Source: a virus. Taken from it: a stretch of 54,428 nt of DNA. Shown here piece after piece: positions 1 through 54,428 of this stretch. How positions within the stretch are numbered: the first letter of the stretch is position 1; every line of letters begins with the position of its first letter. The translations under genes and the position numbers were made by a program. The notes beneath the pieces are model-generated. The model had not been told where the DNA came from and made no database searches. It saw only the letters and a list, made by a program, of their open reading frames with translations. The DNA is taken from IMG/VR virus record IMGVR_UViG_3300036944_000521, positions 1 to 54,428 of that record. The stretch is one strand, 5' to 3'.

Positions 1-317
1 CCATAATCAGCTACTGGTGAAAGGCTGCAACCTTCTTGGTATCGAGTATAAATTGCGTCAATCTGCGCAATCCAAACATCTGCCTTACCATTACAAGCTG
101 CAAGAGTAATAGCGTCTGACCCGTTGTTATTAGTTACAACGACGTTTGAGTAGCCGCGCTGAGCAAGCCGAATAGCCATAGTATCGGCAAACTTATCGTA
201 TCCACCGCCATCTACGCCCGCAGCAATGACTATAGGCGAAGTTTTATCTTGAGCTGACGCAATCCCAGCTACTAGGACTAGAGCAGCGGAGACAATCATA
301 TTTTTGAAGTTAAACAT
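1..317 (-). CDS. TAXI-family TRAP solute-binding protein (partial)
   Basis: N-terminal 105 residues; the gene runs off the left edge. It opens with a signal peptide: a hydrophobic run ending in AGIASA, then Q. The mature part has an IAAG-VDGGGYDKFA stretch and a TNNNGSDAI motif, which resemble the start of TAXI-type periplasmic binding proteins of TRAP transporters. Those proteins bind dicarboxylates or amino acids in the periplasm. The start ATG has an AAGGAA Shine-Dalgarno and follows a TTGCAT promoter, so the gene heads its own transcript. No transporter membrane subunits are visible here; it could work with a host permease or have another periplasmic role. Confidence 0.7.
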   Translation of the reverse strand, partial: MFNFKNMIVSAALVLVAGIASAQDKTSPIVIAAGVDGGGYDKFADTMAIRLAQRGYSNVVVTNNNGSDAITLAACNGKADVWIAQIDAIYTRYQEGCSLSPVADY

Positions 318-347
318 TTAATTTCCTTGTTTGTGTTTCTATAATTA

Positions 348-377
348 ACAATAGCATTATAAACAGCAACTATGCAA
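348..377 (-). promoter_or_regulatory. sigma70-type promoter
   Basis: Minus-strand -35 TTGCAT, then a 17-18 nt spacer and a CTATTG/TATTGT -10. It lies just upstream of the binding-protein gene and fits the consensus shared by the other promoters in this window. Confidence 0.6.
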
Positions 378-404
378 GACGTAATTAACTATCTGTTAGT
401 AGTA

Positions 405-959
405 TTACTTCTTGAGAATTTGGTTAGTTGCTCGTTTACCCACCCTATCAAACGCATCACCTAGTAAAGCGTATACTGCGTTGTAGAAGTACTTAATTGG
501 TTTGCGAGCTAGCTCCCAGCCTAATGAGAAAGGCCAAGTTAATATCCAAGTAGCAAATCGCTTACTATGTTTGCTCGCTTTAAAGTCATAGTAATTACTA
601 GAAAAGAATTCATCTTTTGGTGAGAGTATTGTAGGATACTTAACTAAGAATGACTCATAAGCAGATTCGATTTTACTAGCATGTTCCCGAATAAACTCTG
701 GCCAACGCCATAGTAGGGTATAAGTAGCACCTGCAATAGTGTATAGGGCTAGATATAGTATTAGGTTGAGTGGGTTAGCTACGATATACTCCCAAACAGG
801 AATATCAAAAAACCACTGCATACTTACTAAACCTATAATAAAGGTAGCCGTACCAATAGCAAAGTTCTCAATTTCCGAAGCAAAAATACCTGTTGCTATA
901 AAAAAGCAGGCAAACACTATAAACCAAAATTCAAATATAATCATCGCATCTTTCTCCAT
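405..959 (-). CDS. predicted three-TM membrane protein
   Basis: 184 residues, family not recognised. There are three hydrophobic helices in the first 85 residues (about 7-27, 32-50 and 62-82), then a soluble, charged C-terminal half. The likely location is the inner membrane of the infected cell. The start overlaps the end of the upstream gene by 19 bases, so it is part of the long 5.6-0.4 kb operon. Confidence 0.65.
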   Translation of the reverse strand: MEKDAMIIFEFWFIVFACFFIATGIFASEIENFAIGTATFIIGLVSMQWFFDIPVWEYIVANPLNLILYLALYTIAGATYTLLWRWPEFIREHASKIESAYESFLVKYPTILSPKDEFFSSNYYDFKASKHSKRFATWILTWPFSLGWELARKPIKYFYNAVYALLGDAFDRVGKRATNQILKK

Positions 960-1216
960 GTAGCTAGTTTAACTACATCTTCATAGGTTGTTTGTTCTTT
1001 TTCAATGGCTTTATCTAGGTAGATCTCAAGTGTACGAATTACAAAAGTTGTGCAGTCTGATCCAAAAATAGCCGAGTCAATAGTCTTTAAAAGCTGTAGC
1101 GCCGTGGGATTGTCGTCCCACTCACGAATAGTACTCATTGTAGGCGCTCCTATCTGTGTTTCTGGAGCTCGTAAAAAGTGTTCTTTAATCATTCCGTAGT
1201 CTCGACAATAATTCAT
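941..1216 (-). CDS. hypothetical protein
   Basis: 91 residues, soluble, no recognised motif. The assigned ATG has GAGGA upstream. An internal ATG at about codon 27 (MSTIRE) is an alternative start. The stop overlaps the next gene. Confidence 0.6.
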   Translation of the reverse strand: MNYCRDYGMIKEHFLRAPETQIGAPTMSTIREWDDNPTALQLLKTIDSAIFGSDCTTFVIRTLEIYLDKAIEKEQTTYEDVVKLATWRKMR

Positions 1217-1218
1217 AC

Positions 1219-1332
1219 TTACTCATCCTCATCTTCTCCCAAGAAACGATTTACTCCTTGCTCTGTAGCACGGCCAATAGATAGAGCGACACATAAAATT
1301 ATAACTAGAACCATTATACCAATAGCGATCAT
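1219..1332 (-). CDS. small single-TM protein
   Basis: 37 residues: one hydrophobic helix at about residues 2-20, then a polar tail ending in an acidic EDEDE. It has a strong GGGAGG Shine-Dalgarno 4 nt before the ATG, and an ATGA overlap with the stop of the upstream gene. Function unknown. Confidence 0.65.
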   Translation of the reverse strand: MIAIGIMVLVIILCVALSIGRATEQGVNRFLGEDEDE

Positions 1333-1817
1333 ATAGCCTCCCTTAAAATCTTCTCATTAACGTAATATACTAGCTCGTCAAAAGTATGTACTAGCGGTAT
1401 ACCATAATGGTTACAGAATACTGCTACGTTACCATATCGCCAAAATTCTTTTGGGCAACACACAACTGTAGCATCTGGTTCTTGTAACCCATAGGCTCCT
1501 AGCTCCATAAGAGTAATAGGAGATTTGGTATTTGCATCAAAATAGTACACAGTTAGAGCTGAGCATTCTTGATTTACAAGTTCCCAAGTTACCTGCTCGT
1601 GGAACTGCGTTCCTGGTGTAGGGTCTTGAACCCAAGAACTATCCCAGTCGTCACGACGAGGATTCATTAGAATAACGTTATCTGGGTAGCCTCCAAGAGC
1701 TGTAGCTAAACGTTCTTGCCATTGCTCGGCTACACCCATTTCAATAGAGCCACCAAGAAAGATTCTATAATGCTCATAGTCTAGCGGTACTGGGTTAGGA
1801 GCTTTAATATGTTTCAT
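1329..1817 (-). CDS. nucleoside 2-deoxyribosyltransferase-like protein
   Basis: 162 residues. LGGSIEMG (about 21-28), NPRRDDWD (about 52-59) and SPITLMELG (about 99-107) match the nucleoside 2-deoxyribosyltransferase-like fold, with the Glu of MELG as likely nucleophile. Family members exchange bases between deoxynucleosides or hydrolyse nucleotides at the glycosidic bond. Nearby HAD nucleotidases and a deaminase suggest nucleotide-pool remodelling, but the same Rossmann-like fold also occurs in nucleotide-signal-cleaving enzymes. Confidence 0.75.
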   Translation of the reverse strand: MKHIKAPNPVPLDYEHYRIFLGGSIEMGVAEQWQERLATALGGYPDNVILMNPRRDDWDSSWVQDPTPGTQFHEQVTWELVNQECSALTVYYFDANTKSPITLMELGAYGLQEPDATVVCCPKEFWRYGNVAVFCNHYGIPLVHTFDELVYYVNEKILREAI

Positions 1818-1820
1818 TTA

Positions 1821-2009
1821 TTATTCCTTAGAATTACTAGCACTGGTTACTCCAGCACTCCACGCAGCCAGCATCATTGACTCTACAAAATCATAAATTT
1901 GTTCAGAGGTTTCTAACCCAACCACTGCGTCATAAATATTATCACAACGCATTAGCCCGTTAGGTTCGCGCTGTTCGAACCAACGTTCGAAAGGTTTATC
2001 GTTGATCAT
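1821..2009 (-). CDS. hypothetical protein
   Basis: 62 residues, acidic, no recognised motif. ATGA overlap with the stop of the upstream small gene indicates translational coupling. Confidence 0.55.
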   Translation of the reverse strand: MINDKPFERWFEQREPNGLMRCDNIYDAVVGLETSEQIYDFVESMMLAAWSAGVTSASNSKE

Positions 2010-2167
2010 AGCTGCCTAACTACTAGATAGTGGCTATCTGAAATTTGTATATCAGTAGTTTCTAAGACCTCAATAACTTTAATTAGTCGATCCATGCCAG
2101 ATCCGTTTTCCCAAACTTCAACTGCAACAGGGTTATCTTGGGATTCAATAGTAATAGTTTGTGTCAT
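2006..2167 (-). CDS. hypothetical small protein
   Basis: 53 residues beginning MTQTITIESQ. It sits in the coding gap between the ATPase and the 62-residue gene, with ATGA overlap downstream. Mixed beta/alpha character, no family recognised. Confidence 0.6.
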   Translation of the reverse strand: MTQTITIESQDNPVAVEVWENGSGMDRLIKVIEVLETTDIQISDSHYLVVRQL

Positions 2168-2170
2168 TAG

Positions 2171-2689
2171 TTATCCTTGGTAAATAGCTTCTAGAACATC
2201 GTCAATTGCTGTTGAACATTCATAGTAGTCAATTTGGTGCATTTCTAGCAGAAAACGTAATTCTTTATCAATAACAATAGCTTCTGCTTCGTTTTGATAC
2301 CTACCTTCACTCATATACCGATGCTCACGAGTTAACAGTATGTTGATTGAGTCACCCAGCGTGCGATGAAGAAAGAATAGCAGCTCATGGTAAGATTGAG
2401 GTAACTCAGCTGCATAACGTCTAGCATATACTGAATCTTTAATCAGAGGAGAGTCTGTAATCACAAAGTCTACTTTATCTCTCAGACGTGCTAGATTTCT
2501 ATATTGTTTCATAGATACGTATGGTTGGATCTCAAGAGTAGATTGACGGTTTTCCCACACAAGATCTTTAACAAACTCTGTTACAAGTTCTACAGACTTA
2601 CCCTGCTTTTTAAAACGAGCAAATACTTCGGCAGCTATGGTAGACTTACCGATTCCAGGCCCACCAAAGATGTTGATGTAGGTTGTCAT
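2171..2689 (-). CDS. P-loop ATPase/kinase (AAA_28, NadR-like)
   Basis: 172 residues. Walker A GGPGIGKST at 9-17, VTEFVKDLVW at about 36-45 and ITDSPL at about 76-81 match the phage P-loop ATPases related to the NadR kinase domain. The family phosphorylates small nucleosides or cofactors; here the substrate is unknown. It lies in an operon rich in nucleotide enzymes. Confidence 0.75.
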   Translation of the reverse strand: MTTYINIFGGPGIGKSTIAAEVFARFKKQGKSVELVTEFVKDLVWENRQSTLEIQPYVSMKQYRNLARLRDKVDFVITDSPLIKDSVYARRYAAELPQSYHELLFFLHRTLGDSINILLTREHRYMSEGRYQNEAEAIVIDKELRFLLEMHQIDYYECSTAIDDVLEAIYQG

Positions 2690-2859
2690 AGGATCTCGTC
2701 CAGCTCATTTTGAAGACGTTCAAGCTCTGCTTCAAGATGCTCACGTTTAAGTTGTTTCATATGTTCCTCATATGAAGGCAGCTTTTTATACTTTTGATGT
2801 AAGTATATGTATTCAGCAGCTTCGTCATAAGGTATTCCAAATAAAAGTGCTCCGTACAT
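2686..2859 (-). CDS. small coiled-coil protein
   Basis: 57 residues; the C-terminal half has heptad-like spacing of Leu and Glu (KQLKREHLEAELERLQNEL region), typical of a short coiled coil. Its stop overlaps the ATPase start (ATGA), and its start overlaps the stop of the HAD gene by one base. Confidence 0.6.
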   Translation of the reverse strand: MYGALLFGIPYDEAAEYIYLHQKYKKLPSYEEHMKQLKREHLEAELERLQNELDEIL

Positions 2860-3392
2860 TAGATTACTCCTAGAACTTTAAGTTGATTTATAGTTGATTC
2901 AGCAGAGGTGTGAAGTATAAACGTACCTCCTGCTTCTTCCCATAAGTGTTGGTACTTTGTAATATCATCTACAAGAATGTCGCCAGGCTGGCAAAAGTTG
3001 CGCTTATTACGAGATAAGCAAGTAACCATAGGAACTCCAGGAAAGTGCTTATCTCTCCAGCCAAACTTTTGATGTTCTGCCCAGTTACCAAACGGACAGC
3101 CAGTTAGAATAACAGGACGTAGCTGTGCAACAGCTACATATAGCTCTATAGCATCTGGCATTAGTGGTAGAGTACCAAAGAAGTTCAGATCCTGTCTAAT
3201 TGCTTTCCAGAACTCTTTAGCTCCTAGAGTATCTTCATACTCTTTAGCAGTGGTTTCAAACTTCTCCTCAAACCCTGCATCAAAATCTGCAAGCACCCCA
3301 TCACAGTCTAGGTACAGCCTAAAATTATCAGGTCTACACATACACGAAGGGTTTTCTCCGCAAGCACAAGTTTCATCTGCCCATTTAGCCAT
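2859..3392 (-). CDS. HAD-family 5'(3')-deoxyribonucleotidase-like phosphatase
   Basis: 177 residues. LDCDGVLADFD at 28-38 supplies the nucleophile and acid/base aspartates, LTGCP is HAD motif II and ILVDD (about 137-141) motif IV. Length and motifs fit NT5C-type nucleotidases that dephosphorylate deoxynucleoside monophosphates. An unusual Cys-rich N-terminal extension (CACGENPSCMC) may bind a metal. Confidence 0.75.
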   Translation of the reverse strand: MAKWADETCACGENPSCMCRPDNFRLYLDCDGVLADFDAGFEEKFETTAKEYEDTLGAKEFWKAIRQDLNFFGTLPLMPDAIELYVAVAQLRPVILTGCPFGNWAEHQKFGWRDKHFPGVPMVTCLSRNKRNFCQPGDILVDDITKYQHLWEEAGGTFILHTSAESTINQLKVLGVI

Positions 3393-3393
3393 A

Positions 3394-3555
3394 TTAAGTC
3401 TCCTTTACCGAAGCTACATATAGAGCTGGGTGATTTTCTGCACAAAGACGCCGTGCTTCATATAGAGCAGTTAAGTATCCATCTGCTCTAATAGTAAGTG
3501 CTGCTGTCCCCACAAAAGTCTTCTTATCTGATAAGTATGCTGTATAGTTTTTCAT
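3394..3555 (-). CDS. hypothetical small protein
   Basis: 53 residues starting MKNYTAYLSDKK. The stop overlaps nothing; the start overlaps the upstream coiled-coil gene by 4 bases. No family recognised. Confidence 0.6.
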   Translation of the reverse strand: MKNYTAYLSDKKTFVGTAALTIRADGYLTALYEARRLCAENHPALYVASVKET

Positions 3556-3929
3556 TCAGGCACCTTAATCAGCATACGAAACCCATTAACAATAGCATTA
3601 TGACTATCTGCTGAGCACCACAGAGTCCACTCGCCAATACTATTGTCATGCTTAAAATATCCAATAATAGTAACTAACTCATCGTTCTTATAAACACGCT
3701 CTACGCTAAAGGCCCGCATAGCGCGTAGATCTACCATAGGAGCGCATTTATAGACGGCTTCCTGCTTAGCAGTAAGTATATCTTCTCTAGCGTTCTTCGC
3801 TTCTGTCTGAGCAGTGCTGATAATACTATCAAGCACAGTCTTACGATGTTCTAAGTCACGAACGTGCTGTTCTAGTTTAGAAATATCGTCTTTAAGTTCT
3901 TGTTTACGATGCTTAAGATATGAAAGCAC
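3552..3929 (-). CDS. coiled-coil protein
   Basis: 125 residues. Residues 5-55 form a likely coiled coil (KLEQHVRDLEHRK and similar), followed by a compact C-terminal domain containing WTLWCSADSH. Overlaps the NADAR gene by 17 bases. Confidence 0.6.
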   Translation of the reverse strand: MLSYLKHRKQELKDDISKLEQHVRDLEHRKTVLDSIISTAQTEAKNAREDILTAKQEAVYKCAPMVDLRAMRAFSVERVYKNDELVTIIGYFKHDNSIGEWTLWCSADSHNAIVNGFRMLIKVPE

Positions 3930-4335
3930 TTCTAATCTCCATTAAAATTTTACCAAGGTTATTTTGTCCAGTTCCTACAGGAGATTGACCCCAGAAGGTA
4001 TCGCCCCAATAATTACCTTCTACTAGCTCCTCACTACCTGTATCAAGTAGCGCGTCTCGCAGATAATCATCAGAGCTAAACTTAATTATTACAATATCTC
4101 GCATAATGTTTACACGTATATCGTCCCAGCCGTCTCGTAAGATGAGTCGTCTACCATACTGTTTAGCTTTTCCAGGAGTAAGAATAGTAGCTATATATTC
4201 TCTATCTCTAGTATCGTCTGACTTTGCAGCTACAAAAGCGTGCTCACTAGACGGATACGTTATTCCTTCGTAGGTAATGATACAAGGATAAAAGTTAGAT
4301 AGAAAATAGTACTTACCAGTAAAACTAGAAATCAT
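3913..4335 (-). CDS. NADAR/YbiA-like N-glycosidase
   Basis: 140 residues, the full length of the NADAR (DUF1768) fold. FLSNFYPC (12-19), YPSSEHAF (27-34), LLDTGSEELVEGN and YWGDTFWG with NNLGKILM are family hallmarks. Members cleave N-glycosidic bonds of riboflavin intermediates. Some are known to remove ADP-ribose from guanine and so reverse DarT1-type DNA modification. A macrodomain protein at 23 kb is a second ADP-ribose-handling gene in this window. Confidence 0.88.
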   Translation of the reverse strand: MISSFTGKYYFLSNFYPCIITYEGITYPSSEHAFVAAKSDDTRDREYIATILTPGKAKQYGRRLILRDGWDDIRVNIMRDIVIIKFSSDDYLRDALLDTGSEELVEGNYWGDTFWGQSPVGTGQNNLGKILMEIRSAFIS

Positions 4336-4904
4336 TGCAGTTGCTTAATCTTTTCTTTCAGAGCAATCAGCCCTTCACGAGTTACAGGCTTACAAAGGTC
4401 AGCTTTGATCTGATTTACAATACTAGGATGTAGATCCCAATAAGCAATCTCTTCAAGAAGCTGAATGATATATGTAGGAAAACGAGTCTTAACTACCTGA
4501 CCTGGATTACCCACTACAATACTAAATGGTGGTACATCTTTAGCTACAACAGCACGAGAACCAATTACGGACCCGTTACCAATCGTAACTCCAGATAGAA
4601 TTGTTGCTCCAATGCCAATCCAAACATCATTCTCAATAACAATATCACCTTTAGTAGAAGGAGAGCCTGAGAATTGCTCTGCGCCAAAAACTTCTTGACC
4701 CCAATGACCGAACGGATACATACTAGCCCAGTCTGTGCGATGATTGCCTCCTAGCAGCATATGTACCTCAGCAGAGATAGAACAATACTTACCTATGAAA
4801 GCACGACTTCCTTCACCCCAAGCATGATACGTTACACTATCATGGCCATAGGTATATTCTCCTACGGTCACAGTAGTTCCTCTAACTTCGTATATGCGCG
4901 TCAT
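4332..4904 (-). CDS. left-handed beta-helix O-acyltransferase (XAT/CatB-like)
   Basis: 190 residues. Hexapeptide repeats (IVIEN-DVWIG-IGATI-LSGVTI-GNGSVIG) run from about 85 to 125, and a GGNHRTDW loop matches the xenobiotic or streptogramin acetyltransferase family. These trimers transfer acetyl groups from acetyl-CoA to small molecules or sugars. In a phage a sugar or nucleoside acceptor is plausible. ATGA overlap with the NADAR gene. Confidence 0.8.
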   Translation of the reverse strand: MTRIYEVRGTTVTVGEYTYGHDSVTYHAWGEGSRAFIGKYCSISAEVHMLLGGNHRTDWASMYPFGHWGQEVFGAEQFSGSPSTKGDIVIENDVWIGIGATILSGVTIGNGSVIGSRAVVAKDVPPFSIVVGNPGQVVKTRFPTYIIQLLEEIAYWDLHPSIVNQIKADLCKPVTREGLIALKEKIKQLQ

Positions 4905-5569
4905 GCAGCAAACTCCAGATTTCCTAGGTCAAAGTCAATATAGTCTAGTTCTCCAATACACTGAAAATGCGTATTGCCTAGTTTCATATGAGTAGTGTGA
5001 TGCCAATGCCCAAAGAACCAGTATTCTGGTTGATGCAAGCGCCACATACGTTGCAGAGCTGAGGCAGTACGATTAGGGTACTCCGTACCTTTTACTAGCC
5101 CAGTACGGAAGAACATTTCGTGCGACGCAGCAGCAGGACAATCATGAGTAATCATCACGCGAGGCTTTACTGCTGCGTACAGGTCTAGAAATACGTCAAA
5201 CTGATTAGCAGTACATTCTTCGCCTTCCCACCAATCTACGTCTTTAGTACGTTTATGCCAGCCAGGAGGTGCGTCAGGATTATCAATGCTCCAAGCTCCT
5301 CCTAGAAACATAGTATGACCTTCTACACGACCATCAGGAATATGTCCGTGCATAGTTTTACATAGCTCAGGATTATCGTGATTACCGCGAATAAACCGGT
5401 GCGTACCATCATTGTGAAGCGCGTCTACAGAAGTGTACCAGTAGGGACTCTGACCGAACCCAATCCCAAAATCTCCGATTTGAATTGTTGGACCATCAAA
5501 GTTTCCAATAGAATAGTTGCGATAGTCATTGAACATTCCGTGAATATCACCAATGAGTCTGGTATACAT
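4901..5569 (-). CDS. calcineurin-like metallophosphoesterase
   Basis: 222 residues with the complete metal-binding set: GDIHG near the N-terminus, GDFG, GNHD (about 62-65), a mid-protein H and GHWHH (about 188-192). It hydrolyses phosphoesters with two metals; the substrate cannot be told. First gene of the operon below the 5.6 kb terminator/promoter module. Confidence 0.8.
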   Translation of the reverse strand: MYTRLIGDIHGMFNDYRNYSIGNFDGPTIQIGDFGIGFGQSPYWYTSVDALHNDGTHRFIRGNHDNPELCKTMHGHIPDGRVEGHTMFLGGAWSIDNPDAPPGWHKRTKDVDWWEGEECTANQFDVFLDLYAAVKPRVMITHDCPAAASHEMFFRTGLVKGTEYPNRTASALQRMWRLHQPEYWFFGHWHHTTHMKLGNTHFQCIGELDYIDFDLGNLEFAA

Positions 5570-5592
5570 AGTTTATCTCCTTATTACTATAT

Positions 5593-5621
5593 ATAGTAAC
5601 ATAAAAAAGGGAGACTAGCAA
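5593..5621 (-). promoter_or_regulatory. promoter nested in a terminator
   Basis: -35 TTGCTA and -10 TACTAT with a 17-nt spacer on the minus strand. The -35 lies in the loop and descending arm of the terminator at 5603-5633, so one short segment both ends the upstream transcript and starts the next. Confidence 0.65.
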
Positions 5622-5633
5622 GGCTAATCTCCC
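5603..5633 (-). terminator. rho-independent terminator
   Basis: Minus-strand GGGAGA ... TCTCCC stem followed by six T. It ends the operon whose last gene stops at 5658. Confidence 0.75.
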
Positions 5634-5657
5634 GGTAAGTAGTGCTATGGGTGCAGA

Positions 5658-5828
5658 TTATTGGTCGAAGTAGTCGCCGTTTACCTGATCAGTAATATCT
5701 AGTTCATCCATTAGTTCGTACTGAATTACTGATACAACACGACCAAAACTAGGAATAATTTCAGCTGCATCGTCAGTCCAGTAAATATCACCAGACTTAT
5801 CTACGACTTTAAATACTCGTTCACTCAT
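5658..5828 (-). CDS. hypothetical small protein
   Basis: 56 residues from ATG at 5828 (MSERVFKVVDKSG). A longer in-frame upstream start exists but would lie inside the upstream gene. Starts 8 bases before the end of the upstream gene. No family recognised. Confidence 0.6.
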   Translation of the reverse strand: MSERVFKVVDKSGDIYWTDDAAEIIPSFGRVVSVIQYELMDELDITDQVNGDYFDQ

Positions 5829-5988
5829 CTTCAGGATCTTCCTCCAGAGGGATAGCCCAAGCACTTAGACGCTCCATAGCCCACTCCCAAGCTTCGGCTT
5901 CGGCTTCTTCTAGTGATTCAGCTTCAATAATATCAGACTGCTCGTCTCCGGCAAGACCAAAGCTGCAACCAATATGATACTTAGTCAT
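5821..5988 (-). CDS. hypothetical acidic protein
   Basis: 55 residues from the ATG at 5988, chosen because an AGGAG lies 7 nt upstream. Strongly acidic C-terminal half (ESLEEAEAEAWEWAMERL). No family recognised. Confidence 0.6.
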   Translation of the reverse strand: MTKYHIGCSFGLAGDEQSDIIEAESLEEAEAEAWEWAMERLSAWAIPLEEDPEDE

Positions 5989-6595
5989 GATTATACTCCT
6001 GTGTTTCAATTCCGTTAGTGGTGATACGAACAGTAATGTGGTCTCCAAATAGCTGTTCTTTGATGCTGTCGTCGATTGCACAGATCATTTCTAACAAAGC
6101 GTCAGTATCTTCTACAAAACCTTGTGGGTATGTGTTATACTCTGCAACTTTAGCTAGTAGATCTTGTTCAGATATGAAGTAAGGTACACAGTTTTCTCGC
6201 TTATTCCACTTACTAAAATAATTACCGCCATAATCAGCTTGAATTTTATCTTTATAAGCTTCTGGATCTACATTAAACTCTGCCCATTTAGCTAGAGCAC
6301 TTTCGTACTCTGCAATGTCATTGCAGTATAAGCTACCTTCATCGTATTTTTCTTCAGCATCGTCAGAGTATAGAACAACATTAGGTTCATGTGAGTAGAA
6401 CTCGCAAGTCTCTCCATCATTAAACCAAGGAGTATACTGGTGCCAAAAGATTTGCTCTACAATGCTACCATGTTTTTCAAAGTACGATTTAGTGGTTTCA
6501 CGTAGAATTTCGCTTGCTGTAGTTTTAGCCTCTGCACGAAGTACGTCGATTTTAGCCATAAGATTGTTATAAGCTGTTAGAAGGTCCGATTTCAT
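5981..6595 (-). CDS. hypothetical protein
   Basis: 204 residues from the ATG at 6595, which overlaps the upstream stop in TAATG with a GGAG nearby. Acidic, Tyr/Trp-rich middle, no recognised domain. Confidence 0.65.
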   Translation of the reverse strand: MKSDLLTAYNNLMAKIDVLRAEAKTTASEILRETTKSYFEKHGSIVEQIFWHQYTPWFNDGETCEFYSHEPNVVLYSDDAEEKYDEGSLYCNDIAEYESALAKWAEFNVDPEAYKDKIQADYGGNYFSKWNKRENCVPYFISEQDLLAKVAEYNTYPQGFVEDTDALLEMICAIDDSIKEQLFGDHITVRITTNGIETQEYNHD

Positions 6596-6957
6596 TAGTC
6601 TGTCTCCATTCCCTGATGTTTTACCCAAGCTGATTGTCCTTTACCTACCATCCACGCTTTTTGTGGTAGGTCTGCTAGCCAGTCGTCAATAGTTGGAATT
6701 TTGCCACAGCAATCTTCCTTAACATGATCTTCTGCAATATCTCGGACTGATATATTTCTTCCGTCTGAATTACAGATTACCACACCAAATAACTGTTCTG
6801 CAAGAAAAATTCCAAACGAGTTGTGTAGGATTGCTCGATGATAGAAATCTGCGCTGGCAGCTTTGGTGCTATCAAACCAGTTATGAATCGGTAGGTAGTC
6901 TTCTACAGTTCCACCATAACGCTTGACACTGTTCTTTGCATGAATATAAGGTTTCAC
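6595..6957 (-). CDS. conserved hypothetical (DUF6915-like)
   Basis: 120 residues. HAKNSVKRYGGTVEDYLPIH, FLAEQLFG, DIAEDHVKEDC and IPTIDDWL resemble a small family of phage and bacterial proteins (possibly DUF6915) of unknown role. His/Asp/Cys conservation hints at metal binding. 4-base overlap with the upstream HAD gene. Confidence 0.6.
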   Translation of the reverse strand: MKPYIHAKNSVKRYGGTVEDYLPIHNWFDSTKAASADFYHRAILHNSFGIFLAEQLFGVVICNSDGRNISVRDIAEDHVKEDCCGKIPTIDDWLADLPQKAWMVGKGQSAWVKHQGMETD

Positions 6958-7532
6958 CCTACGATCCTCTGATAAATTTCAGCCCAATTGTTTACACGCC
7001 TATCCCCCGCAGACACGAGCTGGTTATAGCTTTGGTTGACTAGCAGTGAGTTAAGCCCTAAATCAATACCTAGTTGGAAGTTTGTTGGGTGATCTTCAAT
7101 CCACCAGCAATTACTATCTTTATATTGTTTAAGGATAGTAGATTTAGAAATGCTATGATGCAAGCAGGTAATATCAAAAAACATACTACGACCAAAGATG
7201 CGATGTAGGTTTTCAACACGACTCTCAACTACCAGTGGATCGCTACCAATAGAAGTAATTACATGAAATACATACCCATGATGCTCGTGCAGCTTACGCA
7301 TATAACGAATAGCATCACGATAAGGGGGTAGGTTACGAATATACACAGTTTCATTAAACATGGTGCATAAACGATCGCCCTCCTCATGGTCAATGCCATA
7401 GGCTTGAGCAGTTGTATAGGCGCTGTAGTTTGTTTTCTTATAGCCATGTTTAGCCATCCAAATATCAAACATCCATTCCCAGTGAAGAATTACTCCATCA
7501 CAATCAGCAAGAATTAGTTTATCATTTAGCAT
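6954..7532 (-). CDS. HAD-superfamily phosphatase
   Basis: Start set at 7532 (MLNDK), preceded by GGAG at 8 nt; about 192 residues. LILADCDGVILHWE near the N-terminus is HAD motif I, VITSIGSDP motif II and CWWIEDHP motif IV. A nucleotide or sugar-phosphate monophosphatase is likely. Second of three HAD proteins within 6 kb. Confidence 0.75.
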   Translation of the reverse strand: MLNDKLILADCDGVILHWEWMFDIWMAKHGYKKTNYSAYTTAQAYGIDHEEGDRLCTMFNETVYIRNLPPYRDAIRYMRKLHEHHGYVFHVITSIGSDPLVVESRVENLHRIFGRSMFFDITCLHHSISKSTILKQYKDSNCWWIEDHPTNFQLGIDLGLNSLLVNQSYNQLVSAGDRRVNNWAEIYQRIVG

Positions 7533-8001
7533 TAGGGTGCTCCAAAATCTCATCTAGGGAAATAGGCGTATAGTTACAAGAATCTACCCCAACGTTAAAA
7601 CGACGAGGGGCTGATACTAGATCAGGCTTGTGCGTATGACAGTGAGTATGAATTGCTCCACGGAAGTACCCATTCCATTCTTCGATTGGGTAGTGACACA
7701 TTACAACTGTTCGTTTATTAGCTTTATATTCAAGAATATGCTGACCCCAAATAACGGGGTCGTGATTACCTTGAATTAAGGTGATCTTACCATTAAGACG
7801 CTTAAGAATCTCTACATTATCTTGGCGACCTTTAAAAGCAAAATCTCCGTGATGATATACTAGATCATCTTTGCCTACAGTCTTATTCCAGCGTTCTGTT
7901 AGCTGCTCGTCCATATCTTCTACGCTAGAGAAGGGGCGGTTACACAGCTTTATGATGTTAGCATGGCCGAAGTGTGTACAGCCGGTAAAAAAGATTTTCA
8001 T
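7522..8001 (-). CDS. calcineurin-like metallophosphoesterase
   Basis: 159 residues: TGCTHFGHANI (metal site I), HGDFA, GNHDP, MCHYPI and THCHTHKP. Compact single-domain phosphoesterase of the kind common in phages; related in fold but not close in sequence to the 4.9 kb gene. Confidence 0.8.
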   Translation of the reverse strand: MKIFFTGCTHFGHANIIKLCNRPFSSVEDMDEQLTERWNKTVGKDDLVYHHGDFAFKGRQDNVEILKRLNGKITLIQGNHDPVIWGQHILEYKANKRTVVMCHYPIEEWNGYFRGAIHTHCHTHKPDLVSAPRRFNVGVDSCNYTPISLDEILEHPNAK

Positions 8002-8156
8002 TGATTTAGTACCTCTGCTTCTAGTCTACTGACTTGTTGCTGTAGCTTTTTAATTTCTAGAAAGGCAAGAAGCAGTAGATCATACACTTCTTGCCTAGTT
8101 TCTGTTTCTTGCTCAACTTGAACAAGCGTATCTGCGATTTGATTTACAATATCCAT
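7998..8156 (-). CDS. small coiled-coil protein
   Basis: 52 residues, almost entirely helical with Gln/Glu/Leu heptads (VYDLLLLAFLEIKKLQQQV). ATGA overlap downstream, one-base overlap upstream. Confidence 0.6.
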   Translation of the reverse strand: MDIVNQIADTLVQVEQETETRQEVYDLLLLAFLEIKKLQQQVSRLEAEVLNQ

Positions 8157-8779
8157 TAGAAAAATGCGTACCCCACACGCTCCATCAGATCACGATCACG
8201 CTTCTTTTCTTCTTCAGTCTTAGGTACAATACCATACTCAATATGCAGCATGGAATCATTATCTACCTGCAACCACTCGCAACCGTCCTTAAAATTCTTC
8301 CAAGTGAGTCCATCGTTGTAGTTGCACTGAATCCATTTACCTTGAGCTTTCCAACTGCACTGATCGTCAGATAGGAAGCTAAGATTAGCATCATCAACTG
8401 CAATAAACCTATCTTCTGGCTTAAGGTTGTCGTAACACCATTCTTGGATTTCATGAATATGTTCAGACGAACGACGCTTTGGGGTTACGCAATCTTCAGC
8501 AAACTCGCCCTCGTATCCGTTATCGCGCATAACCTTTTTGAGGTATGCCTCAGTTTCTTCCCACTTACGAACATGGCGCGCCCAAGAAGTGCTGAACACA
8601 ACCTTAGCATTACCGTGTTTAGCCCAGAGATTGTGCATACGCACAGCTACTGTATCAAAATACGGAATCGCATCTTCACCACGCATAAAAGCTTCTACAG
8701 CCTTTCGATTACTATCGAAAAGGTGCATCTTGCCTGGAAGAAGCGGGCCGTCAAAGTCAACAAAAATATAGTTTGCCAT
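8156..8779 (-). CDS. HAD-like hydrolase
   Basis: 207 residues. FVDFDGPLLPG at the N-terminus is motif I, FSTSWA motif II, and FIAVDDANLSFL motif IV. Third HAD enzyme of this operon; the substrate is unknown and phosphate-ester hydrolysis is inferred from the family. Confidence 0.7.
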   Translation of the reverse strand: MANYIFVDFDGPLLPGKMHLFDSNRKAVEAFMRGEDAIPYFDTVAVRMHNLWAKHGNAKVVFSTSWARHVRKWEETEAYLKKVMRDNGYEGEFAEDCVTPKRRSSEHIHEIQEWCYDNLKPEDRFIAVDDANLSFLSDDQCSWKAQGKWIQCNYNDGLTWKNFKDGCEWLQVDNDSMLHIEYGIVPKTEEEKKRDRDLMERVGYAFF

Positions 8780-9090
8780 TAGGTGTGTTCCACATATTTA
8801 ATACCAGCAGCCTCAATAGCAGAGACACAAACTGGACAGGGTTTAGCATTTTTAGGTTCGCCACGAGCGCCAAAACGAGTGACTACAATTCGATGAGCAC
8901 GTTGCAGCTTACGACAAAGAGAGATTGCATGAATTTCAGCATGAAGAAACTGCTTATCGGGAAGACCTACTATGCAAGCGTGTTTATTTTGCAGAGGGTG
9001 GGTCTTGATATAAGAGTTCTTACCAATACTAAGAACACGACCACGTTTATCATAAATAATTGCCGTCATGTCAAAGCGCGCTCTAGTCAC
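8779..9090 (-). CDS. cytidine/deoxycytidylate deaminase-like protein
   Basis: 103 residues with the zinc signature HAEIHAI (His and catalytic Glu) and PCPVC, spaced as in the CDA fold. GTG start at 9090 has GGAG upstream; an ATG seven codons in is an alternative. Shorter than T4-type dCMP deaminases and lacking their extra zinc insert, so the exact substrate is uncertain. Confidence 0.75.
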   Translation of the reverse strand: MTRARFDMTAIIYDKRGRVLSIGKNSYIKTHPLQNKHACIVGLPDKQFLHAEIHAISLCRKLQRAHRIVVTRFGARGEPKNAKPCPVCVSAIEAAGIKYVEHT

Positions 9091-9228
9091 TTACTTCTCC
9101 AGTTCTGCGATCTTCTGTTTCACTTTTTCTACCTCAGCTTGACTCTTAACATATAGTTCATGCCAATACTGACTAGAGGGCTTCCAATTTAGATCAGCCA
9201 TACGCTGTACCTTTTCTAAATCATTCAT
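9091..9228 (-). CDS. small coiled-coil protein
   Basis: 45 residues; the C-terminal half is a Lys/Glu heptad (SQAEVEKVKQKIAELEK). Lies between the deaminase and the next gene, sharing one base with the latter. Confidence 0.55.
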   Translation of the reverse strand: MNDLEKVQRMADLNWKPSSQYWHELYVKSQAEVEKVKQKIAELEK

Positions 9229-9437
9229 TAGAACACCTCCGCTTGAATTTCACTACGATAACCATCCATAGCTACAAGTACATCGGAGATAGCTACAACA
9301 GCTTCTTCGTAGGTTTTACAGCCACGATAGTGCTCTGCGATATACTCATCGGTCCAGCACTCAGTAAGAATATCCCACCCATCCTCAGTGTAGTGGGTCA
9401 GGGCGTGTTGACGAATACGCTCAATCCAAGTTTTCAT
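9228..9437 (-). CDS. hypothetical protein
   Basis: 69 residues from ATG at 9437, overlapping the upstream stop as TAATG. Acidic, contains ECWTDEYIAEHY. No family recognised. Confidence 0.6.
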   Translation of the reverse strand: MKTWIERIRQHALTHYTEDGWDILTECWTDEYIAEHYRGCKTYEEAVVAISDVLVAMDGYRSEIQAEVF

Positions 9438-9634
9438 TACCACAACCCCACATCAGTAATTTCAATAGTTCCTAGTAGTTTGGGCTTGAACAAAGTTCCA
9501 TCATAGAAGTCAGCAAAATCCGAAGGGCCAATACCAGACCCGTTATTTTCTGAACGAATAACCACGTGATCCGTCTTAGGATACTCTTGTAGCATTGCGT
9601 ATAGTTGTTTAAGTTGGTCGGCGCTGATTAGCAT
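9437..9634 (-). CDS. hypothetical protein
   Basis: 65 residues beginning MLISADQLKQLYAML; first gene after the 9.66 kb promoter. No family recognised. Confidence 0.6.
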   Translation of the reverse strand: MLISADQLKQLYAMLQEYPKTDHVVIRSENNGSGIGPSDFADFYDGTLFKPKLLGTIEITDVGLW

Positions 9635-9658
9635 GGCTGTCTCCTTTTTCTATAATTC

Positions 9659-9687
9659 AATATAGCAAAAGAAAAAGCGCCTGGCAA
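9659..9687 (-). promoter_or_regulatory. promoter nested in a terminator
   Basis: -35 TTGCCA, 17-nt spacer, -10 TATATT. The -35 is the loop of the terminator at 9671-9695, the same composite layout as at 5.6 kb. Confidence 0.75.
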
Positions 9688-9695
9688 GGCGCTTT
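9671..9695 (-). terminator. rho-independent terminator
   Basis: AAAGCGCC ... GGCGCTTT stem with a T-rich tail on the minus strand; it overlaps the stop codon of the 9694 gene. Confidence 0.8.
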
Positions 9696-9876
9696 AACGT
9701 TTACGTGGTGTTAGGTCAAAGCCTACTTTCATTTTAGGTCGTCTAATGGCGTAGGGTCTGCCATCAGGGCCAAGTAGCTGCGTTTCTTGAATTTCATCAG
9801 CTTCGTGTACTGTACGAGTTTTTGCCTCGTTCCCGCTGTAGAAGTCATAAGAATCATAGTCCGTATTACTCTTCAT
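9694..9876 (-). CDS. hypothetical small protein
   Basis: 60 residues, polar, Tyr/Asp-rich N-terminus, basic C-terminus (DLTPRKR). Last gene before a terminator. No family recognised. Confidence 0.6.
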   Translation of the reverse strand: MKSNTDYDSYDFYSGNEAKTRTVHEADEIQETQLLGPDGRPYAIRRPKMKVGFDLTPRKR

Positions 9877-10288
9877 CTGTTACCACAATTAAAGGGGTTT
9901 TTGTTTTACGAGCAAGGCCTACCATATGTGCAGTACCCCTACCTCCGGGAAAAGCTACAATTAGGTTAGGCTCACTTTCTTCTAGCATCTCTATATTACG
10001 CTCAATTCCAGCACTTTTTCCACCAGACCAATCCGCAGGAAAAGGCATTTCAGTTATATGCTTATTTTTAGCCCAAGTAGAAGCTAAGTTATCTGCTCCT
10101 GCTGCTGCTCCATGAACTATTACTAGATCACTACCTTCTGGTACTTGTATATCCTCTAGTACGCGATGCAAACGATGAACCGCGTGAGTATCCGTTACGA
10201 AACTACTCTGGTGGTCGTCCCATCGTTTTCCGTAGTCGCGACCACCGCATACTAGTACTCTATATTGTGGTTTTTTACTTTGAAACAT
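9866..10288 (-). CDS. SLOG-family protein (DUF2493, YspA-like)
   Basis: 140 residues. RVLVCGGRDY, VIVHGAAAGAD, PADW, GKSAGIERN and LIVAFPGGRGTAHMV are the conserved blocks of the DUF2493 branch of the SLOG Rossmann-like superfamily. SLOG proteins bind or process nucleotides and NAD-derived ligands, and some are sensors in immunity. The phage role is unknown. Confidence 0.85.
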   Translation of the reverse strand: MFQSKKPQYRVLVCGGRDYGKRWDDHQSSFVTDTHAVHRLHRVLEDIQVPEGSDLVIVHGAAAGADNLASTWAKNKHITEMPFPADWSGGKSAGIERNIEMLEESEPNLIVAFPGGRGTAHMVGLARKTKTPLIVVTDEE

Positions 10289-10463
10289 TTTGCGTTGCTA
10301 ATACTAGCTCTAGTTCTGTTTTAATTACAAGTTTTTGCTTTTTCAGATCTTGTAGCGTAACTCTATGCCTGTCTGACCACATATCCTCTTTTTGGCTTTC
10401 AAGAGTGTTAATAGTAGCATCTAACTCACGGTGTTTTTTAGTAAGCCATTCACTTCTAGTCAT
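10275..10463 (-). CDS. YdcH/DUF465-like small protein
   Basis: 62 residues. LTKKHRELDATINTLE and LQDLKKQKLVIKTELE match the DUF465 (YdcH) helical-hairpin pattern of KH-x2-LD-x2-I and LKKQKL. Function unknown. Overlaps both neighbours. Confidence 0.6.
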   Translation of the reverse strand: MTRSEWLTKKHRELDATINTLESQKEDMWSDRHRVTLQDLKKQKLVIKTELELVLATQNVSK

Positions 10464-10912
10464 TATGTAACCTTTCGAAGAAGCTCGTAATCGCTTATGC
10501 GTTTACGTAATCCAGAAGAAGAAAACGTATGTTTTCTATTATTGTAATGTATAAGAATATCTTTACTTTCACAGATGCTTTTACCTGTAAAGTTTTTATC
10601 TCTATACTCCTCTCCTATAAATCTAATATTTATAGGGTATGTAAGTAGTATATCTTCTACTTCTCGTTCGTACGTGTAGGGTATAATCTCATCTATGTAT
10701 ATACACCCTTTTAGCTGAACATAACGCTCAAAAACAGACTGAATAGGGCTATTTTTTTCAGGTCGTTCTATAGATGGATCAATCTGCAAGCCGACAATTA
10801 GGTAGTCGCATAGCTCTGAAGCCTCTTTTAACATAGCCACATGACCAGCATGAAACAAATCAAAAGCTGAAAAGGTTATACCTATGCTTTTATTTTTTCT
10901 CTCGTTTTGCAA
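10463..10912 (-). CDS. cytidylyltransferase (TagD/GCT-like)
   Basis: 149 residues. FDLFHAGHVAMLKEA (about 17-31) is the HxGH nucleotidyltransferase signature and FERYVQL matches the conserved ER motif of glycerol-3-phosphate or ethanolamine-phosphate cytidylyltransferases. It would activate a phosphorylated head group as a CDP derivative; substrate not determinable. Confidence 0.75.
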   Translation of the reverse strand: MQNERKNKSIGITFSAFDLFHAGHVAMLKEASELCDYLIVGLQIDPSIERPEKNSPIQSVFERYVQLKGCIYIDEIIPYTYEREVEDILLTYPINIRFIGEEYRDKNFTGKSICESKDILIHYNNRKHTFSSSGLRKRISDYELLRKVT

Positions 10913-11084
10913 GATAAACCTTATCCTTCTCTACTGTCCACACAAGTACGTCACCTGGTTCTAAATTAAGTAGCTGAATTATATCGTCTGGTATTGTAAT
11001 AAAATGCTCATCAGAGAACTTATTATACTCTACTCTACTGTGCATGTTATATCTCTCTTGATCATAATAAGGTATATGACTCAT
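10890..11084 (-). CDS. AbrB/MazE-like DNA-binding protein
   Basis: 64 residues. FITIPDDIIQLLNLEPGDVLVW is split across a swapped-hairpin AbrB fold: I-P-x2-I-x2-L-x2-G-D. Such proteins bind DNA as dimers as transition-state regulators or antitoxins. No toxin partner lies next to it, so transcriptional regulation is the more economical reading. Confidence 0.65.
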   Translation of the reverse strand: MSHIPYYDQERYNMHSRVEYNKFSDEHFITIPDDIIQLLNLEPGDVLVWTVEKDKVYLAKREKK

Positions 11085-11109
11085 TGTCTATCTCTCTATA
11101 TCTGCGGTT

Positions 11110-11727
11110 TTATACTTTTAATACTCGTAACGCTTCTGAATAAAGCTTTTTACGATCTTCTAAGCCGTTTGTGCCGCCGTTTATTTTCTTAGTCATAACT
11201 AAAATATCTTGCGTGTCTGCTATAGCATTTAAACCATTTGTTTTCCAGAACCAGCAAGCACTTTCTAGTGCTCCACGCTTAGTTTCTAGATAATCTATAG
11301 TTTCTTGGGCTGTTAGTTGTTTTGTCTTACCAAAAGCTACATAGTTATCAAAACCAGTAAGTTGTATTACTCCACGACCTCTAAATCTCCAACCATCACC
11401 AGAAGCAGTATTACCGTTACCTAGACGATCAGCATAAACTATATTAGCTATCTTCTCCGGCTGTCTAGCGTAAGGAGTGGCATCACGACCTGCTTTAATA
11501 AAGTATTTAGCAAATACCTTATTTAAACCATCGGCACTATAGTTTAAGTTCTCACGCAATACTGTAAACTCAGCAGACTCATGAGAGCACTGAGCAATAA
11601 AACCAGCTATTCTAATAGTTGTATTTATTTCATACTTTGGTAACATTTCTGCTAATAGAGGATACCATTCATCTGGACTCTTCTTAATAAGACTTGCTAC
11701 TTGTGTTTTAGTTATTTTGAAACTCAA
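11110..11727 (-). CDS. endolysin, GH19 chitinase-like
   Basis: 205 residues. QCSHESAEF carries the likely catalytic Glu. ENLNYSA, GRGVIQLTG-x2-NY and KKINGGTNGLEDR are the conserved blocks of phage GH19-type lysozymes. It cleaves peptidoglycan glycan strands at lysis. No signal peptide, so it should need the holin. The lysis genes are scattered: holin and spanins are at 48.8-50 kb, a SleB hydrolase at 41.6 kb. Confidence 0.88.
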   Translation of the reverse strand: MSFKITKTQVASLIKKSPDEWYPLLAEMLPKYEINTTIRIAGFIAQCSHESAEFTVLRENLNYSADGLNKVFAKYFIKAGRDATPYARQPEKIANIVYADRLGNGNTASGDGWRFRGRGVIQLTGFDNYVAFGKTKQLTAQETIDYLETKRGALESACWFWKTNGLNAIADTQDILVMTKKINGGTNGLEDRKKLYSEALRVLKV

Positions 11728-11751
11728 TTATTTCTCTTTTCATGTGAGGAT

Positions 11752-11943
11752 TCAGTCTAGTAATTTATAGTCCTCTACATTAACATCTACTTTAGAATAG
11801 TCTGGGCCTAGTAGGCTACTAGCATTTATAGTTGCTGTAACTTTGCCATTAGTAATATCTATTGGTTTAATAAGAGTAAATACGCAATCTAATATGCGAA
11901 TTTTATTATAACTTCCTCTTATAATTAGTATACGATTTTTCAT
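11752..11943 (-). CDS. hypothetical protein
   Basis: 63 residues, beta-rich (VTATINASSLLG). AGGAGG upstream overlaps a strong hairpin at 11947-11981, so translation may be controlled. No family recognised. Confidence 0.55.
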   Translation of the reverse strand: MKNRILIIRGSYNKIRILDCVFTLIKPIDITNGKVTATINASSLLGPDYSKVDVNVEDYKLLD

Positions 11944-11946
11944 TTT

Positions 11947-11981
11947 ATCCTCCTAGCACTTATAGTATCAAACTATAAATG
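11947..11981 (-). promoter_or_regulatory. hairpin overlapping the Shine-Dalgarno of the 11752 gene
   Basis: CCTAGCA ... TGCTAGG plus TTATAGT ... ACTATAA gives about 15 bp with a short loop. The 3' arm ends inside the AGGAGG of the following gene. This is consistent with a translational switch or RNase-sensitive leader. Confidence 0.5.
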
Positions 11982-12002
11982 CTAGGTCCAGTAAAAAATG
12001 AA

Positions 12003-12620
12003 TTAGCAAGGGTTGAGTTGGTCCCACCAATGATTTACATCGCTAATATCAGACATATCAACCTCAGACCAAGGATCAGTAACTACAATAGCTCCATCTC
12101 GATAAAGAAAGTTACCTGAGTGCATATCTAGTTTGCGCATACAGCTCATATCATCATCCCAATCAGTCTCGTCGTCTTCGTTACCAAAAACATCAGTCTG
12201 ATCGCTGATCTTATCCAAAAGGTCGGCAAGGTGCTCAGGGTAAGGAAACACGCTAGGTTGCTTTGATGCGTGTTCTAAAAACTCTTCACGAGTAATCCAC
12301 TTCTGGGTGTACTCTTTGCATAGCTCTGCGTTATGGATAGTACTAAAGTTGTCGCCTGCATCAGATAGGCGTTCCATAACGCATACATAATAGCTATTAG
12401 CCTTATCCATGTAGAAGGAGTAGATACGAGGAACACAAGGATTATGTTGATTTTTTTTAATCAGCTCATAGTAGTCAAGCCAAGGATCATTGACATTATT
12501 GCCAATTTTAATAATCTTGTTGCCATCTACCCGAGACGATAGTGCTGCAGCATAGCAACCAGTCCCAATAACTGCGTTACCTTGCTTAGTCATAGACTTA
12601 ATGATATTGTAGGCTGTCAT
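12003..12620 (-). CDS. protein-kinase-fold protein
   Basis: 205 residues. GTGCYAAAL (glycine loop), KIIKIG (Lys), CVMERL (hinge), then DMHSGNFLYRDG and VVTDPWS. The last two correspond to the catalytic HxxN and metal-binding D of kinase or aminoglycoside-phosphotransferase folds. Short for a full kinase. It may modify host proteins as phage kinases do; the substrate is unknown. Confidence 0.6.
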   Translation of the reverse strand: MTAYNIIKSMTKQGNAVIGTGCYAAALSSRVDGNKIIKIGNNVNDPWLDYYELIKKNQHNPCVPRIYSFYMDKANSYYVCVMERLSDAGDNFSTIHNAELCKEYTQKWITREEFLEHASKQPSVFPYPEHLADLLDKISDQTDVFGNEDDETDWDDDMSCMRKLDMHSGNFLYRDGAIVVTDPWSEVDMSDISDVNHWWDQLNPC

Positions 12621-12645
12621 ATCATACTCCTATTTGTATAAGTAT

Positions 12646-12674
12646 AATATAACACGACAGACAGTAAACAGCAA
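12646..12674 (-). promoter_or_regulatory. sigma70-type promoter
   Basis: -35 TTGCTG, 17-nt spacer, -10 TATATT; drives the 12003 gene. Confidence 0.75.
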
Positions 12675-12710
12675 GGCGCAAGTAGATGTAGATAGTACCA
12701 GATAAGCAAA

Positions 12711-12740
12711 TAGGGTGAAGGAAGCTAGCCCTTCACCCTA
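12711..12740 (-). terminator. stem-loop terminator
   Basis: AGGGTGAAGG ... CCTTCACCCT inverted repeat directly after the 12746 stop; the T tract is short, so termination may be partial. Confidence 0.6.
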
Positions 12741-12745
12741 TAAAT

Positions 12746-13063
12746 TTAGTTAGCAATGAGACCTAGTAGTCGGGACAGTGCGATCTTAGTTGCACCTTCA
12801 AAACCTTCAGTATCGAACCCATGCGACTCAATATCACGAAGCAGTTCCTTTTTGGAAGGACCATCAGCTTTAGCAGCAGCTCCTTTAGGTGATGCTACAT
12901 ACACACCCTCACGAACTAGCTTGCTACGGATACTGCGTACAGTCTTATCAAAGGCAGTAGCAATATCTTCTAGACCTTCGTTGCCTACATCGGCATACAT
13001 TGCAACAATTTTCTCCAGCATTTCTGGAGTGTAGTTAGCGTTCTTCTCAAGTGCTTCAGCCAT
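12746..13063 (-). CDS. putative helix-turn-helix protein
   Basis: 105 residues, monocistronic. TPEMLEKIVAMYAD and LEDIATAFDKTVRSIRSKL form an HTH-like helical pair; the C-terminus (SKKELLRDIESHG) looks like a second short helical domain. Its own promoter and terminator suggest strong independent expression. A DNA-binding role is inferred. Confidence 0.6.
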   Translation of the reverse strand: MAEALEKNANYTPEMLEKIVAMYADVGNEGLEDIATAFDKTVRSIRSKLVREGVYVASPKGAAAKADGPSKKELLRDIESHGFDTEGFEGATKIALSRLLGLIAN

Positions 13064-13135
13064 AATTATTCCCCTATTAGCTCTGAAACATGGGTCATAC
13101 TTAGAGAGATAACCCTTTCCTCATTCAGTAAATAC

Positions 13136-13164
13136 AATATAACATGACAAGGAGCACAGAGCAA
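13136..13164 (-). promoter_or_regulatory. sigma70-type promoter
   Basis: -35 TTGCTC, 17-nt spacer, -10 TATATT; drives the 12746 gene. Confidence 0.75.
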
Positions 13165-13194
13165 GCACAAAGTGAATTTGACAATGCAGTAATT

Positions 13195-13377
13195 CTATAT
13201 GCTTTTCCAATAGTGCTGCTCTACATTGAGTCTGCTCTGTAGGTCGTCAACCTTCTTACGTAGTACTTCATTCTCTGATTCTAATGCTTCTACGCGATTG
13301 CGAAGATATATTGCTTCACCTTCACGTACTGCTAGTAAATCTTTAACCGCTTCTCTAGAAAAGTAACCTGGTTCCAT
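13195..13377 (-). CDS. coiled-coil protein
   Basis: 60 residues with a clear leucine heptad (VEALESENEVLRKKVDDL). It ends with TAG, a rare stop in this genome and relevant to the amber-suppressor tRNA at 36.9 kb. Confidence 0.6.
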   Translation of the reverse strand: MEPGYFSREAVKDLLAVREGEAIYLRNRVEALESENEVLRKKVDDLQSRLNVEQHYWKSI

Positions 13378-13387
13378 GATTACTCCT

Positions 13388-13588
13388 TTACTCTATTTGT
13401 GCTAGTCCTGAGCCTGTTGGTGACATTAGGTTTATGCCTAGGTGCCTATTTTGCTTAGAAGCTAGTTCATAAGGACATTTTTCGATATTACACGGAAATA
13501 TAACGGGTTTACCGCCCGTAGAACTCCATAGATTTATAGTACAAACTGGACACTTTCCAGTACATTCGCCGTAGTCTTGCTTAGCCAT
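13388..13588 (-). CDS. zinc-ribbon-like small protein
   Basis: 66 residues with GKCPVC and a second Cys pair (PCNIEKCPY), a possible four-Cys zinc site. No family recognised. Confidence 0.6.
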   Translation of the reverse strand: MAKQDYGECTGKCPVCTINLWSSTGGKPVIFPCNIEKCPYELASKQNRHLGINLMSPTGSGLAQIE

Positions 13589-13605
13589 GATTTTTCTCTT
13601 TACTT

Positions 13606-13634
13606 ATTATAGGTTATCTAGCGCAGTAGTGCAA
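13606..13634 (-). promoter_or_regulatory. sigma70-type promoter
   Basis: -35 TTGCAC, 17-nt spacer, -10 TATAAT; upstream of the 13388 gene. Confidence 0.75.
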
Positions 13635-13651
13635 CCTTTATATTTTTAGTA

Positions 13652-14179
13652 CTATTGAGCAGGTTCTGGTATCTGCTTAATCATACCACCCATAATAGAT
13701 GCTATGTGGATTTGTGAAAATCCTTCTTCTAGTGCAGGCTCGCTATAGGTATCAAGCATAGAATCAAGTACGTACCCAGGAATAATCTTACCTGGACGAG
13801 CACCAAGCCTAGCATATAGTAGGCTCCATTCTCTATCATTACGAGGCGGAGAAATAACAAAACATTGCTTAATGTAGCTATCAGGGAAGTGAGACAAGAT
13901 CCAACGACGCTTATCAGATTTCATATTAGTCTGATCCCAAATAACGGTGTATCCGTTAGCAATAGCTCGCTTTAGCTCATCGTTCATATGCTCAGTAGCT
14001 TCTCGAATATATAGTTCAAAGACTTCTGTGTAGCTTTTGCGATCACGAGCAGCGCAACGTTCGATATAATCATCAGTACTATACGTAAAGATTTTAGATT
14101 TGTTATTCAGCTTAATGTTGTTAATCAGGTATGACTTACCAGAACCAGGTAGCCCTACAAAAACAATTACTGCGCTCAT
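13652..14179 (-). CDS. polynucleotide-kinase-like P-loop kinase
   Basis: 175 residues. VGLPGSGKS (7-15) is Walker A, then STDDYIERCA, VIWDQTNMKSDKRR (the DxTN motif of PNK kinase domains) and a C-terminal lid. The domain matches the 5'-kinase half of T4 Pnk and relatives; the 3'-phosphatase half is absent. It could act in RNA repair, or phosphorylate a small metabolite. Stop is TAG, with TAA two codons further. Confidence 0.7.
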   Translation of the reverse strand: MSAVIVFVGLPGSGKSYLINNIKLNNKSKIFTYSTDDYIERCAARDRKSYTEVFELYIREATEHMNDELKRAIANGYTVIWDQTNMKSDKRRWILSHFPDSYIKQCFVISPPRNDREWSLLYARLGARPGKIIPGYVLDSMLDTYSEPALEEGFSQIHIASIMGGMIKQIPEPAQ

Positions 14180-14700
14180 GCGTATTCCTTTAAAAAATTA
14201 GTTACATATTCGTCACTAGCATCACCTAGATCTTTGCCATCTTCCATAACGTGAGCTACGTGACCAAAACGAGCAAGTTTAAGTCCTGGCCCGTCATTAT
14301 CGCATACAGCTACAAGACGCCTATTGCTGCAAGCAGCATACAGCCACTCTCTAGCATTACGAGAAGGTTCGTTGCTAAACACAGCTACAGCACTATACCC
14401 ACGAGAAGTAAGACGTGCTGCATCAAACAGACCTTCGGTCAAAAATAGAGTGTTAGAAAGGCTCCAACTTTCCAAGCCCCACACACCTGTATTACCATCA
14501 ACAAGACGAGTAAAATAACGACCTTCGCGAGGATCATTATTAAGTGCTTTAGAAGCTCCAGGTCTGTATCGTTGATAGCCAAGCAGCTTACCGCTAAGAT
14601 TCCACAGTGGGACGCTCGCACAGCCGAGTTCTTCTGCTACCCATACGCGGTGCAGAGACATATCTAAATGACGACTAAGTAGATGCTTGTGTACTGTCAT
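14176..14700 (-). CDS. Toprim-domain protein
   Basis: 174 residues. LFLTEGLFDAARL holds the conserved Toprim Glu and VAVCDNDGPG the DxD metal site, as in DnaG-type primases and phage Toprim proteins. The N-terminus resembles a primase zinc-less region (VPLWNLSGKLLGYQRYRP). It may act in RNA priming or nucleic-acid cleavage. Confidence 0.75.
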   Translation of the reverse strand: MTVHKHLLSRHLDMSLHRVWVAEELGCASVPLWNLSGKLLGYQRYRPGASKALNNDPREGRYFTRLVDGNTGVWGLESWSLSNTLFLTEGLFDAARLTSRGYSAVAVFSNEPSRNAREWLYAACSNRRLVAVCDNDGPGLKLARFGHVAHVMEDGKDLGDASDEYVTNFLKEYA

Positions 14701-15007
14701 AAATATCTCTACAGTTATAATAGTCTATCCAAGCAGGCTCTGTTGCTCTCCATATGTACCCTAGTTTAGGCATATATTCAGGCGTGAAATTATCTGGAAT
14801 TACTATTGGTATAAGGCCTTTACGAGTAGCTAAGTCAAGTATTTGAGTACCATAAGGGCTTCCACTATAAAACCAACCTGGCATATGGAAAGCAGGATTT
14901 TTAGAACCATATAGTTTAGCTTCTTCAAACGCTGCAGTTGTTAGCTGATCAAGGCTATATCCTATACCATCTATAATAAGAGTATTTCTTCCTCTAAGTA
15001 CTTGCAT
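14675..15007 (-). CDS. hypothetical protein
   Basis: 110 residues from ATG at 15007, chosen because GGGAG lies 8 nt upstream and the promoter -10 lies within the longer open frame. The C-terminal half contains NFTPEYMPKLGYIW. It ends with TAG and overlaps the Toprim gene by 26 bases. Confidence 0.6.
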   Translation of the reverse strand: MQVLRGRNTLIIDGIGYSLDQLTTAAFEEAKLYGSKNPAFHMPGWFYSGSPYGTQILDLATRKGLIPIVIPDNFTPEYMPKLGYIWRATEPAWIDYYNCRDIYDSTQAST

Positions 15008-15029
15008 AGCAGTTCTCCCGTTAGACTTA

Positions 15030-15058
15030 ACTATAACATACTGTTGAGCATAGAGCAA
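15030..15058 (-). promoter_or_regulatory. sigma70-type promoter
   Basis: -35 TTGCTC, 17-nt spacer, -10 TATAGT; the -35 abuts the T tract of the terminator at 15059-15082. Confidence 0.75.
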
Positions 15059-15082
15059 GAAAAAAGGCGCACTAGGCGCCTT
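15059..15082 (-). terminator. rho-independent terminator
   Basis: AGGCGC ... GCGCCT stem followed by six T on the minus strand. It ends the transcript carrying the Ro60-like gene and its two downstream Y-RNA-like elements. Confidence 0.85.
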
Positions 15083-15095
15083 GTTTCGTATATCA

Positions 15096-15189
15096 GGTTA
15101 GCATTTGTTTGCCCACCATGGGCGTACTACGAGAAAATCGTGGTACAGGGATCGAACCTGTCATGTTTGATTGTTTGCTGAAACTAACC
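15096..15189 (-). ncRNA. Y-RNA-like element with tRNA-mimic body
   Basis: Closed by GGTTAG/CTAACC. The 5' side then reads TTTCAGCAAAC. The body has a perfect T-arm (ACAGG, loop TTCGATC, CCTGT). An acceptor-like stem ACCACGA/TCGTAGT is capped by a 5-nt loop, so it is closed rather than open-ended, and GCCC/GGGC forms a D-arm-like hairpin. No anticodon arm can be built. Closed acceptor, D and T arms, and ends leaving where the anticodon arm would be: this is the layout of bacterial YrlA Y RNAs. Lies downstream of the Ro60-like gene. Confidence 0.7.
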
Positions 15190-15203
15190 TTGTTATAATT
15201 TCT

Positions 15204-21555: not shown

Positions 21556-21570
21556 ATCAAAATAATGGTG
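21552..21570. repeat. direct repeat copy 2 (right flank)
   Basis: Identical to 21251-21269. Confidence 0.75.
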
Positions 21571-21642
21571 GATCGAGTGGGGTTCGAACCCACGTTGACA
21601 CGGATTAAAAGTCCATCGCTAAACCAACTCAGCTACCGATCC
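21566..21642 (-). tRNA. tRNA-Lys(TTT)
   Basis: GGATCGG/TCGATCC acceptor, ATGGA-CTTTTAA-TCCGT, GTGGG-TTCGAAC-CCCAC, CCA encoded. The 5' half is also the end of the 21619 coding frame. Confidence 0.9.
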
Positions 21643-21822
21643 AGTGATCAGACTACTCAACAAAACATCATCGTGCTTAGTAGAATAGTCTGAACTTTTC
21701 TTCAGAGCTACTTTAGCATCACGTCGATGCGTCTTGTAGCTTTTGGTGTGAGCACCTTGTTTCTTAACAATCAGGTGCTGCACAAAAGGGTTACGAGGTT
21801 TGGGCATTTGTTTCTGTTTCAT
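21619..21822 (-). CDS. small basic protein overlapping tRNA-Lys
   Basis: 67 residues; RNPFVQHLIVKKQGAHTKSY and KTHRRDAKVALKK resemble a short basic family common in phages of proteobacteria. The frame runs through the 5' third of tRNA-Lys(TTT) and stops at a TAG within it. Overlaps the upstream 48-codon gene by 32 bases. Confidence 0.6.
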   Translation of the reverse strand: MKQKQMPKPRNPFVQHLIVKKQGAHTKSYKTHRRDAKVALKKSSDYSTKHDDVLLSSLITGSVAELV

Positions 21823-21937
21823 CTTTCTTCCTCAATCTGTTTATATACTGTTTCATATGGTTAGTTAGTCTTGGCTCTTCATTGCACAGTTGGTCTATAC
21901 GTTCAAGCTCTTTCTGTGTGAGTAATACTCGGTCCAT
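21791..21937 (-). CDS. hypothetical small protein
   Basis: 48 residues, helical and charged (MDRVLLTQKELERIDQL). Fills the gap between its neighbours with overlaps at both ends. Confidence 0.6.
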   Translation of the reverse strand: MDRVLLTQKELERIDQLCNEEPRLTNHMKQYINRLRKKDETETNAQTS

Positions 21938-22085
21938 CTAAACTCTCCGCATATCTGGTCATCTGTGCTCTTGCTTCTTCAAGGTAGTTGGAAGCACCAC
22001 CAACACCACCAGTCTCGTCAAACCAAACAAACACGCCATCGCCGTATTGGTAGATGTCTGACTCAATTTTAATAGGATATTTCAT
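21903..22085 (-). CDS. hypothetical small protein
   Basis: 60 residues: MKYPIKIESDIYQYGDGVFV, then a Gly-rich turn and an amphipathic helix. ATGA-type overlap with the upstream gene. The N-terminal strand pattern resembles HicB-like antitoxins, but no HicA is seen. Confidence 0.55.
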   Translation of the reverse strand: MKYPIKIESDIYQYGDGVFVWFDETGGVGGASNYLEEARAQMTRYAESLDGPSITHTERA

Positions 22086-22267
22086 CGTTCTTCCTCAAGC
22101 TGGTATCCACCAACGTCAATGGTTAGTATTTGTTCATCATCGCTAGTACTTACTACACGAATTGGAAAGGAGCCTTCATAAATAGCTCCTGTCCAACCGT
22201 CTGTAATACTTACTCGTAAACTAGGATCATGAGTATTTAGTCTCATGATTAGTTCTGCTACAGTCAT
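22082..22267 (-). CDS. hypothetical small protein
   Basis: 61 residues: MTVAELIMRLNTHDPSLRV and IDVGGYQLEEER, matching a common small phage protein type (VAELIxxL-x4-P). Function unknown. Confidence 0.6.
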   Translation of the reverse strand: MTVAELIMRLNTHDPSLRVSITDGWTGAIYEGSFPIRVVSTSDDEQILTIDVGGYQLEEER

Positions 22268-22271
22268 TTAT

Positions 22272-22811
22272 CTAGCTCTCTTCAAGTGCTCCTGACCAGT
22301 ATAAGTAGTCTAGCCAAGAGTGGTGTAGTTTTTCTTTAGAACTAACGGAGTTAGCTAGTTCTGAGATACGTGGCTCGCGAGGAGCATTGATTGGAAACAT
22401 ATCTTGACGTGAACCTTTACGGGTATTACAAGATACACAAGCACTTACTATGTTAGTATAGTCAGTTTTTCCGCCTTTAGCACGAGGAATTACATGATCG
22501 AACGTAAGTTCGTGCGATTGAAACTGTTTTCCACAATACTGGCAACAGTACTTGTCACGCAGAAAGATATTCATACGACTGAAAACAATACGTCTAGGCT
22601 TGTTTACATACTGTTTTAGTGCAATAACAGAAGGAGGATTGTATTCAAAAGTTGGAGACCGAAGTGTGACGTCATATTCTTCTAGTACAGTAATACGACC
22701 CTTCATAACATTGCGAAGAGTACGCTCAAAACCCCAAGTGGAAAGCGGGAATACGCTTATAGGGGTAAAGTCTGCATTAAGTACCAGAGCCGGATAATTT
22801 GGCGCTGACAT
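22272..22811 (-). CDS. HNH endonuclease
   Basis: 179 residues. CQYCG (zinc), DHVIPRAKGG (catalytic His), N, and CVSCNTRKG (second zinc pair) are in canonical order, as in bacterial HNH nucleases with the LNADFTPI N-terminus. Could be a free-standing homing nuclease or DNA-processing enzyme. It ends in TAG followed by 13 sense codons, so amber suppression would extend it into the next start region. Confidence 0.85.
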   Translation of the reverse strand: MSAPNYPALVLNADFTPISVFPLSTWGFERTLRNVMKGRITVLEEYDVTLRSPTFEYNPPSVIALKQYVNKPRRIVFSRMNIFLRDKYCCQYCGKQFQSHELTFDHVIPRAKGGKTDYTNIVSACVSCNTRKGSRQDMFPINAPREPRISELANSVSSKEKLHHSWLDYLYWSGALEES

Positions 22812-22862
22812 GATGATCTCCCTCGGCCTTATCGGCTGTTTTTATGTTTTCTTCATATTATC

Positions 22863-22891
22863 AATATAGATGATTCGCAACCTGTATGCAA
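22863..22891 (-). promoter_or_regulatory. sigma70-type promoter
   Basis: -35 TTGCAT, 17-nt spacer, -10 TATATT; drives the HNH operon. Confidence 0.75.
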
Positions 22892-22966
22892 GTTTAATGT
22901 TGATTTCGATCTGCTGTAGCTCGGCACCAGCACGATGCAAGAACTAAATACGTTTATCTAGTGTGA

Positions 22967-23419
22967 TTACAGCTGATAAACGACGGGTTGTATAGTCTTG
23001 CATTCGCTTTCAATGATTGCCGAGATTACTACCCAATCACCGCCACCTAGTGCTGCGCCTATCATAGGCATAGCAACAGTAGAACCTGTATACACTTTAT
23101 TAAGTGAGTGCATAATCTCTGCTACAGCGTCATAGCTTACATATCGAACAGGATTTGGGCCTAGTTGTTCAGCAGCTTTACCGTATTCTTGTTGAGTAAC
23201 GGCATTAATAACTACTTTGCCACGCTCTGGAACAGCTAGATATTGTCCGAGTCTAAAACCTTTAGAGCACCAAAGCTGATAGGCTTCATACGTGCCTGGA
23301 AACTGTTCTCGTACAAGTCGTGCTACTCCTGAACCCATAACTCCTTTAGAGTTACAGCCGTGAAGTATAAGTTCAATATCAGTACTAAATAGATCACCCT
23401 TACGATATTCAATTTTCAT
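22967..23419 (-). CDS. macrodomain ADP-ribose-processing protein
   Basis: 150 residues, one macrodomain. LILHGCNSKGVMGSGVA (the ADP-ribose loop) at 17-33, INAVTQQEYG, RYVSYDAV, and MPMIGAALGGGDW. This is the Poa1p/ALC1/DarG-like branch, whose members remove ADP-ribose from proteins or thymine. With the NADAR protein at 4 kb the phage would carry two chemically different de-ADP-ribosylating enzymes. Confidence 0.85.
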   Translation of the reverse strand: MKIEYRKGDLFSTDIELILHGCNSKGVMGSGVARLVREQFPGTYEAYQLWCSKGFRLGQYLAVPERGKVVINAVTQQEYGKAAEQLGPNPVRYVSYDAVAEIMHSLNKVYTGSTVAMPMIGAALGGGDWVVISAIIESECKTIQPVVYQL

Positions 23420-23553
23420 AGCGACACTCCATACTTACGGCACAGTTCTCTAATCTTAGCATAGTCTTGCTCATGTTCAATAAGGTAGCTCTGCTTTAAC
23501 ATAAAAATTAGGTCTGCTAACGTTTCTTCGGGTGTTGGCTTAGGCTTTTTCAC
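23416..23553 (-). CDS. hypothetical small protein
   Basis: 45 residues from GTG at 23553 with AGGAG 7 nt upstream; KPTPEETLADLIFMLKQSYL. ATGA overlap with the macrodomain start. Confidence 0.55.
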   Translation of the reverse strand: MKKPKPTPEETLADLIFMLKQSYLIEHEQDYAKIRELCRKYGVSL

Positions 23554-23770
23554 TATGTAGCTCCTGAAGCATAGTATTCATTATATTTTCTACTTTATCA
23601 GGGTTACTATACATCCAGTATAGATCTTCCCAATTCTTTAGAGCTTCTACTCTAGTCCTGCCAATAGCATCTAGAGCAGGTACTAAAGAAGTACAGGACC
23701 AACCTTCAGAGCGTGTTTCACCACAATACTCATACCAGTTAGGTTCGATAGTTATAAAAATATCTTCCAT
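23540..23770 (-). CDS. hypothetical protein
   Basis: 76 residues, Trp/Tyr-rich (EPNWYEYCGETRSEGW), acidic C-terminal helix. First gene below tRNA-Met. No family recognised. Confidence 0.6.
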   Translation of the reverse strand: MEDIFITIEPNWYEYCGETRSEGWSCTSLVPALDAIGRTRVEALKNWEDLYWMYSNPDKVENIMNTMLQELHSEKA

Positions 23771-23785
23771 TATTTACCCATAAGT

Positions 23786-23857
23786 TGGTAGTGCCGGTGA
23801 GAGTTGAACTCACCCTAGATCCTTATGAGAGATCCGTCCGAACCGCTCGGCGTCACC
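23786..23857 (-). tRNA. tRNA-Met(CAT)
   Basis: GATCT-CTCATAA-GGATC anticodon arm, GTGAG-TTCAACT-CTCAC T-arm, CCA encoded. Acceptor GGTGACG/CGGCACT. Position 4-69 and 5-68 are not C-G, so elongator Met rather than Ile2. Confidence 0.82.
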
Positions 23858-23865
23858 ATTATAAT

Positions 23866-23947
23866 TGGAGGTGTGTGTCAGAATCGAACTGACTACTTAC
23901 GTGCTTCGGATTTGCAATCCGACCCCTTACCATCCGGGCCACACACC
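23866..23947 (-). tRNA. tRNA-Cys(GCA), long variable region
   Basis: GGTGTGT/ACACACC, TCGGA-TTGCAAA-TCCGA, GTCAG-TTCGATT-CTGAC, CCA encoded. The variable region is about 12 nt, much longer than the usual 4-5 for Cys. Confidence 0.85.
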
Positions 23948-23952
23948 AAATA

Positions 23953-23985
23953 AAAAACCCCTCACAGATCGCTCTGGAGGGGCTA
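23953..23985 (-). terminator. rho-independent terminator
   Basis: CCCCTC ... GAGGGG with inner CAGA/TCTG pairing and six T. Confidence 0.85.
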
Positions 23986-24006
23986 AAGATTACTTACGCA
24001 CACGCG

Positions 24007-24096
24007 TTAGCAAACTCTGCCGCCTCGGGCATAGTTATAAAACTTCTCACAACGAATTGTCATAGTGTGGTGCATAGCAGTTATCTTCCTTTTCAT
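24007..24096 (-). CDS. possible 29-residue basic peptide
   Basis: MKRKITAMHHTMTIRCEKFY followed by a short RGG-containing tail, between promoter and terminator. The Shine-Dalgarno is weak for the first ATG but AAAGGAA precedes the second. The transcript could instead be a small RNA. Confidence 0.35.
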   Translation of the reverse strand: MKRKITAMHHTMTIRCEKFYNYARGGRVC

Positions 24097-24102
24097 TCTT
24101 TT

Positions 24103-24131
24103 AATATAGATTAAGTTTTACCAGAAGGCAA
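24103..24131 (-). promoter_or_regulatory. sigma70-type promoter
   Basis: -35 TTGCCT, 17-nt spacer, -10 TATATT; starts a roughly 120-nt transcript to the terminator at 23.95 kb. Confidence 0.75.
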
Positions 24132-24158
24132 GAACAATTTTAAATTTTTTTATAGTTT

Positions 24159-24845
24159 TTACTGCCAATTTTCTACTAACCAAGGATCGGTAATTTGATG
24201 GTTTTTTGGGTACCCATGTAGAATAGCGATAATTAGATCCTTACCTATAAGAGGTTTGCCTGGATATAACCTAGTTGATTGTCTATTAATACCTTTTATT
24301 AGATATTCTTTACCTCGTAATTCATACCTGTAACTTTTAAACCACGCAGTAGGAAAAAATGCAGGATCAAGTACTTCTAGTCTTAAAAAATCTTGATCAC
24401 CTTTTAAAGTGCTCATAGTAACTTCTTTATTTTGTAAGAAATTAACCCATAAACGGTTTAAAGAATTAGCTTCGAACCTTATTACAGAGCTATTTATATC
24501 GTTGCCTCGTTTGTTAGTAGAAAACCAGTCTGCATAGAAAACTACTTCATCTTGTTTATAAGACCACAAAGGCTCCATGTTATTACATATTACTATATCT
24601 AAGTCTAAAAATAAGATCGTACCTGCTACAGGTATGTCAGAAAACATATAAAGCTTATTCCACCAACCTTGTAGCTTATTATCTGGTAAAGGTATAATTT
24701 TGATATTCTTATACTCAAAAGGCTGATCTGTAATGCAGTAGAAGTTGTATTCATAATCAGAATATCTTTCTACCATGTTATACAACTTAGTTACATAATC
24801 TTCTGTGTATTTTGAACCACACTTAAGGCAAAGTATATTTCTCAT
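24159..24845 (-). CDS. glycosyltransferase, GT-A fold
   Basis: 228 residues. LFLDLDIVI (about 79-87) holds the DxD metal/sugar-nucleotide motif of GT-A glycosyltransferases, and WNKLYMF and GDQDFL are typical companions. Soluble. Last gene of a surface-modification cluster with a sulfotransferase, 2OG oxygenase, capsule-type glycosyltransferase and tail adhesin. It may decorate virion fibres, or host-surface glycans. Confidence 0.75.
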   Translation of the reverse strand: MRNILCLKCGSKYTEDYVTKLYNMVERYSDYEYNFYCITDQPFEYKNIKIIPLPDNKLQGWWNKLYMFSDIPVAGTILFLDLDIVICNNMEPLWSYKQDEVVFYADWFSTNKRGNDINSSVIRFEANSLNRLWVNFLQNKEVTMSTLKGDQDFLRLEVLDPAFFPTAWFKSYRYELRGKEYLIKGINRQSTRLYPGKPLIGKDLIIAILHGYPKNHQITDPWLVENWQ

Positions 24846-25498
24846 AGTATTTTACTCTCTGGGTAATAAATATTATAAAGCTCAATATCCTCTGCAAATA
24901 CTTCGTTTACTTTTTGTATAATCTCTGGAGTAAAAACTGTTTTAGGATTAGCCCATGTTGGCGTATGTTGACTCTCTAGCCTAGTAAGTGGGTATTTAAC
25001 CTCTTTTCCATATGATCGTACAAATTCAGGAAATAAAGTGTTAATTTCTGTATACCGCCAAACTTCAGCTACCATCCTACCTTCATATTTAAAAAAAGCA
25101 CTCTGAGGACGTTCTCTATCCTCATCATCAGCAAATCCGTTAGATAGTATATGTCTAGCATGAAATAAGTTTCTGCAGCCAAGTAGGGTTAAAGGATAAA
25201 ACACCCTGCTTACAAGCCTATCATGTGGGTGTCTTAAAACTGCAAATACTTTATAACCAGTTATATCTATACCACTATAATCTATTAAATATTTCATATC
25301 CCACCTAGCCTTAACACCTGGTGGTACATTATCAGTAGGTGGTCTAATAACTTCTGGATGTACGTATTTGGGCGTAAAACTTCTATTAGCTATATCACCT
25401 TTTTCAAATAAGTTTTGAAGTAGGAATAGTTCAGAAGAGTTAGAACCTGTTCTACGAGTACCTAGAAATACATACTTATAAGCATGGCTAATTATCAT
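24842..25498 (-). CDS. sulfotransferase
   Basis: 218 residues. FLGTRRTGSNS (about 11-21) is the PAPS 5'-phosphate loop and VLRHPHDRLVSRVF (about 86-99) the 3'-phosphate motif of the Sulfotransfer_2 type. It transfers sulfate from PAPS to an OH, probably on a glycan. ATGA overlap with the glycosyltransferase. Confidence 0.75.
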   Translation of the reverse strand: MIISHAYKYVFLGTRRTGSNSSELFLLQNLFEKGDIANRSFTPKYVHPEVIRPPTDNVPPGVKARWDMKYLIDYSGIDITGYKVFAVLRHPHDRLVSRVFYPLTLLGCRNLFHARHILSNGFADDEDRERPQSAFFKYEGRMVAEVWRYTEINTLFPEFVRSYGKEVKYPLTRLESQHTPTWANPKTVFTPEIIQKVNEVFAEDIELYNIYYPESKIL

Positions 25499-26109
25499 TT
25501 AAAGTTGTTTACTACCTTTACTTTAGGCTCTTGGTTACCTACCTTATTGTAGCTGTGTAAATAAATATCACTTTCCATCACAATATTAATAAATTTTCTT
25601 GGAACAGAGCTTGGAGCTCGTTGAGTAACGGCGTGCCAAGAAGTTAATAAGTTTGGAAATATAATTAACTTGTTAGTGTCATATTTAAAAATTGTACTTT
25701 GTTTGGTATGTGGGTTGACTAAGAATAGATCGCCACCAGCATCATCATCAGAATCTTTAAAATACCACAAACCTACTACAATTTTAGTACCATTATCTAA
25801 GTGTAATCCTCTTATAACGTTAGGCTTTAAATTAGGAGTATTATGACTAAACAAGTACCTTTTAGCAGTTTGTATTGAGCTAAAGTTCATTTTAGGGTAT
25901 TCTAGGCTAAGTGTGGGTAAGAAAGCCTCAAAAGCTTCTATAAGCACAGAATCTAGATAAGTAGTGATTCTAGTGTCAGATACCTCTAAATTTGTTCTAG
26001 CTCCTGGATCAAGTGTAGGAGCAGCTGGATAAACAGACTTAACATAGTTATATATGTCTTCTGGAGGCGTTATAACTGCGTGAGGAAAAGGGTTAGTATA
26101 GATCTGCAA
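25495..26109 (-). CDS. 2OG-Fe(II) oxygenase
   Basis: 204 residues. HLDNG supplies His and Asp, WHAVTQR the distal His, then PRKFINIVM for the 2OG Arg: a complete HxD...H set on a double-stranded beta-helix. Prolyl-hydroxylase-like. A sugar or protein substrate is possible. Overlaps both neighbours. Confidence 0.78.
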   Translation of the reverse strand: MQIYTNPFPHAVITPPEDIYNYVKSVYPAAPTLDPGARTNLEVSDTRITTYLDSVLIEAFEAFLPTLSLEYPKMNFSSIQTAKRYLFSHNTPNLKPNVIRGLHLDNGTKIVVGLWYFKDSDDDAGGDLFLVNPHTKQSTIFKYDTNKLIIFPNLLTSWHAVTQRAPSSVPRKFINIVMESDIYLHSYNKVGNQEPKVKVVNNFK

Positions 26110-27097
26110 TAGTTTTTCCTTCTATAAAATAGTCATACATTCTTTTATATATCTTATCTGGTGCTTTCGCATTATGTATATTAATACACAAGTTTCTAGC
26201 ATACCAAGTTGTAAATCTAACGTATTTTTCATAATCAAAGTCAGGTTTATATGCTTGATCTATATTATCTGCATTGTTAACTGCTGGATGATAATCTGGT
26301 ATGCCAAATATAGATACAGGCTTCTTCATAAGCATAGCTTCCATACCGCAAGCAGAAGATGCTGTCCATAGCTGACTACAAGTGCTTATTAAGTCCACAA
26401 TATAACTATCTACGTCAAAGGTTATATATTTATTTTTTAAGGAATATAGCGTATCTGTGTATACCTCATCTGCTGTGGGGTGTAAACGTATAACTACATG
26501 TTTTTTATTATCTAGCGCCCATTGCGATACTTGTTTTAGTAAATCTAGTCCTAGCATTTTATCATAATAGTGTACAGTACCTAGCCCTTGATGTGTAAAC
26601 AATATATACTCATCTGGCAAGGCATTCTTAACATAAGCATGATTATACTTAGTCCCATACCCCTTAACATAGGCATTAGTTAAACTATTAAATAGCAGCT
26701 CGTCTGGAACAGTACTTTTATAGTTGTCTGTATACTCATAGCTATATATAAAATGACCATCAGGAGCTAACTTGGCTAACCAGATAAGTGGAGCTCCTAT
26801 TCGGAACTCTAGCCCTTTACCTACGTAGTTTTTACTTTGAGTCTCGTTTGGTAATATCAACCCATCAAAACTACTCTTATTTGGTAGCTTTAGATAGCTA
26901 CTATATACTAGCTGTACTATTTTGTACTGTGTAGAGGAGTTTTTAGTCTTAATTGTGACTTTACTTCTATCAGTAAGATAAGCGTCTTTACTTTCCATCC
27001 ACAATTTTAAGGATGTATTAGCAATCTTATCTATGTCTTTACATGTATCAGTAACTATTACCTGCTTATCGCCATAACCTAGTTGAAAATTAATCAT
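26093..27097 (-). CDS. capsule-type (KpsC/LpsZ-like) glycosyltransferase
   Basis: 334 residues. YILFTHQGLGT, VVIRLHPTADE and WTASSACGMEAMLMKKPVSIFG follow the GT-B pattern of capsule polysaccharide transferases. Single domain, no membrane segment. Its place beside a tail adhesin and sulfotransferase suggests glycan modification of the particle or host. Confidence 0.68.
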   Translation of the reverse strand: MINFQLGYGDKQVIVTDTCKDIDKIANTSLKLWMESKDAYLTDRSKVTIKTKNSSTQYKIVQLVYSSYLKLPNKSSFDGLILPNETQSKNYVGKGLEFRIGAPLIWLAKLAPDGHFIYSYEYTDNYKSTVPDELLFNSLTNAYVKGYGTKYNHAYVKNALPDEYILFTHQGLGTVHYYDKMLGLDLLKQVSQWALDNKKHVVIRLHPTADEVYTDTLYSLKNKYITFDVDSYIVDLISTCSQLWTASSACGMEAMLMKKPVSIFGIPDYHPAVNNADNIDQAYKPDFDYEKYVRFTTWYARNLCINIHNAKAPDKIYKRMYDYFIEGKTIADLY

Positions 27098-27644
27098 TCA
27101 TAATATTGAAACCAAAACTGAATCTAGGGCCTTTAGCATATATAGTATGCCACAAGCGATTTTCAGGCGTATTACCTATTTGAAACTGTTTAGCGTTCCA
27201 GCCGTCTTTAGCCTCAACGTCAATAATTTCCTTAGTATAAGGATCACGATACCTAAATATGTCTCCTCCAGATACTAATGTGTAGTATATTCTAGTACCA
27301 GTAGCATTTGAGTTAGTATGCCAAGTCATCATAGTATTTGGCGGATAGTAGTAGAAGTTTCTAAAAGTAACCCTACTAGGATCATTATGTAATAGCTTTT
27401 TAATGCCGGCTACTCTTACATCGTTTTGATAATGCTCTAAGAAAGAAGTTAATTCCGACCTTGGTATACCGCCCAAAGCTACATCCTCATCAAAATTGAC
27501 TACCTGATTATTAAATTGCTCTATAGAGTGAGAACCTTTAGATATTCTAGTAACAGTACTAAAAACATCTTTTGTTAGTGATTTTAGTAGTTCTACTATA
27601 CGCTCATCTATATCTTCATCTTCGTATACTGTAACTGGTTTCAT
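27090..27644 (-). CDS. 2OG-Fe(II) oxygenase-like protein
   Basis: 184 residues. MTWHTNSN and LWHTIYAKGPRFSFGF look like the metal His and 2OG-Arg strands of the jelly-roll dioxygenases. The Asp is not clear (N/T after His), so activity is less certain than for the neighbour. Confidence 0.55.
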   Translation of the reverse strand: MKPVTVYEDEDIDERIVELLKSLTKDVFSTVTRISKGSHSIEQFNNQVVNFDEDVALGGIPRSELTSFLEHYQNDVRVAGIKKLLHNDPSRVTFRNFYYYPPNTMMTWHTNSNATGTRIYYTLVSGGDIFRYRDPYTKEIIDVEAKDGWNAKQFQIGNTPENRLWHTIYAKGPRFSFGFNIMND

Positions 27645-28318
27645 TCTATCATACTCGCAAGGCTATCTATTTGGTTTTGGTAGTCTTCATCTATTGGCTC
27701 TATAGACCCATAGGTATAGTCGATAAGCTTCTGAGAAAATAAATCATAGTCTTTTAGGCTGTCTCCATTAGGCCAGCTATCACTAGCTTGAATATCGACT
27801 TGTTCTCCGGAATTACATCTTAATTTTAGTATCTCAGCAGCTCTATTATTAGCAAGTACGTGTGCCATCATATGTTTAGCAAAATCTCTAAAAGTAGCTA
27901 AATCCATATTCCTTATATACCCCTTATACGTAGTAATATAAAAAGGTATATTCTCATCAAACCAATGTAAATCGCCTATATTATCAGCAGAAGATTGGCT
28001 GCTTAAAGATAATAGAGTATTAACTAAAGCAATATCTCTAACACCACAGCTATAAAAGTCATTTCTATAGTTAAATCGAGTTAGTATTCTAACGTCTCGT
28101 AAATCATCAATTTGAGAATCTGTATAGCTTTGTCTAACTCTGCTATCTTTGAAGTATTTAAAATCTTCGTCTAGCTGGTATACGCCTATTTTTTCTCTAT
28201 CTATATTATTCATAGTAATTATGTCATAATATGTGTGATTTAGGTTATCTAAACCTATAAAAAAGTCTCCTGGGTATATAATTCTAGAATTTAACCCGTG
28301 TTTAAAGTAATATTTCAT
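27641..28318 (-). CDS. hypothetical, possible tail-fibre assembly protein
   Basis: 225 residues beginning MKYYFKHGLNSRIIYPGDFF. Lies directly after the glycine-rich adhesin, where phage fibre chaperones are usually encoded; that location is the only support. No recognised domain. Confidence 0.45.
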   Translation of the reverse strand: MKYYFKHGLNSRIIYPGDFFIGLDNLNHTYYDIITMNNIDREKIGVYQLDEDFKYFKDSRVRQSYTDSQIDDLRDVRILTRFNYRNDFYSCGVRDIALVNTLLSLSSQSSADNIGDLHWFDENIPFYITTYKGYIRNMDLATFRDFAKHMMAHVLANNRAAEILKLRCNSGEQVDIQASDSWPNGDSLKDYDLFSQKLIDYTYGSIEPIDEDYQNQIDSLASMIE

Positions 28319-29067
28319 TAATTAACTCCGCTCCAAGTAATTATTACGCTACCATTGACCCCAGCAGCCCCGTTTGAAATAGCTCCGGTAGCTTTAGTAC
28401 CTCCAGCACCTCCAGTACCTACTACAACGGCTATAATTGCGCCTACAGTAGGTCCTCCAGAGTCTCTTACGTAAACACTCTTACATCCGCCACCTGCTCC
28501 GCCGGCCTCGCCAGTAGTAGAAATACCTGTACCATCTCCACCACCAATAGTAACACCTGTACCGCCAGTACCTCTGGCAGCTCCTCCACCAGTAGTGTTG
28601 TAAAAACCAGAACCTACAGCGCCTACACCGCCAGAAGCAGTACCGTTTGTGTTATTTCCGCCACCACCACCATTAGCTATCATAGGGGTAGAAGCAGCAA
28701 AAGAAGAACCTCCACCAGTAGAACCAGATCCACCATATACATACGAGTAGGTATCGTTACCTTCTCTAGAATTTACTAGAGTTTTAACTAAGCCACCATC
28801 ACCACCACCTCCAGCGCCGTTTACAATTACCGTCATATTTACATATGCAGGTACTGTAAAATAATACGTACCTGGAGTAGTATAGCTTTGTGATCCGCCA
28901 ACAGCTTTACCGCGACCATCAGCTATGCTTATGGTACCTGTTGGTTTAACAAAAAGCGATCTAACAATAAAATCATCAAGAGCTATGATTCTATTATTAG
29001 CAAAACTCAGCACATAATTGACGTTAGATAAAGCTAACGGTCCTGTTGTTGGTAAGGTTGTTGGCAT
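28318..29067 (-). CDS. glycine-rich tail adhesin
   Basis: 249 residues. The N-terminus (TTLPTTGPLALSNVN) is of the type found in tail-fibre or spike tip proteins. Residues 55-240 are a chain of Gly-rich turns (GAGGGGDGG, NGGGGGNN, GGAGGG) as in polyglycine-II-sandwich adhesins such as T-even gp38. It is the likely receptor-binding tip and would be a hot spot of host-range variation. Confidence 0.72.
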   Translation of the reverse strand: MPTTLPTTGPLALSNVNYVLSFANNRIIALDDFIVRSLFVKPTGTISIADGRGKAVGGSQSYTTPGTYYFTVPAYVNMTVIVNGAGGGGDGGLVKTLVNSREGNDTYSYVYGGSGSTGGGSSFAASTPMIANGGGGGNNTNGTASGGVGAVGSGFYNTTGGGAARGTGGTGVTIGGGDGTGISTTGEAGGAGGGCKSVYVRDSGGPTVGAIIAVVVGTGGAGGTKATGAISNGAAGVNGSVIITWSGVN

Positions 29068-29124
29068 ACTGCGTCTCTCATGACTAAGCTAGGCATACAG
29101 TTAAGTATACCTAGCTCATATAAA

Positions 29125-29595
29125 TTATTCTGTTGTAGCCATCTCAGTAGACGGCGCTAATTTAACAATGAACGCTCTGATCTGCCAGTGCATTTTGGCA
29201 TGAAAGTCTAAACGATCTTCTAAGAAGTTTACTATGCCATAGCGTTTTTCGGCTGAAGCTAGTTCGTGCGCTGCATTAAGCTGTGCAATAAAAGTTTCAT
29301 TATCATTATATAGATTACGGAACATAGCATCTGCTGATATAATACCAGTCTCATCTTGGATCTTAGTTAGTTCGCTAAAACGAGATAGTGACCCTGGTAC
29401 GTAAGCATCAAGAGTACGTGTACGCTCTGCATAACCATCTACAGAACCCCATACAGCCTCGTAGAAGTCACCAAAAAATCCATGATATTCTGAGAAGTTT
29501 GGGCCTGTTACGTTCCAATGGTAGTTATGAGCTTTTAGATATAGTGAAAAAGCGGTAGCTTGTACAACTTTCATCTGGTCAATTAGTTCTGACAT
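29125..29595 (-). CDS. Dps-family ferritin-like protein
   Basis: 156 residues, normal Dps length. HNYHWNVTGPNFSEYHGFF and WGSVDGYAERTRTL contain the inter-subunit ferroxidase His/Asp/Glu of Dps. It would form a 12-mer storing iron and shielding DNA from peroxide. Monocistronic with its own promoter. Confidence 0.88.
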   Translation of the reverse strand: MSELIDQMKVVQATAFSLYLKAHNYHWNVTGPNFSEYHGFFGDFYEAVWGSVDGYAERTRTLDAYVPGSLSRFSELTKIQDETGIISADAMFRNLYNDNETFIAQLNAAHELASAEKRYGIVNFLEDRLDFHAKMHWQIRAFIVKLAPSTEMATTE

Positions 29596-29624
29596 TAGTG
29601 TCTCCTTGTTTAAGTATATAGATA

Positions 29625-29653
29625 ACTATACTAACTAAATAGACTCTGTGCAA
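29625..29653 (-). promoter_or_regulatory. sigma70-type promoter
   Basis: -35 TTGCAC, 17-nt spacer, -10 TATAGT; drives dps. Confidence 0.75.
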
Positions 29654-29673
29654 GAAGTATTTTCAAATTATGT

Positions 29674-29763
29674 TGGCGGAGCCACAGGGATTCGAACCCT
29701 GGGGACGAATTAACGCCCGCTGCCTTTCCAAGACAGTGCCATCGACCGCTCGGCCATAGCTCC
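29674..29763 (-). tRNA. tRNA-Ser(GGA)
   Basis: CTGTC-TTGGAAA-GGCAG anticodon arm, long class II variable arm, CAGGG-TTCGAAT-CCCTG, CCA encoded. Confidence 0.92.
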
Positions 29764-29769
29764 AATTAT

Positions 29770-29859
29770 TGGCGGGTAGTACAGGATTCGAACCTGTGGA
29801 GCCTTTTCAGGCTCGACGGTTTAGCAAACCGCTGGTTTAAGCCACTCACCCAACTACCC
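29770..29859 (-). tRNA. tRNA-Ser(GCT)
   Basis: GCGGT-TTGCTAA-ACCGT, variable arm GAGCC/GGCTC, ACAGG-TTCGAAT-CCTGT, CCA encoded. Its 5' end overlaps the stop of the 29846 gene. Confidence 0.92.
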
Positions 29860-30088
29860 AGTTATTTATTTCGCATTCCATAGATTCAAGCACTCGAAGT
29901 TCGCTAATTCTACCATCTCCAGAGTACTTTCTAGGATTTCCGCACCCATAGCAAGAACACAATGCTGGAGAATGTGCTAATATACCAATCCTAGTAGGAG
30001 TTAAACTACCGTATTTGATTGTTCGTTTAACCCAAGCTTTGCGCTTTGCTTCTTGATGACGACGAAAAGCTAGTGTTCTCAAGTACAT
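29846..30088 (-). CDS. conserved small CxCxxCGNPRK protein
   Basis: 80 residues. RRHQEAKRKAWVKR followed by CSCYGCGNPRKYSG and ELRVLE matches a short, widely spread bacterial and phage family of unknown function with a likely zinc-binding CxC-x2-C. The last codons lie in tRNA-Ser(GCT). Confidence 0.7.
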   Translation of the reverse strand: MYLRTLAFRRHQEAKRKAWVKRTIKYGSLTPTRIGILAHSPALCSCYGCGNPRKYSGDGRISELRVLESMECEINNWVVG

Positions 30089-30096
30089 CTCCTTAA

Positions 30097-30633
30097 TTAG
30101 ATACGCTCTAATACAGTAAGTCCATTGTTATTAGTAAACTTTTCACGCACTTTCCAAGAATCTGTTTCAATTAGAAATTCATCTAGTGCGTCTTGTAATC
30201 CGCGAGCACTGCCATCTTCTCCGCTACGCCCATAAAGAGTAGTATCGTGAAACATCATAAACTTACGAGCTACTTCACCATGTAGACGTAGCTCTTGTAC
30301 AAGTTGTGGATAAACATGCCACGTATCAATAAAAAGTAAATCTGTTGGTTCTAGAGTGATTTGTAGAACATCAGCTTGTGTAAACTTAAAGTCAATGCTA
30401 TTTTCTGCAGCATAGGCTTCTGCATAGCGTAGGTTATCTTCTGGCGGTTGCAGCAGATCATAAGCACGAATTGTAGAAACTTTAGAGTCTAGCCAAGCCC
30501 AAAGTGAAACAATATTTCTTACTCCTAGCTCTGTTACAGAACTACACTCTTTGGCGTATCGTTTGAAAGTAGGAAGATGCTCATTAATGTCTGAAGGAGT
30601 AGAAGCTAATTCTGGATAACGACTTTGTAACAT
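30097..30633 (-). CDS. class I SAM methyltransferase-like protein
   Basis: 178 residues. SVTELGVRNIVSLWAWL is motif I-like, LLFIDTWHVYPQL the acidic loop, and KFMMFHDTTLYG matches cephalosporin-hydroxylase/TylF-type folds. The SAM glycines are partly replaced (GVRN), so it could be a diverged relative. Confidence 0.6.
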   Translation of the reverse strand: MLQSRYPELASTPSDINEHLPTFKRYAKECSSVTELGVRNIVSLWAWLDSKVSTIRAYDLLQPPEDNLRYAEAYAAENSIDFKFTQADVLQITLEPTDLLFIDTWHVYPQLVQELRLHGEVARKFMMFHDTTLYGRSGEDGSARGLQDALDEFLIETDSWKVREKFTNNNGLTVLERI

Positions 30634-30649
30634 AAGTTTCCTATTGTGT

Positions 30650-30723
30650 TGGATGCCCGTCGAGGACTCGAACCGCGATTTCTAGAGTCAAAATCTAGCG
30701 TCCTGCCATTAGACGAACGGGCA
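30650..30723 (-). tRNA. tRNA-Gln(TTG)
   Basis: TGCCCGT/ACGGGCA, CTAGA-TTTTGAC-TCTAG, T-loop TTCGAGT, CCA encoded. Confidence 0.92.
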
Positions 30724-30729
30724 AAAATC

Positions 30730-30804
30730 TGGTACCCAGTGACGGGATCGAACCGCCGACAATCTCGGTGTAAACGAGGAGCTCTACCGCTGAGCTAACT
30801 GGGC
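30730..30804 (-). tRNA. tRNA-Val(TAC)
   Basis: GCCCAGT/ACTGGGT, CCTCG-TTTACAC-CGAGA, GGCGG-TTCGATC-CCGTC, CCA encoded. Confidence 0.92.
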
Positions 30805-30818
30805 ATTGTTATTTAACT

Positions 30819-30922
30819 GGTTCACTTTTGTGCTAAGTCGGCTGTGCTACCATTACACTACTAGGAGGAATCGAACCTCGCTCGCTGATTGGGATTGCAT
30901 AAAATTGATGCTGAACGGAACC
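30819..30922 (-). ncRNA. Y-RNA-like element with permuted Gly-tRNA-like body
   Basis: Closed by GGTTC/GAACC with GTTCAGCATC on the 5' side and GCACAAAAG on the 3' side, the same pair as the 15.2 kb element. Inside, a T-arm (GAGG-TTCGATT-CCTC) precedes a Gly-type D-arm (GTGT-AATGGTA-GCAC), again in permuted order. The acceptor strands are almost absent (only CTAG between the arms), so it cannot yield a charged tRNA. Confidence 0.65.
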
Positions 30923-30932
30923 AAAATTTATT

Positions 30933-31006
30933 TGGCGAAGGTACTCGGAGTCGAACCGAGGCTTGAGGTTTTGGAGACCGCCGTGCTACCGTAACACTTT
31001 ACCAAC
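30933..31006 (-). tRNA. tRNA-Trp(CCA)
   Basis: GCGGT-CTCCAAA-ACCTC anticodon arm, CTCGG-TTCGACT-CCGAG, CCA encoded; acceptor GTTGGTA/TACCTTC has two mismatches. Confidence 0.85.
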
Positions 31007-31011
31007 GTAAC

Positions 31012-31374
31012 TTATCCCGCGGAGCGGGTGAGGAAGTTTACTCTAACTTTTGAAGGCTTGAAGTACTTCTCAATAACGTCTTGTGCAATACCAATATCTA
31101 CTGGCTTACACGAAAAAATATCAATATATGCATCACCATTAGAATCTACTAAGTGACCGCTAATATTGCTTGTTTCAATCATTTGACAGAAACTGATACC
31201 AGCTTTATCAGGAGCATGAGTAGCAAAATGCTCAATCATTGGCTCTCCGAAAGCTACCATATCAATAGCAGGAACTAGTTCTTTAATAAAAGCGTGAACA
31301 TTAACTTTGCACATTACAAGTTCTTTGTCACAAGCGCCGCAATCAAACATTGCGTGGTAGCCCCAATATGCCAT
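31012..31374 (-). CDS. S-adenosylmethionine decarboxylase-like (SpeD)
   Basis: 120 residues, the size of bacterial/archaeal SpeD. YHAMFDCG at the start, ETSNISGHLVD around the expected serine cleavage/pyruvoyl site, and AYIDIFSCKP match the family. SpeD self-cleaves and makes decarboxylated SAM for spermidine. The core reads NISGH instead of the usual SISAH-like sequence, so self-processing deserves testing. Confidence 0.7.
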   Translation of the reverse strand: MAYWGYHAMFDCGACDKELVMCKVNVHAFIKELVPAIDMVAFGEPMIEHFATHAPDKAGISFCQMIETSNISGHLVDSNGDAYIDIFSCKPVDIGIAQDVIEKYFKPSKVRVNFLTRSAG

Positions 31375-31393
31375 TTAGTTTCCTATCTTATGA

Positions 31394-31467
31394 TGGCGAT
31401 CTATGAGGGACTCGAACCCTCTTGACCCGGTGGACAGCCGAGCATAATACCCATATACGAATAGACC
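31394..31467 (-). tRNA. tRNA-Asp(GTC)
   Basis: GGTCTAT/ATAGATC, CTCGG-CTGTCCA-CCGGG, GAGGG-TTCGAGT-CCCTC, CCA encoded. Confidence 0.9.
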
Positions 31468-31472
31468 GTAAT

Positions 31473-31631
31473 TTACCAGTGGTGAATTGCGTTTACAATC
31501 AACACTATATTTGCTAGGCAAGCTAGTAATACTATGATAGTTCTAAAACCCGCTACAATATCAGCTTCTGCATCATTATCTGTTGCTTTCTCGCCAAGAG
31601 CTTTTGCCCAGTAGTGCCATAGTATTTTCAT
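31473..31631 (-). CDS. small membrane protein
   Basis: 52 residues from ATG 31631 (AGGG upstream); a longer frame runs back through the terminator and tRNA-Ala and is not used. One TM helix near the C-terminus (TIIVLLACLANIVLIV). Confidence 0.6.
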   Translation of the reverse strand: MKILWHYWAKALGEKATDNDAEADIVAGFRTIIVLLACLANIVLIVNAIHHW

Positions 31632-31650
31632 ATATTGCCCTATTCTAAAA

Positions 31651-31677
31651 GCGTGAAGGGCGATTATATCCTTCACC
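31651..31677 (-). terminator. stem-loop terminator
   Basis: GTGAAGG/CCTTCAC with a TTTT after GC; lies below tRNA-Ala. Confidence 0.65.
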
Positions 31678-31710
31678 ATTTTACCTCGACTAGCGAGTCT
31701 ACGCTGTTTT

Positions 31711-31786
31711 TGGTGGACCGTATCGGGATCGAACCGATTACCTCCTGCGTGCAAAGCAGGCGCTCTCCCAAGTGAGCTAACAGCCC
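31711..31786 (-). tRNA. tRNA-Ala(TGC)
   Basis: GGGCTGT/ACGGTCC, CCTGC-TTTGCAC-GCAGG, ATCGG-TTCGATC-CCGAT, CCA encoded. Confidence 0.92.
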
Positions 31787-31787
31787 G

Positions 31788-31889
31788 TTATTTATTATTC
31801 TTCATAAAGAAGGAACACTTTTTGAAATTCTCAAGTCCTACGCTTTTAATAGCTGCAATAAATGCTTGCTGTAATAGTTCTTGTGTCAT
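31788..31889 (-). CDS. hypothetical 33-residue protein
   Basis: MTQELLQQAFIAAIKSVGLE then a basic tail; AAGGA 6 nt upstream. Lies between two tRNAs. Confidence 0.5.
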   Translation of the reverse strand: MTQELLQQAFIAAIKSVGLENFKKCSFFMKNNK

Positions 31890-31905
31890 TTTTAGTCCTT
31901 AACTA

Positions 31906-31994
31906 TGGCGGATCGTGTGAGATTCGAACTCACGGAACCTTTCGGTTCGGCAGTTTTCAAGACTGCTGGCATAATCCATCTCGCCCAACGATCC
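31906..31994 (-). tRNA. tRNA-Ser(TGA)
   Basis: GGATCGT/ACGATCC, GCAGT-CTTGAAA-ACTGC, variable arm GAACC/GGTTC, GTGAG-TTCGAAT-CTCAC, CCA encoded. Confidence 0.92.
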
Positions 31995-32001
31995 GTATAT
32001 T

Positions 32002-32084
32002 TGGTGCGGGTAGAGGGACTCGAACCCCCACGGTTGCCCGCCAGAACCTAAATCTGGTGCGTCTACCAATTTCGCCATACCCGC
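32002..32084 (-). tRNA. tRNA-Leu(TAG)
   Basis: GCGGGTA/TACCCGC, CCAGA-TTTAGGT-TCTGG, class II variable arm, T-loop TTCGAGT, CCA encoded. Confidence 0.92.
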
Positions 32085-32092
32085 GTATAATT

Positions 32093-32172
32093 TGGTGTTC
32101 TCTTTGGATTCGAACCAGTCTAACCTCGCTAGGAGGACGAAACTAACCGTGCGCCATTACAGACTAGAGAAC
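32093..32172 (-). tRNA. atypical tRNA, anticodon uncertain
   Basis: Acceptor GTTCTCT/AGAGAAC and CCA are good. The T-stem is weak (CTGG/CCAA), the D-region holds a GTAATGG loop with extra bases, and the anticodon arm can be drawn as TTCGT-CCTCCTA-GCGAG. That gives TCC with C33, or CCT with a poor stem. Gly- or Arg-type relic. Confidence 0.45.
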
Positions 32173-32179
32173 ATTTATT

Positions 32180-32255
32180 TGGTTGCGGTGGGGAGGACTC
32201 GAACCTCCGATTTACTGGTTATGAGCCAGTCGAGATGCCACTTCTCTACCCCGCA
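32180..32255 (-). tRNA. tRNA-fMet-like (CAT)
   Basis: ACTGG-CTCATAA-CCAGT, GGAGG-TTCGAGT-CCTCC, D-arm GAGAAGTGG region as in phage initiator tRNAs, CCA encoded. The acceptor has one bulged A; 1-72 is T-A. Confidence 0.8.
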
Positions 32256-32355
32256 AAAATTCAATGCCCCGGACTACTCGGCTGTAAGTTAGTTACTCTC
32301 ACAATATCATTATCACTACAATAATGCCACCGACTGCTAGCCACTCAAAGGGTTT

Positions 32356-32517
32356 TTATAGTAAACCACTGATATGAACAGATAAGAATAACAGCCGTTC
32401 TTCAATGGTTTTAGATGTATCAATTACTAGTTCTTCACCTAGCATAATCGCATAGTATGTAACTAAGGATTGCTCAAGGTGAGCTAGTGCTTTTTGTTCT
32501 TTTACAAGTAGTGCCAT
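32356..32517 (-). CDS. hypothetical small protein
   Basis: 53 residues, helical (VKEQKALAHLEQSLVTYYA). After the TAA the same frame stays open for 18 codons and encodes a strongly hydrophobic WLAVGGIIVVIMIL, with no start codon of its own. Confidence 0.55.
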   Translation of the reverse strand: MALLVKEQKALAHLEQSLVTYYAIMLGEELVIDTSKTIEERLLFLSVHISGLL

Positions 32518-32541
32518 GTGTTTTCCTATTTGCTATAATTA

Positions 32542-32570
32542 AATATAACCAATAAGTCAGCAGTTAGCAA
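32542..32570 (-). promoter_or_regulatory. sigma70-type promoter
   Basis: -35 TTGCTA, 17-nt spacer, -10 TATATT; drives the 32356 gene and the tRNAs below it. Confidence 0.75.
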
Positions 32571-32586
32571 GTGTAAAGTTAATTCA

Positions 32587-32690
32587 TGAAGGAGATCAAG
32601 AAGTTAAGTAAGCTTAAGAGTTAACAGCTCTGATCACTTACTACCGTATTGATTTGACTCAGCACCGAACAACTTATGCTGAAACCTTCA
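32587..32690 (-). ncRNA. possible Y-like structured RNA
   Basis: TGAAGG/CCTTCA could close it. The 5' side is TTTCAGCATAAG, matching the Y-like 5' motif, with CAGCA/TGCTG and GTAAG/CTTAC inside. A hairpin AGAG-CTGTTAA-CTCT looks like an Asn(GTT) anticodon arm. The 3' GCACAA motif is missing. Lies in the 3' end of the sulfotransferase transcript. Confidence 0.35.
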
Positions 32691-32714
32691 AGTTCTTTAA
32701 TACTGTCTGGAGTG

Positions 32715-33506
32715 TTAGCAGGACCAACTGGCTCGACAGTCAGGAAATTCGTTTTGACAGAAATTGTAAACTTCTCTGTAGAAGTTCCGCACCTTATTAG
32801 CTGTAGCTATTGATACAATCTCTTTTTTGGGAGAAACATTATAATCTTGATTATTTGTACTTTGTTGTAAATCTACACCAAGGAAGTTAGACAACCTTTT
32901 CAACTCACGGTTTTCGTTTATAGTTTCGTATATCCCGAAGTATAGCTCATCTTCGGTAAAAACTGCACGTAAGTTAGTTACAGTAACATCATACCTTGTT
33001 CTAGCAACGAATTGTAGCGAGGAGTACATTTTAAGTAACAGCAATTCATCTGATATTATCTGTTTCTTAACATCTTTTTTTGACATTCGTACTGCGCTCC
33101 AGCATCTCTCAAACGGGTCACGCATTAAGAATACAATACGGAGACGAGCGTTAATAAAGCTTAGCTCGTGACGTATACGAATCCAATCTTCTATCGACAA
33201 GGCAGCATATGATGGCGTAATGTCACCACTAAGTATGCAGTCTCCTGAAAATAACTCATTAAAGTAGCTTGAGTAGTAACCCGGTACGTTTTGCATTCTA
33301 TACCGTATTGCAGCATTCTCTACCCCATCACGGACCATAGCATCTGTAACTCTAAACTCTTTAAACATATCCGAAGAGACGGCATCCCAGATGTGATACT
33401 CTTTTTTTGCACCAAAGTTTACCCTATCAAGAGAAGAAACTGTACGGTGCAGCCACGTAGTACCGGCTTTTTGTGCTCCTACACCTAACAAAAAGGTTTT
33501 ATTCAT
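32715..33506 (-). CDS. sulfotransferase
   Basis: 263 residues. LLGVGAQKAGTTWLHR at 6-21 is a textbook PAPS 5'-phosphosulfate loop and VFLMRDPFERCWSAVRMS the 3'-phosphate site; FGAKKEYHIW is also conserved. Full-length single domain. A second, unrelated-branch sulfotransferase is at 24.8 kb. Probable target is a glycan or lipid head group. Confidence 0.85.
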   Translation of the reverse strand: MNKTFLLGVGAQKAGTTWLHRTVSSLDRVNFGAKKEYHIWDAVSSDMFKEFRVTDAMVRDGVENAAIRYRMQNVPGYYSSYFNELFSGDCILSGDITPSYAALSIEDWIRIRHELSFINARLRIVFLMRDPFERCWSAVRMSKKDVKKQIISDELLLLKMYSSLQFVARTRYDVTVTNLRAVFTEDELYFGIYETINENRELKRLSNFLGVDLQQSTNNQDYNVSPKKEIVSIATANKVRNFYREVYNFCQNEFPDCRASWSC

Positions 33507-33524
33507 ATATACCTTATTCTATTA

Positions 33525-33599
33525 ATACTGGCAGTTAAACACACATTCTTTTAACTTGCTCGTCTTATGTCATTAGGTGACAGCAGCAAGTACCAGTAT
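33525..33599 (-). ncRNA. structured 5' leader
   Basis: Nested stems ATACTGG/CCAGTAT and ACTTGC/GCAAGT with an inner TGTC/GACA hairpin, just upstream of the sulfotransferase. Unidentified; could be a leader or another Y-like RNA. Confidence 0.4.
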
Positions 33600-33603
33600 A
33601 TTT

Positions 33604-33678
33604 TGGAGCGGGCGATGAGGGTCGAACTCACGACATTCACCTTGGCAAGGTGACGCTCTACCACTGAGCTACGCCCGC
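33604..33678 (-). tRNA. tRNA-Gly(GCC)
   Basis: GCGGGCG/CGCCCGC, TCACC-TTGCCAA-GGTGA, GTGAG-TTCGACC-CTCAT, CCA encoded. Confidence 0.92.
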
Positions 33679-33690
33679 ATTTTCTAGATA

Positions 33691-33939
33691 TTAAGTATAG
33701 TCTGGTTCTTCAAAACCAGCAAGTCTTAAATTTAAAACAAAATTTTCTACTAGTAGCTTAGTCATAGCTATAGTAGCTACTAGTTCAGGATTGTCTGAAC
33801 GACGCATAATCTCGACCACCTGTTCAGCAATAATAAGGTATGCTTCATCTTCCTGAACATTAAGCATACCCCAATCAATAGGATCGCCTATATCATACTC
33901 TTGAGCAAGTTCAGCAAGATCTTTAGCATTATATAACAT
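33691..33939 (-). CDS. hypothetical helical protein
   Basis: 82 residues from ATG 33939 (GGAG 5 nt upstream, overlapping the upstream stop). Acidic and helical (EAYLIIAEQVVEIMRR). No family recognised. Confidence 0.6.
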   Translation of the reverse strand: MLYNAKDLAELAQEYDIGDPIDWGMLNVQEDEAYLIIAEQVVEIMRRSDNPELVATIAMTKLLVENFVLNLRLAGFEEPDYT

Positions 33940-34216
33940 ATTCGCTCCATATAGATCGTACAATGCGTTCAATTACAGTTTTAGCAGCTACACCATTTCG
34001 CCAAGTTGAGCGAGGGGCGTTATTAGCTTTACACCAAATAGCAAAATTACGACCACGAGCGTAATCAACACCCTCACGTTTAGAGGGTAGATCGTATCGG
34101 TAAGGACCAGATTTGATTACGTCTTCATAACCTAACTTAAAAGCTGCTGAAGACGCTAAACGAGTAGCACCTTGGGTAGCAGTAACTACTCGACCGCCAG
34201 AATTTACAGTATTCAT
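33929..34216 (-). CDS. hypothetical basic protein
   Basis: 95 residues, Arg-rich, with YDLPSKREGVDYARGRNFAI; nucleic-acid binding is possible. No family recognised. Confidence 0.55.
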   Translation of the reverse strand: MNTVNSGGRVVTATQGATRLASSAAFKLGYEDVIKSGPYRYDLPSKREGVDYARGRNFAIWCKANNAPRSTWRNGVAAKTVIERIVRSIWSEYVI

Positions 34217-34241
34217 TGCTCTCTCCTCTTATCTATAATTA

Positions 34242-34270
34242 AATATAGCATATGAAAGAGGAAGAGTCAA
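34242..34270 (-). promoter_or_regulatory. sigma70-type promoter
   Basis: -35 TTGACT, 17-nt spacer, -10 TATATT. Confidence 0.75.
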
Positions 34271-34277
34271 GAACAGT

Positions 34278-34817
34278 TTAACGTCCGAAGAACTCTGTTG
34301 GTCCAACTTTTATCGCATCAAACAAATACCAAGCAGCATTATCTTTTCCAGATCCTGCGCTATCTTCGATCCATTTAACACGACCGATTGAAACAATCTT
34401 ACGTAGCCTAGTCTTAACTAATGTGCTAGACTGAATAGTATGTATCCAGTCAGCATCAAATAGTAACCAAGTGGGGCGTAGATCAGAAAAGTGCTCTATC
34501 ATTGGGTGTAATATCTTACGTTCCCAAGGAGGATTAGTAATAATTAAATCACAGTGATTTAAGTGAGTTTCAGTTATGTCAAACGCATCTATTTCTTCAA
34601 TATCTTCGTCACTATCTCGTAATTCTATATCAGAAGCAAATGTACATTCTGAACCAGGAAATAGATTTGATATATGTTGAATTAGTCTGCCATCACCTGC
34701 ACAAGGTTCTGCATAGGTGAATGTTTCAGGAAGATGTGGTAAGAGAGCAGTTACAGCCGCCAACGGAGTTGGGTAGTAATCTCTAGGCTTACGGACATAA
34801 TCACTTCTTTTTCCCAA
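34278..34817 (-). CDS. DNA adenine-type methyltransferase (NPPW)
   Basis: 179 residues. DYYPTPLAAVTALLPHL and YAEPCAGDGRLI (SAM loop) then LIITNPPWE, the catalytic NPP(W/Y) of amino-group methyltransferases. Compact, no target-recognition domain, like orphan phage m6A enzymes that shield DNA from restriction. Confidence 0.78.
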   Translation of the reverse strand: MGKRSDYVRKPRDYYPTPLAAVTALLPHLPETFTYAEPCAGDGRLIQHISNLFPGSECTFASDIELRDSDEDIEEIDAFDITETHLNHCDLIITNPPWERKILHPMIEHFSDLRPTWLLFDADWIHTIQSSTLVKTRLRKIVSIGRVKWIEDSAGSGKDNAAWYLFDAIKVGPTEFFGR

Positions 34818-34977
34818 TAGCTATCTCATTCAATCTTATTTGCGCGCTTACTGCTGCGTCTAATTCTTCACGTGTATACGAGAGCGATACACAAGACCAA
34901 AGCTGGTCAAAAGTTAATCCAGAAAAGTAGGCGTTGCCCACGGAGCTTCCAATATAGTTATAATCATTAATTTCCAT
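34801..34977 (-). CDS. hypothetical small protein
   Basis: 58 residues from ATG 34977 (MEINDYNYIG); overlaps the methyltransferase start by 17 bases. No family recognised. Confidence 0.55.
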   Translation of the reverse strand: MEINDYNYIGSSVGNAYFSGLTFDQLWSCVSLSYTREELDAAVSAQIRLNEIAIGKKK

Positions 34978-34982
34978 ATAAA

Positions 34983-35147
34983 AACACACCAGCTCTTAAG
35001 CTACATGGCATACGCCAAGGAGGACGAGCTACTTACACATACCCACAGTATCAGTGTGGTGCTTTGTTAATCTTCGCCAAAAGATCAAGCCCTTAGCTAT
35101 GTCAGATTTAGTAGATTGGCGTCTACGTCAATCCTAGGTGTGCTTAT
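34983..35147 (-). ncRNA. structured noncoding RNA, unidentified
   Basis: About 165 nt without a gene. AACACACC/GGTGTG-type closure at the ends, with inner GATTG/CAATC, GATCTT/AAGATT and AGCT/AGCT stems. Downstream of tRNA-Thr in the same transcript. No match to a known family. Confidence 0.4.
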
Positions 35148-35150
35148 AAA

Positions 35151-35226
35151 TGGTGCCCCAAGTAGGAATCGAACCCACGACCTGATGATTACAAATCAAC
35201 TGCTCTTCCATCTGAGCTATTAGGGC
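35151..35226 (-). tRNA. tRNA-Thr(TGT)
   Basis: GCCCTAA/TTGGGGC, GTTGA-TTTGTAA-TCATC, GTGGG-TTCGATT-CCTAC, CCA encoded. Confidence 0.9.
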
Positions 35227-35228
35227 AT

Positions 35229-35302
35229 TGGAGCGGATAGCGGGAATCGAACCCGCGTCATTAGCTTGGAAGGCTAAGGTCTTACCATTACACAATATCC
35301 GC
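35229..35302 (-). tRNA. tRNA-Gly(TCC)
   Basis: GCGGATA/TATCCGC, TTAGC-CTTCCAA-GCTAA, GCGGG-TTCGATT-CCCGC, CCA encoded. Confidence 0.92.
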
Positions 35303-35333
35303 ATAATACAGAACCTCACGTATTGGTTCCGAG

Positions 35334-35435
35334 TTATCTAGCATAGCGACACTGAAAGGTCAGTGTATCTAGATTAACAATAATACGCACAATTAGCCGG
35401 AGCCGGTTGTCATATCTTTCGTTTAGTTTTACCAT
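35334..35435 (-). CDS. possible 33-residue basic peptide
   Basis: MVKLNERYDNRLRLIVRIIV and a short tail, preceded by a very strong GGAGGAG. The start codon lies in the 3' arm of a stem (35432-35482), so access may be controlled. Confidence 0.45.
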   Translation of the reverse strand: MVKLNERYDNRLRLIVRIIVNLDTLTFQCRYAR

Positions 35436-35482
35436 TAACTCCTCCAACTATTGAACTGGATGGTCGTTGTCCTCGGTAATGG
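35432..35482 (-). promoter_or_regulatory. stem masking a start codon
   Basis: CCATTA/TAATGG pairs across 39 nt and includes the ATG of the 35334 ORF. The rest of the 35.48-35.58 kb leader (TTTAGAT repeats) holds no gene. Confidence 0.4.
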
Positions 35483-35585
35483 CTATCTAAACTTACATGA
35501 TCAAGATTTTTACATCTAAATTGGTTGCAGTATCCATCCACAGATTTGCTACGCTGGCTCTGTTAAGCCTCGATAGAGCTAGAGT

Positions 35586-36059
35586 TTAAATTCTAGCCTC
35601 GCTAATAGTAGACCACATAATTACGTCTGCTTTAATTTGTGCCAAGGCAGGATTACTTTGTTCACCCTTACCAGGAACCCAAATTTTAAGCGGAACCTTG
35701 CTTTTACCATATTTTGCAACCATAGAGACTACACGAGGTAGAATATATGTTTGAAAACGATATTCATTTTCAGGTTTACGCTTAGCTTCAGTAGAAGCAT
35801 AAGGTTTACCCTCAATGTAGGCACGTGCTAGGAAAGTAGCACGATTTTCATTTCTTACATCCCATTTACGATGCGTGCTCAGAGAGCAGTATTTCATAAA
35901 TGCTTGATCATTCCAACGAGGATACATATCATTGTTTCCTGTTTTGTGATAATTTTGTAGTGACCAGATATATTGTTTATAAAGCTTGCGCTCTTCAAAA
36001 CGAATAATTTGAGCTTCTACGCTTAGATGTTTAGATTTAATTTTAAGTTCGACAGACAT
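35586..36059 (-). CDS. hypothetical conserved phage protein
   Basis: 157 residues. LKIKSKHLSVEAQIIRFEE at the start and HRKWDVRNENRATFLARAYI in the middle; seems a small basic phage family, function not recognised. Monocistronic with its own promoter. Confidence 0.6.
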   Translation of the reverse strand: MSVELKIKSKHLSVEAQIIRFEERKLYKQYIWSLQNYHKTGNNDMYPRWNDQAFMKYCSLSTHRKWDVRNENRATFLARAYIEGKPYASTEAKRKPENEYRFQTYILPRVVSMVAKYGKSKVPLKIWVPGKGEQSNPALAQIKADVIMWSTISEARI

Positions 36060-36083
36060 TTTTATCTCCTTGATGTTATCTGT

Positions 36084-36112
36084 AATATATTGAGTATTTC
36101 AGTAACTGTCAA
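36084..36112 (-). promoter_or_regulatory. sigma70 promoter, near consensus
   Basis: -35 TTGACA, 17-nt spacer, -10 TATATT: the strongest match to host consensus in the window. Confidence 0.8.
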
Positions 36113-36152
36113 GGCTAAGGTGGCTTAATGATCTACAATTAGTATCTCCTGT

Positions 36153-36752
36153 TTATTGTTTATCTAGGTAATCAGCCATATCGTGATTTACATCAGCATG
36201 GCCTTGTTCATCTGCTCTTACAGCAATAACTACGTCTCGTAGTGTTGCAGTAGTAGGTAGTTTATAGTAGTCACGCGCAATCTTAGGTGCAGCAATATTT
36301 TCTACTTTACCAGCATCAATCTCTTCAAGATATTGTGTATAGCTGATAACGGCTTGGTCTTCAAAATAACCAATCATACGATGTGCAGTGCGCGGAAAAA
36401 ATATATATAATATAAAGTAAAAATGCCAAAAAATAAGTTGAGCTGCTAGTATTAGCAATCTTTCAAATCTAGTAGGTTTTGCAATCTGTATGAATATCAT
36501 AAGGTGCATACGTTCATTTTCAGCTTCGTCAAGCAGTGTCTTAATCCACCCACGCTCATCTGGCTGCATACGCCGTAAACTGCGTAAGTGTTGCCACATA
36601 CCTGCAACCATACCTGGTACACCAGCTACAGTCTCAAGAACAACAGCTCTATGACCATATCGTTTAGCAAAAACAGTATCAGCAAACCACCGAAAAACAT
36701 TAGTTAGGCTGTAGGCTACTCGATCTGAAAAGTTACGTGGAGCTAGTACCAT
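36153..36752 (-). CDS. alternative oxidase (AOX/PTOX family)
   Basis: 199 residues, the length of bacterial AOX. LETVAGVPGMVAG (first Glu), LLDEAENERMHLM (ExxH), YFEDQAV (third Glu) and RADEQGHADVNH (last ExxH) supply all six ligands of the di-iron centre. Hydrophobic residues 98-125 form the membrane-facing region. The enzyme passes quinol electrons directly to O2, bypassing proton-pumping oxidases. Cyanophages carry the plastid relative PTOX. Here it would keep redox flow going while host respiration is disturbed. Confidence 0.92.
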   Translation of the reverse strand: MVLAPRNFSDRVAYSLTNVFRWFADTVFAKRYGHRAVVLETVAGVPGMVAGMWQHLRSLRRMQPDERGWIKTLLDEAENERMHLMIFIQIAKPTRFERLLILAAQLIFWHFYFILYIFFPRTAHRMIGYFEDQAVISYTQYLEEIDAGKVENIAAPKIARDYYKLPTTATLRDVVIAVRADEQGHADVNHDMADYLDKQ

Positions 36753-36851
36753 TTATTGACATAAATCCTCATATTTTGAATGATGTACTCTATGAGAACT
36801 TCTATCACCGATCACAGTAGGAAATAAGATAGTGTATAGTAGTTTTATCAT
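36753..36851 (-). CDS. small protein coupled to alternative oxidase
   Basis: 32 residues: MIKLLYTILFPTVIGDRSSH then a basic/acidic tail. TAA directly abuts the ATG of the oxidase (TAAATG), so it may act as a translational lead-in. Confidence 0.5.
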   Translation of the reverse strand: MIKLLYTILFPTVIGDRSSHRVHHSKYEDLCQ

Positions 36852-36874
36852 AAGTTATCCTAAAATATTTAAGT

Positions 36875-36950
36875 TGGTGGTCCTAACAGGAATTGAACCT
36901 GCGTTAGTCTGCTTTAGAGGCAGCTGCCTTACCATTAGGCTATAGAACCG
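36875..36950 (-). tRNA. amber suppressor tRNA (CTA)
   Basis: GGTTCTA/TAGGACC acceptor, D-arm GCCT/AGGC, anticodon arm CTGC-CTCTAAA-GCAG (4 bp plus G-A), T-arm GCAGG-TTCAATT-CCTGT, CCA encoded. The 7-nt loop places T33 before CTA, which reads UAG. The alternative frame (TCT) would leave no stem and C33, and a proper Arg(TCT) tRNA is at 40.1 kb. The charged amino acid is unknown. Confidence 0.78.
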
Positions 36951-36960
36951 TTATTTAGCA

Positions 36961-37020
36961 GGCTCATCTTGTGCTTTTTCCCAAAAAAAGTGCCTTACGG
37001 CAATGATGCTGAACTGAGCC
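36961..37020 (-). ncRNA. minimal Y-RNA-like element
   Basis: 60 nt. Closed by GGCTCA/TGAGCC, GTTCAGCATC on the 5' side and GCACAAGA on the 3' side, the full motif pair. Instead of a tRNA body it has two hairpins, TGCC-GTAA-GGCA and a CTTTTT/AAAAAG stem. This shows the motif pair is a unit independent of the tRNA mimic. Confidence 0.6.
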
Positions 37021-37027
37021 TAAGTAT

Positions 37028-37189
37028 TTAGTCGAAGCTATACCAGTATCCTACAGCAACCCAAGTACGCATACCGCTATCATCAAATTGAACTTGAACA
37101 TCTAATTCTCGTTCTTGCCTAATTGGAGCGTCTGCACCCATCAGGCTTCTGTAGTTAGCAAGGTCGGTTTTGTGAATCCATACGATCAT
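37028..37189 (-). CDS. hypothetical small protein
   Basis: 53 residues, MIVWIHKTDLANYRSLMG then a beta-rich half ending in a Trp/Tyr pattern. Sits between the minimal Y-like element and tRNA-Pro. Confidence 0.6.
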   Translation of the reverse strand: MIVWIHKTDLANYRSLMGADAPIRQERELDVQVQFDDSGMRTWVAVGYWYSFD

Positions 37190-37365
37190 GTGTATTCCTA
37201 TCTGGTCCGCCCTATACCCACCGCTACGCAGTAAGCATTATCTCTGTCTATGCCGACGGACAGCATACCCGTTGCAACACTTACTAATCATGTGTTAATT
37301 CACAGTCAAGCATAGCTATAGTGCTTCAAAAGCTATATTCTATCACCCCTTTGCAGAGGATGAAA
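37190..37365 (-). ncRNA. structured noncoding stretch
   Basis: No gene. Hairpins AACAC/GTGTT and TATGC/GCATA, and a GTCCG/CGGAC closure, follow tRNA-Pro in its transcript. Identity unknown. Confidence 0.35.
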
Positions 37366-37368
37366 AAT

Positions 37369-37445
<77 letters not shown>

Positions 37446-37454
37446 TAATTTATA

Positions 37455-37547
37455 CTGCGAGGGTCTGAATCTCGCAGCACAGAAAGAAAAGGGATAACCA
37501 TCAATACCGTTACAGACAGTTGGCTCAAGTCAGTGCGCTTTTCTTTC
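37455..37547 (-). ncRNA. two structured RNA elements
   Basis: A perfect 10-bp closure GAAAGAAAAG/CTTTTCTTTC (37482-37547) encloses 46 nt, then hairpin CTGCGAG/CTCGCAG (37455-37477). Directly below the 37.56 kb promoter, so the RNA starts near this stem. Unidentified. Confidence 0.45.
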
Positions 37548-37562
37548 TAATCTCTATAATTC

Positions 37563-37591
37563 ATAATAACTCAATCGCAAGCTTGATGCAA
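37563..37591 (-). promoter_or_regulatory. sigma70-type promoter
   Basis: -35 TTGCAT, 17-nt spacer, -10 TATTAT. Confidence 0.7.
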
Positions 37592-37594
37592 GAA

Positions 37595-37870
37595 TTATTT
37601 CATTCTATTGTTGCTACGTTACACCGTCGTAGCCCGTCCACAAATTCGGGAGTTTGTGAGTTTTTACTGTGTAGGATGCACAGTAATGGTTTACATAGAG
37701 TCTGGAACCACAACATTTCCAGCATTATGCACATATTTTGGGCCCTGTGCTTATGCGATTAACTCGCTTTGGGTACGTTATTACAGTTACTAGATGGGTA
37801 GGACAGTATGCCTTGCCATTTCTATAACAGGAGCAACCCTGCTGCACTTTCACTTACTAACACTCTACGT
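37595..37870 (-). ncRNA. structured noncoding stretch, about 275 nt
   Basis: No gene on the minus strand. Hairpins TACTGTG/CACAGTA, CACAAA/TTTGTG and CAGG/CCTG; GTTACG near one end can meet CGTAAC-like sequence at the other. Follows tRNA-Asn. Candidate structured RNA of unknown family. Confidence 0.35.
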
Positions 37871-37876
37871 AACTTT

Positions 37877-37952
37877 TGGCTCCCCGAGTAGGATTCGAAC
37901 CTACGACACTCTGATTAACAGTCAGATGCAACTACCGCTGTGCTACCAGGGA
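37877..37952 (-). tRNA. tRNA-Asn(GTT)
   Basis: TCCCTGG/TCGGGGA, TCTGA-CTGTTAA-TCAGA, GTAGG-TTCGAAT-CCTAC, CCA encoded. Confidence 0.92.
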
Positions 37953-38006
37953 ACGTTTTCTATTTATTATTTATAACACAAAGTTTACGACGTGTAAACT
38001 ACAATT

Positions 38007-38168
38007 TCAAATTTTTTTATTCTGGTGGATAGAAACACGAGCTTTATTCTCAAGTACTGCTACTAATTGTGTAGCTAACTGCATAGCATTCTCTGAACAG
38101 TAGCTATCTACTTCATACTTCTGAAGTAAGCTTGATAGCTCTTTTGTAAGAGAAATCCTGTGTCTCAC
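38007..38168 (-). CDS. hypothetical small protein
   Basis: 53 residues from GTG overlapping the upstream stop (GTGA). Helical: LTKELSSLLQKYEVDSYC and NAMQLATQLVAVLENKA. No family recognised. Confidence 0.55.
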   Translation of the reverse strand: MRHRISLTKELSSLLQKYEVDSYCSENAMQLATQLVAVLENKARVSIHQNKKI

Positions 38169-38476
38169 TCTAGCGTTTCTTTCCAGCGATTAATCCACTC
38201 AATCTTCTGTGCAGTAGGCCACTTAGAAAGATAAGCGTTATCCACGTTGAATATGTCAACAATATGTTCCTCACTATGAACAGCTACATCTACTACATTC
38301 TCGCCTAGATGATGCTGTGAAAATTCTTTAACATTACCAGCATTAAGATATTCAGCTAGCTTAATAGTGTCAATAGGTTCTTTAAAACCTAGTGCTTCAA
38401 ATTCTTCACGAGGAATGGAATATTTGAGGCGGAAATGAGAGATTGTAGTGATTAGTACGTACTCTTGGTTCGACAT
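38165..38476 (-). CDS. hypothetical protein
   Basis: 103 residues from ATG 38476, inside the 3' end of tilS in another frame (71-base overlap). IPREEFEALGF and EHIVDIFNVDNAYL; no domain recognised. Confidence 0.6.
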   Translation of the reverse strand: MSNQEYVLITTISHFRLKYSIPREEFEALGFKEPIDTIKLAEYLNAGNVKEFSQHHLGENVVDVAVHSEEHIVDIFNVDNAYLSKWPTAQKIEWINRWKETLE

Positions 38477-39065
38477 AATCTTGTTGGACCTTTTTCTTAA
38501 TGGTTGTGGCAATGCCAGGGTTTACTTGTAGAACGTGTGGCATCATAACTTGACGAATATAATTACGAGTAAGAGATAAGTCTGTATTTGAGCTATCTTC
38601 TACCCAATCTAAGTTATGTTTTGTAGCCCAGTGAATAAATTGTGATTTAGGTGTAAGCCTAAAAGGACGAACTACGTTTCTATTAGAATACGGAATAAGT
38701 TTTCCAGAACCGTGAAGTGATGACCAGATCCATGTTTCGACGCAATCTTCTAAAGTATGTGCGGTAACAACAGTATCATCAAGACTATGAAAAACTGAAT
38801 AACGCTCATTACGCCAAAACTCTTCTAAAGATGTGCGTGAATTGCGAGTAGATGTAATACGCTTGCTAAGCAGTTTAATACCAAGGCTACTACAAGTAGC
38901 GCGTGTAATCGCTTCTGCGTCATCAGAGTTTCCTTCATTATGATTAATATGTAACGCAGTTACATCGTGGTTACGAGATAAAAAGTGTAGAGCTGCTATA
39001 GAGTCTACACCACCTGAAACAGCTACTGTAATTTTACGACTAAGTTTACCTTGAAGCGTGATCAT
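38406..39065 (-). CDS. tilS: tRNA(Ile)-lysidine synthetase-like
   Basis: 219 residues, the catalytic core of TilS without the long C-terminal domains of the cellular enzyme. AVSGGVDSIAAL (PP-loop), LHINHNEG, TAHTLEDCVET and WVEDSSNTDLSLTRNYIR are the family motifs. TilS joins lysine to C34 of tRNA-Ile(CAU), changing it from Met- to Ile-type. A CAU tRNA with TilS-type identity lies 16 nt upstream in the same transcript. Confidence 0.88.
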   Translation of the reverse strand: MITLQGKLSRKITVAVSGGVDSIAALHFLSRNHDVTALHINHNEGNSDDAEAITRATCSSLGIKLLSKRITSTRNSRTSLEEFWRNERYSVFHSLDDTVVTAHTLEDCVETWIWSSLHGSGKLIPYSNRNVVRPFRLTPKSQFIHWATKHNLDWVEDSSNTDLSLTRNYIRQVMMPHVLQVNPGIATTIKKKVQQDYVEPRVRTNHYNLSFPPQIFHSS

Positions 39066-39080
39066 AGTAACCTATATATT

Positions 39081-39157
39081 TGGTGGTCCCCCTCGGACTC
39101 GAACCGAGATAGTCAGTGTTATGAGCACTGTTCACTAACCAATTGTGATAGAGGACC
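39081..39157 (-). tRNA. tRNA-Ile2(CAT), TilS substrate
   Basis: GGTCCTC/GGGGACC, CAGTG-CTCATAA-CACTG, CTCGG-TTCGAGT-CCGAG, CCA encoded. C4-G69 and C5-G68 are the known TilS recognition pairs. The other two CAT tRNAs in the window lack this set. Position next to tilS supports Ile2 rather than Met. Confidence 0.85.
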
Positions 39158-39177
39158 GTTATTTCTTCTGTTAATTA

Positions 39178-39206
39178 AATATAACCCAAAACATAGCAGC
39201 GTGCAA
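39178..39206 (-). promoter_or_regulatory. sigma70-type promoter
   Basis: -35 TTGCAC, 17-nt spacer, -10 TATATT; drives tRNA-Ile2 and tilS. Confidence 0.75.
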
Positions 39207-39214
39207 GTTATATT

Positions 39215-39361
39215 TCACTTTTTATTCAGTTCATTGATTCGATCAAGTAACCAAGCAGCAACTATGCCTTCCTCGTTTGATTTATCCAGTTTACAATTTA
39301 ATCTGGATAGAGCTATACTCAGCCCTGAAACTTCAGCGTAGTCAATACTCGATTTAGCCAT
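39215..39361 (-). CDS. hypothetical small protein
   Basis: 48 residues from ATG 39361 (MAKSSIDYAEVSG). Helical C-terminus. The earlier in-frame ATG lacks a ribosome site. Confidence 0.5.
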   Translation of the reverse strand: MAKSSIDYAEVSGLSIALSRLNCKLDKSNEEGIVAAWLLDRINELNKK

Positions 39362-39404
39362 GTCGAATCCTATCTTAACCAATGTAAGACTAACTATCGC
39401 TCCC

Positions 39405-39525
39405 AAAACAAACGCCTATCGCACTGTCGGCTTATTGCGAAACACCGAAGCTATAGGAGGCGGACTTACCTAGACATACAGTTAATATGACTAGCATTTT
39501 TCAGTTTGTTGGTAGTTAGTCTAAC
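39405..39525 (-). ncRNA. structured noncoding stretch
   Basis: TCGCA/TGCGA hairpin and a TAGAC/GTCTA closure between two small genes. Preceded (39528-39548) by a TGTACCC-TTCG-GGGTACA hairpin without T tract below the 39552 gene. Confidence 0.35.
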
Positions 39526-39551
39526 ATTGGTACCCCGAAGGGTACACAATT

Positions 39552-39761
39552 TTATTCTTTCATTGCACGATGAATTTTAATAGCATCGGCAGTACGCTTT
39601 TCGTCAGTAGTTCCGATAATTAGTAGGAGAATTGTAGAGAACAAGCCAAAGATGAATCCACCAAAAGCCCATCCAACAGCATTACGACCACGCTGTTCAG
39701 CCAAATAGTAATTCAACCAGGCAATTAAGCCTGCTACGACTAAAATAATAAAGAGATCCAT
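39552..39761 (-). CDS. two-TM membrane protein
   Basis: 69 residues. TM1 at about 2-19 (LFIILVVAGLIAWL), AEQRGRNAVGWAFGG loop, TM2 at about 33-50, polar tail. Resembles small host-type membrane proteins; role unknown. Confidence 0.6.
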   Translation of the reverse strand: MDLFIILVVAGLIAWLNYYLAEQRGRNAVGWAFGGFIFGLFSTILLLIIGTTDEKRTADAIKIHRAMKE

Positions 39762-39774
39762 TTAGGTATCCTGG

Positions 39775-39978
39775 TTATGCAGCTTTTAAGAGCTGGGGTG
39801 AAATATAAAGTTGATAATCAACTACGTTAGCTTCTAAAACTTCTGCTACTTCCTTAGCAGCTTTAATTGTTTTAAAGGTCATAGGAATTACGTCGTGATC
39901 ACGATATAAACCATCTTTACCTTTAAATACAACTTGGTTAACCAGCGAGCCATTACGCTCAAGTGCAAAATTAGTCAT
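39775..39978 (-). CDS. hypothetical small protein
   Basis: 67 residues, MTNFALERNGSLVNQVVFKG; AAGGAG upstream. No family recognised. Confidence 0.6.
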   Translation of the reverse strand: MTNFALERNGSLVNQVVFKGKDGLYRDHDVIPMTFKTIKAAKEVAEVLEANVVDYQLYISPQLLKAA

Positions 39979-40020
39979 GCAGTTCTCCTTGCGGTTTTCC
40001 TATTCAAGGATTGAATTAAT

Positions 40021-40103
40021 TGGTACCCCCTGCCGGACTCGAACCGGCACTCACTAGGAACGAAATTTTAAGTCTCGCGCGGCTACCATTTCACCAAGGG
40101 GGC
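40021..40103 (-). tRNA. tRNA-Leu(TAA)
   Basis: GCCCCCT/AGGGGGT, CGAGA-CTTAAAA-TTTCG, class II variable arm, GCCGG-TTCGAGT-CCGGC, CCA encoded. Confidence 0.92.
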
Positions 40104-40108
40104 AGTAT

Positions 40109-40185
40109 TGGCGGTCCTAGAAGGAGTCGAACCCTCAACCTGCGGAGTAGAAATCCGTTGCTCTATCCAGTTGAGCTATAGAACC
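40109..40185 (-). tRNA. tRNA-Arg(TCT)
   Basis: GGTTCTA/TAGGACC, ACGGA-TTTCTAC-TCCGC, GAGGG-TTCGACT-CCTTC, CCA encoded. Confidence 0.92.
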
Positions 40186-40194
40186 TTTATCTTA

Positions 40195-40223
40195 AATATA
40201 CAGTAAAAAATAACATTATGCAA
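40195..40223 (-). promoter_or_regulatory. sigma70-type promoter
   Basis: -35 TTGCAT, 17-nt spacer, -10 TATATT; drives tRNA-Arg and tRNA-Leu. Confidence 0.8.
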
Positions 40224-40251
40224 GTTAAATTTTACTTTAGTCTACACTTCA

Positions 40252-40434
40252 TTACTCAGGAATTATATATCCTAGACCGCGGAGCCAAGAATTTACATGG
40301 TGATATACATCATCCACAAATAGAGCAGTATTGTCAGGAACCTCTACGCGGTATTCTAGAGACGGTTGAATTAGCTTCACGTCAATTTCTTTTTGTTCGT
40401 AGCTAGGTGAATAAGTAAATGTGATAGTTGCCAT
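40252..40434 (-). CDS. hypothetical small protein
   Basis: 60 residues, beta-rich, MATITFTYSPSYEQKEIDV. No family recognised. Confidence 0.55.
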   Translation of the reverse strand: MATITFTYSPSYEQKEIDVKLIQPSLEYRVEVPDNTALFVDDVYHHVNSWLRGLGYIIPE

Positions 40435-40468
40435 TATGTTTCTTTCTTTTTTATTTCGTATAAACTAA

Positions 40469-40497
40469 TATAACACTAGTCTCACTAAAAGGCAAGG
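40469..40497 (-). promoter_or_regulatory. sigma70-type promoter abutting a terminator
   Basis: -35 TTGCCT, 17-nt spacer, -10 TATATT; the -35 coincides with the tail of the hairpin at 40496-40527. Confidence 0.75.
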
Positions 40498-40527
40498 GCG
40501 AAGTTAATTTCTTAACTCCGCCCTTGT
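40496..40527 (-). terminator. hairpin terminator
   Basis: AAGGGCG-x-AGTTAA / TTAACT-x-CGCCCTT, about 13 bp with a 4-nt loop, below the 40533 gene. Confidence 0.65.
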
Positions 40528-40532
40528 GTACA

Positions 40533-40679
40533 TTACGCGTTATAACCACGAGACTGTAATTCACGTTGTCTACGCTCTAAATCAGCCAAACTCACAGAGT
40601 CAGCTAAGTAAGCTTCGATACGATCTTTTTCAGACATAGTAACAGAACGAAACCATTTTGCTAAAGCTTTGAACATCAT
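40533..40679 (-). CDS. DUF3563-like small protein
   Basis: 48 residues. SEKDRIEAYLADSVSLADLERR is the DUF3563 signature (EAYLA...S-x-DLERR). Function unknown; also found in proteobacterial chromosomes. Confidence 0.7.
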   Translation of the reverse strand: MMFKALAKWFRSVTMSEKDRIEAYLADSVSLADLERRQRELQSRGYNA

Positions 40680-40843
40680 AGATCACCCCCATTTATAAAG
40701 GCAGCTTTGTGTGTTTCTAGTACTCTATTAAAAGCGTAACTAGCTTCACTCTTTGAGTATTCAAGTTTGCAATAGGCTCTTAGGCCTTCTTCGATTTCGT
40801 TACGTCTTAAAGCCCAACGTATTTTGTTGATTAGTTTTTTCAT
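40676..40843 (-). CDS. hypothetical basic protein
   Basis: 55 residues from ATG 40843 (GGGAG upstream): KKLINKIRWALRRNEIEEGL. ATGA overlap with the DUF3563 gene; both follow hsp20. Confidence 0.55.
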   Translation of the reverse strand: MKKLINKIRWALRRNEIEEGLRAYCKLEYSKSEASYAFNRVLETHKAAFINGGDL

Positions 40844-40881
40844 AGTATGTCTCCCATTGATAATCCAATGGGACACTAGTC

Positions 40882-41313
40882 TTATTTTCCTGTGCTACGA
40901 TTATCGTTTTGAATTTTGATTAGTACAGGGGATTTTTCCTCAGGTAGCTTAACGGCTAAACCGATACTTAAGATACCGTCATTGAGACTAGCTCCAGTGA
41001 CTTCTGTGTACTCACTAAGTCTAAAGCTTTTAGCAAACTTACGAGTTGAAATACCTCTATGCACATACTGTGTTTCTGGTCTACGAACTGGTCGATCACC
41101 TTTTACAGTAAGAACATTATCTTTTAGCTCAATAGTCAAGTCTGACTGAACAAAACCAGCAATAGCTAGTTCAATTTCAAAGCTCTTGTCATTATACTTA
41201 ACAATATTGTGCGGCGGATATACGTCCTTTGCATTATTAGTTACTTGTTGTAACTCGCTAAGAATATGGTCGAAACCAATAAAAGCGGTTTTAGGGAATA
41301 GTGTACCTGTCAT
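40882..41313 (-). CDS. Hsp20 small heat-shock protein (IbpA-like)
   Basis: 143 residues: N-terminal DHILSELQQ, alpha-crystallin domain at about 35-130 with FEIELAIAGF, LTVKGDR, GISTRKFAKSFRL and the closing GILSIGLAVKLPEE. An ATP-independent holdase; T4-like and marine phages often carry one. Confidence 0.9.
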   Translation of the reverse strand: MTGTLFPKTAFIGFDHILSELQQVTNNAKDVYPPHNIVKYNDKSFEIELAIAGFVQSDLTIELKDNVLTVKGDRPVRRPETQYVHRGISTRKFAKSFRLSEYTEVTGASLNDGILSIGLAVKLPEEKSPVLIKIQNDNRSTGK

Positions 41314-41371
41314 TTTTATCTCCTTTAAGGCAAGAAAGTTTGTAGACCGTTATTACGCATCTACACTGGGA

Positions 41372-41400
41372 ATTATAATTTAATTTTTACTATTATGCAA
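41372..41400 (-). promoter_or_regulatory. sigma70-type promoter
   Basis: -35 TTGCAT, 17-nt spacer, -10 TATAAT; drives hsp20. Confidence 0.78.
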
Positions 41401-41409
41401 TAGTTTTTA

Positions 41410-41739
41410 TTATTTGGTTTCGTCTTCTGGTAAGTCTTCCGAGTTATCGTCTATAGAAGACATATAATCGTCAAAATCCATGTAAAACCTTAGATCGGCT
41501 AATACCATAGCACAAGCCATAGTTATAACGCTGTATTCAGCTTGGAAGTAATAGGTAATTATATAACTTATAAATATAAACCTAAGATGCCTTAAACAAT
41601 AGTCAAAAACTAATGTACTGGGAACAGCGTAGTTAACCCCTCCTGAAAAATACGTGATTACCGATTTCAATAAAGTTCTCCGAATATATAGGTTTATTTT
41701 TAGTATGAAAGTACAGAGCACCTGATGTAAAATCGTCAA
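41410..41739 (-). CDS. membrane protein, start uncertain
   Basis: Up to 109 residues, but the first third lies inside the SleB gene in another frame. The real protein may begin near 41.63 kb at a non-ATG codon or at a later ATG. FIFISYIITYYF and the following stretch look membrane-embedded; the tail is acidic (DDNSEDLPEDETK). Confidence 0.4.
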   Translation of the reverse strand: MTILHQVLCTFILKINLYIRRTLLKSVITYFSGGVNYAVPSTLVFDYCLRHLRFIFISYIITYYFQAEYSVITMACAMVLADLRFYMDFDDYMSSIDDNSEDLPEDETK

Positions 41740-42139
41740 CAGGGTTAGATAGCATCTGTATTGCTATAATCATAGCTAAGCGAGCTTCTGGACTTTCGGG
41801 AGGTACTTTATCGGATATATTATCACAATACCAACTAAATTGGCAACGATTAAGAATAGGATCTCCGTTAGAGTCTGTTTTGCTTTGATATACTACATCA
41901 CATATAGTATCAGCAAAACGCCCATCCTTAACTCTATTTATAGTAACTATAGCAACTGCTATTTGACCTTTAATAGGCTCTCCTCGAGCCTCAAAGTATA
42001 TATTAGTAGCTAAGCATTTAGCTTCTTGTAAAAATTCAAGCGGATAATCAGCTTGGGAAGGGGTGGCGTATAATGTCAGACTCAATGCAGTCAGAACCAT
42101 ACTGTATTTCAATAATTGATAGAATTTCTTTAGTTTCAT
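41633..42139 (-). CDS. SleB-type cell-wall hydrolase (Hydrolase_2)
   Basis: 168 residues with a signal peptide (hydrophobic 12-27, cleavage near SQA-DY). LATNIYFEARGEP with the catalytic Glu and GQIAVAIVTINRV match the SleB amidase/lytic domain. Exported peptidoglycan hydrolase, distinct from the cytosolic GH19-type endolysin at 11.1 kb; possibly a second lysin or an entry/exclusion factor. Confidence 0.82.
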   Translation of the reverse strand: MKLKKFYQLLKYSMVLTALSLTLYATPSQADYPLEFLQEAKCLATNIYFEARGEPIKGQIAVAIVTINRVKDGRFADTICDVVYQSKTDSNGDPILNRCQFSWYCDNISDKVPPESPEARLAMIIAIQMLSNPVDDFTSGALYFHTKNKPIYSENFIEIGNHVFFRRG

Positions 42140-42833
42140 TGCATAACCTATGCCATTTTGCTAAAGGAATTATAAATACATCATTCTTTCTTAAAATAGT
42201 TTTTTCAATGTTAGTATCTGGATAGTTAGAATGATGCACTGTAGCAGTGCCTTCGCGAACAAACCATACTTCGGACCTATGATGGTGCATTTGCCAAGAA
42301 AGAGATTCTTTGGGATTTACTACTAATTCCTTGATTTTGGTAGTGTTGGGTAAATAATTATGCAGAACTTTCCACATGCCCCAATCACGAATAGTAGAAT
42401 CAGTCTTCCAACTGTCAAGCAGCGTGGAGGAAGAATTCATCTTGTGACTACCTCCGAGTGTATCATCAATACCAATATTGTTAGATTGACAAAAATCCCA
42501 CTCTGGGTAGTTTGAGTTGGAACGGTCTCCACCGTTCCCGAAGATAAGTTTATAATTCGGATACAGATCTACACAATTCTTCAACAAAGAAATTGCTGAA
42601 CCATCTGCATCATCAAAACTTAATACAGAATCTACATACTGTATAGATTCTAAAACTGACTTTCGAGAATCAAAAGTCATAAATGGCTTACCTTTTTTAC
42701 GAGCAAGCCACTCATCGGAGTTTAATCCGATTATTACTCTACCATAACGCTGATAGGCATCACGAAACATAGAGATATGTCCCTCGTGTAAGGGATCAAA
42801 ACCTCCAGATAAAATTACTTTTTCAAACGACAT
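42048..42833 (-). CDS. nucleotidyltransferase-cupin fusion
   Basis: 261 residues. N-terminal cytidylyl/adenylyltransferase domain: SGGFDPLHEGHI (HxGH) and SRKSVLESI. C-terminal cupin from about 165: WQMHHHRSEVWFV and FIIPLAKWHRL, as in the phosphomannose-isomerase end of mannose-1-P guanylyltransferases. Would make and perhaps isomerise a nucleotide-activated sugar. The two domains in one chain are unusual. Overlaps the SleB gene by 92 bases. Confidence 0.78.
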   Translation of the reverse strand: MSFEKVILSGGFDPLHEGHISMFRDAYQRYGRVIIGLNSDEWLARKKGKPFMTFDSRKSVLESIQYVDSVLSFDDADGSAISLLKNCVDLYPNYKLIFGNGGDRSNSNYPEWDFCQSNNIGIDDTLGGSHKMNSSSTLLDSWKTDSTIRDWGMWKVLHNYLPNTTKIKELVVNPKESLSWQMHHHRSEVWFVREGTATVHHSNYPDTNIEKTILRKNDVFIIPLAKWHRLCNETKEILSIIEIQYGSDCIESDIIRHPFPS

Positions 42834-43056
42834 TCAGTGTTCCGATATGGTTAGCTTCGTCGTCGTAAACTAGACCTGCAATCTCGCCTGCTGTTTTCCA
42901 AGCATTTAAAATTTTAGTGTGTTTGCAACCACGACGACCAGCGGGGCAAGTACATCCGCGCTGAGTAAATTTGTATATGGCTGTAGAATCATCTGAATCC
43001 TCAAACTTAGCAAGTTCATAAAAGTGGGTTCCTTTTCGTAGAATATACTGAGCCAT
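42823..43056 (-). CDS. SWIM zinc-finger protein
   Basis: 77 residues. GCTCPAGRRGCKHTKIL is a CxC...CxH SWIM finger that binds one zinc. Typical partner of nucleic-acid enzymes; no other domain present. Confidence 0.75.
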   Translation of the reverse strand: MAQYILRKGTHFYELAKFEDSDDSTAIYKFTQRGCTCPAGRRGCKHTKILNAWKTAGEIAGLVYDDEANHIGTLNVV

Positions 43057-43078
43057 ATCTTTTCCTCTATTTAAACTA

Positions 43079-43107
43079 TGTTAACACAACAAAATAGCAA
43101 TGGGCAA
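43079..43107 (-). promoter_or_regulatory. sigma70-type promoter
   Basis: -35 TTGCCC, 17-nt spacer, -10 TTAACA. Confidence 0.5.
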
Positions 43108-43130
43108 GAACTATATTAATTTCGGCGGTA

Positions 43131-43679
43131 TTAGGCTGCGTTAGCAGCCTTCAGTATATGTCTAAGAGTATTGATATTGTTAGACTGTAGTTTTTGAACG
43201 TATTCTTCATAGTCACGAGCAAGAGACTTTTGCTCTGGTAGTTTTGAGTTAAGAAAATCAGTACGCAACATAGCGTAGTATTTTTTGAACATAGGACCAT
43301 GAGGCTTGCAACGAGTGTCAAGTTTTTTATAAGCAAAGAACTGAACTGCGTGAGCAACTTCATGAGCGATAATAGCTTCTAGCTTATCATATGGTCGTTT
43401 AGAATAAAACCCGCCAATAACTTTATCTGCATCAAAAGAAGCATATTCACGAAAGCGATAAGTCTCGCCTTCCACACTAGGAACTGCCCAGTACATAGCA
43501 ATATTGATTCCAGGGCCGTCTTTGTAAATGCCACCGCGAGAGCAGCGACGAGTAGAATCCCAATCAAACTTAGTAGTTAGTGTAAAATCAGAAAACAAGT
43601 TTTGTTTTACCCAATTCTGCATAAGAATTGAAGTGCGTAGTGCATGTTGATTAGCAAGAATTTTGAACTCTGAAATCAT
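43131..43679 (-). CDS. SprT-like metallopeptidase
   Basis: 182 residues. IIAHEVAHAVQ (HExxH) and KPHGPMFKKYY (third-ligand His) are the SprT-family zinc site. Related proteases act on DNA-protein crosslinks. No C-terminal zinc ribbon. Confidence 0.78.
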   Translation of the reverse strand: MISEFKILANQHALRTSILMQNWVKQNLFSDFTLTTKFDWDSTRRCSRGGIYKDGPGINIAMYWAVPSVEGETYRFREYASFDADKVIGGFYSKRPYDKLEAIIAHEVAHAVQFFAYKKLDTRCKPHGPMFKKYYAMLRTDFLNSKLPEQKSLARDYEEYVQKLQSNNINTLRHILKAANAA

Positions 43680-43960
43680 CGACGTTTTCCTGTTGCTGGA
43701 TCTGCTGCTTCTGCTTTAGATAGAACTACATAGTTACCTTTGTTATAAGCTTGGCCTACAATAAGATTATCTGAGCCGCTATAAGCGTTTGATTTTTTAG
43801 CGTACCCATTACCCACAGTATCAGAAGTAGGAACAGTGTTACGTAAACCTACTCTTAGATCAGGAATATTATAAGGGCTACGACGTACTGGTTTACCTAC
43901 TTTAACACCCATTTTTTTAAGCCATTCTTCATGTTGTTTCAATAAATCTGCTTTTTTCAT
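43676..43960 (-). CDS. hypothetical basic protein
   Basis: 94 residues, Lys/Arg-rich, YNIPDLRVGLRNTVPTSD and KAEAADPATGKRR. No recognised family. Confidence 0.55.
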   Translation of the reverse strand: MKKADLLKQHEEWLKKMGVKVGKPVRRSPYNIPDLRVGLRNTVPTSDTVGNGYAKKSNAYSGSDNLIVGQAYNKGNYVVLSKAEAADPATGKRR

Positions 43961-43976
43961 TCGTAGCCCCTACAGT

Positions 43977-44243
43977 TTATACGCCGTAAGTCGGCTGTTT
44001 AGGGTCACGCCATAGAGTAAGTGAAGAAACGCGAATGAACTTTTTATTAGTCTCATTCTTGTTTGGGTTCTCAATAGTAACCATTACTCGTTTGCCTCTT
44101 TTATGAGCAAGCAGCTGGTTCATAAGACGAGCTGACGACGCCATGTACTCACGGCGCTGTGCATTACAAATCTTACGAGAAACGCAAGAATGTAGACCAG
44201 CAGACATTACACCAGAAGATTTACTTGATTTACCTTTAGCCAT
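43977..44243 (-). CDS. hypothetical basic protein
   Basis: 88 residues, SSKSSGVMSAGLHSCVSRKI and VMVTIENPNKNETNKKF; likely nucleic-acid or ribosome binding by charge only. Confidence 0.55.
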   Translation of the reverse strand: MAKGKSSKSSGVMSAGLHSCVSRKICNAQRREYMASSARLMNQLLAHKRGKRVMVTIENPNKNETNKKFIRVSSLTLWRDPKQPTYGV

Positions 44244-44272
44244 AACTTTTCCTTTTTTGTTATCGTATAATC

Positions 44273-44302
44273 AATATACGCTATAAATAAGGAGTTATGC
44301 AA
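44273..44302 (-). promoter_or_regulatory. sigma70-type promoter
   Basis: -35 TTGCAT, 18-nt spacer, -10 TATATT. Confidence 0.7.
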
Positions 44303-44314
44303 GTCTAATGTGAC

Positions 44315-44515
44315 TTAGGTTAGTAGTTCTAAGCTAGAGAATGTAATATTTCTACGAAGATCAAGTAGAGCTACTATAAAATCGTCAGCTTCATATATAA
44401 AAGAACACCGATGGCACTCAACAGTGCTCACCGGTGTGATTTTAGAACGATAATACCATATTTCTGAAGTATCATTACAAGAAGGACAGGCTGATACAGC
44501 TCTGTGCACATCCAT
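44315..44515 (-). CDS. zinc-ribbon protein
   Basis: 66 residues with ACPSC and ECHRC spaced 24 apart, a four-Cys zinc ribbon as in small transcription or translation factors. Confidence 0.65.
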   Translation of the reverse strand: MDVHRAVSACPSCNDTSEIWYYRSKITPVSTVECHRCSFIYEADDFIVALLDLRRNITFSSLELLT

Positions 44516-44766
44516 TAGTCTCTGTAACCTTTGGTCTTATTTGCTATGTTTTTAGGCTGTTTAACAAATTGCTTACCTTCTTTAGTGCCTTTACGCTTAG
44601 CTGCATTAGTAGCAGCTTTTTCACCAGAAGATAACGAATCCCATGCCTTTTGTGGCAGATATCTACCACGTTCTGCACGCGGTTTATCTGCCTCACTAGG
44701 TTTAGAGTACTGCCACTTTTGTTCAGTCCACTTTTTTAGTGATTGCTGGGAAGGTTTTAAAGCCAT
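44515..44766 (-). CDS. DUF5872-like basic protein
   Basis: 83 residues. KKWTEQKW, RYLPQKAWDSLSSGEKAAT and GKQFVKQPK match a small basic family common in aquatic viruses. Possibly a packaged nucleic-acid-binding protein. Part of a run of three basic genes. Confidence 0.65.
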   Translation of the reverse strand: MALKPSQQSLKKWTEQKWQYSKPSEADKPRAERGRYLPQKAWDSLSSGEKAATNAAKRKGTKEGKQFVKQPKNIANKTKGYRD

Positions 44767-44768
44767 GA

Positions 44769-44894
44769 TTACTTTTTCATTTTTTTAAGCATAGCCGCCT
44801 GAAGTGCTGGAGGTAGCTTTTTTTGTCCTGCAGTTAGACCCGCAGTTGCTGGTTTCTTATCTTTTGTCATTTCTTTTTTTGGTGCTTTAGCCAT
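44769..44894 (-). CDS. hypothetical basic protein
   Basis: 41 residues: MAKAPKKEMTKDKKPA, then QKKLPPALQAAMLKKMKK; Lys 30%. Member of the basic-protein run. Confidence 0.55.
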   Translation of the reverse strand: MAKAPKKEMTKDKKPATAGLTAGQKKLPPALQAAMLKKMKK

Positions 44895-44914
44895 TATATT
44901 CTCCTAAGGTCTAG

Positions 44915-45097
44915 TTATTTTTTATAACCGCCGCCTGATTTTTTGTATTCTGTAGCTAGGAACTGAGCTTTTCTAGCACTCCATTGACCTGGAGCACCGC
45001 CTTTGCTCCCTGATTTGATCTTTTCAAAAAGTTGTTTACGAAGAGTAGGTTTAGTATAAACACCTGCCTCGTTTACCTTGGATTTTTTATCAACCAT
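44915..45097 (-). CDS. DUF5872-like basic protein
   Basis: 60 residues. TLRKQLFEKIKSGSKGG and APGQWSARKAQFLATEYKK match the other signature of the basic aquatic-virus family. Confidence 0.65.
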   Translation of the reverse strand: MVDKKSKVNEAGVYTKPTLRKQLFEKIKSGSKGGAPGQWSARKAQFLATEYKKSGGGYKK

Positions 45098-45128
45098 GTC
45101 GGTATCTCCTAAAAGTAATCTATACTAT

Positions 45129-45156
45129 ATTATAATAGCTGTGCTTAATTAGTCAA
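45129..45156 (-). promoter_or_regulatory. sigma70-type promoter
   Basis: -35 TTGACT, 16-nt spacer, -10 TATAAT; drives the basic-protein run. Confidence 0.7.
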
Positions 45157-45167
45157 ATTTAATTTTA

Positions 45168-46178
45168 TTACTTTGTATCTATAAGTATGTTTTTGAATTG
45201 GTTGTAGCAAGCGTCCCAAGACCAGTGCATACTCTTATAGTAAACTATAGATTTACTCATAAACACGCAGTTATATACAGATTCTGAGAGATTATTACTA
45301 GTATGTCCTGTAATACCTTGTTCAATTATGTCTATAGGTCCAGTAACTGGATAAGCTGCTACGGGTAATCCGGAAGCCATTGCTTCTATAATGACTACTC
45401 CGAAAGTATCTGACTTACTAGGAAACACAAATACATCAGCTTTTCTATAATAATCAGCTAAGTCTTTACCTATCTTTTTACCTACAAATTCTACATCATT
45501 ATAGTTTTTCTTTAGAGTATCTAGGTAAGGACCATCTCCTACTAGTATCTTTTTAGAATTAGGTATTTGTAAGCTACAAAAATCATCTAATCCTTTTTCT
45601 TGGCTTACCCTACTTACACATAGCAATATAAGTTCTTTATTATCAGTAAGATAGTCTGGATAGAATATAGATCTATCTACTCCGCGTGTCCAAGCTTGAA
45701 TGTTTTGGGTAAACCCTTTAGCTCTAAGTTCTTGTACCATAGAAGGAGTAGTTGTTAGAATACAGGTACTATTTCGATAAGCGTAACGCATAAACGACCA
45801 GCCCCAGCTTGTTTTAAACCAAGGCAACCTAGCACTAATTAACTCAGGAAACTTAGTGTGGCACGATGTAGAAAAAGGTATATGTAGTTTTCTACAGAGT
45901 CTTGCAAAGTAAAAACCTAAAGGGCCTTCAGGGGTTGCTATATGTATATGATCCCAAGAATTCTTTTTTAGTAATTTTCTTATACGTAAAGGGTTAGGAA
46001 TACCTATTTTTATCTCAGAGTATCCAGGTAGTGAAAATCTAAATGTGCATCTACCAGGGTGGTATACATATATAGTATCTCCCTGTTTTTTAGCTTCAAT
46101 AACAAGATTGAATAAGGTGGTTACTACCCCATTAACTTGAGGCTTCCAAGCATCAGTTATCAGTAGTATTTTTGCCAT
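45168..46178 (-). CDS. GT4 glycosyltransferase, Agt-like (glycolipid synthesis)
   Basis: 336 residues from ATG 46178. LITDAWKPQVNGVVTTL (acceptor loop), HIATPEGPLGFYFARL, CVSRVSQEKGL, LVGDGPY and FPSKSDTFGVVIIEAMASGLPV (E-x7-E) are the blocks of GT4 diacylglycerol glycosyltransferases. Overlaps by 26 bases the phosphoesterase gene before it. In marine bacteria an agt gene sits next to plcP and makes glycolipids to replace phospholipids in low phosphate. The paired layout here supports that role. Confidence 0.78.
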   Translation of the reverse strand: MAKILLITDAWKPQVNGVVTTLFNLVIEAKKQGDTIYVYHPGRCTFRFSLPGYSEIKIGIPNPLRIRKLLKKNSWDHIHIATPEGPLGFYFARLCRKLHIPFSTSCHTKFPELISARLPWFKTSWGWSFMRYAYRNSTCILTTTPSMVQELRAKGFTQNIQAWTRGVDRSIFYPDYLTDNKELILLCVSRVSQEKGLDDFCSLQIPNSKKILVGDGPYLDTLKKNYNDVEFVGKKIGKDLADYYRKADVFVFPSKSDTFGVVIIEAMASGLPVAAYPVTGPIDIIEQGITGHTSNNLSESVYNCVFMSKSIVYYKSMHWSWDACYNQFKNILIDTK

Positions 46179-46920
46179 CTGATACAATATCCTTATTCCA
46201 TATGATTTCAAATCTACCATCTAAGTGTTCTACTAGTGCTGAACCAGACTCTAGCCAATCACCATCATTCATATATTCAACACCATTAATTATCTTTATC
46301 TCAGCAGTATGAATATGACCGCATATAACACCGTCGTAACTTCTATCTTTGCAGTAACTAGCTACTTTGTACTCAAACTTGTGTATAAAATTGAGAGCAT
46401 ATTTAGTGTTTTGTTTTAGCCAATTAGATAAGCTCCAATAAGGTAAGCCTAGCCAGCGTCTGACAGTATTAAAATGAGTATTAAACCAGATCATAAAATT
46501 ATATAGATTATCACCTAAGTGCATTACCCATTTATGATCTAACATTAAGTCGTCAAAGAAATCACCATGTATAACTAAATAACGTTTACCATTTACACCA
46601 ATGTGATCTATTCTATCTACTATTTTTATATTACCTATAGATATATCAAACGCAAGAAACTTTCTTACAACTTCATCGTGATTACCTGGTAAGTAGTAAA
46701 CGTTTGTACCACGTTTTGCAGCAGTTAGAACTCTTCTAATTACGTTTACGTGACTTTGTGGAAAATACCAAGTTTTATTTAGTCTCCAGCCATCAATTAT
46801 ATCTCCTACAAGATATAAGTTTTCAGCTGTATTATGTTTTAAAAAATTACATATAGCATCCGCTTGGCAACCTTTTGTGCCTAAGTGAAAATCTGATATG
46901 AATATACTTTTATAGTGCAT
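46153..46920 (-). CDS. PlcP/LpxH-like metallophosphoesterase (COG2908 type)
   Basis: 255 residues from ATG 46920 (AAAGGGG upstream). ISDFHLGTKGC, LVGDIIDGW, YLPGNHDEVVR, VIHGDFFDD and CGHIHTAEI are the full metal set of the LpxH/PlcP branch, and YWSLSNWLK fits PlcP. PlcP cuts phospholipids to diacylglycerol, the substrate of Agt. LpxH activity on lipid A precursors is the alternative. Coupled with the glycosyltransferase, lipid remodelling is favoured. Confidence 0.75.
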   Translation of the reverse strand: MHYKSIFISDFHLGTKGCQADAICNFLKHNTAENLYLVGDIIDGWRLNKTWYFPQSHVNVIRRVLTAAKRGTNVYYLPGNHDEVVRKFLAFDISIGNIKIVDRIDHIGVNGKRYLVIHGDFFDDLMLDHKWVMHLGDNLYNFMIWFNTHFNTVRRWLGLPYWSLSNWLKQNTKYALNFIHKFEYKVASYCKDRSYDGVICGHIHTAEIKIINGVEYMNDGDWLESGSALVEHLDGRFEIIWNKDIVSDGKNTTDN

Positions 46921-46935
46921 TATCACCCCTTTCTA

Positions 46936-47565
46936 TTATTTAATCATAAAACCTAACCTAGCATCTTTTAATAAATTATCAGCATTATCAAAGGATTCTA
47001 TAAAAGTGTAACCCTGTATGTAGTAACTATCTATAAGATCTACTGTACTTTGCCAGATAGGTATCATTTCTGATACTTCAGGGTCTGGGCTACCTCTAAG
47101 ATGAACTTCAAAGGGTTTATTATCTTTATATTCTACATTTATTATATTAACATCGTATAAACAGTTTAAATATTCTGGAGCAGGTATTGGGTTATTTACC
47201 TTTAGCCATTTAAAAAATTTAGTAAAACACTCTTTTTCATTAAAACCTTGATAAGTATGTGAAACTTCCCAGCAGTCGCGCCAAACATAAGTTACTGAAT
47301 AATGATTACCTTGAAGATAATCACACCAGAAGTATCCTGGCTCAACTTTGGTATAATCTCCAGCTTCTATATATGCTAGTCTAGCTCCTATACCCATGCC
47401 AGACAGATTATAAGTAGGTTTTATTATGTACTCTGCTGAAATAGTAGGAGCTACACCAGACGGTCCGCAAGCATAGCCTTCAAGCTCAGCTATATATAGT
47501 TTATTAAACCATTTATGATGCTGAGGATATAGTTTCCAAGCTTCTTCGTCTGTTATATTTTGCAT
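46936..47565 (-). CDS. hypothetical, possibly ATP-grasp-like
   Basis: 209 residues. YIIKPTYNLSGMGIGARL could be a nucleotide-binding KPxxxxxGxG loop as in ATP-grasp enzymes; EPGYFWCDYLQGNHYS and EVHLRGSPDP follow. No secure family. Confidence 0.45.
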   Translation of the reverse strand: MQNITDEEAWKLYPQHHKWFNKLYIAELEGYACGPSGVAPTISAEYIIKPTYNLSGMGIGARLAYIEAGDYTKVEPGYFWCDYLQGNHYSVTYVWRDCWEVSHTYQGFNEKECFTKFFKWLKVNNPIPAPEYLNCLYDVNIINVEYKDNKPFEVHLRGSPDPEVSEMIPIWQSTVDLIDSYYIQGYTFIESFDNADNLLKDARLGFMIK

Positions 47566-47589
47566 AATAACACCTTTTTAGTAAAAAAA

Positions 47590-47615
47590 ATGAGAGTGTA
47601 TTTCTACACCCTCAT
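47590..47615 (-). terminator. hairpin with T tract at a transcript start
   Basis: ATGAG-x-GTGTA / TACAC-x-CTCAT with a GAAA loop and eight T. It lies immediately after the -10 at 47614-47619, so it is either the uvsE terminator or an attenuator at the start of the next transcript. Confidence 0.65.
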
Positions 47616-47641
47616 TATACTACTATAGTATTAATAGTCAA
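47614..47641 (-). promoter_or_regulatory. sigma70-type promoter
   Basis: -35 TTGACT, 16-nt spacer, -10 TATAAT; drives the 46.9-45.2 kb lipid operon through the hairpin above. Confidence 0.65.
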
Positions 47642-47643
47642 AT

Positions 47644-48711
47644 TTATTTTGTAACTAATTTCTCACCAGCAAACTGCTCTTCGTCTTTGATAAAAGAGTA
47701 AAAGCCTTGTACAGCGATTTCTTTATGTTTAGCTTCAATATCAAAATCTGCATATTGCAGCATAGGTACGTGGATAGCCATTAGTTCTTCATCCCAAAAA
47801 GTTTCTGAGTGAGCGTTAGGCTTCATCCAATATTCTTGATTGTCAGGATGAAAAGACTGAGATACATGGAATAGTGGGCGATTAGCTTTCCATGTTTTTA
47901 CAGCTTCTTTAAACAAGTCAGAAGTATGCGTGATATGTTCTACGTCACGAACTTTACGATTAACAGTTTTATCGTCTTGTTTAACTTTTTCAGTTTGTGT
48001 CATACGGTGACAAGCGTAGTGGTGTGTATCTAGTGTACAACGAATAGGAATACGTTGAGCAAGTTCGATAGTATGAGCAATATCATAACCATTAGGCTTA
48101 TCTTCGTTTTCTACAGCTAAGCACTGCTGAGCATAGTCAGATAGATGATGAAAGTTAGTAGCAAAACGTTTGATACCGTCTTCATGTTTACCGCCATACA
48201 GACCTTGAAGGTGAATATTCATCACAAAATCTTGTGCTGGAATACGCATAAGTTTACCGTATTCTGCATGATATTCAAGGTCTGCAATAGAGTTTGTAAC
48301 TACTTCTGCGTTATTAGATCCTAGAACAGTAAACTGACCTGGATGAACACTTAGACGTACTTCATGCTTAATAGCTTCTTGACCGGCGCGTTCTAGAATG
48401 TTAGATAGGGTATCCCAAATCTCTGCATACCACTCACGAGTAAAATCTAGAGTATAGCAAGGGAATAGTTCTGATGAAATGCGAAAACTACGCAGATTGC
48501 GAGGCTGCGTAGGAAAATGGGTTGATAAAATATCTAGCAGTTTGCGACAATTTTCAATAGCTTTGGTTTGTACCTTAGCTTTGCCACCTTCTTTAAGAGC
48601 ATAAGTCTTAGTAGTAGCACCAAAATTATAGCGTTTAGCTAGTTTAGTATCATGAAACTGGCAGCATTGAGATAGGCGCCAATCAGTTTGTGTTTTATTG
48701 TAGTATTCCAT
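47644..48711 (-). CDS. uvsE: UV damage endonuclease UvsE/UVDE
   Basis: 355 residues from ATG 48711 (GGAG upstream). FRISSELFPCY, RLSVHPGQFTVLGSNN, VENEDKPNGYD and CTLDTHHYACH trace the TIM-barrel with its metal His/Glu ligands. Cuts 5' of pyrimidine dimers and other lesions. It provides phage-borne UV repair for sunlit water. Slightly longer than bacterial UvsE. Confidence 0.9.
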   Translation of the reverse strand: MEYYNKTQTDWRLSQCCQFHDTKLAKRYNFGATTKTYALKEGGKAKVQTKAIENCRKLLDILSTHFPTQPRNLRSFRISSELFPCYTLDFTREWYAEIWDTLSNILERAGQEAIKHEVRLSVHPGQFTVLGSNNAEVVTNSIADLEYHAEYGKLMRIPAQDFVMNIHLQGLYGGKHEDGIKRFATNFHHLSDYAQQCLAVENEDKPNGYDIAHTIELAQRIPIRCTLDTHHYACHRMTQTEKVKQDDKTVNRKVRDVEHITHTSDLFKEAVKTWKANRPLFHVSQSFHPDNQEYWMKPNAHSETFWDEELMAIHVPMLQYADFDIEAKHKEIAVQGFYSFIKDEEQFAGEKLVTK

Positions 48712-48733
48712 ATAAACTCCATTGCTTTTATTT

Positions 48734-48762
48734 AAAATACAACATAACAAACTGATTGGCAA
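48734..48762 (-). promoter_or_regulatory. sigma70-type promoter
   Basis: -35 TTGCCA, 17-nt spacer, -10 TATTTT; drives uvsE. Confidence 0.65.
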
Positions 48763-48775
48763 GATATAAGTAAGT

Positions 48776-49081
48776 TTACTTACTCATATACGCAGTAGCG
48801 CCAAAATAAAATCCGATAATAGAAGCTTGTGCTAAATAAAACATACTTAGCAGATTACCAAGAGACTCAACTCTTGAATCTGTGACTATAGGACTCATAA
48901 GGACCGCAGTCACTACTATCATGCTAGCTAGAGCTATATAACTAATGAACTTTTGAGTTTGAGCTTTTTCTTCTCTAAGCTCTAGCTCCATTAGTTCATT
49001 TGATTTTGTTATTTCGTTATCCGTCACTTCGCCATCTTTATCTAAATCAAATTCTGAGTTTTCTGATACTGGTTTGATCAT
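48776..49081 (-). CDS. holin-like protein with EF-hand
   Basis: 101 residues. DLDKDGEVTDNEI at 12-24 is an EF-hand calcium loop, then a charged linker and two TM helices (about 46-65 and 77-96). Placed beside spanins, so a holin is likely. The EF-hand hints at Ca-dependent timing. Confidence 0.65.
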   Translation of the reverse strand: MIKPVSENSEFDLDKDGEVTDNEITKSNELMELELREEKAQTQKFISYIALASMIVVTAVLMSPIVTDSRVESLGNLLSMFYLAQASIIGFYFGATAYMSK

Positions 49082-49084
49082 TCA

Positions 49085-49318
49085 TTACTCAGTAGCCTTA
49101 GTTACGGATTTAACTGCTGTTTTTACCGCAGGCTTAGCTGGGGCTTCTGGCTCCACGTTAATTGCAACGGGTTCGCTTTTAATTTTTAAAGGTGCTAGAG
49201 TATTTGCAGCGTCCCAAAGAACTTTTTGTTCTTCGATAAGACCCATACCCCAACCATGTCTAGCTAACCAACGTTGTGCTTCTTCCCAAATAGTAAAATC
49301 TTTAATTTCTGGTGTCAT
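49085..49318 (-). CDS. hypothetical Pro/Ala/Lys-tailed protein
   Basis: 77 residues: IWEEAQRWLARHGWGMGLIEE helix then a PAKPAVKTAVKSVTK low-complexity tail. In the lysis cassette; role unknown. Confidence 0.55.
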   Translation of the reverse strand: MTPEIKDFTIWEEAQRWLARHGWGMGLIEEQKVLWDAANTLAPLKIKSEPVAINVEPEAPAKPAVKTAVKSVTKATE

Positions 49319-49630
49319 TTATTGCTCCTTATTAGTATTCTGCTCATAATACACAATTATGTTTTTCTGTGCAGATATATATCGTTTAATCTCTAGCATA
49401 TTAACTGCTAGTAACTCGTAGTCAGATACCGAAATACCATAGTAAATTTTATCATTAAGATTAATAACCTTCCAAGTAATATTACTTAGTACTATAGGAT
49501 TTGGAGCTGGTGGTGGCGTAAATACTACTTCTGCAGGCTTACTAATAATCTCTACAGGTTTTACCGCTGCGCCACAACTACTCAGTGCTAAGATCAGTAA
49601 AACTGCTAAAAAGCTTTTTTGTACCATCAT
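49319..49630 (-). CDS. Rz1-like outer-membrane lipoprotein spanin
   Basis: 103 residues. Signal peptide with lipobox LALSSCGA, then a Pro-rich segment (FTPPPAPNP). It starts inside the Rz gene in another frame, the classical embedded o-spanin layout. Confidence 0.75.
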   Translation of the reverse strand: MMVQKSFLAVLLILALSSCGAAVKPVEIISKPAEVVFTPPPAPNPIVLSNITWKVINLNDKIYYGISVSDYELLAVNMLEIKRYISAQKNIIVYYEQNTNKEQ

Positions 49631-49952
49631 TAATTCTCTTTTCTACCAATACAGGTTTACGTCTACTAAGCTCTTCCAAATCATGCTTCATTAGCTTATT
49701 AGATAGTTCTTCTTTTTCTTTACTAAGCGTAGAATTGGCAGTTATAAGCACTGATAACGTATTTGCTTGTTTTTCGTATTTATTTTGTATGCTATCTATA
49801 GCAGCTTTCTGCTCAGTTATAGCAATAGTTAGCTTACTATTTGCCTCGGATAAAGCAGCTAGTTTGTAGCTAGATATTTTATAATAACCGTAAAAACTGC
49901 CACTAACCATAATAAGTAGTGTAGCGGCAGCTATAGTTGCTCTTATGCTCAT
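49578..49952 (-). CDS. Rz-like inner-membrane spanin
   Basis: 124 residues. One N-terminal TM anchor (about 5-26), then a long periplasmic coiled coil (KLTIAITEQKAAIDSIQ and on). Ends in TAG inside the Rz1 gene. Works with Rz1 to fuse inner and outer membranes. Confidence 0.75.
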   Translation of the reverse strand: MSIRATIAAATLLIMVSGSFYGYYKISSYKLAALSEANSKLTIAITEQKAAIDSIQNKYEKQANTLSVLITANSTLSKEKEELSNKLMKHDLEELSRRKPVLVEKRINDGTKKLFSSFTDLSTE

Positions 49953-49978
49953 ATAAGTATATGCCTTTTCTATAGTAG

Positions 49979-50794
49979 TTAGAACTTGATATTCTGTTCA
50001 GTTTCTCTACTATCTCTAACGTAGTCTTTTCTATAATTATTGTTTATGTCAATAACAGTTTCAAGTAAACTCATTTTATTCGTATAATGTACAAAAGCCG
50101 CAGTATCCTTTGGAAAACAGGCCCCGCCAAAACCCCTTTTCCCGTCAAAACCTGGTACTCTATTATGGCTTGTGCCAAGTCTAGGATCGCATTCCATAGC
50201 CTTCGTAATGACATTAAAGTTTGCACTAGTATCCTGTACAGCATCATATAGCTGGTTAAAGAAAGCTACTTTCATAGCTAAAAATGAATTAATTCCGTAT
50301 TTAACAAAACTAGCTTCTTGTGGGTTCATATGATAGGTGGGGCAACGCTTACACATACTATAATCATTATAGTAATTTTCTAGTCTGTAACAATCAAAAG
50401 TGTTACCACCAAATACATGGAATTCTGGGCTTATAAAATCCTCATTAGCAGTTTTTTCTCGTAAAAACTCAGGATTATATACAATGCCTGATCCAGCATA
50501 CTTTGCAATAATATCAGGGGTTACAGTAGATTTAATGACTAGTAGCTGATGGGCGAATCTAGTTCCAGAGTTAAAGTAGTCTAACACTTCTTCTAGTATG
50601 CTAGTATCAATCTCGCCATCATCCATCATTGGGGTGGGTACGCATACAAATGTTAAATCATGTAGCGTTATGTCAATATCTTTGATTGAGTTCCCATATT
50701 TAGGATCAATAATAGTTTTCTCTACTTTAGGATTAGTAAAGCCGTAATCAACGGCTTTGCCTACAAAGCCGTGACCAATAATCAGTAATTTCAT
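49979..50794 (-). CDS. UDP-glucose/GDP-mannose dehydrogenase-like
   Basis: 271 residues. GHGFVGKAV (NAD loop), FVCVPTPM, STVTPD and GFGGACFPKD (catalytic Cys) are present. The C-terminal UDP-binding domain of the roughly 400-residue enzyme is missing. Could oxidise an activated sugar to a uronic acid for surface glycans, or be a regulatory remnant. Confidence 0.8.
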   Translation of the reverse strand: MKLLIIGHGFVGKAVDYGFTNPKVEKTIIDPKYGNSIKDIDITLHDLTFVCVPTPMMDDGEIDTSILEEVLDYFNSGTRFAHQLLVIKSTVTPDIIAKYAGSGIVYNPEFLREKTANEDFISPEFHVFGGNTFDCYRLENYYNDYSMCKRCPTYHMNPQEASFVKYGINSFLAMKVAFFNQLYDAVQDTSANFNVITKAMECDPRLGTSHNRVPGFDGKRGFGGACFPKDTAAFVHYTNKMSLLETVIDINNNYRKDYVRDSRETEQNIKF

Positions 50795-50812
50795 TTATAC
50801 ACTCATTAGTTG

Positions 50813-51169
50813 TTATTTTCTAGGACCGCCAGGTTTAGGCTGCGTTTTGCTAGCACTAGGACCGCCCCATAGTACTTTGCGTGACCAGTAGTTAGGCGAG
50901 AATTTATCGTTTTTTGTTGGATTACCGCTACCATCCTTGATACCGGCGCTACGAGCTAGATAGTTTTTTCTAGCCTCTTCACTATAGTTATTACCATAAT
51001 CACGATGACCAAACTTTACTACTTTGATTTCATCGCCTTTTTTAGCAAGAACTACTTTCTTATGCTTATCTGTTCCAGGATTGTTTTTTGGTTTGTTGAA
51101 TCCAGGATAGTTTTCGCCGCGATACTGAATACCGCTAGCCGTTCTCTTTACATCCGACGCCTTTGCCAT
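50813..51169 (-). CDS. conserved hypothetical basic protein
   Basis: 118 residues. YPGFNKPKNNPGTDKHKK, DYGNNYSEEARKNYLARSAG and FSPNYWSRKVLWGG are a pattern shared by many marine phage proteins of unknown function. Confidence 0.65.
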   Translation of the reverse strand: MAKASDVKRTASGIQYRGENYPGFNKPKNNPGTDKHKKVVLAKKGDEIKVVKFGHRDYGNNYSEEARKNYLARSAGIKDGSGNPTKNDKFSPNYWSRKVLWGGPSASKTQPKPGGPRK

Positions 51170-51335
51170 TTTTATATCTCTCTTCTATAGCCATTACTAC
51201 AGCCCACTGCTTATTTGTAAGCTGTGGATGATGTGTTTGAGCTAGTATACAACCTACTATAAAAGATTTTTCTTTAGGAGTCAAAGCACATTTATCAAAA
51301 AATTCTTGTAGCTGCTTTTTAATTCTTCTGGTCAT
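51135..51335 (-). CDS. hypothetical helical protein
   Basis: 66 residues from ATG 51335 (MTRRIKKQLQEFF). LTPKEKSFIVGCILAQTH; no family recognised. Overlaps both neighbours. Confidence 0.55.
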   Translation of the reverse strand: MTRRIKKQLQEFFDKCALTPKEKSFIVGCILAQTHHPQLTNKQWAVVMAIEERYKNGKGVGCKENG

Positions 51336-51444
51336 TGTACCACGGATAAATAAGCGCATCTTGTTTAGAAAGGCTCTTAACCTTATCAGTTAATTGACGC
51401 TTATCTCTTAGGCGTATTAACCAAGCACGTAATCTTCTAAACAT
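51319..51444 (-). CDS. hypothetical basic protein
   Basis: 41 residues: MFRRLRAWLIRLRDKRQLTD and onward, Arg-rich helix. One-base overlap with the nuclease stop. Confidence 0.5.
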   Translation of the reverse strand: MFRRLRAWLIRLRDKRQLTDKVKSLSKQDALIYPWYNDQKN

Positions 51445-52103
51445 TATACACCCATTAATTTTTCGTAGTCTACTCGTCTGTTTTGTAGTTCGTATAAAAA
51501 TGGTGGAGCAGTTTTTTCAAATAACTGAGGATCTTTACCGTCAACAGTAATAGCTACCACAATATCTTTAATACCCGTACCATACATCTCATTATGTGCA
51601 ACTGCATAACCGCAACACTGAATAAAGTAATCACGTATCTGCGTAGACTGTTTTGGTTTTTTAGAAGTTTTAAAGTCGATAATAGCTGGTTTACCTTTCC
51701 AGATACCTACCATGTCAGTACGACCAGCATACTTGTACTTATTAGACCAAAGAACTTGTTCTTGGCCCCATACTTCTTCTACACCAGTACTTACTAGAGT
51801 TATTAGATCACGACTCATTTGGCGTACATCTAAAGGTTGGGTACGTAGTTCTTCCCATATATTATCACCATTAAAATGACGTTCAGCAAAGGTGTGTATT
51901 AGAGTACCGCGATCTGTAGCTTCTTTAGATACGCGAGCAGCTTCTTCTTCACCAACTCGTTGTTTCCATTGTTCTAACCAAGGATTATTAGCGGTTTTTC
52001 CAAGAATTGTGGTTAATGACGGATAAGAGCCATCAGGGGTATGATATGTACGACCAGTAGTTAGAGTATCAACACTCATATCAGTTACATAGTCAAATTT
52101 CAT
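51444..52103 (-). CDS. PD-(D/E)XK nuclease (RecB/exonuclease-like)
   Basis: 219 residues. SLTTILGKT, RGTLIHTFAER, YKYAGRTDMVG (D), AIIDFKTSKKP (D-x-K) and YFIQCCGYAVAH (Q-x3-Y) match the RecB/Cas4-like nuclease core. Likely a recombination or DNA-degrading exonuclease. Confidence 0.8.
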   Translation of the reverse strand: MKFDYVTDMSVDTLTTGRTYHTPDGSYPSLTTILGKTANNPWLEQWKQRVGEEEAARVSKEATDRGTLIHTFAERHFNGDNIWEELRTQPLDVRQMSRDLITLVSTGVEEVWGQEQVLWSNKYKYAGRTDMVGIWKGKPAIIDFKTSKKPKQSTQIRDYFIQCCGYAVAHNEMYGTGIKDIVVAITVDGKDPQLFEKTAPPFLYELQNRRVDYEKLMGV

Positions 52104-52114
52104 TATACTTCTCT

Positions 52115-54428: not shown

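What the first reader, a model, noticed from the sequence alone, without database searches (positions are those of the whole stretch)
30819..30922. Third permuted tRNA-like RNA, Gly type, far from the Ro60-like gene
Same 5' (TTCAGCATC) and 3' (GCACAAAAG) motif pair as the 15.2 kb element, again enclosing T-arm then D-arm. The acceptor is nearly gone. A second locus with the same architecture but different tRNA origin argues for a repeated RNA family rather than a single decayed tRNA.
Basis: seen in the sequence. Interest (0 to 1): 0.75.

Follow-up and report, generated by a model that had tools for sequence, protein, structure and literature searches.

The report
Phage Y RNA mimicking part-tRNA
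This is a small phage RNA gene, one of about eight in this fragment, whose ends form a conserved clamp probably gripped by the phage's own Ro60-like ring protein and whose middle imitates two arms of a tRNA in swapped order; relatives of it turn up in many phages, some carrying anticodon-arm mimics, which could show what phage Ro60 systems do.

Summary
Window 30922-30819 (-) has a terminal stem, T arm, D arm and closing stem. A pairing-aware motif model trained only on other phages scores it highest in the window (45 bits; shuffles up to 24.5). A covariance model of 16 relatives, built without it, finds exactly these coordinates (86.1 bits, E 3.8e-18). Relatives show compensatory changes in the end stem, closing stem and T stem.

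It belongs to a large RNA family (186 non-redundant elements) with ends GG-N7-CAGCA ... AAA-N5-CC-(T/A)GTT. The family is tied to a Ro60-like gene (DUF2828/DUF7788): a gene-blind motif search gave 11/12 large contigs with the gene, against 1/11 controls. The AlphaFold2 model of the window's Ro60-like protein matches Ro60 structures.

The missing acceptor stem is conserved, not decay: 18 distinct elements lack it. "Gly type" is unsupported. "Third" undercounts: the window holds about eight such RNAs; several carry anticodon-arm mimics.

Best reading: an acceptor-less, YrlA-like Y RNA acting as partner of the phage Ro60. Binding and effector function are inferred. New variant of a known kind.

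The parts
30819..30922 (-). Whole acceptor-less Y-RNA-like element (the finding), 104 nt
   Evidence: clamp model 45.2 bits; covariance model R1, built without it, 86.1 bits, E 3.8e-18, positions 1-105 of 105
30918..30922 (-). Terminal (clamp) stem, 5' strand GGTTC
   Evidence: pairs with GAACC 30823-30819; compensatory changes in relatives
30819..30823 (-). Terminal (clamp) stem, 3' strand GAACC
30909..30913 (-). Conserved 5' clamp motif CAGCA, 9 nt after the first G of GG
   Evidence: offset 9 in 127 of 149 elements of the first scan
30824..30829 (-). Conserved 3' clamp motif AAAAGT before the 3' stem strand
   Evidence: 3' motif of the model
30884..30888 (-). Closing stem, anticodon-stem equivalent, 5' strand TCAGC
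   Evidence: pairing in the subfamily above all 2000 permutations; compensatory changes
30838..30842 (-). Closing stem, 3' strand GCCGA (one A-C mismatch)
30865..30879 (-). T arm GAGG-TTCGATT-CCTC
   Evidence: sequence; one T-stem pair changes on both sides in relatives
30859..30864 (-). Linker CTAGTA where other members have an acceptor-like hairpin
30844..30858 (-). D arm GTGT-AATGGTA-GCAC
   Evidence: sequence; invariant in relatives, but this core was part of the search pattern
15340..16758 (-). Ro60-like protein gene (DUF2828/DUF7788, 472 aa), presumed partner
   Evidence: Pfam, phrog_850 RNA-binding protein, predicted fold matches Ro60
15204..15319 (-). Family member with T arm, acceptor hairpin, D arm
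   Evidence: 36.8 bits; sub-threshold Rfam YrlA 41.4 bits
15096..15189 (-). Family member with T arm, acceptor-like hairpin, D-like arm
   Evidence: 43.0 bits; relatives in L060 and L156
16773..16856 (-). Family member directly upstream of the Ro60-like gene; anticodon-arm-like hairpin (loop CUCAUAA) plus T arm
   Evidence: 24.7 bits, the weakest of the eight; relative in L061
18032..18102 (-). Family member; anticodon-arm-like hairpin TTCA-CTTGTAA-TGAA seen by eye
   Evidence: 32.0 bits
19240..19297 (-). Short family member
   Evidence: 28.1 bits
35458..35539 (-). Family member; relatives at G001:95277 and G002:14196
   Evidence: 32.0 bits
36961..37020 (-). Short family member; anticodon-arm-like hairpin CTTTT-TTTGGGA-AAAAG, no T or D arm
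   Evidence: 38.0 bits; relatives L113, L114
30730..30804 (-). tRNA-Val (TAC) just downstream; the element sits inside the tRNA array
   Evidence: ARAGORN
30933..31006 (-). tRNA-Trp (CCA), 11 nt upstream
   Evidence: ARAGORN; spacing

Best explanation
It is the gene of a phage Y RNA: a small noncoding RNA partner of the phage's own Ro60-like ring protein. Shown by sequence: a 5-bp terminal clamp stem with conserved asymmetric internal motifs (CAGCA / AAAAGT), a closing stem, then T arm and D arm in swapped order with the acceptor stem absent; the set is conserved with compensatory changes, lies in tRNA arrays, and its clamp family co-occurs with DUF2828/DUF7788 Ro60 genes. Inferred: the RNA is transcribed with the tRNAs and trimmed; the clamp binds the outer surface of the Ro60 ring as in other Y RNAs; the exposed T/D module acts as effector domain, recognised by tRNA-binding or tRNA-modifying proteins or by a nuclease, so that it gates the ring or tethers it to a partner as Y RNA does for PNPase in RYPER. 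Without acceptor stem, CCA or anticodon it cannot serve as a translating tRNA. The confidence given is for the identification as Y RNA partner of Ro60; for the tether/gate step alone I would give about 0.5.
For: Top clamp hit of the window with a model trained elsewhere. Family density at >=30 bits: 273 in 1166 kb around Ro60 genes, 0 in 579 kb of other phage DNA. Pairing-blind selection: 101/117 non-redundant elements have base pairs 3-6 all formed, permuted mean 9.9, maximum 19 in 1000. Ortholog group: 18 distinct acceptor-less elements found by the T-D core alone, inside the clamp; 95.3% of cells paired against 26-41% when slid, 40 compensatory cells; R1 E 3.8e-18. Ro60 link: 11/12 motif-selected contigs against 1/11 controls; among six tRNA-rich phages only the one with elements has the DUF7788 gene, about 50 kb away. 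Predicted fold: Z 16.6 to a TROVE structure (9kop), 15.1 to Thermus phage Ro60 (9l5y), 14.5 to Xenopus Ro. YrlA mimicry and RYPER: PMC8394870.
Against: No expression or binding data for this phage. Its fold is not more stable than shuffles (z 0.13) and its terminal stem is only 5 bp. The Ro60-like gene is 14 kb away. Rfam YrlA does not recognise this element. One 127-kb contig (G038) carries three elements without a detected Ro60 gene. KVP40, nt-1, Aeh1, DLP_6 and ECML-1 have the gene but no element in the 5-8 kb flanks scanned. In Listeria phage CKA15 the most abundant noncoding region does not contain the motif.
Confidence: 0.8

Rival explanations
1. The family is a set of decoys: the Ro60 clamp stabilises and displays tRNA pieces (anticodon arms, T arms, T-D modules) that draw off host anticodon nucleases or tRNA-targeting defences. 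The finding's element, without anticodon arm, would act on enzymes reading the T/D elbow. (A rival to the effector step, not to the Y RNA identification.)
For: 45/186 family members carry a 5-bp, 7-nt-loop anticodon-arm mimic (shuffles mean 3.0, maximum 8), and 42/45 obey the tRNA rule linking positions 36 and 37. tRNA cleavage is a widespread anti-phage mechanism (abstract of PMC12409363), and competitive inhibition of a nuclease by YrlA was suggested in PMC7790460.
Against: The finding's own element has no anticodon arm, and many members have no recognised tRNA arm at all (85 of 186). No functional data.
Confidence: 0.22
2. A permuted tRNA gene whose ends are joined and whose middle is processed to give a working tRNA.
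For: T arm precedes D arm, and relatives in the family carry anticodon arm, T arm, acceptor stem and D arm in permuted order.
Against: No acceptor stem, CCA or anticodon here. Where an acceptor hairpin exists it is closed by a short loop. The ends are a conserved paired clamp.
Confidence: 0.02
3. A decayed tRNA or a chance join of tandem tRNA halves with accidental flanking repeats.
For: Acceptor stem absent; MFE not better than shuffled; tandem tRNAs can imitate the T-then-D order (sub-threshold YrlA hit at 35174-35283).
Against: 18 distinct elements share the same missing acceptor and clamp, with compensatory changes in the end stem.
Confidence: 0.03
4. The clamp is a binding site for some other phage RNA-handling protein (ligase, kinase, nuclease), and Ro60 genes merely travel in the same tRNA-rich block.
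For: Elements sit in tRNA arrays; G038 has three elements and no detected Ro60 gene; a polynucleotide-kinase-like gene lies at 13652-14179.
Against: tRNA-rich phages without the DUF7788 gene lack elements in the regions scanned. All 147 elements counted in 34 loci lie on the Ro60 strand, 68 of them within 0.5 kb upstream of the gene.
Confidence: 0.12

Closest known systems
YrlA / bacterial Y RNAs (Rfam RF02553; Chen et al. 2014, known to me and cited in PMC12282133)
   Same: Terminal stem with asymmetric internal loop, then T arm before D arm; partner of a Ro60-family protein; reported also in mycobacteriophages
   Different: Acceptor-like hairpin missing here and in its ortholog group; clamp consensus (CAGCA / AAAAGT) differs; below the Rfam threshold (30.8 kb: no hit; 15.2 kb: 41.4 bits against 69); encoded in the tRNA array 14 kb from the Ro60-like gene
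Candidate Y RNAs near the Rsr-like gene of Listeria phage CKA15 (PMC12282133)
   Same: Related Ro60-like protein; abundant noncoding transcripts upstream of its gene; the clamp model finds two elements at 25551-25498 and 25393-25291
   Different: Those authors only raised Y RNA as a possibility; their top region (26,236-26,727) lacks this motif
Eukaryotic Y RNAs
   Same: End stem with internal loop is the Ro60 site (PMC4726728)
   Different: No T/D-arm tRNA mimicry that I know of; no sequence relation shown
Permuted tRNA genes (from my own knowledge)
   Same: 3' half of a tRNA precedes the 5' half
   Different: No acceptor, CCA or anticodon; conserved paired ends

Membership tests
YrlA (Rfam RF02553) | Score at or above the curated gathering threshold | tested here: not met
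   No YrlA hit at 30.8 kb even at E 10; the 15.2 kb element scores 41.4 against 69
YrlA (Rfam RF02553) | T arm followed by D arm (permuted tRNA-like module) | tested here: met
   conserved in relatives
YrlA (Rfam RF02553) | Short acceptor-like hairpin between T and D arms | tested here: not met
   Linker is CTAGTA; 18 other T-D members of the wider family do have the hairpin
YrlA (Rfam RF02553) | Terminal stem with asymmetric internal loop formed by the two ends | tested here: met
   consensus differs from YrlA
Y RNA as Ro60 partner (functional sense) | Genome also encodes a Ro60-family protein | tested here: met
   15340-16758; fold match Z 16.6 to 9kop, 14.5 to 1yvr
Y RNA as Ro60 partner (functional sense) | Encoded next to the Ro60 gene | tested here: inconclusive
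   14 kb away in the window; some acceptor-less relatives lie about 1-5 kb from the gene (G012, G018, G032, G039)
Y RNA as Ro60 partner (functional sense) | RNA binds the Ro60 protein through the terminal stem | not testable with these tools
   needs a binding assay
Functional (permuted) tRNA gene | Acceptor stem, CCA end and anticodon arm | tested here: not met
   absent from the sequence
Ro60 protein family | Helical-repeat ring plus vWA/MIDAS fold | tested here: met
   AlphaFold2 model pLDDT 79; Foldseek E 3.1e-07 to 2i91; DxSxS motif invariant

The most novel reading that the evidence does not exclude
Phages with DUF2828-type Ro60 carry banks of small Y RNAs that share one Ro60 clamp but each display a different piece of tRNA (anticodon arm alone, anticodon arm plus T arm, T-D without acceptor, whole permuted or whole normal-order tRNA). 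The Ro60 ring would be an interchangeable platform, for example a decoy or sensor array against tRNA-cleaving host defences; the finding is the conserved acceptor-less T-D type.
Probability: 0.25. Interest if true: 0.88.

Novelty: new variant of a known kind. Interest (0 to 1): 0.68.

Why it matters
The role of phage Ro60 proteins is unknown to me, although relatives of this one occur in 682 records of the phage collection searched. A sequence signature for their presumed RNA partners, and families of partners with different tRNA parts, would make the question testable: which RNAs bind, what the tRNA parts recruit or block, and whether they counter tRNA-cleaving defences. It also warns that tRNA-like pieces in phage tRNA arrays, left unannotated or called as tRNAs, may be Y RNAs.

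Tried and rejected
Exact 9-mer pair search in viral contigs: 58 hits, none with T and D arms, so the pair alone is not diagnostic. Gly origin: not supported. Rfam YrlA for this element: no hit; no YrlA at gathering score in eight relatives' loci. Thermodynamic folding: uninformative (z 0.13). A further inner helix between closing stem and clamp (UGCAA/UUAGCA): not clearly better than permuted (106 of 2000 as good), so not claimed. CKA15's most abundant noncoding region as a member: motif absent; coordinates of its second and third regions are not in the text. Chen et al. 2014 and the Wolin reviews are not held, so the published phage Y RNA consensus could not be compared. PDB sequence search for Ro60: no significant match, only sub-threshold TROVE chains; structure comparison was needed.

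Full report
WHAT IS THERE. The window is a 54,428-base virus fragment from IMG/VR with about 30 tRNA genes on the minus strand. At 30922-30819 on that strand, between tRNA-Trp and tRNA-Val, the RNA reads GGUUC CGUU CAGCA UCAAUUUUAUGCAAUCCCAA UCAGC GAGC GAGG UUCGAUU CCUC CUAGUA GUGU AAUGGUA GCAC A GCCGA CUUAGCAC AAAAGU GAACC. The acceptor stem is not just reduced but absent.

IS IT MORE THAN CHANCE. From 80 viral loci carrying relatives of the window's Ro60-like gene I derived a clamp model: 5' TTTTA-GG-N7-CAGCA, 3' AAA-N5-CC-(T/A)GTT, ends paired. Training used 127 elements, none from the window. In the window it gives eight elements, all on the minus strand; the finding is the best (45.2 bits), while 20 shuffles reach at most 24.5. 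The weakest of the eight (16856-16773, 24.7 bits) is only at the edge of that limit. At 30 bits or more there are 273 elements in 1166 kb around Ro60 genes and none in 579 kb of other phage DNA; the first set includes the training elements.

COVARIATION. Selecting elements without looking at stem pairing, 101 of 117 non-redundant cases have base pairs 3-6 all formed, against a mean of 9.9 and a maximum of 19 in 1000 permutations, with 35 different helices; the finding's element is in the blind set. For its own subfamily I searched viral contigs with the T-D core only: 23 distinct contexts, 19 inside the clamp by the automatic model and L402 by eye; 18 distinct elements, counting the window's, all lacking the acceptor hairpin. 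On 16 relatives without the window, 95.3% of cells pair (26-41% when the partner is slid), with 40 compensatory cells in the terminal stem, closing stem and one T-stem pair; the D arm is invariant, but it was part of the search pattern. A covariance model from these 16 finds the window element at its exact coordinates (86.1 bits, E 3.8e-18, full length) and picks up four of the other seven as weak matches. Because the core pattern came from the window, similarity in the T-D core is partly by construction; the clamp and closing stem are not. So the acceptor-less form is a conserved type, not decay.

THE FAMILY. 238 distinct and 186 non-redundant elements at 26 bits or more came from 68 loci. 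Tentative architectures: T then D (20), anticodon arm-T-D (6), D-anticodon-T, most of them a whole tRNA in normal order (6), anticodon arm alone (23), T alone (27), none recognised (85), others fewer. Arm calls are by simple patterns and undercount weak arms. The anticodon-arm mimics are real: 45 of 186 against 3.0 in shuffles (maximum 8), and 42 of 45 obey the natural rule that U36/A36 go with A37 and C36/G36 with G37. In T-D members that keep an acceptor hairpin, 18 of 18 pair (mean 5.8 of 6, permuted 3.5); it is closed by a short loop, as in YrlA, so these do not look like processed tRNAs. In the window, 16773-16856 and 36961-37020 carry anticodon-arm-like hairpins, and so does 18032-18102 (by eye, 4 bp).

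LINK TO Ro60. The gene at 15340-16758 is DUF2828/DUF7788 (phrog_850 RNA-binding protein). Its AlphaFold2 model (pLDDT 79) matches Ro60: Foldseek E 3.1e-07 to 2i91; VIA-align Z 16.6 to a TROVE structure (9kop), 15.1 to Ro60 of Thermus phage phiLo (9l5y), 14.5 to Xenopus Ro, 11.1 to Deinococcus Rsr. A motif search that ignored the gene found large contigs of which 11 of 12 carry it, against 1 of 11 control contigs. In four large relatives scanned end to end, nearly all elements lie in the tRNA/Ro60 region. Among six tRNA-rich phages only Ochrobactrum phage OC has elements, and only it has a DUF7788 Ro60, about 50 kb away; Streptomyces phage Samisti12 with a classical TROVE protein has none in the region scanned. 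Distance from the gene is therefore no strong objection. Exceptions: G038 has three elements without a detected Ro60 gene; G014 and G037 have none detected on the contig and may be cut off by the contig end (not checked); G033 has a DUF2828 fragment at its end.

HOW IT PROBABLY WORKS. Shown: conserved structure, family, genomic association, Ro60 fold. Inferred: co-transcription with tRNAs (spacing to the upstream tRNA is 7-11 nt where one is close) and trimming; clamp binding to the ring; T/D module as effector that recruits or blocks tRNA-handling proteins, following RYPER, where the Y RNA links Rsr to PNPase (PMC8394870; PMC4726728). The decoy reading is plausible for the anticodon-arm members but weaker for this one. 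Independent hint of biology: in Listeria phage CKA15 the related protein was detected in purified virions (its authors caution that not all such detections need be genuine) and abundant noncoding transcripts lie upstream of its gene; two clamp elements lie directly upstream, but the published text does not give coordinates that would tie them to the transcripts.

KNOWN OR NEW. Bacterial and mycobacteriophage Y RNAs with tRNA mimicry are known (Chen et al. 2014, cited in PMC12282133; text not available here). This element fails two tested features of Rfam YrlA (score, acceptor hairpin), so I do not file it as YrlA; it works like a Y RNA, by inference. I judge it a new variant of a known kind. 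I did not find the acceptor-less subfamily, or Y-like RNAs carrying anticodon arms, described in the papers I could search.

Noticed in passing
window 16773-16856, 18032-18102, 36961-37020; L090:6422; L156:4136: Elements of the same clamp family carry anticodon-arm mimics; some hold a whole tRNA in normal order inside the clamp, which Rfam or ARAGORN calls as a tRNA.
   Followed up: partly
L140:7889-8009 and 8019-8131 (Cronobacter phage S13); L145:10187-10308 (Aeh1): tRNA genes of 113-122 nt, apparently with inserts of about 40 nt, near the Ro60-like gene (2.8 kb downstream in Aeh1).
   Followed up: no
L097:752-1215: GOLLD RNA (RF02032, 215.7 bits) in a tRNA cluster, with a tRNA inside it, in a phage that also has the Ro60-like gene.
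   Followed up: no
L156:19224-19587: tmRNA in a phage tRNA region, matched by both alpha_tmRNA and tmRNA_permuted models.
   Followed up: no
window 36875-36949: tRNA with anticodon CUA (called Pyl), a possible amber suppressor; the 36961-37020 element lies just upstream of it.
   Followed up: no
window 35174-35283: Weak YrlA hit (27 bits) produced by the junction of tandem tRNA-Gly and tRNA-Thr: a false-positive type, and a possible route by which T-then-D RNAs arise.
   Followed up: partly
L442:4811-4843 (-) (contig G034): T-D core without the usual clamp, next to a classical TROVE Ro60 gene (7442-8164 of the contig): possibly the same RNA type with another clamp.
   Followed up: partly
window 31012-31374; 29125-29595: S-adenosylmethionine decarboxylase and ferritin-like genes within the tRNA array.
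   Followed up: no
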